Shown piece after piece: positions 1 to 64,000 of a DNA stretch of 64,000 nt. The notes below the pieces were generated by a model. The model made no database searches, was not told the origin of the DNA, and worked only from the letters and a program-made list of their open reading frames with translations. Origin of the DNA: Pegea sp. RAD2-039. Taxonomy: Eukaryota; Chordata; Thaliacea; Salpida; Salpidae. The position numbers and the translations under genes were made by a program. The stretch lies in assembly GCA_034620365.1 (NCBI GenBank), contig JAQGEQ010000126.1:62001-126000 (forward strand), given 5' to 3'. Each line of letters starts with the position of its first letter. Position 1 is the first letter of the stretch.

Positions 1-489
1 TTTTTATAAATATTTAAATAAGAATAAGTAAACACCAATGATTTTAAGATTACATTTTTTTGAGTGATCTTTAGAGTAAGAGTATTCCTCATTTTTTTAT
101 TTTATAATTAAACTAGTAATTACTATACTGAAGAATAATTAAACATCGAATTTATTCATATTAGCTTACTGTTCGAAGCTTATGACCTAAAAAAGTTTCA
201 GTTTTAAGGAAGTTCTTTTCGACTGTTTAGTTTTAGACCATAGTTTTTAAATTTTAACAATTTTCATGATAATTTATATTATTTAAGTTATTATAATTGT
301 TATAATTCTATAGTTTAATCTTTGTAACTCTGCAAGATTAATAAAAGATCTTAACATTCTTAACTAACTCTTAAGTATTTATTAATATTAAGACAATTTA
401 GAATCCTTTCATAACATTCATAAAATAGAAAATACTTTCACTTTACTTAAGAGAATATAAAAGTTGAAATATAAATATTTATTCTTCAA
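1..489. repeat. Direct repeat, copy A (partner of 6306-6797)
   Basis: The first ~489 bases are nearly identical to 6306-6797 in the same orientation, with scattered substitutions and small indels. Similarity stops abruptly after the shared stretch ending in 'tttattcttc'. Copy B lies just upstream (by transcription) of the minus-strand membrane-protein gene at 2954-6079. By analogy copy A could be the upstream flank of a paralogue lying left of the window. No ORF is seen in the copy. Confidence 0.9.
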
Positions 490-2953
490 AATTTTCAAGT
501 AGACTAACCAACTAAGTTACAAAGCAGTGGTAGAATAATAAAGGCAAATTAAAAAAACTGTGATGAAAGCGTATTCAATGATTCATTATTTTGATGACAG
601 CTGCTAAACTGTTTCCTGTTCCAACGAATAATCAAGCAAACAATATTAACTTTTATTTTTACTTGTATATACTTTATTTACTTCAAATATACCTTAATGC
701 TTAAATTATTATAACAACACATTACATCCACAAGTTTTTTTACTGTTTTAAATAAGTTATCTTTTGTTTGGAATATTGTTGATCATTAGCAAATCCATAA
801 TCTCCTTAAATAAATAACATGTTGGTTTTTCTAAACTATTTTTTCACTTTATGTTGTAGGTTTAAACTATTCACATTAGAAATATTTTTTCACTTAGTGA
901 TTCACAAAATGTTTGGCATAAAAATATAAACGTTTAATGAAATGGTAATCATACTTTTTAATTTAACAGATTTACAGAAGCTATAAAACAATTATAGAAA
1001 AAAAAACTATATTTAATCTTTCTGCCTCTTTTTCAAACTAAGCTTTTTATAAAAAGTTTATTAAACATTTATTCAATGCTAGAAATCATATTATATCTAT
1101 TTAATTTTAACTGTAAATAAAATAAAGGCGTTTGCTTCCAGTTATTCTTCCGTATAGCTTTCACTTTCCTTTTGATATCTTCTAAAATTTTAATAAAATA
1201 AAGCAATTTGTTAATCTAGGTTACTTTAAAAGTATTTTCTTTTACAACTTCTGCATTTAATAAAATAAAGTTAACCAAGTTTGATTGCTAATAACAGCTA
1301 CAGTATCATATAGTACATTTGTTTACATTTATATTAAGCTTAAATACTTTGTCACATAATTGTTGAAACAATTTCAAATGTTTTAAATATATTTCCACCG
1401 TTTTTTAAAAACGTCAGCATTTACAAAATACTTCCATTGCATTAGTTTATTTAAACTTATATTAAATAAACAAACTTAGTTTAGTTATGTAATTATTATT
1501 CAAACTTGAAATTAAAAATTCTTGTAATTTTTTGAAACTTTGTAATAATTCAAAGAACAGATTGGCTGCTCAGCTTTTAAAGTAGCCTCAGTAAAGTCTT
1601 AAACATAATTCAAAAGTAAATAAAGCTTTTAACTTTATGATTTCAAATCTTTTTAGCAAAAGAAGCCTTTGATTGACTCAAGCTAGCAATGCTACTATTG
1701 TAGTATAATAATAAGTTATAAAGAGAAAGCAAATATAAATAATATTTTTTTTGTTAAAATAAAAGCTTTAAACAATAATTATTTTATTTAAAATTAGTGA
1801 CAAGCTTTTGACAAAACCTTAAATTTTATTTTTTAATTTCTTTGACTTGATTAAAATTAAAAATTTTCTTTAAGATTTTTTTTTTACAACTCGAAGGCTC
1901 TAGGTTTAAAATAATAAATTCGTTTAAGATATTACATTATACTTTAAACAACTATATTGATCTTAGAATTACAAAAATGTTAAGTTTTCACAGCAATTGC
2001 TTGTATTTGGCAATTCTTGTTAGACGCTAGCCATTTTTGTCACTCTTAATTTGGGTTATTTTTGGATGAAACCTTCCAACTATAGAGTAGCTACAACTAG
2101 ACATCTTAGACTAAAGGAACAGAAGTTTTACGAGATTTAATTGGGGCAACTTTACAATAAAAATAAATTTGTATAATAAATTTGAAATAAAGTTTGGATT
2201 TTAATTGTATCATAAATATTTTTTAAAGTTTGGTATTGGTTTAATTTATAGATATTTTGTATTTATTTTAGTACTTTTTATTGGTCGACAATATAATCTA
2301 TCAAAACCCTATTATAAACTTTTTCAATATCTTGGTCTATAAATTTCTTCACTAAAAAACTGTTTTACTGTTTATGAACCTACACAAAGATAACTCAACT
2401 AAAAGTAGACTATTTTAAATCTTTTTATTTCTACTTAAATTTTAAACAAATTTTCGTATCCTATCTTGAAATTAGAAAAAAAACTTCCTTCTCTTTAAAT
2501 AATCTAAGAAATATGAATTGTAAGTTGAAGTTTTTACTAAAAACTGTTTTATTTATTTAAGAAATTATTATCTATTTTCTAAAAGGAATAAGATTGTTAA
2601 ATATTTGCTGCTGAATATTGGTTTTTAATTGCGCTTAATTTATAAAAAAAAACTCTGTTAAAAACTTTTTATCAAATCAAATGGTAAGCTTAGAAAAATA
2701 CTTTTAAATACTAATATCAAACTGAAAAAGTTTCAAAAGATACTTTAGTAGTCATTGTCAGTTATTAATATCCGGAGACATACAACTTAAAGTTAAAACT
2801 TTTATTGATGAAATGTTATGTAAGCAATTATCACTTAATTGATGTGTTTGTAGCTTGGTTTATATTTTTATGTTATAATAAATATTTATTGCTAATAAAG
2901 ATAATTATAATTTATAAAATCTTAAACCAAATTAAATGTTAGTCATAAAATTC
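490..2953. other. AT-rich non-coding stretch
   Basis: I see no ORF with protein-like composition and no RNA gene. The part from about 2620 to 2950, directly downstream of the membrane-protein gene, has a diverged counterpart at about 9150-9450, which supports an old duplication of a ~6.5 kb unit. Confidence 0.5.
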
Positions 2954-5900
2954 TCATACAGTTTCATCAATTAAATGAAATGAAAATTTCTTCTTTTTCC
3001 ATACATAAACCAAATAGATACCAACAAGTAATATTACACCAGTAATAACAGCTGATATAATAACCATCGGTGAATTGTAACAGCTAAGGTGCTTATTGGA
3101 AACGTTTTTGAATTGGTGTTGGTTCGATATGGTTGTAGCTGTACATAGAATAATCTTTTCACTTTTTCAATTGTTTTGTAGCACAAAAAAGAAATTAATT
3201 TTAATTCCTACTTTTGATACTTTACAAATTAGTTAAGAAATGTAAATTGATAAGATGATTTAAGAGTTTATTTATTTAATGTAGAGATTTACTATTTTCA
3301 TTGCGTTTGTTCAGAACTATATAGAATTATAAAAGTATCTTTAAGAGGCTTACACACTATCATGTATAGTGATAAGAATAACTATTAGTAATAACTTCAA
3401 TAATGGCTTATAACTTTAACGAAAATCCGCTACTAATTCTTACTTTCATTTGTAGTTACCATTAAATCAATAAAAAGTGAATCTAAACACAATTCCGGTG
3501 ATTTCACTTCAATCCTAATAACATCTCCCTCTTTGAAAGTCTAGGAATTTAAAATAAGTTATTTCTGTATCAAACAACTTAACGTCTAACGTGTGTAAAT
3601 GAAATTCGTAATCTACCGTTTAGGGAAATTAACTTTTGAAGTTTCTTTGAGAGTGAAAAAGTGTTTAAACTTAAATTTTGTCACATAATAAAGAAAACAT
3701 TGAATGCATGATATATTTTTGTACAAAGTAAATAAAAGTTCACAAAATTAAGTTACAAAAATACTTTTGTAATTTGTTTTATCTCAAGATTAAAAGTTTC
3801 TCAAAAGAACTTAATAAAATTATTACTATTTAAAATACAAATTCTATTCACCTTTAAAACATTATTTACCTCATGAAAGCAAACCTTATAAACTTGTAAG
3901 TCTCCATTAGTATCGTTATTACTTACATTACGTATCGTATCACGTATTACATCTCGATTAGTACCATTACGTATCGTAATAACGTCTGACAGTGCTAAAA
4001 ATAAACATCTTGACAACAAAAAATATGTTTCAAGGAAAGCAGACGAAAAAACCAAAAACTTATTAGTACACGCTTTTATAACTTTAACAAAAATCCGCTA
4101 CTAATTCTTACTTTGATTTACTAATTGAGGTATTTCAGCACTAGGACTGGAATAAAACTTAATATTGCAACATTTTTCCTTCTCAAAACAAGGAACAACA
4201 CAAGATTGATTCACACTTCCATAAGGTGGATCTGTTTAAAAAAAATGAGTTAACTTTAAAAATAATGCAGCAATCAAATTGAACTTTTAGCTTTCATAAA
4301 CTTACTAACATTGAATTGTTAATGATTTCCAATCTGAACTGAACTTTTTGCTCTGATTTTTATAGTTATAACTTATCTCACACTGAACTTTGAAATATTC
4401 CCTTTCGTCAAAAGTGAAAGTTTTTCTTAGAGTTTTATTCTACAAAAAGATGACAAAAATAAATGAACATATATATTTTTCATTACTCAGAAACAAACTT
4501 ACTTTAAAATTGAAGTTTATTATAACAATTCATTGAATGATTTTAAATATAAATGTTAAAAATATAAAGCCTCTTACTGATTTGACAGAAAGTGTTGATT
4601 GGTTTTTATGCATGAAAATAAACTTTATGATAGTGATCTTTGGAAACCCCTCAATGAAGTCACATGTTAGGTTCAGAGTTTCATTGACTTTCAAAACCAA
4701 ATTTCCTCCAACAGAGACATTTTGAGAATCTTAAAAAATTAAAGTTTACAAGTTTTAGAATTTCTAAATTGCAATTTCTGTGATTTTATCAGAGCAAAAT
4801 AAAAACAATTTAGATTACTTTTGCTTTCACATTTTAGTTTTATTACTATTGTTTTAATCAATTATTATTCTAATAAAAAATATTTAACTAATGTCTTCTA
4901 CTTCTTAGAATCAATTTACCTTTCCAACACTTATAGTTTTCTAACTTATTCCATGTAGCATTTTCTTTACAAGTAACAGAGATAGATTGGTTTTCACTAA
5001 GATGTCCAGAAGTATACAGCATTCCAGATGTACAAGACGCGGTTCCATTACCTCCATAGCTTCTTTTATCATAAGTTATTTTAAATTCGTCATTAGGATA
5101 ATTCCCATTCTCGGAACAGTCTAAAAAACATCCAATTAAATCCTACAGAGTTATTTTAACAAATTAAAAGAAGTGATTTGAAAATGATGTAATATTTTTG
5201 CTTTTAAATATTTTATGAAATTTTCTTTAATTAGTTAAATTTTGAAATTTATTTATTACCACAAATGCGAAGGAAGGTGCCTGAAGATAAATTAATTTAA
5301 TATAAGTTACATAAAAATATTTGCATAAAACAGTTATGTGATAAGTTAATGGAAAAGTATGAAATTTTATTAAATGTTACAAATATTTGAAACAGCAATT
5401 GCGTCAGCTGAGTCATCATCGACTTAAAACTTAAATTATTCATAATTTGTTAGATTATTGCAATTTAATTCAGAATAGATTATGAAGTTAGTTACTTTTG
5501 ACGCGAATGTTTTCTACTTGACACTTTTCTTTGCGACAATTCAAATAAATTGAAAAGTTGTCGAAGCTTTCATTGAGATTTGTTCGTGGTGAAGATGAGA
5601 AGGTGAGATTATCACCAGAATGTTTATATGGGAGAGTTTGGAAGTATTCTCTAAATTGCGGTGTCTGACCGTTGAAGAGCTCAAAAGTTTCGTTTTTATT
5701 TCCAATTTTAATTGTCAACGTGCAGTTTCCATCAAGGATGGTATTAAAAGATATCTGGTATAACGAATAACCCTTTACATATCCAATTGCCCAATGATCT
5801 CCAATGCCGAGTCGTTCAATCTTCACAGTGCTGTTGCCAGGGCACAAATCTAAATAAGAAATTAATTTAAACTGTATTTTGTTAAAGACAAGTAGAAAAA

Positions 5901-6079
5901 TAAAGAACAACAGAACTTGTTGCTTTTAAATAAATAAAAACTATTCAAAATAAATTTATTTGAATTTAAACAATATTTTAAACGTTGAAAATGTTTCAAG
6001 TAGAAAAATTACTTTTGCAATTTGTGATATGATTTGATAATGAATAGAAACAGATTATCACAAATATCATAAACTTCAT
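2954..6079 (-). CDS. Type I membrane protein with sushi and Ig-like domains (nine exons)
   Basis: I read nine exons: 6013-6079, 5496-5849, 4920-5120, 4578-4729, 4310-4439, 4112-4231, 3870-3985, 3444-3540 and 2954-3138. All have GT-AG borders and compatible phases, giving 473 residues. Exon 1 is a signal peptide (MKFMIFVIICFYS...). Exon 2 is a ~118-residue beta-rich module with six N-glycosylation motifs, ending in C-x4-C-x-V-x-N-I-x-V as some beta-sandwich sugar-binding modules do. Exon 3 fits a sushi/CCP domain (four Cys, ATW before the last Cys). Exons 4-5 form an Ig-like domain (LNLTCDF ... YFKVQCEISYN). Exons 6-8 are Cys- and Asn-rich. Exon 9 holds the transmembrane helix (MVIISAVITGVILLVGIYLV), then KKKK and a short tail. 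The ligand is unknown. The architecture suggests a cell-surface receptor or adhesion protein. I do not recognise an orthologue. Gene structure is fairly sure; function is inference. Confidence 0.82.
5250..5292 (-). mobile_element. Short 3'-end remnant of the CR1-like LINE family
   Basis: Read on the minus strand, this stretch contains 'caggcacctTCCTTCGCATT' followed by a TAAA-like tail. It matches the conserved 3' end of the LINE copies at 20477-24966, 25080-25130 and 63845-63885. It lies in the second intron of the membrane-protein gene. It is a severely 5'-truncated insertion, which is common for LINEs. Confidence 0.6.
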
Positions 6080-6305
6080 AATTCAGATCCAAAAACAACT
6101 TGTTCTTTGTTACAAATGATTAGCTTCAATAAAATTCCTTTTATTTAAAATTGTATTTAACAGATTAGGAAAAAAACTTTTTAGTTTTGATATACACTAA
6201 AAATACATCATTTGTAATTTGTTTAAAATGTTATTAGCTACTTTACAAATAAACTTTGAACTAGCTGTTAACTTTATCTATTTATTAATGATCACAAAAT
6301 TTTAA

Positions 6306-6797
6306 TTTTTATAAATATTTAAATAAGAATAAGTAAACACCAATGATTTTAAGATTACATTTTTTTGAGTGATCTTTAGAGTAAAAGTATTCCCTAAATT
6401 CTTTATTTTATAATTAAACTAGTAATTACTATACTGAAGAATAATTAAATATCGAATTTATTCATATTAGCTTACTGTTCGAAGTTTAAGACTTAAAAAA
6501 GTTTCAGTTTTAAGGAAGTTCTTTTCGACTGTTTAGTTTTAAGTCAATAGTTTTTAAATTCTAACAATTATTACGATAGCTTATATTATTTAAGTTATTA
6601 TAATTGTAATAATTCTATAGTTTAATCTTTGTAACTCTGCAAGATTAATAAAAGATCTTAACATTCTTAACTAACTCTTAAGTATTTATTAACATTTAGA
6701 CAATTTAGAATCCTTTCATAACATTCACAAAATAGAAAATACTTTCACTTTACTTAAGAGAATATAAAAGTTGAAATATAAACATTTATTCTTCTCA
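6306..6797. repeat. Direct repeat, copy B (partner of 1-489)
   Basis: Same orientation and nearly the same sequence as 1-489, offset by about 6305 bases. It begins about 230 bases upstream of the start codon of the membrane-protein gene, so it may include that gene's promoter region. It is not an LTR pair in my reading: the interval holds an intron-rich host-like gene and no gag, pol, primer-binding site or polypurine tract that I could see. Confidence 0.9.
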
Positions 6798-6999
6798 CCA
6801 AGCAAGCAAACAGAGTACTTATGTTAATAATGATTAATAAAAACAAGTTTTAAAGATTGTGATAAGTTTCATTTAGTGCTTCATTATTTTTACTTTTGTA
6901 CTTATTTAGCTGGCACAAGACTGTAGATGATCAATTTTAAAAATGTTTTTGTGAACGTAGAACAATAATGCCACAAAAAAATTTGAAAACGTCTGTAGT

Positions 7000-8390
7000 T
7001 CCTAGTTTGCTCAGTATATTGAAAAAGTAGAAGCACTGCAAAGTCAAGTTTATAAAAAGTATAATAAAGACATACTACAATAAGATAGAAAATATGTAGA
7101 AGTGATATTATCTTTATTTAAAGCTGGAAATACAGCTCTTAAGGCAAACGTAACACCGAATGAGTGTAAAGAAATAAAAGTAAAAAATCTCGGTTATCAC
7201 GACTCAACGCAAACAATAAAAATCACGAAAGGGCAAAGAAAGACAATCACTCGTCAACAAAATTACACAAATCATATTTTCAAACTTATTAACACCATGT
7301 GAACTAGAATAGCTTATTAGATAGGGTAACTACAATTTGAAGTCTTCTTATTGACTCTATCACTACAGCAAATTCTGAAACTTCTTTAAAAGCAAACTTA
7401 TCAATTCAGTTAATTTTAGCAATGTACCTCTGAAGACGTTTGAAATATTTTCTGGGATTTAATCTAAGCTTTGAAATGCGATCTTTGCATGAGGAAAAGG
7501 TATTTAAGGAAAGTATTTCTAGTAAAATATGTTTGAGAAGATTCAAGTTTGCAAATATATTTTTCAAGATGAGAACTCCATATGAAAGTATTAAATACGA
7601 ATATAGCCACTGGTGGAGACAGGACAAGAGCCGATCACTTCAGGACTTTGAGGAAGGAATCCAAATCGATAATCAGAGAGCAGATTGTGGTTGACAAGAT
7701 AAGTTAGAATTATCTGTCAAATCATCAATTAAAAGACTCGGTGGAAGCTGCTGGTAAGAAAGATTGGTCGGTAGCTCAGAGGCTGTCCTTTCTATGGAAT
7801 AGGATAATGATGAAACTTGTTCATCGGGAAGATACATAGCTAGAAAATAATGAAGAACTAAGCAGATGTAATACAGGATGCACAAGAAACAGATAGAGCA
7901 GTTAATAAATCAAGAAGGAGTTTTTCAGGTTTTTGCAAATTACTTTGTCTTTAATATTGCCTGCTGTAGTGAGATTGTCAAGTTGGTCTGACTGAGATTA
8001 AGAAGGAAGTCGAGACCATGTCAAACGGTTCATGAGCTGATGAGCAATCTCAGATGCTCTTTGATAGCGGTTTCGCGAGCTTGAAACAATTTGATATGAA
8101 CCAACCTCCGGATAAGAAAGACACAAATTTTAATGATTCGGAGGTCTCAGTTACTCCTGAAAGTCCTCAGAGGTAAGCTATAAAAAAGATGACAAGGCAA
8201 CGAAAAGCTAAAGAAGAAGTAAAGACGGCTGGAAAGCCTGGAAGAAAGAAGATGACAAAGGAGACCCGAAAATCAGATTTAGGGATCAAAAAGCTTTTTC
8301 TTTTTAAACCGAAAGCTCGATTCTGCTGTTGATGAAAGTGTGTCTCGCTCAACTTTACAAAAAAACCGAAGAAGTCTTTAATTATCATTT
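7000..8390 (+). other. Decayed coding-like DNA, unclassified
   Basis: Base composition is less AT-rich than the surroundings and several plus-strand frames look protein-like but are interrupted. Segments are at 7102-7302 (KGQRKTITRQQ region), 7440-7694 (basic, WWRQDKSRS) and about 8036-8300 (acidic stretch with PPDKKDT, then KTAGKPGRKK). No motif identifies a family. It may be a dead transposable element or a pseudogene inserted in the duplicated upstream flank. A shared motif with 18.3 and 49.9 kb lies at 7305-7390. Confidence 0.4.
7305..7390 (+). repeat. Copy 1 of a dispersed coding-like motif (…DSITTA…)
   Basis: Translated on the plus strand this reads NSLLDRVTTI-stop-SLLIDSITTANSE. The minus strand at 18297-18450 gives ANSFFIKITTVADLLPDSITTAS, and the minus strand at about 49895-49965 gives INSFFNKISTAWNFLLKSITA. 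Resemblance at protein level in three places means a repeated coding sequence. All copies are broken. I cannot assign the family. Confidence 0.5.
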
Positions 8391-10188
8391 ATTAATCTCT
8401 TATAAAGCTTTCAGGTTTAAATTTTGTTTTCTTTTTTATAGTAACTCGATATTACTAGATCAATAGCAACATAGTTAGTATAAATAACTCTTAAAAATGT
8501 ATTTAAGTTTTTCTAACATTTCAAAATTACTTTAAACTTAAAGAATATGTTTGTAATTAAATATTTTGATATATCAAATATAATCCATAGATAGTTAAAC
8601 GGTCTATACAATCTTAAATAATTCTAAAGATTTTTAAAGTTGTTTCAAAATTAGAATAGACCCTGTTTATCAGCACCCCTTATGTAGTCTACCCTGACCC
8701 ATTAAAACAAAGATTTCTGTGTTGTACTATTATAACAATTTTTCTCTAATGTTACTTTTAAAGTTGAAATCTCTAAGATATTTAGTAAGTTAGTTGAAAT
8801 CACAATAATATAATTTACTTAGTGGTGATAACTCGAATTTGTAATGGGGTACCTTGTAGTCGTTATAACCTGATTGTTAGTTATTCTGGGTTCTGATTAA
8901 CAAAATATTATTGTAAACACTATCTTTTTATTTTCACAAATTATTCGTTTTCTTAAACATATAGTAATTGTAATCTTTCTCTTGATAAAATCTCTGTTAT
9001 TTATAAAGTTGACTCTAATTTATTTTTTTGAAATAACTTATGAATATTTGCTAATAAATTGAAATGGCGTAGGTTAAATTGATGAGAATTGATAATTTAG
9101 AAATGAATAAAATCATTAGTTATTGTGTACAATATTTATTATTTTTGTATAACAGAATGCAAACCTTAAAAATTTCTGTAATCATTGAAAATAAATCATC
9201 AGCCTAGAAAAAAAAAACTTTAAAATGCTAATATCAAATTTAAATATGTCTGAAAAAGACGCTTTAATAGTTTATTTTGTTATATAAACTTACAAGTTGA
9301 AGTTTATGATTTAATTATAAAGTGAATTATAAGCAGTTATTATTGATTTATTCGTACTATGGCTTATTTTTCTATTCTATAGTTTTTATTGCTTGTTAGA
9401 TTGTGATTTATAAATAATTAATACAAAACTAATAGTATAAAATTTATTTTTTTTCTGCATTTAAATTTCTTGTTGTGACTTTTGAAAAGTTTTAAGTAAT
9501 TCTTTAAATTTCAATTCATAATTATCATTTCTAAACTTGAAACTTATTTTAATCATTTTAGATATATACCTTTAATTATTTATATAGTTTTTCATATATA
9601 TACTCAAATATATTTTAAGGGTCAAAAATAAAGTTATAATAAATTAGTATATCCTGATCATATTTTACAACTTATAAATTTAATTAAATATTAACTGCTT
9701 TCTATTTAGCTTTTTTTGGAAATAATTTCTTTATGACAAATTAATGTGTAGATACTTTATAAATTAGTTAATAAACAATTGTTGATGTATGATTTAAATT
9801 ATTTTAAAGATTTATATAATAACATTTTTATATTTTACATTTAGCCTTTTTCATGAATTAGAAAATTTCTTTTATTTATAATTTCACCAAATTTAAAAAA
9901 AAACTATTATCAAGTATAGCTATATAAATTATTATAAAAAGTAAATAAAGACATTTTATAGCTTTTGTTTTTTCTTGATTAACTTTTTACTTATTTTTTA
10001 AATTGTTTTTTTTAATTTAATCCATCATGAATTGTTATTACAGGCTTTATTAAAATGTTTTGTAATATGTTTAAACTCTATAGAGCTGTAAGAGAAACTT
10101 TAAAATTATTAAATTTTTTTTTAGGTTTTGCTAATATTAAAATCAGACACAAAGTTTTCATATTACACTGAATTGGTCTTTTTAAACC
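8391..10188. other. AT-rich intergenic region
   Basis: No gene seen. About 9150-9450 is a diverged copy of the 3' flank of the membrane-protein gene (about 2620-2950), recognisable by blocks such as 'ctaatatcaaa' followed by 'ctttagtagt' or 'ctttaatagt'. The promoter and 5' UTR of exportin-6 should lie near the right end. Confidence 0.45.
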
Positions 10189-13100
10189 ATGGTAAGTTTT
10201 TCTTTCGTTTAATTAAATTATTTTATAATTGATACTTAAATAATTAGATATTTAATAAGCATCTTAAACTCTAGTGTAATTTGTTAAAAAAATCATCGAT
10301 TGGTATTAAATAATGTTTAGGATATATAATAAAAGTAAGTTTAGTATAAGTTTTAATATTTTTTATCATAAATATAATAGATTAAAAATATTCTGAAATA
10401 TGTCATTTAATTTTCACAACAAGAGTAATATTCAGTTTTATACATATTTGAAACAATTTTTTGAATTATTTGAACTTGACTATAAATAATTGAAAAAAAT
10501 GCTTTGTTGGCTACTACTTTAAGCATTTATATTCAAAATTATATGGATAGGTGCAAATATGTTTTTATTATTGATTAAAATGATTTGTTTATTAGAATAA
10601 ACATTTCATTTAATTAATTTGTCATAGGAATCTGAAGAACAAATATTAAATGGTTTAACTAGGGTGACAACAGAGTTCTTTCATATAAGTACATCTAATC
10701 AACGAAAGCGAGAAATAGGTTAGCATAATTAACAATTTAGTTAATATTTAATTTTTATTAAATAATTTTGATAGAAGGTAGGTTGATATGATTCTCTAAC
10801 TAAAAGTTGTTTTTGTAGAAGAACAACTGGAACAATTTGGAAATCAAATTGATGTTTGGAGAAGCTGCCTGTATGCTTTTGGTAAAACAGAAAACCAATA
10901 TGTTTGGATTTATTGTCTGCAGGTTCTTGAGGTATGGTTCCTTTCAATCAATTTTCATGATATCTATCTAACTTATAACAGTTTGTTTTTTCTTCATCTG
11001 TAACACATGGCTTTTCTTTATTCGTTTGCAACTTAATATTTTACTTTTTAAGTGATTCATAATAATTAGTGCACCAGAACGTAATTTGTATTGTAGATTT
11101 AAGGGGGTAATTACATCATATCCTTTTAATTCTATATTACATCATCCAGTGACGTCACTTACACATTCAAATGACCCTTTCTCAAAAACCCTCATTAAGA
11201 TGACTATACATTTTATCAGCGTTGAAATAAATAAAAATTTTGTCAGTTTTTGTTACTTAGTAAAAGTTAATATTTTAAATTTATTTAATATTTGTTAAAA
11301 ATTTAATCAAATGATTTTTAAACAAAGTTCAGTTAGCCTCTTATTCAAAACTGGAAATTCTTTTCACAATTTTCACTTTTTCTAGAAACTAGTCAACAAA
11401 ATGTGGCTGGGAATTGATGCATCTGCAAAGACACAGATCAGAGGCCGTCTCTTTGAGTTGTTACTTCTTCACCACAAAGTCAGTTATTAACATCTCAATC
11501 AACCAATCACAAACCAATCTTCAACAGAACTTCCCGTTTTTCATCACAAACAAACTTATCAAAGTGATTGTGGATATTGGCCGCCTGGACTGGCCCATGT
11601 TCTACCCAGACTTCCTCAACAATATCTTCCGACTTGTCAGTGATCCTAAGAATGAGGTCGGGGACACAAGAGCTGTTGGATTGATTGCACTCCGCATCAC
11701 ATCAGAGGAGTTCACAGCTCCGAGAGAAGACATCTCAGCGAGTAAGAAGAGTTCGTTGCGAGAGCAACTTCTAGGACAAGTCCACATCGTGCTCAAGTTG
11801 TGTTCAGGTACTCCGGTTCTTCATCTACATCACTCGTGTGATCCCTAATTTTCTCAGATACGCTTGACTCGCAATGGCACGTAAACATCCTGCAACAACC
11901 CGATAACACCATGGCAACGCCTCCCCCTTCACCTGGCTCTAATTGTAATAATTTATCAGATATTTTTGAATATATTGAAGGGTCAAATCCTCTTTTGTAT
12001 CTCACATCTAATTCACTGTCCCAACATTCAGTTGTAGTTGCCAAGTCTTCACTTCAATGTCTCAGTCAGTATTTCAGGTGAGTAGTTGATGAGAAGGGCG
12101 AGCTTATAAGTAATTGTTGGTTTCAGTTGGATACCACTTTCAAACTATATTTCAATTGTAGTTGTCAATTCGATATTTCGGTACGCGCGACTTGGTTTGT
12201 GTAAAGTCATCACCAATGCTTCAAAGTGTGTTTGTTTATTTCATTTCTTCAACTGAAAACCGACATTTTTGTAGATTTGAAATAGCAACAGATGCTTTAG
12301 TTTGTATCAATGAATTGATATCAAAAAATGGAATCCCACAAAGCTTTGAAAGTTACTTGATTAGGTGAGTTCGGGTCATGAAACCATGTGCAAATTTTAC
12401 GTTTTCAGCCAATCACAACAAGCCTTGCATGAATACTATTTAAACTACTTTTTTATTCACTCATTTTATTTTGTTTATCTTCAAACATTTATTTTTGCAG
12501 AATATTTCGGCAAATGTTTCATCTTCTTCAGCAAATAACTTCTGATGATCAAGACGTTTACTCTCTTGAACAACTTGATGAAAAGTAGGAAGTTTGCTTT
12601 GAAGCCGATTTGTCTCGGGAGTCTGCTGCTCAATTATGATAATAAATAAGATTAAAGTTCCTAACAGCTGTATTATCATCGAAAGTTTAATTTTTAATTC
12701 CTTGAAACTAAACTGCTTCTTTGATAATCACTAATTTGTTTTTATTCAATTAATATTAGAATCTTCAATTATTTAAGAAGTTTCTGAAAATCAATTTGAT
12801 CTTTCTTTTCTTTCAACTATTTCCATTTATTTACAAATATTCGAATCTTCTAGACTTTGAAATCATTTTCTTTTGACTTTTCCAGCTATTTGACGCAATT
12901 CCTTATTTTTCTGCGTTTGTTCGCCAACCTCCATTTCACTCGATTAGAATCCAACCCAAATTTCCCATTCATGAAATTTCTCAACCTTCTACTACAGTTC
13001 ACTTTTCGCCAGGTACTTTCTCCTTAACCTCATATACTTCATTTATCTCTAATTTGTTTGCAGACCGATCCTGAAAGCTACCTACAATGTCTCGAAATTT

Positions 13101-16100
13101 GGGAGATTTTAATTGACTTTGTAAGCGATAAAATATCAATTGATGATCGAAAGAAGACTTCTCAACAAACCTCAGTTTTGAAAAGGTACTTTTATTGTTT
13201 GATTAATTTTATTTGAAATGTAAACATTGAATTTAGTACCACATGTAGCTTGTGGTGTTTTGAGAAAGTCTCTTTTCATATGTTCTTTTCCAATTTCTTT
13301 TTTGACATTCAACAATTTCCCACAAATATTTTTATTTTCTAAATGATCATCGCTAAAACTTTTTGAATAAAAATTTGTAATTATGTTTTTTTATCTAAAC
13401 TTTTCTGTTAAAGTAAAAAATCTCATAAAAGAAAGTTGAAATCAGTAAGCTAAGAAATGAGGAAACAATTTCTTTCTACAATTGTGAAGTTATTTTAATA
13501 AATTATATATTTCCACAAATAAAAGTTAAAATGAAACCAAAACATTTCAGATTATATCTTTAAGTAATATATTAGTCTGAAACTAGTTCTGTAAATGATA
13601 TGATTTACCACCGAGATTAGAAATCAGTTCGAAACTTTTCTATCATCCGGTTACATTTTCAAGAAGTTTTCATCAAGTGTTCAAAACTTTACTTTCTTTT
13701 TGATAACATCACTGAAATTTATTTGGTTTGAAACAGATACAATGAAGGCTTGACAATTTTTGGGAAGTCTCTCCTACAAAGAATACAATTTATTCACAAT
13801 CATTCACAATTGAATTTACTGGACAATCGAAATCTAGAAGATGACGTAAGCTGAACCATTCATTCCACTGTTTCACCATTTTCACCACCCACAACCATTC
13901 ACAGGGTCATACAGAATGGGAAAATTACCTGATCAAAAATCTGGAGCTAATTGCAAGTCTAACTATACTTTTGCCGAATCAAATGGTTCCGAAAATGGTT
14001 GGTTGTTACCACAAATATTTCCATTTATATTTTGATATTGATGTATACAAGCTAGTTGGTGGTAAGTTGTTTATGTGTCATGTTTCAGTTGGACCTCTTG
14101 GAAGAGAGTGCTTCCGTATTCATTTCAAATAAATGGCATCTAGCATCTGTGAATGATTTGCAGCTACAACTAATCTGGTGTATTCGTGATTTGGCTACAA
14201 GTTTACAAGTGAGTATTTTGTTCAGTTATTTTTTGGTTTGTTGAAAATGGACTTTTTACAATAAATTTCATTGATGAATACAATTCGGTTTTTAGGCGCT
14301 GGGTCGAATTTCTGAGATATTTCTGTCAGAGAATTTCCGGGAAAGATACTCGATAGCAAATAATCTGGTTATAAAGTAAATTTCAATTTGAATTATACTT
14401 AAGACTTCCTTTATCTTTCTTCAATCATTTTGTATCTGTTCGCTATAAGACCTATAAGATTTGTGAGCAGCAGCCAATTGTTGAATAAAAACTAATTGAA
14501 GTTGATACCTCTTCAGACTCCTGCACATCTCGCATCATTGCTCTCAGATTGAAAGCTATCCTTTAAATGAGGGAAGAGTTGATTCTAGAATCAATGAAGC
14601 CGTCATAGAAGTGTAAGTAGCTGGTATTGAGGTTTGATTGTAAACCAGTTCACATCAGACATGCTCAAGTGCTTGCAACTTTACAACCATACACACATTG
14701 GTTGTCTCAACTTTACAGTGAAGCTCAGCAAATTGGCGAATCTCAAGCCCACCTCTCAGAGTTGTTGAAAAAGTACATCGACAACATAATCCCGGTCTTC
14801 AACAAACAAGTAAGTAGCAGCAACTAGTTGTGACCTGTAACAAAACTAGTGTCTTTTTCTTCACCAGTTATATGTTTAGGGTTTAAATAAGTAAAAAAAA
14901 AATGCAAATAATTTTGATGAAGTTGAAATGCTTTTTGTGAACTACCATGGTTTAAAATGGTTGGTTTCAACCCGACTTCTAAATCTCATTTCAATCTACT
15001 TATTCATCACTTCTAACGATTACAGGTTCCAGCTAAGATCTTGAAAGCAGCAGCTTGTACCTTCTCATCAATTGTCTCAACTGTCAGAGCAACTTTTCTT
15101 CCACAAATACCAACACTTGAAGCTTTCTTCTACAATGTAACTCGAGGTGGTTGCAACCAGCTTGATATGCAGGTTTGAAATTAATCAACTTCATCACACT
15201 GATGATTGACAGAAAAACTCAGACGCAGTTACTTATCTTCGAAACTCTTTCCAATCTGCTCCTACTCCCTTGGCCTAATACACCAGAATGTGAACAAAAA
15301 TGGGAAGGACGCAGTCAAAGCCACGCAACTTTTCTACAAACGCTTCTCACCGATTTCGCGGTTTTAGGTCAAAATATCGACAAATTCCGAACTGATTCGT
15401 CATTCGCGACTTCAGGTTTGTATCGATGACGTCATCAAAGGTGTTTAAATTGAATCGATTTGATTGGCTGACAGTTAAACCTACTATACATCGAGCGATC
15501 GCTATAATGAATGCAATTGTTGATTCGGTGAAACAGGAAGTGATCAAGTCACGTGCTATTTGTTACGCTTCATTGCACAGTTATATTGATCTATCTCTAC
15601 AATTAATTGATGTCTACATCAATCTTCCCGGTGAGCTTCGAATCCCGTTTTCAAATCCTGTTTCAAACACCCCCTCTCGTTTCAGACACTTCTGAAGTCC
15701 TTATGTCTTTCTATCTCACTCTGTTCACCTCTTTAAGAAGACAAATAGGTCCTGAAGTAGTGGCAAGAATGATTCAGAATTTTTTGCACATATTTACCAC
15801 CCAGCAACTACAGGAAAGCATCCTGCATGAAAACCAGGCTGGTGTCCGCGTAGTTGATAGGTTCGTGTTGATATTGTTTCTAGTAATTTGATGAAATCGG
15901 AATTTTTTAACTTGAAGATTTATCAAAATATTGGAATTAGTGATTGATGAAAATGGACCAGCATTTAAGGGCTTTACCCCAAGTGTTATTGTGTTGGCAG
16001 TTGAACAAATCTACCCGATAGTTAGAGAGGTACAACTTCACAGATGTCTATCTGAATCATACATCTTTTATTTACAATATTCATTGATTAATTTACTCGG

Positions 16101-17094
16101 AAAGTGTTTTGATAACAAATTTCAATTAATTAAATCAACTTTCATTTCGTCAAATATTTTTCTTGTGTAAGTTGAAGAAGACATTTTCTTTTTAAAGTTT
16201 ATCAAACATTTTCTCATCTATTCATCTTCTTTTCAAATCTTCTAGAAACCTTTTCCTGATCTGAAGAGCTCTTTTTACGGTCTTCTTCATCGAATTTTAT
16301 CACGTAGACACCGATACTTTTTTCCTTCGCCAGTTTTACAATCGTTGCTTCTTGAAAATGATTCCAACTCAGCTGGCGGCAATCGCAAGATACCTTACAC
16401 TATCTCACACAAGCAACAGTTCATGGCTATAATGACAGTAAACAAAATCATCTTGATAACTTCATTCAATTTGAGGTTTTATCTTTTTCAAGGCATTTGG
16501 TCATTCTTTCATGCAATCAGATATTTCAATTTTCAAACAAAATCTTCTATCTTTACAAGATTTAAATCTAAAGCAGAAGATTTTTGAGAAGGTTCATCAA
16601 CCACCAAATTCCTCTTCTTACTATCAATAAAATATTCAATTTTTCAGATGCATGGCTCACTAAGTGATGAGGACATACTTTTTCAATTTGTCTACTGTTT
16701 GATTCAGGCTCTCATTAACAAATCACATGATTTATTAATAGTTAGTCATCAAGTTTGAGCTTGCAACAATTTTATTGATTTATATGTTTAGGATGATATC
16801 TGTATGCTTCTACATACAATGTGTTGCGTTGATTTCGATTATTTCCATTCAAATTTTCTTCCACAATTCCTTCGGAATGTAAACGAAGTAACAGCCGATC
16901 AGAAAACTACTTTATACAGAAACTTCACTGGTGAACAGGTCACACCTCCAACTTTTCCATCAATCCTTATTTATTTTAAGTTTCTTTTTCAGGACTTACC
17001 TACATTCACTAAGAATTTATTGCAGCTCACTAATGATTTAAGTTATTATAAACTTTGTAACTCGAGCCTACCAAAAGGAACAATTCATTTTTAA
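10189..17094 (+). CDS. XPO6: Exportin-6 (importin-beta family nuclear export receptor)
   Basis: Exportin-6 carries actin-profilin complexes out of the nucleus with Ran-GTP. Conserved blocks occur in family order: TEFFHISTSNQRKREIE, DIGRLDWPMFYPDFL, ITSEEFTAPREDIS, a proline-rich ATPPPSPGS, INELISKNGIP, HTEWENYL, VHAQVLATLQPYTHWL, LLLPWPNTPECEQKW, ESILHENQAG, and the C-terminal YYKLCNSSLPKGTIHF. The coding part starts with exon 10189-10191, which is the ATG alone followed by gtaagt. Exon 2 is 10628-10718 and exon 3 is 10819-10931. At least 20 more exons follow to the TAA at 17092-17094. Some introns are about 46-50 bases (11479-11528; about 14613-14659). The gene appears complete and functional. 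The donor of the exon near 12190 is ambiguous. Family identity is very sure; exact splice sites are by eye. Confidence 0.95.
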
Positions 17095-18290
17095 CTTCGA
17101 TATCCTCATCAGGTCTCTAGAACTTGTTTTTATTTAAATAAATTTCCATATTTATTCACTCACATTCACATCATCAGTTTTATTTTTATTAAGATATATT
17201 TACTTCCATCATGTTATCTTTGTTTGCTGAAATTGAAGAAACATCAACTCAACTGCCTTTACTTAATTCATGTTTGCTATTTCCATATTTATGTTTAGTC
17301 ACATGACTGTTGGCTTCTCTCTTCAAATATTCACTTCAAATTTCAACAAAAATAGTATAAAAAAGATCTTAAAAAGAAGTTTTAGTTATTTTAAGTTTGT
17401 AAGATTATTTAATTGTTATTCTAAATCGTTTGCAAGCAATTATTTTAAGATAATTTTGATACTTGTGACTATCTTCTAGTACATCAATATAATGTAGTAC
17501 TATTCCAAAGTTGTAACAAGTCACTTATCAATGTGGGCAACTTTGAAATGATTTACGCCAAACAAAGATTTTATGTGAAACTGTGTTTAGTCATATCAAG
17601 ATTTGAGTCAATTTCGAAGTTTTTCACCACTGTGTATAACAGCGGTAGCTTCTGTCTCAATCCTCACCTATTTTCGACTCAGTTTTTATATGAAGCTATT
17701 TTTGGTGGCTACGATGTTTCAAAGAAATATTTTTGTTGATGTTGTGTTTATTATTTGTATTAATTAAACTTTTTTATATTATACAAACTTTTGTCGTGAA
17801 TACATGCCAATCAATTGCAACTCCTATCTGGAGTTAATAAGTGAGTAATAAGTAGGGTTTCAATCGGCTGTTTTAACAGTCTAGTCACTGACTTTTGTAG
17901 AGTCTCTCTTCTCATGCAAAGTTTTCAAAAACTGTTTTCATTAATAAACAGATTGAGTCTAAAAACCTTCCAGGAAACTTAAAATAAGTCTGTTACTGAA
18001 GGAAGATGGAAGTATCTTAGAATATAGAGCTATTAGAAACGACTTCATTAAAAAAAGTCTTTTATAGTTTTTAATTTAACTCTTTTATTCAGTGACGTTA
18101 TATAGTTAAGAAATTTGTTTACTTAGCGCATAGCTAGATGCAGAGAATGAAAAAAATGTTGCAGTTTGACATACTTAACGTGATAAAATCAAAACACTAT
18201 AGGCATAGTTCAAAATTACGGCAAATGTCAGCCTAATGTATGACTGTCGACAAAAGAATTTAAGTCATACTTAGCTTTATTTTAAAAGAA
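17095..18290 (+). other. Decayed coding-like DNA downstream of exportin-6
   Basis: An AATAAA near 17147 may serve exportin-6. From about 17533 to 17740 a plus-strand frame reads protein-like (SKFFTTVYNSG ... STQFLYEAIFGGY). A similar broken peptide occurs at about 37370-37460 (LDIFTTVYKIKD ... PSYFI), with both regions sharing the 'ttcaccac-gtgtata' and 'ttttatatgaag' blocks. I take both as remnants of one mobile element or multicopy gene. The family is unknown. Confidence 0.4.
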
Positions 18291-18296
18291 GTGACT

Positions 18297-18470
18297 TGCT
18301 GTAGTGATAGAGTCTGGAAGAAGATCTGCAACTGTGGTTATCTTAATGAAAAAGCTGTTAGCTGATTCGCTGTTTTCAAAGTCATTAATCGGAATTATTT
18401 TAAACGACAAACTAATTTTTAACGGCGAACCTTGTATGAAAGATTGCCATTTTTAAAGAGATTTTTAGAT
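18297..18470 (-). repeat. Copy 2 of the dispersed …DSITTA… motif
   Basis: On the minus strand one frame stays open: FIQGSPLKISLSF, then IIPINDFENSE, then ANSFFIKITTVADLLPDSITTAS. It is the best-preserved of the three copies. It directly abuts the 5'-truncated end of the old LINE copy, so that LINE may have inserted into it. Confidence 0.5.
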
Positions 18471-18479
18471 CGAAAGAAA

Positions 18480-20476
18480 TGGTCAAGGCTTACTAACATT
18501 GCTAAAGAGTCGATCGAAAAATTCATACCTTTTTATAGAATCAACAAAAAACCACATTTGCCCAGATATTTCAGGAAATTACCACATTTAAAAAACCTCC
18601 TATAAAAACAAACTAAAACAGAACCTTCCATCAAATCTTTGTACAAAGATCCTTGTATAGTTTACGAGAAATCTATTTCTATTTAGGAAGCGAAAGTGCA
18701 GTTTTATCTTCACCTAGCAAGAAAACGTTTTTTGGTTTCATAAATCGCAAGCTTAAGGCGAGATCTCAAATACCTCCCTTGCTTGATAACAGCGACCAGC
18801 TTGTGATGGAACCAGAAAATAAAGCTGAGTTCCTAAACAATCAATTTAATAGCGTTTTTATAACCGATGATGGCAATACTCCTTTTCTCTCCTACTCCGA
18901 CATTCTTACAAATGTCTCTGAGATAGTAGATCTTGACATAACGGTCGATATGGTATCTAAGGCTATTTCTTCTTTAAAATCATCAGTTTCCAACACCCCA
19001 GATCAGATCCCAGCTTTATTTTTAAGAAAAACTACTTCCCCCTTTACACTACCTTTATCGCTTTTCTTTAACATGACTCTGAGGCGAGGAAGAGTTCCAC
19101 AAAATTGGAAGAAAGCTATTAGTACTGCAATTCATAAAAAGAGTCCCAAAACACCGCACTTAACTACAGACCAGTTTGGCTGACTTCAGTTATCTGCAGA
19201 ACTCAAGAACATATCATTTACAATCATATGACCATTCATTTGATGGAGCACCATCTAATATCTGATGTCCAACATGGTTTTGTGAAACGGAAATCTTCCT
19301 TGACCCAACATCTCACTTTTCATAATGAGCTTACATATACTCCTTGTGACATCATATACCTCAATTTTGCTAAAGCGTTTGATTCTGTCCATCACACTAA
19401 GCTCGTTACTGTATTGAAAAACTTAAAAACCAACAGCTTTATCTTACAGTGAATTGAAAAGTACTTATCAGGTAAAACCCAACAAACTCGTGTAGAAAGA
19501 TCTTTATCTACTTCTAGTCAAATCACTAGTGGTGTTCCTCAGGGTTCTGTTCCGGGTCCCCTTCTCTTTTTAATTTTCATTGAAGACCTCATCAGAAGAT
19601 TAGTAGCAGTCGATGATGTCAGAGTGTTTGTGTATGCAGATGATATCAAGCTATTATCTTGTAATCCTTCAAAACTTCAAACTGTACTACACACTGTAGA
19701 AGACTGGTCTGCGAATTGGCAGCTCAGAATCCAGCCCACAAAGTCTGAATTTCTAACTTTTTCTCGTAAACCAGCGGTAAATTCCTCGAACCAATACTCT
19801 ATCAATGGATTTATTATTCAACGAGTATCTTCGGTCCCAGACCTCGGCATTACTCTATCATCTGACTTTAAATGGCACAGTTATGCTTCCAAAATCTTTG
19901 GAAAGTCAATCAACCTTGTCTTCCTTATTATAAAGACCTTTAATTCTAAGAACCCATGCTTTTTTATCAAACTGTACGTACGTCCAATTCTTGAATGCAA
20001 TGTTAGTGCATGGATGCCATATCAAGTTAGTGATATCGAAAAAATCGAGTCTGTTCAGGCCACATTTACGAGATTAGTATATACTTAATATTAAATATGA
20101 TAGTTATAAACATCGTCTCAGCCTCTTCAATTTAGATACTTTGGAAATTCGACGGATTAAATACGACTTAATTTTTATTTTTTAAATTATTCACAATTTA
20201 GTTGACCTTAAATTTGATGCTTTCTTTTCCATTAGTCCTTCCCTCAAGTTATATCAGCTCAGACGACACACATTACATTTCTTAATAAGCCCATATCACC
20301 TGGTACATTGGTCAGAGCAAATTGTTTCTCATACCGCACAGTTAGTACATGGAACTAGCTGTCATCAGACATTGTCATAATCACTCGCGTTGTTCAAAAA
20401 GAAGTTGAATCGTTATATTATTGCCAACATTGCCATTTCTAAACTGTGATTTTCCCCCTTTTTTTAATATTGTTAT
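18480..20476 (+). mobile_element. Old, 5'-truncated CR1-like LINE, interrupted by a younger copy
   Basis: Starts inside ORF2 (TNIAKESIEKFIPFYRINKK) and covers the reverse transcriptase: NAV region, DIIYLNFAKAFDSVHH, GVPQGSVPGPLLFLIF, VFVYADDIKLL and the C-terminal domain. It carries stop codons and frameshifts (near 18603, 19180, 19450 and 20090), so it is dead. Its 3' UTR is cut at about 20476 by the minus-strand element and resumes at about 24967-25130, ending in the family's conserved 'GCGAGAGGTGCTCTC' tail. This proves a nested insertion. Confidence 0.9.
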
Positions 20477-20637
20477 TTATTTATTTATTTACTACAATAA
20501 ATGTGAAGTAGGGTGCCTAAAGAGAGCACCTCTCGCTAACACACATTCTCACAAATTAGATCTATTTGACGTGTAAACGAAAAAGTATATGACAATGAAG
20601 AATTGCACAGAATCATAGTATTGTAAAAAAGAAAAAT

Positions 20638-23487
20638 TCACAGTTTAGAAATGGCAATGTTGGCGATGTTATAACAATTCAGCTTTTTCTTGAACAGCAT
20701 AAGTGATTTTGACATGACAATCTCTGATGGCAGATTGTTCCATGTACTGATTGTGCGGTATGAGAAAAAATTTAATCTGGTTAACGTTGCTGGTGGAGTG
20801 GGCTTATTAAGATGTAATTTATGTCTTCTAAGTTGATATAACTTGAGGGAGGGACTAATGGAGAAAAAGTCATCAAACTGAAGATCAATTAGGTTGTGAA
20901 TAATTTTAAAAATCAGAATAAGGTCGTATTTAATTCTTCGGATTTCCAAAGTATCTAGATTGAAGAAGCTGAGACGATGCTTATAACTCTCGTATTTGAT
21001 ATTAAGTTTCCTGCAAACCAATCTCGTAAATGTTGCCTGAACAGATTCGATTTTTCTGATATCACCAACTTGATATGGCATCCATGCACTGACATTGTAT
21101 TCAAGAATAGGGCGTATGTACAGTTTGAAAAGGTTGACGAAAAACCATGGATCTTTAGAATTAAAAGTCTTTATGATGAGGTGGACAAGCCTGATAGATT
21201 TTCCAAAGATTCTGGAAACATAACTGTGCCATTTGAAGTCAGATGTCAGAGTAATGCCGAGGTCTATGACTGAGGATACTCGTTCAAGAATAGATCCATT
21301 GATGTAGTATTGGTTGCTGAAGTTGGCAGCTGGCTTACGGGAGAATGTTATAACTTCAGACTTTGTTGGCTGGATTTTAAGTTGCCAATTCGCAGACCAG
21401 TTTTCTACAATATTTAGTGCAGTTTGGAGTTTTGAGTGAGAACCAGATAATAGCTTGATGTCGTCTGCATACACAAACACACTGACATTGTCTACTGTTA
21501 TTAGTCTTCTGATGAGGTCTTCAATGAAAATCAAAAAGAGAAGTGGACCCAGGACGGAACCTTGAGGAACGCCGCTGGTGACTTTACTAGGAGTAGATAA
21601 AGATCTTTCTACACGGGTTCGTTGGGTTCTACCTGATAAGAAATCTTCAATCCATTTTAAGATAGAGTTGCTGATTTTTATGTTTTTCAATACAGCACTG
21701 AGCTTGTTGTGTGGAACAGAATCAAAAGCTTTAGCAAAATCAAGGTATATGATGTCACATGGAGTATTACTTTCGTAATGAGCTGTAAGCTCATTGAAAA
21801 AATTGAGATGTTGAGTCAAAGAAGATCTTTGCTTAACAAAGCCATGCTGGACATCAGATATTAGATGATGCTCCGTCAAATGGCTAGTTATATGGTTGTG
21901 AATGATGTGTTCTTGAGTTCTGCAGATAACCGAAGTCAGCGAAACTGGTCTGTAGTTAAGTGCAGTGTTTCTGGGACCCTTCTTATAAATTGGAGTAATA
22001 ATAGCATTCTTCCAAATTTGTGGAAGTCTTCCCCGCTTAAGAGTCATGTTAAAGAGTAGCGATAAGGGTAGCGCTAAAGAAGAAGTACTTTTTCTTAAAA
22101 ACAAAGCTGGGATTTGATCTGGGGTGTTGGAAACTGTTGATTTTAGAGAAGAAATAGCCTTAGATACTATATCAGCTGTTATGTCTAGATCTACCATCTC
22201 AGAGATATTTGAAAGGATATTGGAGTAGGAAATAGTAGGAGTATTGCCATCATCGGTTATAAAAACCTTTTCAAATTGTTTGTTTAGCAATTCAGCTTTA
22301 TTCTTTGGTTCCATCACCAGCTGATTAGCGTTATCAAGCAAGGGAGGTAGATGAGATCTCACCTTAAGCTTGTGATTAATGAAGCCAAAAAACGTTTTCT
22401 TGCTAGGTGAAGATAAGATTGCACTTTCTTTTCCTAAATAGAAGCTATAAACTGATTTCTTGTAGACTAGACAAAGATCTTTGTATAGAGGTTTGATGGA
22501 AGGATCTGCTTTAGTTTGTTTGTATAAGAGGTTTTTCAAATGCTGTAAATTCCTTAAATATCTTGGCAAGTGTGGTTTTTTGTTGACTCTATATAAAGGT
22601 AACTTTTTAATTGACTCATTAACAATGTTAGTAAACCTCGAGTAGATATCATTGATGTCTTCGGTAGAGTTGAAAACAGAAATCCAGTCAACACCTGATA
22701 AAAACTTGTTTATACTGTTATAATTTCCACGATAAAAGTTCCGTATGCTTGGAGTTTTAACGTTCGTAGAAAAAGTTTGATGGAGCTTGAATTCAATCAT
22801 GTTGTGATCGCATGTCAGAGCAAAAGGTTCATTTTGATCAACGTAGATAACGTTCTCAGGTTTTGATGTGATGAGAAGATCCAAAGTATTACCACTAACT
22901 TGGGTTGGAAAAGTAACCATCTGAGATAGATTATTGGCATCAAGGAAGTTTACAAAGACATGACTCAGATTGGCTGAATTAGTTTTGTCTCCATTCAAAT
23001 TAAACAATTTTCCATTGAATGCTAAATTTGGGTTATTCCAATCAATTCTACTAGAATTAAAATCCCCGAGAATATAAATCTCAGGACAAACAAGGATTTT
23101 CAGAACCTTCAATAAGGCCTTAATAGTAACATCATCGTTAACTTTAGACGGTGGTAGGTAGGTACATATAAAGCGGGAAAACTTAGACTTTGAGTAATGA
23201 AAATTGAAAGCAATAACCTCAAATCCTGGGCAGTCAATGGTATTTATCTTAATTCTTGAAATCATGGGTGCCAGTGATGTTTTATAGATTACACAAACAC
23301 CGCCGCCTCTATCAAACAGTCTGTCACAGCGCAAAGCACGAAAAAGATCACTGTCATCCAGAAAGGAGTCAGGATAAAAGGGTTTCAACCAAGTTTCGGT
23401 AATGAAAACAAATGTAAAATCTTGAGAAAGCAAAAGAGCTTTCAATTCGAAAATTTTGTTGACAATTGACCGTGCGTTGAAAAACAT
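20638..23487 (-). CDS. LINE ORF2: endonuclease-reverse transcriptase
   Basis: 949 residues. It nicks genomic DNA and reverse-transcribes the element RNA at the nick. The N-terminal third is an APE-type endonuclease: NARSIVNK, ITETWLKP, ILGDFNSSRIDW and the final catalytic block around TCDHNMIEF. The middle is the reverse transcriptase: YRPVSLTSVICR, DIIYLDFAKAFDSVPH, GVPQGSVLGPLLFLIF and the catalytic VFVYADDIKLL. A thumb and C-terminal region follows. Length and order are those of CR1/L2/Jockey-type elements. The first Met is chosen because NARSIVNK, the usual start of the endonuclease, follows at once. No RNase H domain is seen. Confidence 0.95.
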   Translation of the reverse strand: MFFNARSIVNKIFELKALLLSQDFTFVFITETWLKPFYPDSFLDDSDLFRALRCDRLFDRGGGVCVIYKTSLAPMISRIKINTIDCPGFEVIAFNFHYSKSKFSRFICTYLPPSKVNDDVTIKALLKVLKILVCPEIYILGDFNSSRIDWNNPNLAFNGKLFNLNGDKTNSANLSHVFVNFLDANNLSQMVTFPTQVSGNTLDLLITSKPENVIYVDQNEPFALTCDHNMIEFKLHQTFSTNVKTPSIRNFYRGNYNSINKFLSGVDWISVFNSTEDINDIYSRFTNIVNESIKKLPLYRVNKKPHLPRYLRNLQHLKNLLYKQTKADPSIKPLYKDLCLVYKKSVYSFYLGKESAILSSPSKKTFFGFINHKLKVRSHLPPLLDNANQLVMEPKNKAELLNKQFEKVFITDDGNTPTISYSNILSNISEMVDLDITADIVSKAISSLKSTVSNTPDQIPALFLRKSTSSLALPLSLLFNMTLKRGRLPQIWKNAIITPIYKKGPRNTALNYRPVSLTSVICRTQEHIIHNHITSHLTEHHLISDVQHGFVKQRSSLTQHLNFFNELTAHYESNTPCDIIYLDFAKAFDSVPHNKLSAVLKNIKISNSILKWIEDFLSGRTQRTRVERSLSTPSKVTSGVPQGSVLGPLLFLIFIEDLIRRLITVDNVSVFVYADDIKLLSGSHSKLQTALNIVENWSANWQLKIQPTKSEVITFSRKPAANFSNQYYINGSILERVSSVIDLGITLTSDFKWHSYVSRIFGKSIRLVHLIIKTFNSKDPWFFVNLFKLYIRPILEYNVSAWMPYQVGDIRKIESVQATFTRLVCRKLNIKYESYKHRLSFFNLDTLEIRRIKYDLILIFKIIHNLIDLQFDDFFSISPSLKLYQLRRHKLHLNKPTPPATLTRLNFFSYRTISTWNNLPSEIVMSKSLMLFKKKLNCYNIANIAISKL

Positions 23488-23631
23488 ACCTAATATAATA
23501 GAAAAATTGTCTTTTTGACACTTGTAAGATTTGGTGGTAGGCTTCTGTGTACTGGTATCTAGGGGTTGGAAGCATAGTATTAATAATTTTGTGCAAAGAG
23601 AGGTTGAATAAGGATGATGTGGGTCCAGTGG

Positions 23632-24627
23632 TTATTTTGAACTTCTGTTTTTTGAAAAGACCTTCACAATCTTTAAAGCCCATAGTGGACCTCGAACTTT
23701 GTATTTGAAATCAGTTGGTTGCTCTTTCTGATTTCGGCTGTACGCCTCTTTTAGAAGACGCTTATTTTCTGAGCGATCATCTTCACACATATCATGTGCT
23801 ACTCTGATGCCCTGGAATTTTTCGTCCTGCTTAAGCTTATACAGCTTAGCAAGAAACTTACGTTTGTCCCATCTTTCCTGAAAGGACACTTTTAACGGTC
23901 TTTTATGATTTGATCTTTTTGCCCCGAGTCTGGTCATTGCAACTTTTGGAGCGTCCACAAAACCAAGGCTTTGAGTGCTCATTTGATTAAAAGTCTTGAT
24001 GTCATCGTCTTTATCAGTCTCGGAGACACCAAAGATGATGACATTGTTTTCTCTATCCTCCCGGTCCAGAGTAAGTTTTTTGTGCGTGTCAGTAACCTTC
24101 TTGGCAAGAAGTTGCACCACGCTAGTATTTTTTTCGGATCCAGAATTACCAACAACTGAGGCCCATGTGAGAGGCTTCTTTGTGGAGGCATCCAGTTCAT
24201 CCATAGATTTTGATAAGATAGAAATCTTTTCATTGATTTTGGCAACATCGTTGCCAATTTCGGATTTTAATTTGGCCAATTCAGTGGATATGGTGTTGCT
24301 GATGTCGGACAATAAGCTTTTGTTAGTGTTGGACGAGGTAGTTGTTTTGTCCATAGATCTACATTTAATGCAGAACCAACAAAATCCCACTTGCTGCATT
24401 TTATTATTTTCAAATATATCATATAATTTTTTATTCACATCACTACAAGTGAGGTGAAACCTAGAGAGGCATTTGATGCAATCTATTGCCATATCTTCAC
24501 CAGAGCAAGTTTTGTTACAAGCTTGGCAATTGCCATTGCAAGCTTGTTTTGAAGAACTTGGTTTGCTTGAGTTTTTTGGAGCTTTTGACCGCAAGGTCCT
24601 GCCATTTGTATCTACCATAGTTTCCAT
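23632..24627 (-). CDS. LINE ORF1: PHD-type zinc finger and coiled-coil nucleic-acid-binding protein
   Basis: 331 residues. Near residues 30-90 is a PHD-like Cys/His finger (CNGNCQACNKTC, then CIKCLSRFHLTCSD, ending CWFCIKCR). A predicted coiled coil follows (about 105-150, LAKLKSEIGNDVAKI). Then comes a basic C-terminal half (REDRENNVIIFGV, MTRLGAKRSNHKRPLKVSF) typical of the RNA-binding ORF1 proteins of CR1-group LINEs. It probably packages element RNA. It ends 144 bases before the ORF2 Met. Confidence 0.88.
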   Translation of the reverse strand: METMVDTNGRTLRSKAPKNSSKPSSSKQACNGNCQACNKTCSGEDMAIDCIKCLSRFHLTCSDVNKKLYDIFENNKMQQVGFCWFCIKCRSMDKTTTSSNTNKSLLSDISNTISTELAKLKSEIGNDVAKINEKISILSKSMDELDASTKKPLTWASVVGNSGSEKNTSVVQLLAKKVTDTHKKLTLDREDRENNVIIFGVSETDKDDDIKTFNQMSTQSLGFVDAPKVAMTRLGAKRSNHKRPLKVSFQERWDKRKFLAKLYKLKQDEKFQGIRVAHDMCEDDRSENKRLLKEAYSRNQKEQPTDFKYKVRGPLWALKIVKVFSKNRSSK

Positions 24628-24966
24628 GATAGATTTTTAGTAACTCCCACGAAAGTATGAAATTTATAAGTCAGATAAATGTATGTGATATGTATAAATA
24701 AATATATAAACAAATATACCAAGTTAATAAAATATAATAAATAATAATAAATAAATACACCACAAAACTTAATCACAGCTTATTAGCAGTTATTCAAATA
24801 GAGTATATAGAAATTGAAGATGATAAAAAGTCCAAATTGATTTCTAATCCAGATATGATCACAAAAAATATACAAATCCTTTACTGAAAACAGTTTTATC
24901 AAAGCTTATAAGCAATATCAGAATAAATTTGTTATCCTAACAACCTATAACCTTATTCAAATAGAA

Positions 24967-25130
24967 TGTTATAATTCTATGTAATTGTTATATGCTTTGA
25001 GTGATATCGAAATACCATTTGACATCTTTTGCTTTCTATATTTTTGACTAAATAGATGTTATTTGTGAAAATGTATGTTAGCGAGAGGTGCTCTCTTCAG
25101 GCACCCTCCTTCGCGTTTATTGTAATATAT
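24967..25130 (+). mobile_element. 3' end of the old LINE copy (continuation of 18480-20476)
   Basis: It continues the interrupted 3' UTR: 'attctatgtaatt', 'tatgctttgag', 'ttgctttctatatttttgac', then 'gcgagaggtgctctcttcag' and 'gcaccctccttcgcg'. The same sequence order occurs without interruption at 63680-63885 and, inverted, at 34257-34385. This confirms that 20477-24966 was inserted later. Confidence 0.88.
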
Positions 25131-26541
25131 AAATCATTTTAAACAATAGTAGAAGCTCGGAGACAAGGTTACCATGCATCAGGAACATGATTTCAAGCTT
25201 TATGCCACATCTAAGAAAAAGTTATTGAGATGAGAACTTCTTACATAAGAATTGAGCTCTAACTTGAGACAAAAGTAGGTGACTTAGCTAGATATGTAGT
25301 ACATTGTATTATTACATTTAATACACAAAACATGTGATTACATAAACTTTGATTTTTCTACTGCAGTTAAACCAAGCAACTTTTTATAAATGAAAAAGGT
25401 ATCAATCACTATTTTAAAACTGGAGTTTTTACAAACCCTTGCAACAATTGTTTGATTTGTTAATTTATTTGAGAAATAAAATTATAAATTTCAGTTGCTT
25501 GTTTATTATGTAACACTTTTTCACTTGACTATTCCAAGTATGGCTATTTATTTTGTGTGTGCCACCTTTTTACTCAATTCAAAATAATAAAGTTTAGTTT
25601 ATAAGCAACAAAAAATATTTTTCTCAACTTTAGTTTAAGCTTACTTAAATATTTGCAGAATTTTCTTAAATTGTTTGTTATTTTAGCAATAGTAAATGAA
25701 ACTTTTAATTAAAACGACACAATTTTAATAGTTTTCAATTTCACTTTATCCTTATTTCGGCTTTTTTAACATCTTTTGTAAAACTTTATAAGACCAGAAA
25801 TTGTTTCGAGCATTTCAAATAAAACTGTATAAAGTTTAGTGATGGTTTTTAAAGTGAATATTTTGTGAAAAATAACTCAGCAGTTGTACATTTAATTAAT
25901 AAATCGTTTCTCTGGCAGCGTAAAAATTCAAGTTTGTAATATCATCCACTAAAACATAACTTGCATGGGCAAATAAATCAAAATACTATTCGACTAACTA
26001 TTTTGATTTAGCATATTAATCGATAGCACCAATAACAAGCTCTGTAGTAGGTGCTAGACAGGCACATACTAATCACCTAAAGTGATAGACAAGAGAATGA
26101 TTCTCAAAAAATAACTGCAATAGCTATTCTTAAATAATTATTTTAAAGAGACTCTAGAAAATTTCTCTTTCAGAACAAAGAGACTACTATTTAGCTTAGA
26201 CGAATTCTTTCCACTCTTAATCACTAAATTCAATTTAAAGAAAAGCTTAAAAAATAATATTTTTTTAAATTTATCATTTAATGATCTCTATTTATTAGTT
26301 TACTAAATAAAACTATAAAGTCTTGAACGAATTTTAGAATGACTAACTTTGGTCGTTAAAAACGATCATTAATTTCACGCTCAAGTTAAACTATTGATTA
26401 CGTTCAACTTTGGAATATATACTGATTTTAGATATTTATTACTTACCATTAATGTCTGTAAAAATAATTCTATGATTATAGGTTTTGCTAACTTTTTATT
26501 ATCATAAATTATTTGGAATCATTTTAACTGCTTTTTCAAAA
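25131..26541. other. AT-rich intergenic region
   Basis: No coding region, RNA gene or repeat that I can support. It should contain the promoter of the bHLH gene. Confidence 0.4.
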
Positions 26542-29403
26542 ATGGACTCTACCAAAAGTAGAATAGTAAAATCGTCTGCAGAGGAAGCACACACAATAAA
26601 GCAGAGGTTTTGAAACACTTTGTATTCAAATTTCTTGATTACAAGTTTTTATTAAAGTTTTGTATAATAATTGTTTAAAAGCTTTTTATTTAGAAGTAAT
26701 GATTTTAACTTTTTAAAGGCAACAATACAAAGCTATGCTAAATAGTCTACACTCTTTAGCAAATATTCTACCTTGCGTTTCATTTGACAAAAAGACAAAG
26801 ACGAAGGTTTGTAGTTTTCTATTTTTCTTACTTGTAAAATTCCAGTTTATCTTATTATACCAATTAAATGTTTCATGTGGCTCAAATAATCACAATATTT
26901 AAACTGATAAGTAACTTTTAAAATTATTTGATTATGTAATTACAAATGTAGTGTAAAGTGACATGCTTACAAATTTGTTTCGAAATCCTCTTGAAACATG
27001 GAACTTGATGTAAAAACTATTTGGTCACTTTGATTTGTGACAGTTTATTGCCAACAAATTTAAAACTATATTAAAAGAAACCAGGTTCACTAAAAAATTT
27101 TAAAACCAAAGCGTTTTAAAAGTTTGTTTTTAGTTTATTTTGAATATATCTATTTATAAGCACTTGTTGCTACCATTATCCTCTTATTCAAAAAAGATTT
27201 TGAAAATCTTATTTAATAAATTGTTGCTTTTGTATTTTATCTCGACAGCTAGAGATTTGATAGTTGATGGTTACAGTAAAATAACCAAACTAATTGATTT
27301 CTAGAAAAACTCTTTCAATAAAAAGTAACATTCTTGTTTTTAAAGGAAGTTTTAATTTAAAATTCTAAAAGAGATTCAATTAGTACAATTAGTAAAAAAT
27401 AAAAGTTCTTAGAAAATATAAATTTGTAAATATTTGATTCAAATTAAAAGTTTTTTTTTAAGAAAATGATTTTGACACAATGCGCTAGATATATTCAATA
27501 TCTCCAACTACTGATTTGGAAATATTCAATAAACTCAAATATTTCATCTAGCGAAGCTTTGAAAAGTAAATCAAATTGCATAAAAGATTTGAATTGCAAA
27601 ATTTGCTTCTTGCTTTCGCACAGATCTTGTCTGGGAGGGTCAATTTTTGAGTGATGAAGTACTTGAAAATCTTGATTATATTCATAAACTCTCTTCTGAA
27701 GAGAAGAGCAAATTTTCAGTAAGTTTATTGTTTTATATTGATACATTTGTTGTTTGATAAACAATTATGATAAATATAAAATTGTTTTAATTGAAAATTT
27801 TTTTTAAATTCTTTTGTCAGCAGATTGGACAGATTAGTGATGACTCGATGAGATTCAAAAATAGACAAAAGTCGGGTAAAATTCTAATTGTTCACTGAAT
27901 TTGTTGGGACTAATACTTTTTTATTTTTAGTGAAATTATTAAGAAATCCTTTTAAAACTGAAAATGTGAATGAAAGTGGTCACAACAATCAGACATGTAG
28001 CAATACTTTTGATGCCATCATGTAAGTTCTTAATTAATTCCTTTCTAAATATTTTGTTTCAGTTTGAGAATCATTTGATGTTTTCTAAACTTTGAAACTG
28101 AACTTTTTAAATAATTCTATAAAATCAAATAAAACTTTTTATATTTGCAACTTGATTTACTTTTTGAAAGATTTCATTTCTTCTTCAGTGATAATCCAAC
28201 GTTGAAGCAAGAGACTTGGTTTGCTGGAACCACTTCGGGACAATCTAAAATTAATGTTGTAAATTCTGATGTAAAAAATAAAGGTACAAAATCTAGTTTG
28301 TTGGAATCATTTTAGTTTTACTCATCTTTAAAACTTTCAATACCTCAAGTAATCTTTGCCTAATTTTTATCTATAAATAATTAGAAGTAATTTCATTTTA
28401 TAAATTTTCTGCCTTTCAGCTGATGTTCCAATGAATAAGTTCTCTATGAATGGTTCATGGCTCAAGTCGGTGAAAAAAGAAAAATTGGTCAAAACATCAG
28501 ATCCCAGAAGTGAAAGATTAAAATCTCTCTCACTGTGAGCTTGATTATAATTTCTATTATTAGATTATTTTTTATTTTATGTAATGACTTCAAAATGAAA
28601 ATCATTTCTTACATCAAACTATTTTCAATTTTTATTAATAACAATTTACTTCTATATTCTAAAATGTTTTCAAGTTTCTTTTTAATGATTAGCATAAATT
28701 TGATGAATTATATTTGTAAGTAATTTGTAATATAATGAGAAATATTAAATAGTTACAAAATGATTTGTTGCTGCAAACAATTTCTTATTTTACTGAATTT
28801 ATTGCTAGACTTGAAGATAGTTTAGTTGCTGACAGCTTTTTGCTATTTACAGTTTTACCGGAGCACCAAATTCAAGCAAAAAGTTGAACAAGGTAAGATT
28901 AGGAAAGTATCAAGAAGATTTATAGAAGAAAATATCAAATTGTGATTTTTACTGTAACCAAACTAAACTATATTAAATTACTTATTTATTCACAAATTGG
29001 CAAGTTATTAAAATTATTTTTATTTAGTAATAATTTAAACTAATATATTCAAATAAAACAACTTTATGTTATCAACAACAAGCCGACGACTCCTCAAAAG
29101 GTGATTTCAGCAAGTGAAATGTTGGCTGGATTGTCACCAGTACCTTTTGGATCAATTCACAGCTGCAAATGGGAAGATGTCAGTTTCTATTTTCAAAATC
29201 AATTTATACATTTGTTTGGATTTTAATTTGTTCAAATCTAGGTTTGTTTGAAACCAGATGACCCATGGATGCCGAGACCAGTCTACATGGAGGATGATTC
29301 ATCCGTACATTGCTCCTTATTGCTAGAAAATCCTCAATTGGTTCATCAGAATCCAATACTTAAAAATTCTGACGATTTTTCACCCTACTGTTCTTATCGT
29401 TGA
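26542..29403 (+). CDS. bHLH-domain protein (about 10 exons)
   Basis: Exons include 26542-26606, 26719-26806, 27463-27565, 27624-27718, from 27821, then near 27938-28020, 28188-28284, 28421-28530, 28854-28891, 29083-29177 and 29242-29403. Exons 1-3 encode a helix-loop-helix: IKQRRQQYKAMLNSLHSLAN, loop LPCVSFDKKTKTK, then MILTQCARYIQYLQLLI. The basic region is weak (no E-box ERxRR signature), so DNA binding may be altered. The loop and second helix remind me of the meiosis bHLH proteins MEIOSIN/STRA8, but no HMG box follows; that is only an impression. The rest is low-complexity (LVWEGQFLSDEVLENLDYI; SEMLAGLSPVPFGSIHSCKW; ends DFSPYCSYR). A poly(A) signal lies near 29487. A broken inverted copy of its 3' half is at 33655-35980. 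Confidence 0.78.
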
Positions 29404-29619
29404 CCAGCAGCTTAATAATTTGTTATAATAATAAGTAGATAATTATGAGAAGTTGATCTTTTCCACAAGTTTCAATTTTGTTATTAAATAAAAGAAAAGT
29501 TTTCGTTCTTGTAAGTGTTTGTGTAGAAATCAATGAAAGAAAATATTATTTAATAAAAAGTTATAAAAAACAAAAAAATTTGTAATGAAAAGATAGAAAA
29601 ACAGAAAGTAGAATAAAAA

Positions 29620-31279
29620 AATCAATGAGATTTTTCATCTTAAAGTTAACGATTTGTTTATAGATTGTAAAATTAATTTAATTAACAACTCTAATAGTAC
29701 TCATCGCGCCAACAGCTCTTTCAATAAGGTTACCTAAACTAGTTTAATAATGATTTTTATAATATAATATAATTTTATTAAATATCATCTTTATCTAACC
29801 TTTACAAATTGTATTGACGCTATATTATCAGAAGACTTAGAATGAGTATTTCTTTAAAACAATCTATGTAAACTAAACTAAATATATTAGAAATTGAGTC
29901 ATACCTACTTAGCTTCAAAATCATTATGCTTTCGAAAAATGAATTACCTATTGTATCAAAAGTTTTAATTTTTTGAAAAGTTAATTTTAAGTTAGCCTTT
30001 AATGGTCAAAATATAGCTATTTTATCTTTTATTAGCCTTCTCTTTTCATTCATTCTTCACTAATCCAATTTTATAAATTTCTTATTTAATATGCTTAAAA
30101 ATGTTTTTAATTATCGCTTGAACAGTTGAGTTTAATAAACTTTATTACTATTTTTAAAGGTATAAAATTACTTTAGTAATTCACAAATATTTCAATATAA
30201 CATATTAATTTAGTTTATTCTTTTTAAACTGTTACAAAACTCCTAAAATTTATTTATTGACTATTATATTTATTTACTTCTAATCCTCGTTAAAAAAATC
30301 GTATGTTGTAAACGCTACAAAGTGTAAAAATAGCCTCTTCTAAAAATATTCAGGGTCTAAGAAATGCAAAACTAATTTATACCTTCTTTTGACAATAAGG
30401 TGAGTTATTTTAACAGAAAGTGTATTTAATCTAGTTTTTAATCATTTTCAGTATTGCTGATTATACCTATTAGATAAACCAAAATAAAAAATAAATATTT
30501 TTAGAAAACCCAATTGAGCCCAAGTTTGCCAATGTTATGCTACTGCAGGCTTAGACAGTTCATATATATTTTTGCGTCTGCTTCCTGTTTGGTCTTATTA
30601 AAACTTATTTTAGTGTACACATTTTTTAATTTTAGCTTAAAAAATGAAAATTAGTTGCGAAATAAATCAATATTTTTAGCTTATCAATGAATATTTTTGG
30701 TAAAAATAAATGAAAATAGACTATCTTACTTATATACTAAGCATATTCTCAAATAGAGTTATATAGTTGCGATATTTGAATACTTATTCAGCTTTTTTAT
30801 ATTTCAGGAATTAAAAAAAAATTTTGAATGATGCAATTATTATTATTTAGGTTTATATTTTAATTATATCGAACAACCTCTAACAATTTTAAGTAAACAA
30901 ATTGTTTATTGGTTGCATTTGTATATTTATTTAATAGAATCTGAAATTAGTAGAAGTAGAACAGTAAAATCGCTTTTGGTTGTTTATAATAGATTATAAA
31001 AATTGTTTAATAGACTTTGTCGCTTTAAGTTTTATAAATAGTTATTTTATTGTGGAAAGAACAATTTTTTTAGAAAATCATACAATTAGTTTTATTTATT
31101 CATTGTTTATAAAGCATTTAAGAACCACGTTTATTTTATTGTGCTAAATGATAAATTTGACAATATTTTTTCAATTTTAAACTAAGTAAAGAATAGTTTA
31201 ATAAGAATATCTAAAATAGTTTAACTTTGAATTTTTTGAGCTCATTAATAGAAACTGAGATATTAGAAAGTTGATAGTT
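29620..31279. other. AT-rich intergenic region
   Basis: No gene, repeat or RNA seen. It lies between the 3' end of the bHLH gene and the start of the spartin-like gene. Confidence 0.4.
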
Positions 31280-33653
31280 ATGGAAGATATATATAAAGAT
31301 GATAATAAATTTCGTCAAATGACTGAGGTGAGGTAACATTAAAAGCAGAAATTTTGATGTAATTTTGAAAGATAAAATGATTAGAGGGTGTTAGTGATAA
31401 ATAGAAATGTATTATTTGATAAATATGCAGATTAAATCAATTATATGAGATTGTTTATGTAATAACTTTGTTAGACTAAAAGTTATAAATAATAATTAGA
31501 TATTACATGATTTATGTAATTAGTCAATCAGTTGTAAATTTTATATTTGTCAGTTTTACATGGTTTTGAGTGATTAGAACAACAAATTATGTTTTTATGT
31601 TAAGTACAAAGAGATCTATAATAATAAAGATAGAAAAAGGCATTTAATTAATTTTACAGTTAATGATAGAAGCATTGAAAAATTGTAAAAATAGATATGA
31701 TATACTTGAAGCTAACTTGAGAGATTTATTTATAGTAGGTAGTGTTTGATAAAAATGTTTGCTTAAATAAAGCTTAATAGATGATTTAATATAAAAATGT
31801 TTCATGGATTTTTTAAATAATTGGTTTTAAATGAATTTATTTGTAGCAGTAAAAATCTTTCTTTTAATCTAGAGTATGAGTGTAGATATATCCTTTAAAT
31901 CATCAGATATAGGATTATCGATTCCAGGTGGTGTCCAACTCTACCTTGTCTTTCAAGATAAACATGTTGTGTCACTTACTACTGCATCAACATCTTTGGT
32001 TATCATAGAACCTGATCTAAACTCAAATGGGTAAATAGTTTTTAAATTTTCCGGCACTGATGGTATTTAGAAAAATTTTTTAGATCTGATTGCTTCATCA
32101 AAATAGAAAACTTTTTATTTCAATTAACCAAAGAAAAGTCTCCAGTATTAAAATGTATAAACGGGCTGTATGTGTTTTCAATTTCTAATGAGGTCAGTGA
32201 AACCAAGAATTCAATTGGAATAGTTTTATCTCAAGATCTTCATACTACTTATCGAACCAAGTTTGAAGAATATTTGAAAAAATATTCTTTATTTGAGGTA
32301 ATCAATAAAAAGTGAAAGTTTTAATTACTTCAAGGCAACTTTAATAGATACAAGAATCACGACTGACTGATGAGCCTGTTGTCAATATGAGTGAAACTGT
32401 TCCATATACAGAAGAAGATGAAATCAGTAAAAGTCAGAAGATATCGGACACAATTATTTATGGTAAAAATTAACAAAAATTAATTCTTTTAAATCTTCAT
32501 TTTTAAGCATGTCTAAAAGTTTTTTTATAGATTTTAATTATGAAGTTTTTGGTTAAAATATATAGTTTATTTTTTAAATGTGAATATTTTATTAAGAATT
32601 TAAATCTTTTTGTAGTTTAATTTATTCAATTTGATATCTTCATCATAACATTAAGATTTTCTTAATAATCTTCTAGAACTTTATTTTTCTAATCTACGGA
32701 AGTTGCTTTCTTCTCATTTAGACAGTAGTCAGACTTAGTTGTTATTCAGTGAAATTTTTATAAAAATTCTTTGTAAATTGTCATCTATTTTATATATATG
32801 TAATATATCGACTAGTCAGTTTGTTTCATGCATATTCTGGCGTTTATATTATATATTTATATTTCAATATTTGTTGATATTTAAAACTTACCTCAGCGGC
32901 TGATTTAATTAGCAGTGGAGTCACTAAAACTGCTAGATATACAAAGTCAGCGATTGGTTATGGAGCGCAGAAACTAAAAAGTAGTTTACAAGAAAGCCAA
33001 GATTCGACAAACGTCAATCCTGATATTGAAACTGGACTCAGATACGCAAGCAAAGCGGCTGGTAGCTTCGTTTATGCTGTGGACTTATTCGACAAACATC
33101 TACTTATTAGATATTACTTCAAAAGGAACTGCTTTTCTAGTGTCTGGCTTGTCTTATTTGACTCAAAAAGGGGCAGAAAAGCTAGGTCCTCATGTCAGTG
33201 ATCTCGCAAACAGAACCTTTCCAAATGATTCGAAAGAAAAAGTCCATGGTTTTTCACTTGTAGCACATTCAAGTATGAGAGGTCGGTGTTGAAATGATAT
33301 TTGAAAGATGTTTCAATGTCGTTGACTTGTAGGTCTCGGTTCTATTTGGAAGAGTGTTGAAGAAGCTGGTAGTACAATAGCACATGCAGCTTCACATGCC
33401 GCTGTTGAAACAGTTCAACACAAGTAACAACACTCCATCTTCTTCACAACTAAATTATTTGACGTTTCTCGATAGATTTGGGCAAAATGCAGCTGATGCA
33501 ACAAGCTTAGTAACTAGTACCATGATCAATATCGGAAATTCCTATCATAATATTTCTAATCTTGGGTTTAAAGCAATCATAATGCGTTTCGGAAAAGATT
33601 CTGGGAAGGAAGCTCTTCAAAACTATGTTGAAAATCAACAACAAATTGATTAA
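31280..33653 (+). CDS. SPART: Spartin-like protein with C-terminal senescence domain
   Basis: Spartin family proteins act at lipid droplets, endosomes and mitochondria. Exons: 31280-31327, about 31661-31738, 31873-32030, about 32085-32298, about 32351-32461, about 32898-33049, about 33112-33289, about 33333-33422 and about 33474-33653. The middle reads SFKSSDIGLSIPGGVQLYLV, as in spartin's central domain. The C-terminal senescence domain holds AADLISSGVTKTARYTKSA, EKLGPHVSDLANRTFP, VHGFSLVAHSSMRGLGSIW, FGQNAADATSLVTSTMINI and NISNLGFKAIIMR. The usual N-terminal MIT domain is not recognisable; the first exons code for about 42 residues (DIYKDDNKFRQMTE...). One intron of about 62 bases at 33050-33111 restores frame. 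The 3' end nearly touches an inverted duplicate of the neighbouring bHLH gene. Confidence 0.87.
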
Positions 33654-33654
33654 T

Positions 33655-35980
33655 TTTTTATTCTACTTTCTGTTTTTCTATCTTTTCATTACAATTTTTT
33701 TTTGTTTTTTATAACTTTTTATTAAATAATATTTTCTCTCATTGATTTCTACACAAACACTTACAAGAACGAAAACTTTTCTTTTATTTAATAACAAAAT
33801 TGAAACTTGTGGAAAAGATCAACTTCTCATAATTATCTACTTATTATTATAACAAATTATTAAGCTGCTGGTCAACGATAAGAACAGTAGGGTGAAAAAT
33901 CGTCAGAATTTTTAAGTATTGGATTCTGATGAACCAATTGAGGATTTTCTAGCAATAAGGAGCAATGTACGAATGAATCATCCTCCATGTAGACTGGTTT
34001 CGGCATCCATGGGTCATCTGGTTTCAAACAAACTTAGATTTGAACAAATTAGAATTAAAATGTTAAATCTCAAATCAAATTTATGCGAATCATTAAAAAT
34101 AAATTTGATAATCTAAAAATATTTTAGAATATAGAAGTAAATTGTTGTTAATAAAAATTGAAAACAGTTTGATGTAAGAAATGATTTTCATTTTGAAGTC
34201 ATTATATAAAATAGAAAATAATCTAATAAATAAAATTATAATCAAGCTCACAAATAACATCTATTTAGTCAAAAATATAGAAAGCAAAAGATGTAACATA
34301 TGGCATTTCAGTAGTCCTCAAAGCATATAACAGTGAACAATTACATAGAATGTTAATAATATAAAAAAGGAAAAATTCACAGTTTAGAAATGGCAATGTT
34401 ATAACGGTTCAACTTCTTTTTGAACAACGCGAGCGACTTCGAGATGACAATGTCTGATGGCAGCTGATTCCATGTACTAATTGTGCGGTATGAGAAAAAT
34501 TAACTCTGACCAATGTACCAGGTGAAATGGGCTTATTAAGAAATGTAATGTGTGTCGTCTGAGCTGACATAACTTGAGGGAAGGACTAATGGAAAAGAAA
34601 GCATCAAACTGAAGGTCAATTAAATTTTGGATAATTCTAAAAATAATAACTAAGTCATATTTAATCCGTCGAATTTCCAAAGTATCTAAATTGAAGAAAC
34701 TGAGACGATGTTTATAACTATCATATTTAATATTAAGTATATACTAATCTCGTAAATGTGGCCTGAACAGACTCGATTTTTTCGATATCACTAATTTGAT
34801 ATGTCATCCATGCACTGACGTTGTATTCAAGAATTGGACGTACGTACAGTTTGGAAAGGTTGCTAAAAAGCATGGGTCCGTAGAATTAAAGGTCTTTATA
34901 ATAAGGAAGACAAAGTTGGTTGGCTTTATAATGATTTTGGAAACATAATTGTGCCTTTTAAAGTCAGATGATAAAGTAATGCCAAGGTCTGGGACCGAAG
35001 ATACTCGTTGAATAATAAATCTATTGATGGAGTATTGGTTCAAAAAATTTACAGCTGGCTTACGAGAAAAAGTTATAAGTTATAGATTTCTTGTAAACTA
35101 TATAAGGATCTTTGTACAAAGATTTGATGGAAGGGTCTGTTTTAGTTTGTCTGTATAGGAGGTTTTTTGAATGTTGTAATTTCCTTAAACATCTGGGCAA
35201 ATATGGTTTTTGTTGATTCTATAAAAAGGTATGGATTTTTCGATTGACTCTTTAACGATGTTAGTAAACCTTGAGTAAATAGTATTGATGTCTTCGGAAG
35301 AGTTGAAAACAGAAATCCAGTCAATATCTGATAGAAACTTGTTAATGCCATTATAATTTCCACAGTAAAAATTCCTTTTGCTTGAAGTTTTAACGTTCAT
35401 AAAAAAAGTTTGATGGAGCTTGAATTCAATCATGTTGTGATCGCATGTCAGAGCAAAAGGTTCCTTTTGATCAACGTAGATAATGTTTTCGGGTTTTGAT
35501 GTGATAAGAAGATCCAAAGTATTACCACTAACTTGGGTCGGAAAAGTAACCATCTGAGATAGATTATTGGCATTGAGGAAGCTTACAAAGGCATGACTTA
35601 GAAAGGCTAACTTAGTATTATCGCTATCCAAGTTAAACGATTTTCCACTAAATGTTAATTTCGGGTTATTCCAATCAATTTTAATAAAATTAAAATCCCC
35701 CAAATTTACAAAATTTATATAATGAAATTACTTCTAATTATTTATAGATAGAAAATTAGACAAAGATTACTTGAGGTATTGAAAGTTTTAAAGATGAGTA
35801 AAACTAAAATGATTCCAACAAACTAGATTTTGTACCTTTAGTTTTTACATCAGAATTTACAACATTAATTTTAGTTTGTCCCGAAGTGGTTCCAGCAAAC
35901 CAAGTCTCTTGCTTCAACGTTGGATTATCACTGAAGAAGAAATGAAATCTTTCAAAAAGTAAATCAAGTTGTAGATATTT
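33655..35980 (-). pseudogene. Inverted, broken copy of the 3' half of the bHLH gene
   Basis: The minus strand repeats the bHLH gene from about 28140 to about 29620. The parts are its 3' UTR (33655-33890), last exon (33891-34050), an internal deletion of about 28.71-29.22 kb, intron DNA matching 28.53-28.71 kb (34110-34255), then after a LINE insertion the exon SDNPTLKQETWFAGTTSGQ (about 35850-35940) and its flanks. Early exons encoding the bHLH are missing. Identity is high, including introns and UTR, so this is a DNA-level duplication, not a retrocopy. It cannot make the full protein. Confidence 0.93.
34255..35704 (-). mobile_element. Internally deleted CR1-like LINE fragment inside the inverted duplicate
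   Basis: Minus-strand order: an endonuclease segment (LGDFNFIKIDWNN ... LLITSKPENIIYVDQ, 35185-35703), a jump near 35070-35100 that removes most of the reverse transcriptase, then the C-terminal region (SSVPDLGITLSSDFK, 34804-35043; MEIRRIKYDLVIIF, about 34620-34680) and 3' UTR to about 34257. The last bases with the 'GCGAGAGG' motif are absent. Its place corresponds to bHLH exon 28421-28530, which the duplicate lacks, so insertion and a host deletion coincide. Confidence 0.88.
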
Positions 35981-35989
35981 GGTTGGCAA

Positions 35990-38120
35990 AAGTGGTTGTT
36001 GCTAGAGATTTGAAGCATGAAGTTATCTCGAATGCATTTCAATATCTGAATGTCTTTGACTTTTGGTACAAGGTAAACAGAGCCACCACCTGATATGACA
36101 GCTCCTGTCTTACCAGTGTAAGCTACCTTTGTGGAGAGAGTCGAAAGTCTTATAAATCAAGACAAGGCAGCTGTGTCTTACCGAGCTCTAAGGTTTATAC
36201 TGAGGTTAAAAAATTAATTAAAGAAGTTGACGATTTTAAGGAAGAACTAATAAATAAGATCCAAGCTCTCATATGGTGATGTGAAAAAAAAACTTTAAAA
36301 GTTTGAACTAAACAGGTTTAGTGAATAAAAAACAACTTAAAGTAGACTCTTGGATATCTAAAAGAGTGCTCAAAGTTAATGGCAAGTTTGGGATTGCAAA
36401 ATGGCCTTTTATCCAAATATTCTGAGACTTCTTCAATATATCTTATCAAAATTCAATCTACTAGTATAAAGTATATCCAAAAAAAATCCTTTAAAACTGT
36501 ATTGTCACCAAAAAGGTACAAGAAGTTAGATTGTATTCTACGAAGAACTGCTGATTAACTTGAGATTATCTCATTGTGTAACATTGCAGAACTGTTGTTC
36601 AGTTCAATTAATCATTCAATTAATCCTTTTCTTTCTCAATTTTACAACTACTGGTTCTCTAACTTAATCTATTAATGAAGCAACTTATTCAAAAGGTCAC
36701 ATTGTAAATCTTTTATTCTGTAATATCCAAGGATATAACAAACTTGTTTTCTTTAGTTAGTTTTTCCTTCACTTCCACATGTGATTATTTTTGAAGTTAA
36801 ATTTTTTCATCTTTAATTGTGGTATTATTAAGATTATTATTAGATTTTTTGTCATCTTTAAATTCCTTTAATTGTGATATGGCTTTCTTAACTTCTATAG
36901 AGCCAACTTAGAAAAAAATAATATCTATCTTCCTTTAACTGAAAGTACACGCTTTATGATGGGAGGTCTCTACAGTCTTTTGATGATAATTTTATTCAAA
37001 TTTTCTGATTGAAGGTTTGCTCCACTAAAAGTCTTCTCCCATCCCAATCGTATTAAAATTTACCTTAAAATAAACACTTGTTGAATGAAAACCATTTCCT
37101 CTAAAAGAAATCTACGGTTGGAATGTCTTATAAAGTAAATACAATCTTAAGTGTAACTAGATTGAAGGTAACCATGGGCATGACTACAGCTCATGTGGCA
37201 GCGGCTCATCATGTAAAATTTTTAAACTTTTTGAATCGAAATCAAATTGCCGCTTTTCCATACCGTCCCTTGTTCGTAAAAATGAAAGCATCTATCTCAG
37301 TGATCTTGAATAAGTTGAACTTTTTAACAATATCTTCTAAAAAGTCTTCACCTTGTTTTTAAGTACTAATCTTGACATTTTCACCACCGTGTATAAAATT
37401 AAAGACAGACTAACTCCGACACCAAAACAATTTCCTTCATATTTTATATGAAGTTCTTTTTTTTATTCAAAATTTAATTATCTCTTTTTCCGCTTCTCAG
37501 AAGTCATTTGAAAGTTAACATTGATATGGGAATATCGAATATCAATAATTGATATTGAAAGTAGAATATGGAGCAGCAAATCTGGTACCAGGCGCTTTTA
37601 TAAATTTTTACAATGTATTGCATATTTTACTTTACCAAGATATAATAGCTGTACCAGAAGCACCAACAAATTCTTTAATTTTTGCTCGTTGCTTGCTAAG
37701 GTATGTTGGTGTTTTGGTCAGCTATTACACAAGATATTTAAAAAGATCCAAAATGCTTTCATTGTAACCAAAATGCTCCCACAATAGTTACTTTCCAGCA
37801 ATTTTTAAGTATCTTTTTTCAGTTTTAGGAAGCTGCCAGAGATAAATTGCCAGATTGAAGTACGATCTTATCAACTCCAACAAAGAGCTCCCAACTAAAT
37901 TGAAAGATTCAATTTGCTGCTTGCGCACGTTTTTAACAACATTTGGCGTATCAATAAAGCTATCGGGCCAGAATTTGCTTCTGGTGGAGCTTCCATCTTC
38001 AAAAATTGAAGTAGAGTCCACGCGACTTTATCAGCACACTACCTACGACCCAACGATCGTAACGAGACTACAATCAAATAAGCCAAGCGAGTAATAAGGT
38101 CAAATGTGAGCTCTTCGGGC
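35990..38120 (+). other. Decayed coding-like DNA, unclassified
   Basis: Several plus-strand frames look protein-like but are broken: about 35990-36060 (VVVARDLKHEVISNAFQYLN), about 36130-36280 (KVYTEVKKLIKEVDDFKEEL, coiled-coil-like), 37123-37362, about 37550-37767 (EYGAANLVPGAFINFYNVLH, EAPTNSLIFARCLLRY) and 37855-38094 (ICCLRTFLTTFGVSIKLSGQ ... TTYDPTIVTRLQSNKPSE). The part at 37370-37460 resembles 17590-17700. Likely a dead mobile element or fragmented gene. I recognise no domain. Confidence 0.4.
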
Positions 38121-38837
38121 TCTTAGGACTACTACAACCTGCTAAAGCCCCTTTTCAGCTCAGATAATTTCATTTAGTACAATCGTCTCAACTAGGATTA
38201 TTCGTAAGTAATAGCTTCTTACTATTTTGTATAAGAACTGGGCTAATTTTCAAACTTAATATTTTAAATCCAAAACTATCTAATTCTATAAATTTCAATT
38301 TTTTTATTGAAACACTTCAATGAGAAACTTAAAGCAATAGTATAAAGATTATAATAATTGAACCTAATCGAGCAAAAGTCCATTTTAGACATTTGTTCTA
38401 GGTGATAAAAGCTATATTTGAAGAAAGTTTTCAATCATAAGTGGAAAAAATCTTGTGGAAACTTTTTAATTAAATTAGCCAATCTGTTTGTTCACAAAAA
38501 TAGTTTTCAAATTTATTTCTTATTTTAATTATTTCAAAGCTCAATTTTTATTTGAAATCATTAAGATGAAAAATGTCAATTGTAGAAAAATTGAAGAAAG
38601 TTTAAAAAAATATTTTGTGCCAAAAATGATTTGAATCAATTTGTTTGATGTGAATCTACAAACGTCACGATTGAGTCACCAATTTTAACAACTAAATCTC
38701 TAAGTTAAAATTTGTATCTGAAAAATGTTTGAAATATTTAAAGAATCTTATTGAAAGATCATTCCAAGATCTTCCTCAACCTTTAATCTTTTCAACTTCA
38801 CTTCCTGAATATAAACGAATGAAAATCTAACATCAAA

Positions 38838-41800
38838 CTAGATCGTCTTATTACCTGATACCACTACAAGTACGTTGCTATGACTAACCGCCAACCAAAC
38901 CACGCCAAATGTTTCCAAGCAATTATTCAAATGAACCTGTTTAGGAGGGTCAATAGTAGAACTGCAACGCCCCAATTGACCCCTGGTACCCTTGCCCCAC
39001 GAATACAATCGACTATCGCGTGTAGACGCCACTGTAAATGTCCCGCCACATCCCACCTTCTCAAATCTGTATCAAGGCAACATAAGATGGTGAAGACGCG
39101 AGATGACGTCATACTTGGCATCGGGAAGCGCTGTAACTTGAAAAGGCAATCTCGGATGATGATCAGTGGTGCCAAGTTGACCACTGCTGTTGTTGCCCAC
39201 TATCACCAGTCCACCATCAACTGAAATTAACTTCAAATTAGAATTCGTGACTATTTTGGCCTTTTTTCAAGTTTCCATATAATAAATATGGCCTCCTGGT
39301 AGTATCTGTAGACCAAAATGGTCGATTTATAGGAGTTTTTAAGCCCTCGACTAAAATTATAGCAGTCAGAAGTCTCAGAATAAAATAAAAGGAACCCAGC
39401 CCTTAAATTAACTTTCTGTTCGTGGAGTTTTCCCACTAATTTTCAGATGTTGAGCTTTTTGTTAGTGTCACCCTAGTAACCAAGAAGAGGGCAGTGATTG
39501 GAAATGGTTTTCCCAGGGCATCGGTCCGGCTTCCTGACGATATTTTCAGATGGCTGACCCGCAAGGTTTCTTCTTCTAAAACTAAATGAATTCTGTTAAA
39601 AGTCGATATTTTGATGAATTCGAACATTTCTCTTTTAAACAACAAATATTTCAAATAAATCAGAATATTTGATACTAAATTGGATCTATTCTTGATCTTA
39701 AAGAAGATTTGAGAAAGGTTTAACTGATAAGATGAAAAAAAGTTGTAAATTTCGAAATCCTTTACTTTTTTGACAATTAAAAATGAGGCTGAAAAATTTG
39801 TTTTTTTAAATCTTCAAATATTTGATGAGAAAATAATTAAAGTTGAAACACGAGAGGGTAGCGGAGCTCTTCGATGACGTCATCAGTCTCGATGTTCTTT
39901 CGCAAAAAACAATTAAAGTTTCTTCGCCAAAAAAAATCCTCAAATAATATTAGATAGCAAAAAGTAGATGATGACGTCACAGCGTGAACGCGCGACTCAC
40001 CAGTGATAGCTGCGGAGTGCTGCATTCCTAAAGAGATCTGATGAATATTTCCTAAAGAAAGAGGTTCGCTTCGAAGTGGAACAAACCGAGACGAGTCCGT
40101 CGTCTCTTTGATTAACTTATTTGCATGAATCACATCAAGTCCCAACCTAAAAGCGAAGTCGTTGGATTTGGAGCGGTTGTCATGGCAACTATCGACCTGT
40201 TGTGTACGTTGCTACCACATGCGAGAAGCCGTTGACTACGCGTCAATATCATGGAACAGTCGATGCCACAGTGAACTGACAAGGGATCGATCTCATCAGG
40301 GATAGGGACCAGTGTTGGGATGTTGTAAGTTTCGTGATTATTTAATCCAAGTCGACCTAAAACTTCGCGATCAAAAAATCGCGATTCGAAGATTCACTCA
40401 CCTCCATCTCCCCGACCCCAAGCAAACACCTCGCCGTCAGTTGAGACTGCCAACATGTGGTAAGAACCACTCGCGATGTGAGAGAGTTCGTAACCTAGCA
40501 ACTTCTCAACTATCATCGGCTGAGAATAAAATATGAAGATCAAAAGATGAAGATCAGAAGATGAAGATTAGAAGATGAAGATTAGAAGATGAAGATTAGA
40601 AGATGAAGATTAGAAGATGAAGATTAGAAGATGAAGATTAGAAGATGAAGATTAGAAGATGAAGATTAGAAGATGAAGATCAGATGATAAAGATCAGAAG
40701 ATGAAGATTAGAAGATGAAGATTAGAAGATGATGATTAGAAGACGAAGATTAGAAGATGAAGATTAGAAGATGAAGATTAGAAGATGAAGATTAGAAGAT
40801 GAAGATTAGAAGACGAAGATTAGAAGATGAAGATTAGAAGATGAAGATTAGAAGATGAAGATTAGAAGATGAAGATTAGAAGATGAAGATTAGAAGATGA
40901 AGATTAGAAGATGAAAATTAGAAGATGAAGATTAGAAGATGAAGATTAGAAGATGAAGATTAGAAGATGAAGATTAGAAGATGAAGATTAGAAGATGAAG
41001 ATTAGAAGATGAAGATTAGAAGATGAAGATTAGAAGATGAAGATTAGAAGATGAAGATTAGAAGATTAGAAGATGAAGATTAGAAGATGAAGATTAGAAG
41101 ATGAAGATTAGAAGACGAAGATTAGAAGATGAAGATTAGAAGATGAAAATTAGAAGATGAAGATTAAAAGATAAAGATTAGAAGATGAAAATTAGAAGAT
41201 GAAGAGTAGAAGATGAAGATTAGAAGATGAAAATTAGAAGATGAAGATTAGAAGATGAAGATTAGAAGATGAAGATTAGAAGATAAAGATTAGAAGATGA
41301 AGATTAGAAGATGAAAATTAGAAGATGAAGAGTAGAAGATGAAGATTAGAAGATGAAAATTAGAAGATGAAGATTAGAAGACGAAGATTAGAAGATGAAG
41401 ATTAGAAGATGAAAATTAGAAGATTAGAAGATGAAGATTAGAAGATGAAGATTAGAAGATGAAGATTAGAAGATGAAGATTAGAAGATGAAGATTAGAAG
41501 ATGAAGATTAGAAGATGAAAATTGAGATTAGAAGATGAAGATTAGAAGATGAAAATTTGAAGATTAGAAGATTTTAAAATAAAGATTAGGATCAAAAGTC
41601 AACGGACTTTTTCAACATCTACAAAGGAACCGTGTCCTAAACATCCATTGCTCCCGCTTCCATACGTCATAAGGATTCCGCGATCTGTCAAACAAGCAGT
41701 ATGGAGATCCCCGCAAACTACTCTGTGCAAGTTTCAGTTGGATTGAAATCACAAGCCATCGCTTCATCTACTAACTGTTTGATAGTAACTCCTGACTGCC

Positions 41801-44519
41801 CCTCCAGAAATCGTGGAATATAATAGGGGATGTTTTGAGAGTCACCTAGAGCCCCTGGTGGACCACAAGCTGGTGAGGCCTGTGTTGATGTTACTTGAAG
41901 GGTGTAGGTGATAAAGAAGAAGCATATACCTCCCATATAATCACGCGACCGCTCTCTGTAACACAGGCCTTCTTGGTTCGGCTGATAGTTGCTTGAATAA
42001 CCTGCAGATTGGATTTTAGAGAAATATAAATCTATTTGTTTTCATTCTGCAAAAGATTTGTCACTAAAATTGAAGTTGACGACAAACTTGTAGATTCAGA
42101 TGTTTAAACTAATGATGTTACATAAAAGTTACAGATAAAAACCAAATATTTATCAAAACTATTCTAAAAATTAAAAAAGAAAAAGGCTCTAAACAATAAT
42201 TTACAAATCAGACAACTCGATATAATTTGTAATTTTTGAAATGTTTCTTAACTAGATTAAAAACAACCTTTTTATTTTGAAAATATTTTTTTAATTATCA
42301 GCCAATCAGAAGCGAGAAGCTTGCTTAGTTTGGGTTACGAAGAATTTACGATCTAGTGTTGTCTAGCTGATACACGCGCGCACCCACCCGCGTTCATTTC
42401 TATAAACTTCGTTTCAAGCAATTACAAATTCTCGATGTCAATGAAATTTACAAAAACTGTTTTGTTAGATGCTAACAGCAACAGATTCTCACCAGTATGT
42501 CTGTGTTAGGCAAAGGGAGCCTGGTGGGTACAGCTTTACCTCCGCCCCAGAAGTAAACGCAGTAGTGACCAGGATTCTTGTTCTAACAAGAAAAATAATC
42601 TGAAAATTTATCAATTTGGAATATTCTTAGCAAATCTTAAAATAAGATCAAAATTGAGATGAAGATTAGAATGATCTTACTGATGACAAGGACTCGACTG
42701 ACATTGTCGATGAAGTATGATGTAATCCTCCAGAAAGGATCTTACTCTTATTACTAGCAGCTTGAAGAAGTCCACTGTTCGATTTCGGATTTCTTGAAGA
42801 ATCAAATTAAAAACTCATCTTCATCTAATCATCTCTCACTTTGTCTCAACTGCTCCGATGTTACAATAAAGATCAATAAGATACGTCATCACGAATGATT
42901 CAGTCATAATGTCGCTAACTGAAGGACGTTTTTCTGGGGTGAGATCTAACATTGACATCAACAGACGTTTCAAGAAGCTGTTGTAGGTCTTCGGAAGTTG
43001 CTCTTTGTTGTAGTCTCCTTGTACGATCTTAATGACGAGAGCTGGTAGGCTCTGGATGTAGAAAATCAGATTTCAGCAAAATTAATAACTAAATGCTGCA
43101 AATAATCAGATATTGAATGCAGAATTTCAAATGTGGTTAAAAAGTTGTTTTTTGCAACATTATATTCGTAATAAAGATATGAAGGTAGTACTTGTGCTTC
43201 GAAAGCTTTTCTTAAAGTCATCAACTCATAAAGAAGACAACCTAAAGCCCAAATATCACTTTTCTGGTTGTAGGGGTTTGATTCACAAAGTTCTGGTGAT
43301 ATATAACAAGGCGTACCTACAACCTGTAACCAACATGCTATTAACATATCTACAACAAACATTTACAAGATCTATTTAAAAACAAACACTGATAGATAGG
43401 TGGCTTTATTTTATTTATAGAAATAGATATTGCTGAACAATTTCGATTATTTCTTTGAGTTTAGATTTATTTTGGGTTTTATAAGATGATGATCAGCTGA
43501 AATATTTGTGGAAATTTGAAATGATTTTCAAAGCTACTTGTTGTAACTATTTACACTTGACGCTTTAGTCTTTGTGTTCAAAATTTTCGAGATTCCAAAA
43601 TCCGATAATTTAACGACTCGATATTTGCGATCTAACAAAACGTTGTTAGTGTTTAAGTCTCGATGGAGGATATTCTGTGAATGGATATATTGTAAAGCAA
43701 CAACTATTTGGATGAAGAAACTGGCAATTTTCTGTAAAAGAAAAGCTTTATAAGGAAAGTATTTTTAGAAAATCATCATCAACTTGTCTAACTTGTTCTT
43801 TTAAAAGTGATGTTTGTTGGTTTAAAAATTGATGAAGAGTTCCACCTAATAAAATATTTTATTTAAATCGATTGTCTGGAAAAATTTGATGAAAAACATC
43901 AATCTATAGGAGATTGAAGAATGTTCAAACTATTTTGGTGTAAACAAAACCAGGTTTTTAGAAAATTTAAAAGTATAATTTTTACAAAACAAGTAACAAT
44001 AAGGGAAATTGAGATGTTGTTGAAAGGTACCTTGCGCATATTCCATTGCTATTACCAAGTTTTTTTCATCCAAAAAGTTTTCATAATACTTGATAATATT
44101 TGGGTGGCTTAGTCTCTGAAAAAAATGGTTTATATAATGATAATTTCTAACTGGTATTTGCAATCATCTTCAAGTTTTATTACTTTCTTTTAGCAAGTTG
44201 TTAGTTTAGGTTGTTAAACAATTTTATGAATAAAATTGATCAATAAAAGTTTTAATTTTACTTTTAAGATTTGAACTTCCATAATAGCAGAGCCACGTTC
44301 ATCTTTAGTCATGTCTTCCACATTGATTTCTTTTAATATCAACAGTTTTTTGTCTCTTATTCTGCTGGTTAAATAAACTGTCCTGAAATAAAAGTATTTA
44401 TAAATTTGTAGCAACTAATTACTCATTTGTATAAGAAATTATAATTAAATAGCTAATCAGAAACTGTTTTACCCAAAAGCACCTTTTCCAATCATCTTGA
44501 TTTTATGATATTTTTCCAT
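38838..44519 (-). CDS. NEK8: NEK8, NIMA-related ciliary kinase with RCC1 repeats
   Basis: NEK8 is a Ser/Thr kinase of the inversin compartment of primary cilia. Exons: 44473-44519, 44262-44382, 44031-44115, 43792-43845, 43555-43731, 43192-43323, 42840-43051, 42681-42792, 42493-42582, 41930-42001, 41776-41879, 41608-41722, 40402-40519, 40197-40356, 40001-40146, 39115-39220, 38838-39066. The kinase shows GKGAFG, the lysine in [25 protein letters not shown] and [14 protein letters not shown]. The RCC1 half shows [73 protein letters not shown] and [13 protein letters not shown], matching NEK8 rather than NEK9. Two oddities: the catalytic loop reads HRDLNTNN where HRDLK is expected, and exon 4 has one base too many in a T5 run at 43798-43802 (plus strand); with T4 it reads SLLKEQ and joins KIASFFIQI in frame. 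Confidence 0.94.
40530..41575. repeat. Minisatellite: about 75 copies of a 14 bp unit
   Basis: Head-to-tail array of GAAGATTAGAAGAT with variants (cGAAG, GAAAATT, GATCAG, and occasional shortened units such as near 41060 and 41420). It fills nearly all of one NEK8 intron (40520-41607), so in the transcript it is a long pyrimidine-rich tract ATCTTCTAATCTTC. The edges are more degenerate than the centre. The array is not coding: 14 is not a multiple of 3. Confidence 0.97.
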
Positions 44520-44955
44520 CTGATTTGACTTTAACCTCAAATAACTTAAATATTCTTTTGTTCATGAAAACGTGAACCACTGAAAATGGTAAAATATGAA
44601 AGACATCTCACAATATCCCATAAATTTTTATAAAAAAAAATTAACTGAACTTAGAGCTTTTCTAAGAAATCTATCAAAATGTCAAGAAAATAATGGTTTT
44701 GGTCATGTCTAAAGTAACAAAATTAAAGTTTTGAAAACAATTATGGCATCACAAAAATGTTATAACTTATTGACCAAAACATTATAATGACCATTTCAAA
44801 GATAAATAAGCAGAAAACCATTTATCATAAAATTTTGAAATTGTTGATGTAGTTTTTTGAAAACTTTTTCTAATTTACTTATATGTCTTGAAGCAATCGA
44901 CATATAAAAAAAAATAAAAATACATGATTGAAAAAAAGAGGTTTGTAAGAAAGAA

Positions 44956-46257
44956 TTAACTTTCTAAGTCAGTAGATTGTTCCTTATCTAAGTTAGGCAC
45001 CAAGACAGAAGATATCAAATTACAATTTTCATATAAGTAACGTCTTTCAGGATGTTCCTGATTATTCTTCTCAACTTTTTTCAAAAACTCTTCATTTTTA
45101 TTAGGTGGTGGCTGATCCATAAAGTGAGTTAAAGGGATCAGTAAAGACTTTTCATTTGAATGAGATGATGCTTTTGTATGACTTGAGTCTTCATCGGTTG
45201 CTGGTTTGGGTTTTATCATAGGTAATTTAGTGGCTTGAATCACAGGATCTTCTGATGGTTTAGGTAGAGATGAATCTAAAAGTTTATCTTCATTTAAATC
45301 TACAGGTTTGGTGGGAGAGACTTTATAAAAGTATTTCAAATTATTTACTGAATCTGTTACAACTTTTCTTGGCGCTATTTTTCTTCGACTTCCCACAGCT
45401 TTAGAAAAAGTGACTTTATCTCTTAACATAGTATTCACTTTTGATGGGGCAGTTTCTTTGTTGACAACAACAACTTTAGATTGTTCATCAACTTTTGGAC
45501 TTTCTAAAATAGATGGTTTTACAACTACTGGTTTTTCTGTGATAGAAATATTCTCTGAAGCTTTAATAGCATGCCCGAATCTAGCTACTTTGCTTGTCCT
45601 TGGCTGTTTTTCATCAAAAAGTTGAGAAAAACCAGCAGTCAAATCAGAATCTGGAATAACTTCTTGCTGTTGCTCAATTTCCAACAAGTTTTTTGTAAAA
45701 AAAGTAGATTGTTGGTTCAACAATCTTTCATAAACAGCATCTGTGATCTTTTCTAAAGCTTGTTGTTCTTTTGAAGTGAAAGAACAACCATTTGAAAGCT
45801 GTTCTGTTTCAGGTGGCCTATCATTATCTAATGAAGGTGACATCAATAGTTCTTCTATAGAGTCAGATACTGATTTATAGCGACCATCCTTAGCATATTT
45901 ATGTAGTTTTAATATAGCAGCTTTGATTGCTACAGCGTCATCTTTAACTGTAGGCCTAGCTAACATTTGATAAGTAACTGTAGTTGATATGAAACGATAT
46001 TTTGTGATTAAAGCTTTGTCTCTCTCAAGCAGACTTTCAATAGCTGCTGTAAGAGTTGGAAAATGAATACAAAAGTCTTGAAATTTTTCAATTACATCTT
46101 TAGGAGCATAACCAAAATTGTATAAAGTTACTGGTTGTTTCTTCTTTGTAGCATCATCTTTAGCATCAGTTAAACTCTTTCGTTTCCCTAAAACTGAAGT
46201 TTTACTAGCGGTTGATAACAAAGAGGTTTCTGACATATTAATTTCAAGTATACTCAT
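44956..46257 (-). CDS. Unrecognised 433-residue protein, single exon
   Basis: One uninterrupted frame with protein-like composition, 437 bases upstream of NEK8 on the same strand. Residues about 40-155 look globular and helical (FGYAPKDVIEKFQDFCIHFP, LTAAIESLLERDKALITKY, AAILKLHKYAKDGRY). Residues about 160-433 are charged, Ser/Thr/Pro-rich and probably disordered. A basic segment at the N-terminus (GKRKSLTDAKDDATKKKQ) could be a nuclear localisation signal. I do not recognise the family. Start: two Met codons lie close together (residues 1 and 8); the first is given. Lack of introns contrasts with its neighbours. Confidence 0.72.
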   Translation of the reverse strand: MSILEINMSETSLLSTASKTSVLGKRKSLTDAKDDATKKKQPVTLYNFGYAPKDVIEKFQDFCIHFPTLTAAIESLLERDKALITKYRFISTTVTYQMLARPTVKDDAVAIKAAILKLHKYAKDGRYKSVSDSIEELLMSPSLDNDRPPETEQLSNGCSFTSKEQQALEKITDAVYERLLNQQSTFFTKNLLEIEQQQEVIPDSDLTAGFSQLFDEKQPRTSKVARFGHAIKASENISITEKPVVVKPSILESPKVDEQSKVVVVNKETAPSKVNTMLRDKVTFSKAVGSRRKIAPRKVVTDSVNNLKYFYKVSPTKPVDLNEDKLLDSSLPKPSEDPVIQATKLPMIKPKPATDEDSSHTKASSHSNEKSLLIPLTHFMDQPPPNKNEEFLKKVEKNNQEHPERRYLYENCNLISSVLVPNLDKEQSTDLES

Positions 46258-48690
46258 AAATCCTTAACACTTTAAAGAATAATTTTAATGTTATTTTTAC
46301 AATTGACAATCCTTCAAAAATTCTTTCATTATTTATCTATAAGAACTGACCAAGTCTAAAATCATTATAAAATTAGACAAAATGAACTTTACAAAAAGTT
46401 CAAAAAATAAATAATTTACAATCACACAATAGAATTAGGAAAAATATAAAATTTATTAACTAGAAAATGTTAAATAACTAATATTATAGCTTAACATAGA
46501 AATAATCAATTAAATTATAATTTTTGTAATTTAAATTTTACCGTTTATTACAGTTTATCTTCTTGAAATTATGTCAAAAGTCAAAGTTTATTTCAAGGTT
46601 AATAAATAAGTGAAAGTAAAACACTAAAAAGTTAAAAGATATATTTAAAATAATATTTTAACAAACATACTAATAAATTTTTCAAGACTTTAGAAAATTG
46701 TCACAACATTTCAAACTAATCAAAATTACATACTATCAAAAAAAATAAAGACCAAGAAGAGATTAAACTATTAATATAATTAAATTTGCTAAATTTAAGT
46801 TTAAATTTTAAAAAATATTAAATTATTGAAATTTGCTAAATTAAAGAAAAAAGTTATCTCATAATTTCAATTTATTATCTAACTAGATAGATTCAAAATA
46901 ATGTAAGCAGTTTCTATGAAAATAGTAATAATTTATAACTAAAAACTTTTACTTGATTAAAATAATCAATAAATAAACAAAAAACAACAGCTTAACTTCT
47001 AAAAATTTATTGGTGTCATTTATATTGAAAATAATAATATATTTAAAATAAAGTTATTAAACTAAAAACTTTAAATACAAAACTTAAAAAAAACCAAAAC
47101 AAATATGAAAGTAGTAAAAATAAAACCAGTAATTAAGGAAAATAAGGACTCACCACGTAAATATTTTAAAATAAAATTTAATTATTTTAATTATTATTAC
47201 AAAAAAATATGTTTAAAATATCAAAATGCAATTTAAAAATATGGTTAGTCATACTAAACAGTAATCAAATTATTCGCTTGTTTAAAATATTATATTTTCA
47301 ATTAAAATTACTAAAAATTTTCAGTAATTTCATATAATAATTAAAAAATAAAATTTATCCCAATTATTTTGCAAAAAGCATTAATTAAATGAATTTTAAG
47401 AAATTATCGTAAAAATCGGAAAGTTAACCAGTGTAATCAAAATAAGTAACTTCACAAAACAACCCAGAAATAACTTAGCTACAAAAAGCATAAGGACGAA
47501 ATAGGGCATACATTATTACAATCAAAAACGGCGCAACACCAAAATTTATTGTGCGAAATCAAAAATAATTTAAAACATATTTGAGTATAAAAGTATCAAT
47601 TACCTCTGTTTCCCGATAAAATTGATAATAAATAATTATGAAATCAAAAAAGTGTTCCAAGTTTTATCGGACATATAAATTTTGACCATTAATTAGCTTT
47701 TAAATTACGTTTTAAGCAATGAAAATCCAAATAAATCGTATTTTCGTGTCTAATTTATTTCAAAACTTGAAAATCATTAAAATGAATATTATTTTTAAGT
47801 TTATGAATGAAAAGTTTTTTTAAATTTTAGTAAGTTTAATAGTTTAGTCTTAAAAGATTATGAATTAAGAAAATATATTAATTGAAGTTGGAATGATAAC
47901 AACTCTTCGACGGTTATTTATTACATTCTTGGTTCAAACAATAACCAACGCAACGTCAACTCTGAGCCAACTGACGCCATAAAACGCGCCTTGCTGTTTC
48001 AGTTGCTTTGTAAATGGGTGACATTACTCTCGATAGTCAGACCATCAGACGTTTACCTCTTTTATTATCAGTTTCATTTGATTCCAAACTCTCATCCTTG
48101 CTACTTTATCTTTAGGGCTATCAGTTTGTTCATTTGGTGAAGTATTTAGAAATAAATTTTATTTAAAAAATAAATTTTAGCACAAGCACATAAAAGCACT
48201 TTAAAACTTCATCTTAGACTTCCTGAGTTAAGTAAAAATTAAACTAAACTAAATTTAAAATAAATCTCGAAAAAACAAGTTTGAAACACCGCAGCAATGA
48301 AAGTAACGACGGTATTAGGTCTGCAACCAGGCCTACAAAACGTCTTACCGCTCCCCTGTAATCAGCCACAGAAGAGATCTTTTACAAAAGAAATGAACAA
48401 TTAGAGAAGTTCACTTTTCCATTCTCAACAACAAATCGTGACAAACACCGCGATAGATAAAATGGAACGTTTACCAATGATATTTTACCATCCAGTATGA
48501 TGAAGACTGCTCTGAAACTTTTACCATCAAAAACGGAGTAAAACATTTCAATCAATAATAATAAAAATAATAATAATTAAACCATTTAGTGTCTATGTCC
48601 CAACGCTGTTTAAGATTTTATTCTAAATGATATTAAAACAAGCGCTTCATACCTCTTCCGAAGCTCAATGTTCCTCTCTTCTGCTCATGC
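46258..48690. other. Very AT-rich gene-free region
   Basis: Nearly all A and T to about 47.5 kb, with no ORF or recognisable repeat. GC rises at 47.9-48.05 and 48.3-48.5 kb without an identifiable gene. A short AAT-type simple repeat is at about 48553-48580. The promoter of the 433-residue ORF should be at its left edge. Confidence 0.45.
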
Positions 48691-49375
48691 TTAAGCCCAT
48701 GCTCTGTGCTTTATGCGTTTTCGAAAATTAAAGATCTCATCAGCATCAATCGAAGCCGATATTAACAGACACGTCGATAAAGCATCTGGTACATTTACAG
48801 AGTTTACTTCTCGAGTTTGGAATAGTCCAGCGTTTACTATTAAATTCAATGCCAATATTTTAAGAGTATTTGTCTGCCATATGCTACTGTATACGACAAC
48901 AAAACCTATACTTTGTCGAAGGTTAACGAAAATAAACTCAACATCTTTTAGTTTTGCTGTCTTCGTCGTATCTTACATATAAGGTGGCAGCAAAGATCTC
49001 AAACGAGGAAGTCTTGATGTGGACTGACCCAGCCACAATGTACATTATACTAAGCAAGCAAAGACTTTGCTGGCTCGGACACGCTCGTCAGTTGGATAAT
49101 GGACGGATCTCAGAGGGTCCGATGTATGGGGATCTATTGAATCGGCCGTTCTTGTTTTCACTTTGAAGATATTTACAAATGCAATATGAAATCGCTCAAA
49201 ATTGATACCAGCAACTGGAAAGACATCGCAGCAGATTGCTCTGATAAACGCTCTCTACTCTGCAAACAAATGAAGGATAGCGAAAAAGCCAGCTTCAAAG
49301 AAAAGAAGGAAACCCTAAAAGGTTTTTTACATTTCACTTTTTTGTTTTCAACCTTCAAAGCACATCCTGCATGAC
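48690..49375 (+). mobile_element. Remnant of a second non-LTR retrotransposon (ORF2 C-terminus)
   Basis: Frames spell the C-terminal part of a LINE polymerase: IEADINRHVDKASGTFTEF, SRVWNSPAFTIKFNANI, VCHMLLYTTTK, then a frameshift near 48955 and KISNEEVLMWTDPATMYIIL, KQRLCWLGHARQLDNGRISE, MYGDLLNR, then a gap and MKSLKIDTSNWKDIAADCSD. The WLGH-(6-7)-DxxRI motif is characteristic of this class of elements. It is dead and unrelated to the CR1-like copies. Confidence 0.8.
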
Positions 49376-51605
49376 AATTCTCGGCCGAAGCAGAATACTA
49401 GTAAAAGTAAAACCTGTAAATCGTATATTCACAGTCATTCAATTTCTTATCCCTGTTCTCATTGCTGTTTCACATATTATACCTAAATGCAACCTATCTG
49501 ATATTTAAACTTATATAAATTTTCTTAAAATCACATCTTTGTAATGTTAACTCATTATTAATTCAATTTGCTATTTAAATAAAATCATTTTTTGAAATAA
49601 GTTAAACATTTTGGAGTTATTTTAAGATTTAGTTTGTTCACTCATAGTCTAAACTATTATTTTACTTATTTTTATACCACGCATGTTTGCATATTACAAA
49701 TTATACAGTTCTTATAGTCAGTGCAAAACAATATGACTGCAAAAAAATAATGAAAAGGTTTTAAGTATCACAATTTAACATAAATTAATGTGAAAAAAAT
49801 AGAATAAGTGAAAAAGATGAAGAAATTAGCAGCATTATATCTCTTACTTGATAATAAAGCTACTTAAATCATATTTTTATAAAATTTCTAAAGAAGCGTT
49901 GGAAGTAGTGATAATGCAGTGATTGACTTCAGAAGAAAATTCCAAGCTGTGGATATCTTATTAAAAAAGCTATTAATCAACTGGATTGTTGGGTAGGTTG
50001 ATTTTGAATGATGAGCCTCTGAGGATCTTTGAAAAATGACTATGATCAAACATTGGGTTGGCAGTTTTATCAAACTTACGAATAAATCCGTTCTTATCTG
50101 AAAGTAACAAACAAATTGTTTATTTGTAAGATTAATTACAAATTAGATTCTGCAATTTCTTTTAAATATTCAAATTTATTTTTGTTGAATGTTTTCAACC
50201 TTTGGAAGATTTTTCAATTTTCTTCTTTATTTTCGAAACTCTTTTAACAACTCAATTATACAGATTAGTGTTATCACTATCTCCTTCATTACAAAGTTTT
50301 ATAAATAGTAATTTCTCTAAACAAACTCTTGTTAAAATCTTTTCAATATTTGAGCTGCTTCTTTTTTCAACAAGTTGATTTTTAACAAGCTGATTTTTGT
50401 ATGTTTTTCTGATGACTAACGTCAGTTTTAAATTTTGTTCAAGTCGACAACTTGTTTTATTATTCACTAATTTCTATAATTTTACTGACAATTGAAAAGT
50501 ATTTTAAGGATCTAATATTTTTTGTTTAATATTGGACGTAGGTCCGCTTTATTTACTTCATTTTGTTTAAGAAGATAAAATAGTTTTTATGAAAGTATTT
50601 TAACTTTAAAAGCATCAAACAAATAAGTATCCTTTTTGTCAAACCTTCAGCTGTCAGTTAGTTCTTCTTACTTTCTACTTTCCTGAACTATAAGCTTTTA
50701 TCATTTAAGAAAATACCTTTAAGATACCTCAGTTTGTACAAACTTTTATTACACCGTTTAAAATTCTCTTTATGATGATAGAATTTTGGGTTAAATAAAC
50801 ATTAGTTAATAAATCAGTTGAATATTTGACTCAATGTAAATAAAAACATAAAATACAAGTTTGTTGGTTAAATGAACTTTTAGGAAATAAAAAATAGAAA
50901 TAAATGTATTCAGCAATTTTGTAATTCCAAAAAAAAATTTTAAGTTTATTTACAAACTTTGATTTCCAAATATCAACACAAAAAAGAAAGTTTCCAAAAC
51001 ATTTTGATAGAGGTTGATCGATACTTAAGGCGATCAGTTTTAGATAACAACAGTTAGTTGACTAAAATCAGAATATAAAACGACACAAAATAGAAAAGAC
51101 TTGACAAGAAAATAAATTGTTCATCTTCGAAAAACTTTTTCATCCACACCAACAATATATAATATAAATAATTGTTTCTAAAAACTATTAAAACAAACAC
51201 ATTCATGTTCATATTTTCATCGAAAAGTACAAAATATCTGTTGAAGGGCAGTTTCATCTAATTTGCTTAATGCCAGAAAAAATACTCCATGATGTAGCTT
51301 ATCTAACTTATTATGCGAATCAATACATAGAAACAGTATATAGTTTACATCGATTAGTTAAAATCAACAACAGCAAACGCAAGTAAGTTCTATATATTTA
51401 AATTAACAAGCTTTTCAAGTTTTTAAAGCAAACACTTTAATTAGAAAACATCAGATTTATTGTTGAAAGAGAGAATTACGCTTCTATTTAATTGTTTTCG
51501 AAACTTAAAATAATTGAATAATATTTCTTGATAATCCGCAAACCATATAGGAAATTTGTTGAAGAGAAAGTTTTTACAAAACATACACAAAATGAGAAGA
51601 TAGTT
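49376..51605. other. Mostly featureless AT-rich region with one decayed coding copy
   Basis: Apart from the coding-like remnant at 49895-50095, I see no gene. Minus-strand frames at 50252-50467 and 51054-51257 are short and AT-driven in composition, and I do not support them as genes. Confidence 0.4.
49895..50095 (-). repeat. Copy 3 of the dispersed …DSITTA… motif
   Basis: Read on the minus strand: KNGFIRKFDKTANPMFDHSH, FSKILRGSSFKINLPNNPVD, a stop, then after a frame change INSFFNKISTAWNFLLKSITA. The last part aligns with the copies at 18297-18470 and 7305-7390. A splice-like TTTCAG precedes KNGFIRK, so an original exon is possible. Family unknown. Confidence 0.45.
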
Positions 51606-52587
51606 TCAAGTTTCGGTCATAGCCAACATCAACCGTTTTAGATCAGGGGTCATCACCTCACTTTGATCGAAGTCAATCAAACTATTTGATGAGCTCAAAA
51701 TATTTGAGGACTTTTTCGTACCAGAAGAGTTTTGGAAGACTTCTTCTTGTTTAATCTTTTTTTCATTGGTTTTTTGGAGTTCTTTTTTATCTAAGACTTC
51801 ACTTGTGTTAATCACACCGTTCTAGAAAAACAGATTATTTATGTGAAATTAGTGAAACAACGATCAACAAACAGGGGATGATGATTGGTTAGTTTATAGT
51901 AGCAACAACCAATCAACTTACTGCTGTAGTTGTGAGATTAAAGCTGCTTTCAGTGACGTCATAACTCTTCTTCTCATGGACTTTTTCATAATTTAAAGAC
52001 ACAGAATAAGATTTGTCACTATGGAGATGAGACCCTTCTATTCCATTAGGACTCGAAGCTGTTGTGCTTTCTACATCATCGCTAGTATTCTCATCAACAA
52101 CTGCATCTTGATTGAAACGACGCGGATTGGCTGAAATCAACTCGATTTTATATCATGTGATATCAGATAACTTTTTTGTCAATTTTTCTATCATTCAATT
52201 CTCATCTTAAAAGAAGAATTTGAAAAATGTTGTTTTTGGAACGAGTTAAAAATACGTTTGAACTTTTAACAGGAATTGTTAAGGAAATAATAACTGTGAT
52301 TGTAAAGGTGAACGTAGTCAAATAATTTCTTTTTTCAATGCATACTGAGCACTGCATAAAATTTGGTTAAATTTGAACAGGAACAGGTTGTGTCATTTAG
52401 GTAGCGCTTGGAATTTATAGGATAACTTGTGACATTAAAAGATTAAAAACAAATGATTTGTTGTTGGAGGGCACAAACCTGCTTTTTTGGGTTTCTTCAT
52501 CAAATTTAGAGCTCCCCGATTAACCCCTGAAGTAATCTCTTTAATAGAAGGCTCAGTATTTTTATTTCTCCAATCATCAACTTCCAT
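51606..52587 (-). CDS. Unrecognised 177-residue hydrophilic protein, three exons
   Basis: Exons 52479-52587, 51922-52130 and 51606-51821 join in phase through GT-AG introns. The N-terminus reads MEVDDWRNKNTEPSIKEITS, then NLMKKPKKAANPRRFNQD. The rest is acidic, Ser/Thr/Asn-rich and probably disordered, ending DFDQSEVMTPDLKRLMLAMT-E-T, which may be a short helical docking motif. The basic stretch MKKPKKAANPRR could be a nuclear signal. The frame stays open upstream of the Met for a few codons (a Ser/Phe repeat), so a longer start is possible. I do not recognise the family. Complete and plausible as a gene because three independent phases agree. Confidence 0.65.
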
Positions 52588-53083
52588 GTCGTTCTTGAAA
52601 CTGCTTGAACTGAATGAACTGAATGAACAACTTACAATTAGAGGTAGATATAGGGGGTAGGTTCAGTCTTAATAAATCTAAAGATTTTTCTCAATAGAAC
52701 TATTAGTTAAACAATAACTTTATCAATTTAAAACTTTGGGGATCAAGGTTCAAATAAAACTAGTCCTAAAGTTGGCTTTATTTCATCAATTGATTATTAA
52801 GACTGCAGCTCATTTAGAACAAAACAAATTTCTATTGAATAGAAATTACTTTTCAGCTTTATTTTTAATCTTATTCAACAATAAAGTGGAAATGGGAAAT
52901 TTCAATGTAAAAGGGTTGAGTGTTAGAATTCAGATGGATACTGTTACATGAAAATAATTTATGTAAATATAAAATGTTTACTTAAAATTATTATTTGAAC
53001 AACTTTAATATAATTTAATTCGACCAAATTGATTAACAAATATCATTTTTGGTCAAACGATAGATTTGATTAGAACTTTTATA

Positions 53084-53305
53084 TTAGAAAGCTGATTCAA
53101 ACTTTGTTTTTGCTTCTTCGTTGCAATTTGCTGCTGCGATTGATGTAATTGATTGTAGGTGGCTACTTGTAGATAGGTTGCATCCTTTATTACTTGCACA
53201 ATTTAAGATGTATTTTGAGAAAGTATAGATATCTTCATCTTCAGGATTTCGACAGACCCTATTAAAACACTTCTCGTCAACATCGCGAAGACACAGAAAT
53301 ATCAT
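53084..53305 (-). CDS. Possible small Cys-containing protein or terminal exon
   Basis: A 73-codon minus-strand frame with better-than-random composition: KCFNRVCRNPEDEDIYTFSK, then YILNCASNKGCNLSTSS, ending with IAAANCNEEAKTKF. Five cysteines suggest an extracellular fold. The frame stays open a little upstream of the first Met, so it may be the last exon of a gene whose first exon I cannot find. No clear signal peptide. Weak support. Confidence 0.3.
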   Translation of the reverse strand: MIFLCLRDVDEKCFNRVCRNPEDEDIYTFSKYILNCASNKGCNLSTSSHLQSITSIAAANCNEEAKTKFESAF

Positions 53306-54623
53306 TACAAGTTTTAGTGTAACAATGAAAATATTTTCCTCGTCACCGAAATGTAACTTTTATATCAAGATTTCTGATATTTGAGTGAAAAGTAGAATTT
53401 CAGGAACAAATTGTAATAAACATCACCTTAATATGGATATTACGTATTTGAATTGCTCTGTCAATTACATGAAAGCTCAATCTTAAGAAGTTTCACACAG
53501 GGTAATCAGTTTATATTCTATTTTGCTTTCGCAACTAAACCAATTTCATAATTTCTAAAATGCAGAGTAATTTTCAGGAATTAACTTTCAGAAATATTTG
53601 AAAGTTACAAAAATGTTCCATGAAAATATTAAACATAAAATAAAAGTTGAATAAAATGTAAGAATCCGATAAAGCTATAAAAATAAGTTTGCAAAATAAA
53701 AATGGTTTTAATATGTTAACTTATGAAATAAACTTGATGAAATAAAAATAAACCTTATGTTACTAAAACACGCCACTTAAAAGACGTCAAATATTCAAAA
53801 TGGTTGAAATTTAAAAATTAAAATACCAAATCGGATATTTGCTTAGTTACTATCACTATAGTAAAGGTGAAAAACTGTTAAATGAAATCTAAAAAAGTCG
53901 ACTTCTAAAGTCTTTATTTCAATATTTAAATTTGACACGTAGAGACCAACACGTACAAGCGTGCCCATTGCTTAAGGCGATGTTAAACGCGAATTATCTT
54001 TTTTGTGTTTATTCCCTTTGACAGCGATTTTATGAAAGTTACCTCCACTTCTAGAACTTTCTGTATCTTGTAGAAATCTAAGTATTTAAGATGTCTGAAT
54101 TCTTAAAGTTTTGAGACATAATTATATTTTAAGACAGTTGTAAAAACCGGATCGTTGTCCTGAACCAAGTCTTTCGCAAATTTCAAATAACAGAAAATGT
54201 TAAGAGCAGTTTTTTTAAATGCTCATAATTTAGCTGAACCGATTGACAAGTCTTCTTGTGGGCAAATTGAATCCTCAAAACCTTTTTTGAGTTTGAATTA
54301 AGGATAAAACCGATTTTTTTCTAATTATTTGATTGATAAAACTTCTAAGCTTAGGAAGCCGAGCAAATTTCCAAGCAACGTCTTTTCAACATCTGTCGTA
54401 AGAAACCATAAGATTATATAAAAGAGAGCTTCATAAATTCAAATTTTGTGCAAAGGTCTCCCTAATAACTTTGTTGTTGGAACTTAAAGTTTAGATCTAA
54501 AAGGTGATAGAAAAGGGGTTGGTGATTTACTTGTTAAAGATTATCTATCTGGTGAAAGTTTGAATAAAAAGGTTGAACAAATGAAATAAATCTTAATAAT
54601 TTTTCAAGAAATCTCCACAAAAG
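53306..54623. other. Intergenic region
   Basis: No gene or repeat recognised. It lies downstream of the BTB zinc-finger gene. Confidence 0.4.
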
Positions 54624-57600
54624 TCAACTGAATGAAACTGACCGTTTCTTCGGGGACATTTGATTTGAGATAAGAGGTACGGCATGGCTCGCCAGATGAT
54701 GCTGAAACAAATGAGCTTATGAATATTTCATCAAAATGGAAACAACATGTCAGTAATAAGTTCATCATGTGGTGATGCCTTTGAATATTTTCAGTTGCTT
54801 ATCAAGTTTGATAAATTTAAGTTTAATTTCTTAATAGTGACAAATTTAGATTATCTTATAAGATTTCAAAGAAACTTAAGACTTTAGATTTGCTTTAAAT
54901 AGTAGATGAATCCGGTAAGAACATATTTGTAAAATTTCGAAGCTTGTAAGATTGATATAAATTAAGATTTATGATTATTAATCAATTAATGTTTTAAAGT
55001 AGTTTTTCAAAGTACAAGAAATATGTTATTGATGACGCCAAACATTTTTTTAATAGAAAATAACCTTGAAAGTTGATTTAGGTGTAAAAGTGTTCTTGCT
55101 AGAAATGACAAATATTTACTTTTAAATGTTCAGATCTTCTAAACCTTTTATCACACATATGACAAGGGTAAGGTCTTTCACCAGTATGTGTGAGGATATG
55201 ACGTTTAAGATGCTGTTGTCTACCAAACTGTTTCAAACAAACTTCGCACCTGAATAAGAAAGTTGGTTAGATGAACTTGTTTAGTTTGTCTCGCGCTTAC
55301 GTGTATTCTTTTTTTGGTTTTTCTTTTTTGTTTGTGAATGTAAAATTGTTTGCTTCACGCCTGTAAAAAATGAGAATAGCATTTATGAGAAAAGAAGTCA
55401 TTACCACGACTTACTGCATTTAAGAAGCAGACTTATTTTAGAAGTATATATAATAAGTACGGTAATAGCCTTACAAAAAACTTCACAGGTATAAAAAGAT
55501 AAAGACACAGTAATTAGATACAAGATACAACTTTGTTGTAAATTAAAAACCTTTGAAGAATCGACAGATATCGTCATCAACAACAAGAAACAACTTGCAT
55601 TTAAATATTTTGTTTCTCATTTAGCTTCTGCTAGCAATCATTTAGCAAATCAAAACAGGAAATTCAACACAGAAAAGAAAAAATAATGATATGAAAATTC
55701 GAGGAAATTCCTGGAAATAATTAGAAAGTTACAGACATCAAATATTTCTCATTTTTTATATTTAGTGCCATCTATATAAATTGAAATAAAATCTTTATGC
55801 TGAAACTCTATCTTAACTTTCTATAGCTAATATAATCAGCCAATGTCTTAGAAGCTGAAGGGATTTTCAAAAAGTCTTTAAATGAAGTGCTAATTTAAAT
55901 ATAAAGCAGAAAGTATGCCCATAAAAAGATTTGGAAATTAGATAATAAAATAAGTAAAATCGCAATTTTAAATACAAGTAAAAATAATTGGCTACAGAAA
56001 TTATAAAAAAAAAGATTTTTCAAGATTCGTTTTTAAGTGTAAGAAAATCTCAAAATATTGAAGCCTGTTTTTTAGGTGTTAATAACATTTTAAACATTCA
56101 ATAAAAGGTTTCTTTTGTAAGTAAAATCTGAGACATCGATGATACTGCGATTAGCTTCTTTTAAAATTTTATTATTTTATTAACGAAAAATGCTCGAATA
56201 CAAGCTTAGGGCGATTAAAAAACTCAGAAATTTTTTCTTGTACGTAGCCTCAGTGATAGCTGTGGGGGTTCAAACACTCTGATGTTAATAGTAAGCAATT
56301 TTCAGCTGATGACATCTTTTAGTATCGATCAAACATTTCACATACTCACTTTTCTGAGTTCTCTTCAAAGTTTGTCGAAGTGTTCGAACTAATTTGAAGA
56401 TTTGATGCTTTTGATGTTGATGTTGTTTCCTCTGATGCATCACCAAGTAACTTAAGTGAGTGATGGTGCTGAGATTGGTCGGCCATTGCTGTTTGTTGCT
56501 TGGTTTCGTTGGCAAAATAGTCGGCTAACGATTTATGGTCAATTGGAGTAGTTTCGAAGTTATCTAAATTCAAACAAAAGAAGTGAAAACACGTCGGAGT
56601 CTTCCTCATACTTTGTTTTTTTTTTCTGTTTTCAGTTATATTAAAATCAATTTTATTATTGAATTATTAAGTAAATTTCGAAAACTTTTGTTGAGATGTT
56701 TATTTGTTAAATACAAACCCAATTTCTATTTGAATGATTTAAATATTGAAACAGCAGTTTGCAGAAGTTTACGAGATAAATCGAAGACAAGCAAGCAACT
56801 TTTTAATTAGGTTGTAAGACGTTCATTAAAATTGTTGAAATAAAACTCATAATATCGATGAAAACATTTTCAAAATTGTTTCTTCATTTCGAACAAGTCT
56901 TAAAGTATATTTTTGTCATTTTTATATACAAAGTTTCCAGAAATTTTTTTATTAAACAGTTTTTCTTCATTATACAGGAATTGAAATGATCAAAAAGATT
57001 TAATCAACACCTTCTACATTAGCTTGAGATGTAGTGTAGTAAGTAGTTGGAAGATTTTCAGATCTTCCACCATCTTCATTTGGGTGTGCTTGAGAAAATT
57101 TACTTCGTCTAAAACAAATGATAAGTTTTCAATGAAATTTACGTTACCTAAACATTATTTATTATGAATGGCTAGAAAAAGGTTAGTAGTTATCAGTTGT
57201 AATAAATATTGAATATCTACAAGCTGCAAGACGCACGGTGAAAATTGAATAAAATTAACTGTAGACAGAGCCAAGCAGCATATAGCAGATGCTGTAGACC
57301 GTATGTACTACAGATGGCGTAAAGGTGACAATTTTACCAAGTAAATTACAATTTTGACAAACTGCAAAAGAAAATTTGAAAAAGTCCATTTTCGTTACCT
57401 CACTGGATATTCAATGACAGGCTTGTATTTGATGCTTTCTAACGAATGTCCGTTGTGAGGATTGTTCATAAGAAAATTGGATTTTCTCTGGGCTTCATAC
57501 AATGCTATTTCCTGTTAAGAGCAAATTTTTTTATTAGGTTTGATATTTGATTTAAAAAACAAGCACAAAATTGAACAAAGTAAAACATAAGCTCATTGAG

Positions 57601-60600
57601 TGTTTGCGACTTGAAATTTATCGAGTAATCCAAAAAACACACAAAAAAATAAAACTTCTTATCAGCGGTTACAACTTTGACAATAATGAAACAAGAAAAC
57701 AGAAATGTTGTTGTCCATCTCTCCAACCTGGTTTATTTGATTTCTCTGCGTATGTTTAGGTAGAGTTGACAACCAGGCTTCAACATTGTTTTTTGGATAA
57801 TCAGCCGCTGGCACGAAGCCATGGGTTTGTATAAATTCCTGACACTTTCTGACCACAAAAGGACTTTGAAGGAAGCAAGCCGAACACAAAGTCTGTAAAA
57901 TATAAAAGTATATTCGAAGATGAAGTCAGTAGAAATTTCTCATCTATCAGAAATAAATATCCTAGTTTTACTTTCATCAATTTAGATATAAAATTAGAAT
58001 ATAAGGAATTCAAAATCATAATCACAGATGAAGAATATAATATGTATATAAAAAAGTTGAAAATTTAACAACTTTCTGTCATTAATGCCTGAAGTTTACT
58101 GAAGATAAAAAACTGGAATAAATATAAACACAAGATTCAATTATAAGCTTGACAATGCCAGCTCAACCTTCCTTTCTTTTAGTTTACATGAAAGATTTGT
58201 TCTGTGGAAATCTAGTTTCAGCATTCATATTTAACTTTTATGGAAAATAATTTGATGCTGACATCTTTTTAATGTTTGTAATAAAGTTTTTTCTGACCGT
58301 TTCTGAATTAATCTCACAGCTAGGTGGCGCTCCTAATTCTTATATAAATAAATTATTGATTGCACTCCGATATCATTTTTTGTTTTCGTCTAAATGAAAT
58401 ATATAACTGAAATATTTTATAAGGAGTTTCGCCTTTCTTTCAGTTTTAACACACATCATAGCAAATAATAGAAATGTTGAGAAAATCAGTTTGAAGATTT
58501 CAAATTGACAACAGCTACGATTTGAAGATCAAATCAAATGTTCAAAGCTTCAAGCAAACGAAGCTTCTATATTGAAACCCCGCAGGCAATTTACGTGCCT
58601 TCAATTCGATGGGTGTGAAGTTATAAAATAGAATTTATAGAAAGAAATTGGAGAAAAAGTTGACACAACTACATAAGTAGAAATATTTTTTAAGAAATAC
58701 TTTAAAGATTCAATTTATTTTCATTCAAATAAAATCTAGAAAAGTCAGTAGGCATTTTAAGAATAGTGACTTGAAATAAAAAAAGTATCTTTCAAAAAAT
58801 TATTTGATATTCTTCTTTTTTTAAATCTAAAGTTAAAATTGCGATGGCTGCTTTCATGACTGCTCAGAATAAAAAGAAATAGAGTGAAACCCCTGAGGCC
58901 AATCCGCAAAAGTTTGACTCAACTTCAGTTTCCAGCAAACTAACTTTTTATTTCTATAATTCTTTATTCCTAATATAAAAAATAGCTTTCGTTTCAATTG
59001 AAGCTTTATTTGCTAGAAGCCCAAAAAACTGAAGAATATTTGATTGATAACTTGCAAATAAGAAATATTCACATCAAGCTTGCTTCTAAGATACATATAA
59101 GAAATTTCGAAATAAAAGATTTAAAATCTAAGCTTAACTAGAAGATCAGTTTGCTTCCAAAAAGCAAATTTCAGTCTTTAAAGAAATTAGATTTAATAAT
59201 CAGTAAAAACTTAGTTGAATTTAATAGATTATTTCAATTACCTTAAATGGTTATAAAAAAATAATTAAATAGTTATAAGGATAATGAACAAATTTGTTGT
59301 TGAAAAGTCTTCATTTGAAGAATTACAACCTAACATATGGCCTTTGCGTTTTTGCTCATTTTTTATTTCTTAGATATAAAGTTTTAAAAGCAGTTTTTAG
59401 GGCCTCTTAGGGGAATAAATCGACCTTTTAAAGGATTTTTCAGTTGTTAAAACTGATTAAGATTATGAACTAAATCTAAAGACAATTGCTTTAAGTAAAA
59501 TTAATCTTTAATGTCGATTTAATCAACTTTATATAAAGAATATGATGACGTTGATGGAGTTGAAAATTGTAGTTCTGCCTTTTTATTCAAGTGCCATTAA
59601 TAAACACTTGGCTACTTCTACGTAAGCAAAAGTTTGCCTGAAATATCATGTCTTTAGGGAAACAGCGGAAATCAGTGGTTGAAATATGGGTTGACATCTG
59701 CTCAGTAATTTCGTTGCATTGATTTTTTTATCATACCACCTGAGGCGTATCTTGAAGGACAAAATTTCCCTTTTAACATACATAAAACTATCAACTATTA
59801 TTTCATTTTTTCGACAAACTATTTTAACATATTTTTAAACATTAATTCTTGAGGGATTCAAAAACCTTTAAGGTTAAATCCGCGGCTGGATTTGTCGTGA
59901 ACGGTAAAAAAAAGTTTTCAGTTGTCTATATTTAACTTTTTTATAATCTTACAAAAAAGACGAATATAGAAATAATTTTTTGAATAAAAATAGCTTTCTG
60001 ATGAAATCAGGTTTTTAAAGTCAAAAGCTGGTATTCTATATTGAATTGAAAAGGTGTTTTGTTAATAATGAAACTTTAGATCAGTAACTGCTTTAAGTAG
60101 ACAAAATGTAAAAAAATATTCTAGAAGGCTTTCTTATTAACGTTTTTTACATTTTATCACAGAAAAACCAATTTTTATTATTTGAAAACTTTTAAAACAT
60201 TTTTAGCTTTCCTTTTAGAAAGTCAAAACACAAATTGGAAACCAAAATGTTAGTATCATACTATAACCAGAAGCTGGAGAATAAAAATATTGCAAAAAAT
60301 TAAACACAGAGAAACATTTGCATACTGAAAAATGATTCCGAGTACGTCTCGAGGGCATATAACCCGCTGGGCTTTTGTCTATCGTCTTTAGTTAGTCGAT
60401 TTACTACTAGCAAACTTTAGCTTGGCTTTTTGGGTCTTGTTTTGAAAGATACGTTAAAACAAAGTGAAACGGACTGGCAAGATATACGGTTGAATAAGTT
60501 TCATGTACATGTGAGTTATCTTATAGATTAAATGGAAGGGTGGTTTTTTGTGTAAAACTCACAAACTTATGTTCAGTACTAAAGATTTTCTCATTCAAAC

Positions 60601-61220
60601 CAAATCTTTTCGGTTTTAAAGTTCAACTTTCTAAACCTTTTTTATTAAATATTATCTGAAAACTTTTTAACTTTGAAACAAATACAAATGTACTTACTTC
60701 CATAACAGTATTTTGACTTAAAGACAAATTTGAGGTGTAAACATAATCCAAAACTTTTGAAAATCCAGTCGAGTTCACTATATCAGGGATATCCACTATC
60801 AAAGGTAAATTATTCATCAAAGTTTTCGAAAAAATATCCCTAAAAAAAACTGTTGTCAGAAAAAGATAACTTCGGATATTTGAAGTGAAACTTTATCTTA
60901 AAACTATCAAATAATAATTCAAACTGTTTATCAGTAAGTTTTACAAAAATCCAAACTCACTTGAAATATCCTAAAGTTGCAGATAAAACGTTTATATGAG
61001 TTCGGAAAAGATGTCCTTGTACTTTTATGGTTGCATCGCAGTGAATCCCCTTAAAAATAATAATTTTACTACAAAAAACTTTCTAGTTTTTAAAAGATGT
61101 TTTTAAAATTTTTTTGAAGCTGAAGAAGCTCACTTTGACTCTTTGCTGGTTTAACTTTTCTAGAAATGAAGATGAGTGCTCAGGGTTTGTGCAAACATAA
61201 ACTCTAGCAGCATTGTCCAT
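54624..61220 (-). CDS. BTB domain plus two-C2H2-finger protein (ten exons)
   Basis: A probable sequence-specific transcription regulator. Exons: 61134-61220, 60961-61049, 60698-60839, 57728-57892, 57399-57505 or 57512, 57011-57108, 56350-56563, 55301-55360, 55120-55249, 54624-54701. Exons 1-4 encode the BTB/POZ dimerisation domain: GIHCDATIKVQGHLFRTHIN, VLSATLGYFK, GFSKVLDYVYTSNLSL, TLCSACFLQSPFVVRKCQEF. A Gln/His/Ser-rich linker follows. Finger 1 is CEVCLKQFGRQQHLKRHILTH, joined by TGERPY to finger 2, which is split by the last intron (CHMCDKRFRRSEHLK / HHLASH). About 389 residues, short for the ZBTB family, with only two fingers. Exon 5 is uncertain: the best acceptor (cag before 57512) loses frame because of a GGG run at 57479-57481, while an acceptor at 57506 keeps it. 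Large intron 57893-60697. Confidence 0.9.
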
Positions 61221-63035
61221 ACTATTTACAAGTAATCTTTAAATGATGAAAAAACAACTTCTATATGAGTAGAGAATTACTTTAAATAATTTTAACTAAT
61301 CAGCCGAAAGTAAACACTTAAACTAGCAGATGAGCAAAAAATAGTTCCTGTTTTTATAAACTATCATAAAGTTTATCGACAATAACTTTTACTTCATTTT
61401 TTAAATTAATATTACTAATGTCTTAAAAATATCTCTTAATACTAAAATTTGTTTAACAAAATTAAATCAAACTTCTTTCCTTTAAGTAAAAATAGTTAAA
61501 AAAACTAATATCCAAGCTGAATCTAAAGTTAAAAAAGACGATTGTGATTTAACCTTGTAGCCACGTGCTTTTGGCTGAACTCTTCACAGCCTAAGTACAC
61601 AATATTCAGCAAAACAAAGTGAGCTGTGAGCTTTTTTCTGTTTTAAAAAAGCAGGCCTTTTGCATATACGCCGCAAGTGGCGACTTTTTATATAAAAACA
61701 ACGAATTTTGAAGATATTAATAAACTTTAATAAAATAAGTTGTATTTGATGATAAAATAATTTCATTTAATGTTTATTTTTCAAATTTTAATCTGAAACA
61801 ACTTATAAATTCTTGAGTTGCAAGCGTTTAATGTATTATTTCAATGATTCTTAAACCATTATAGTTTTATTTCATCTAAAATGTGTGTTACCCTATTGAT
61901 AAATTAATAAAAGTAGATTTTAAATCTGTTATAAAAGATTTAGGCTTATGAAAGTGTTTGATAAACAATATTTGATCCAGCAAACACTAAACTTTTTGTC
62001 AAGCTTATGATTTAGTAGCAAATGCAAAAGCTGAAATGTAAAATACAATAAATATACTGCTTAAATAAATAAGATACAACAAAAAATAAACAAGCTGCCC
62101 TCATTATGTTTTGAATGTACTTTAAAAAGAGTTTAAAAGTAACTTTCTCAAAATTAAATGTTTTTACTTTTAAATTTCATATTTTTTTGCAGATACTTTT
62201 CTGATGAAAGATTTGAACAAGAAAGTAAGAGTATTTTTCTACAACTAGTTTTTACCTCATCTAGATTTCAAACCTTATTAAAGAAAATTCAAGTGGCTTT
62301 TGAAATTTTTCGTCATTAAAATAGTAACAGAAGTTGTTGGTCAAAAGCCAATCAAATGCTGATTTAGAGGTTGCTAGATATAAAAGCAAACAAATTTGTG
62401 ATTAAAGTATTTCTGATAAAGTTGAAACAAAAGAGTTTATAGTTTGTGTTTGGCATTTATACATAGAAAAATTGTCGGTACATTTCTCTTTCTAACATTA
62501 ACTTATAAATATAATATTGCAGTTACTTCTTCTTATACTCAAAAGTCAGTTAGTTGTGAAATATCCACCAGGGGTTAAAGTTCAATAAAAAATGTTCAAT
62601 TTGCTGTTTTGTAAAAAATAGTTGAACAACTTTTTAACTTACTGTGAGCATAATTACAGTGATACCCAGCAAATAATTGAAGATGCCACCCAAACTAGAT
62701 AAGAATTTTTTAAAAATTTTATTCTAGTTTTGTTTTTTTAATCACTTTTATTTAAAATGACTTTCAAGCAGTTGAAATTAATAATAGCAATTAGTTTATA
62801 TAAAACAAATAGAGATAAGATGAAAATTCACTTTCAAAATGTTAGCATATTGAGACACAAGAAAAAATGTTTTTTTCCAATTACAAAATTGAAGTCGGCA
62901 ACAATTGAATTACTAATTGCATTTTATAGTAAACTATCATCTACCTGTAGAAACAGAAGAAATATAAAAATGAGTTTCCATCTTCAAACCTCGTTCTTTG
63001 TACATACTTTTCATTGTACAATCATCTGTGTGTCT
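61221..63035. other. AT-rich intergenic region
   Basis: No supported gene. The left end should hold the BTB gene promoter. A minus-strand frame at 61584-61766 has no protein-like features. Confidence 0.4.
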
Positions 63036-63037
63036 CC

Positions 63038-63372
63038 GTAGTGTATTAGTTGTCACACCCGCCTAACTCGCGGAAGGTCTCGGACACATATTGACGATGA
63101 TGAAAAGTTGATAAGAAAACGGGTAGAAGGACCCTGTGAGTCTAGTTGATGACAACGCTTATAGGAGACGCGAAATTCTGATTTCAAAGGTAGTACTCAG
63201 TGTCGTTCTAGCAGCTCTTACGACGCCAGCTAGGTGTAGCCGCATCAGTCTGTTTATTCCGTTGCATATCCTTGTTGGCATGGAGATAGGAACACTGCTG
63301 CCTAGGCAACTACTGGATGTTTATAATTTTTGCACTGGCTTACAGTATGGCTATTGTCTGCCAAAGTAGACC
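63038..63372 (+). repeat. Probable tRNA-derived SINE
   Basis: An island of normal GC in AT-rich DNA. Its head (63038-63110) reads like a tRNA with an A-box region (tgtattagttgtcacacc), the anticodon-arm-like CCGCCTAACTCGCGG, and GGTCTCGGAC approximating the start of a B box. A ~230-base body follows (AAACGGGTAGAAGGACCCTG, GCTAGGTGTAGCCGCATCAG). This tRNA-head-plus-body layout is that of SINEs. The tRNA is too degenerate to be a functional gene. No second copy is seen in the window. Confidence 0.45.
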
Positions 63373-63544
63373 ATTTCTTCTTTTTCATCTATGTACTTTT
63401 TCAGATTTCAAAGCTTTCCAATAAAAAAAAACTAGAATAGATTATGATTATTTGTGAAATTTTTGTTATAAGTGTTTCTTGTTAACCTAAATAAACATTT
63501 CAAACTATTGTAAAAGGAATAAACAGTAGAAAAACCTTTTTCAT

Positions 63545-63885
63545 AGCAAATTCAGACCAATCTTTTCTCATTCCGCACAGTTGTACATGGAACCAGCTGC
63601 CATCAGACATTTTCATGTCAGAATCACCTCTGCTGTTCAAGCAGAAGTTGAACCGTTTTAATATTTCCAACATTGTCATTTATAAACTGTGATTTTTTCC
63701 CCTTTCTTATATTATTAATATTCTATGTAATTGTTCACTGTTATATCCTTTGAGGACTTCTGAAATGCCTAGTGTGATATCTTTTTTTTCTACATTTCTA
63801 ACTTAATAGATATTATTTATGAAAATGTATGTTAGCGAGAGGTGCTCTCTTCTGGTACCCGCGTTTGCGTTTATTGTAATAAATA
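63545..63885 (+). mobile_element. 5'-truncated CR1-like LINE, 3' end only
   Basis: Starts near the last codons of ORF2 (tttctcattccgcacagt, then a match to the LNRYNIANIA end) and runs through the full 3' UTR to 'gcgagaggtgctctcttctg' and TTTATTGTAATAAATAAGT. It is the uninterrupted reference for the 3' UTR that is split at 20476/24967. Confidence 0.88.
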
Positions 63886-64000
63886 AGTAAAAATTTAATT
63901 TTTTGTATCTCTTATTAGTTCTAGATATATTTTTGTTGTTTTACTTACTCTAAAATTAGTTTAGAGCAAGCAGTTAGCATATCATTTTATGAATATTATT

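Follow-up and report, generated by a model that had tools for sequence, protein, structure and literature searches.

Among living animals, tunicates are the nearest relatives of the vertebrates. If one of their loci carried a single ectodomain on both signalling and non-signalling anchors, the origin of paired receptors would become testable in an animal that lacks adaptive immunity, and such a locus raises the question of whether the fester/co-receptor arrangement, which serves self-recognition in the colonial sea squirt Botryllus schlosseri, has relatives elsewhere. In a review of that system, fester (FF) is a short-tailed protein with Ig and sushi domains and three transmembrane (TM) segments, while FcoR has a signal sequence, a V-type Ig domain, a sushi domain, two C2 Ig domains, a TM segment and a long tail in which ITIM, hemITAM or Y-x-x-I/L/V motifs are described; both are encoded side by side in the fuhc locus (PMC12065747). 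About half of the Y-x-x-I/L/V tail motifs are preceded by an acidic residue, and gene-content change and partial duplication are recorded for these genes (PMC12065747, PMC3549757), uncle fester being a partial duplicate of fester (PMC3549757). According to the review, the fuhc effector genes are absent from distantly related species (PMC12065747), which speaks against kinship outside the botryllids.

Among vertebrates, the paired receptors of Xenopus belonging to the CEACAM family show conversion limited to a ligand-binding exon with virtually no synonymous change, and the same paper holds that intrachromosomal conversion requires opposite gene orientation (PMC5112662). From the ascidians, the variable sushi-bearing protein vCRL1 of Ciona was once proposed for self-recognition, and later knock-down work points to the blood system and not to self/nonself recognition (PMC8849226). 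The papers listed for ascidian and tunicate receptors with ITIM/ITAM terms, judged from titles and the openings of abstracts, gave no account of the locus described here.

Structure of the array

The window, meaning the whole stretch of 64,000 nucleotides that was analysed, corresponds to C141:62001-126000 in an assembly of 105.7 Mb and 387 contigs, and all genome searches were made against this same genome. The original prediction started from near-identical direct copies at window 1-489 and 6306-6797, and these were recovered by two methods. A repeat search gave three ungapped blocks, of 103 nt (92% identity), 168 nt (90%) and 257 nt (95%), at spacings of 6305-6307, and BLAST matched query positions 1-487 to C141:68306-68794 (window 6306-6794) at 95% identity (E 2e-222). 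A further copy, 100% identical to window 1-489, lies left of the window at C141:55695-56183. When the left flank was added, C141:52822-62487 aligned with 59125-68794 at 98.8% identity over 9673 columns and C141:52822-56181 with 65431-68794 at 98.2%, and the order of the array is therefore A1-B1-A2-B2-A3. The 489 bases at the edge of the window are the visible end of this longer 6.3-kb tandem array, the whole of which occupies C141:52822-68794 and contains three minus-strand genes, all in the same orientation. Each A unit (about 3.4 kb) holds the promoter region, the signal peptide and the ectodomain exons, and each B unit (about 2.9 kb) a short-tail TM exon and a spacer. The gene with its ectodomain in A1 is named U1, that in A2 U2 and that in A3 U3, the last being the gene of the window.

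A sister gene had been predicted just left of the window, and it is indeed there: the modelled ATG of U2 lies at C141:61775, only 226 bases outside, its exons continue to C141:58648, and U1 stands behind it. What had been expected to be an amplified family is, in this assembly, a tandem array of three genes, and a large family is not supported: the exon search returned 25 matches at E<=1, 24 of them on C141. The lone match on another contig (C11, E 0.95) was rejected on inspection. Dispersal of the repeat as a transposon was likewise rejected, since BLAST of window 1-489, a search that passes over very common words, gave three places including the query itself, all in one array and with no dispersed copies in this genome. 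A gene to the left of the array matches INTS8 (E 4e-12), and the neighbour on the right, for which the searches returned no match, we take to be perhaps an exportin.

Gene models of U2 and U3

Exon ends were chosen by eye from GT and AG sites, and a script was then used to check them. U3 (window 6079 to 2954, minus strand) and U2 (C141:61775 to 58648) each gave an open 483-residue model with GT-AG introns, the exon joints being predicted; the minus-strand membrane protein proposed earlier had 473 residues. The second direct copy, copy B (window 6080..6794, minus strand), is the immediate 5' flank of the U3 start codon, as had been claimed; this flank is common to all three genes and its outer end lies 715 bases from the modelled codon. 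Copy A (window 1..487, minus strand) is the corresponding flank of U2.

In both proteins a signal-peptide-like exon is followed by a 118-residue exon, a sushi-like segment (2 exons), an Ig-like segment (2 exons), three more ectodomain exons, a hydrophobic span and the tail KKKKFSFHLIDETV. For U3, with all positions on the minus strand of the window, exon 1 (6013..6079) carries the start codon and the signal-peptide-like segment MKFMIFVIICFYSLSNHITNC, and exon 2 (5496..5849) encodes the 118-residue domain, which has no assigned fold and is beta-rich in a low-confidence structural model. Exon 3 (5260..5280), of 21 nt, begins the sushi-like segment and includes Cys147, exon 4 (4920..5120) continues it, and exons 5 (4578..4729) and 6 (4310..4439) hold the first and second halves of the Ig-like segment, the latter ending in SLTIQYPP. 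The cysteine-rich exon 7 (4112..4231), exon 8 (3870..3994) and exon 9 (3444..3540) complete the ectodomain, and exon 10 (2954..3138) encodes the TM segment, the short tail and the stop codon. A 44-nt repeat with 95% identity (window 3408-3451 and 4076-4119) spans the donors that follow exons 9 and 7, which suggests an internal exon-end duplication or conversion.

With 21-22 N-glycosylation sequons per modelled protein, the signal-peptide-like exon and one hydrophobic span above threshold in U2 and likewise in U3, these two are probable glycosylated type I surface proteins with short tails. This part of the original prediction is thus probable; its sushi/Ig part is weaker. The sushi-like piece alone reached 13.1 bits against the Pfam Sushi cut-off of 20.7 (E 0.13, profile positions 10-56 of 56, 24736 models), and the Ig pattern was recognized by eye only, the piece having no Pfam or PDB sequence match. 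A 462-residue query found neither a convincing match in Pfam nor a sequence match in the PDB, and single-sequence structure predictions were of no help with domain assignment. The modelled short tails of U2 and U3 contain no tyrosine motifs, and no charged residue for adaptor pairing was seen by eye in the short-tail TM segment.

The diverged anchor and modelled long tail of U1

U1 matches U2 and U3 in promoter region, signal peptide and ectodomain but differs in its membrane anchor, its TM region being only 68.7% identical to theirs over 294 columns (C141:51763-52048 vs 58665-58938). The near-identity of U1 and U3 goes no further than the 3' boundary of exon 9, the last of the ectodomain. U1 is without the exon 9 donor of U2 and U3; its model uses an upstream phase-0 donor, ATG|GTAACT, which is present in all three copies and fits the TM exon of U1, the two being joined in frame. 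U1 also has Tyr in place of Cys147.

The tail of U1 was modelled as 16 short exons at C141:51636-47017, picked by eye and 45-69 nt long, all with lengths that are multiples of three and with one frame kept throughout, and we infer that they belong to this gene. The U1 model with these exons has 768 residues. Its tail contains 5 NPxY and 7 YxxV/I motifs (3 YEVV and 4 YAVI) with lysine-rich spacers and probably signals; none of the three modelled proteins contains a match to the ITIM, ITAM or hemITAM pattern. Parts of the tail region are themselves duplicated at 97-98% identity, and all 10 genome matches of a tail query at E<=10 fell on C141. Three tail exon types were sought in spacers B1 and B2, including the U2-U3 spacer at window 488..2953 (best ungapped identity in this one 0.53), and no copy was found in either. 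An extra last exon of U1 near C141:46545, with TYATV and a hydrophobic end, is possible but uncertain.

Differences among the copies

All three copies share one tract of near-identity, which begins 712-715 bases before the ATG and reaches the 3' boundary of the final ectodomain exon. Within the 5' flank there are 0/712 differences between U1 and U2, and each of them differs from U3 at 27/712. Over the coding columns of U3, the last 16 of which are non-coding in the U1 model, there are 7/1267 differences for U1-U3, 14/1267 for U2-U3 and 19/1267 for U1-U2; the corresponding values for the introns are 25/1381, 14/1382 and 18/1381. The pattern of differences is a mosaic. In U1-U2 and U2-U3, coding sequence and introns differ to about the same extent, and conservation of the ectodomain is therefore not general.

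Eighteen coding sites vary, 15 nonsynonymously and 3 synonymously (14:3 in U1-U2, 6:0 in U1-U3 and 10:3 in U2-U3), and a neutral simulation expects 4.9 synonymous sites (P 0.22). Exon 2 holds 6 of the 18. The diversifying substitutions envisaged earlier are not borne out by these counts, which over 18 variable coding sites show neither positive nor purifying selection.

Comparison with known receptor systems

At the level of the gene models, the locus resembles the vertebrate paired receptors (CEACAM, SIRP, KIR, SIGLEC) in combining near-identical ectodomains, the counterpart of their ligand-binding regions, with different TM and tail regions in one cluster. It differs from them in having no pair of inhibitory and activating motifs, the three patterns searched having no match, and we therefore describe the array as one that would work like paired receptors and do not call it a member. 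With Xenopus CEACAM (PMC5112662) it shares homogenization as far as an exon boundary and few synonymous changes, but the tract takes in the promoter region and the whole ectodomain here and one exon there, and the pairs that are opposed in Xenopus are replaced here by genes in the same orientation.

The likeness to FF and FcoR, by their published description, lies in clustered short- and long-tailed receptors, here with putative sushi-like and Ig-like segments, and in a long tail with Y-x-x-I/L/V motifs, represented by the YxxV/I motifs of the modelled U1 tail. Unlike FF and FcoR, the short- and long-tailed members of the present array have almost the same ectodomain, U2 and U3 have one TM segment where fester has three, and the ITIM and hemITAM patterns given for FcoR are lacking in the modelled proteins. 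A HECT ubiquitin ligase neighbour, which is a feature of FF and FcoR, was not seen on C141 among the 52 genome matches listed. That this is a self- or microbe-recognition locus of the fester/FcoR kind in an ascidian, in which exchange would keep the signalling and non-signalling ectodomains alike and arrayed exons with NPxY and YxxV/I motifs would enlarge the tail, appears doubtful. Ciona vCRL1, by its published description, is sushi-bearing; the proteins modelled here have a single weak sushi-like segment.

Origin and possible function

The explanation we favour, although we regard it as evenly poised between right and wrong, is that of a three-gene array of type I receptors, in an ascidian-type genome, in which unequal crossing-over or gene conversion has set one ectodomain and its promoter region on two kinds of anchor, with paired-receptor function. 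That near-identity breaks off where the ectodomain exons end is, if the models are correct, a paired-receptor signature. Either process could build the array; since the three genes share one orientation and the Xenopus CEACAM paper ties intrachromosomal conversion to opposite orientation, unequal crossing-over is the likelier of the two. U1, U2 and U3 would then bind the same ligand, the U1 tail with its NPxY and YxxV/I exons would pass on a tyrosine-phosphorylation or endocytic signal, and U2 and U3, which would not signal, may be its partners, its competitors or its co-receptors. With their common 5' flank the genes would be co-expressed; this and the paired-receptor function are deduced from sequence.

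Youth could by itself explain the near-identity if the locus were an ordinary recent segmental duplication, in which U2 and U3 would be truncated or redundant receptor copies with no paired role. This fits the extension of the 98.8% identity into introns and spacers, the agreement of the variable coding sites with neutrality, the similarity of coding and intron differences in two of the three pairs and the acceptance of no further family members in the genome. However, the TM exons of U1 and of U2/U3 are strongly diverged, so the anchor duplication would be old and the ectodomains young, and old, diverged anchors on young, near-identical ectodomains argue for exchange between the genes. Both anchor kinds also retain open frames and splice sites, and on balance we consider a mere segmental duplication possible but somewhat unlikely.

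The identical 5' flanks of U1 and U2 would also fit an assembly artefact, in which the middle unit, or more, was a haplotype copy set in tandem; four successive blocks of 250 columns in these flanks are without mismatch, and no copy is found elsewhere in the assembly. Yet the left flank of U1, with the diverged TM exon and tail, and the right flank of U3 are unique, and the ectodomain is joined in two ways, to the long-tail TM and to the short TM; at least two genes therefore seem required, and we hold an artefact of this sort to be decidedly unlikely. Very improbable in our estimate is one complex gene with alternative ectodomain cassettes and a single tail, to which U2 and U3 would also splice through the phase-0 donor modelled for U1. 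Although that donor exists in all three copies and the spacers hold no copy of the tail exon types tested, each of U2 and U3 possesses an in-frame TM exon and a stop of its own, and splicing would have to reach across several to some 14 kb.

Spliced leaders and other features

A rotifer origin of the genome was rejected, as a rotifer spliced leader had 0 matches in it. The Ciona leader given in PMC7986045, followed by GT, had 99 exact matches in tandem arrays and dispersed, and its reversed control had 0; on this ground we take the genome to be most likely that of an ascidian. Spliced-leader genes stand in tandem at C4:1135044-1142219 (L054, L055) with a period of ~199 bp; the period reported for Ciona is 264 bp (PMC7986045). 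A LINE-like element with ORFs of 331 and 949 aa occupies window 20638-24967 on the minus strand, and an exact spliced-leader exon (24967-24950) precedes it on that strand. Eight of the 99 leader matches, all outside the arrays, were inspected: those of the window, L047 and L049 are alike after the leader and unlike before it, and L047 and L050 have two leaders close together, a picture that retrotransposition of trans-spliced LINE mRNAs together with the leader would give. L052 and L053 have both flanks in common.

A search of the genome for cox1 gave no match. At C42:53785-54357 (L056), three let-7-like hairpins, all below the family cut-off, lie within 573 bp, and four TGAGGTAG motifs were seen by eye in the same stretch. 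The window also holds a 433-aa ORF on the minus strand (44956-46257) with no convincing Pfam match (best E 0.05), and a 14-bp minisatellite of ~76 copies (40533-41589) whose plus strand is purine-rich.
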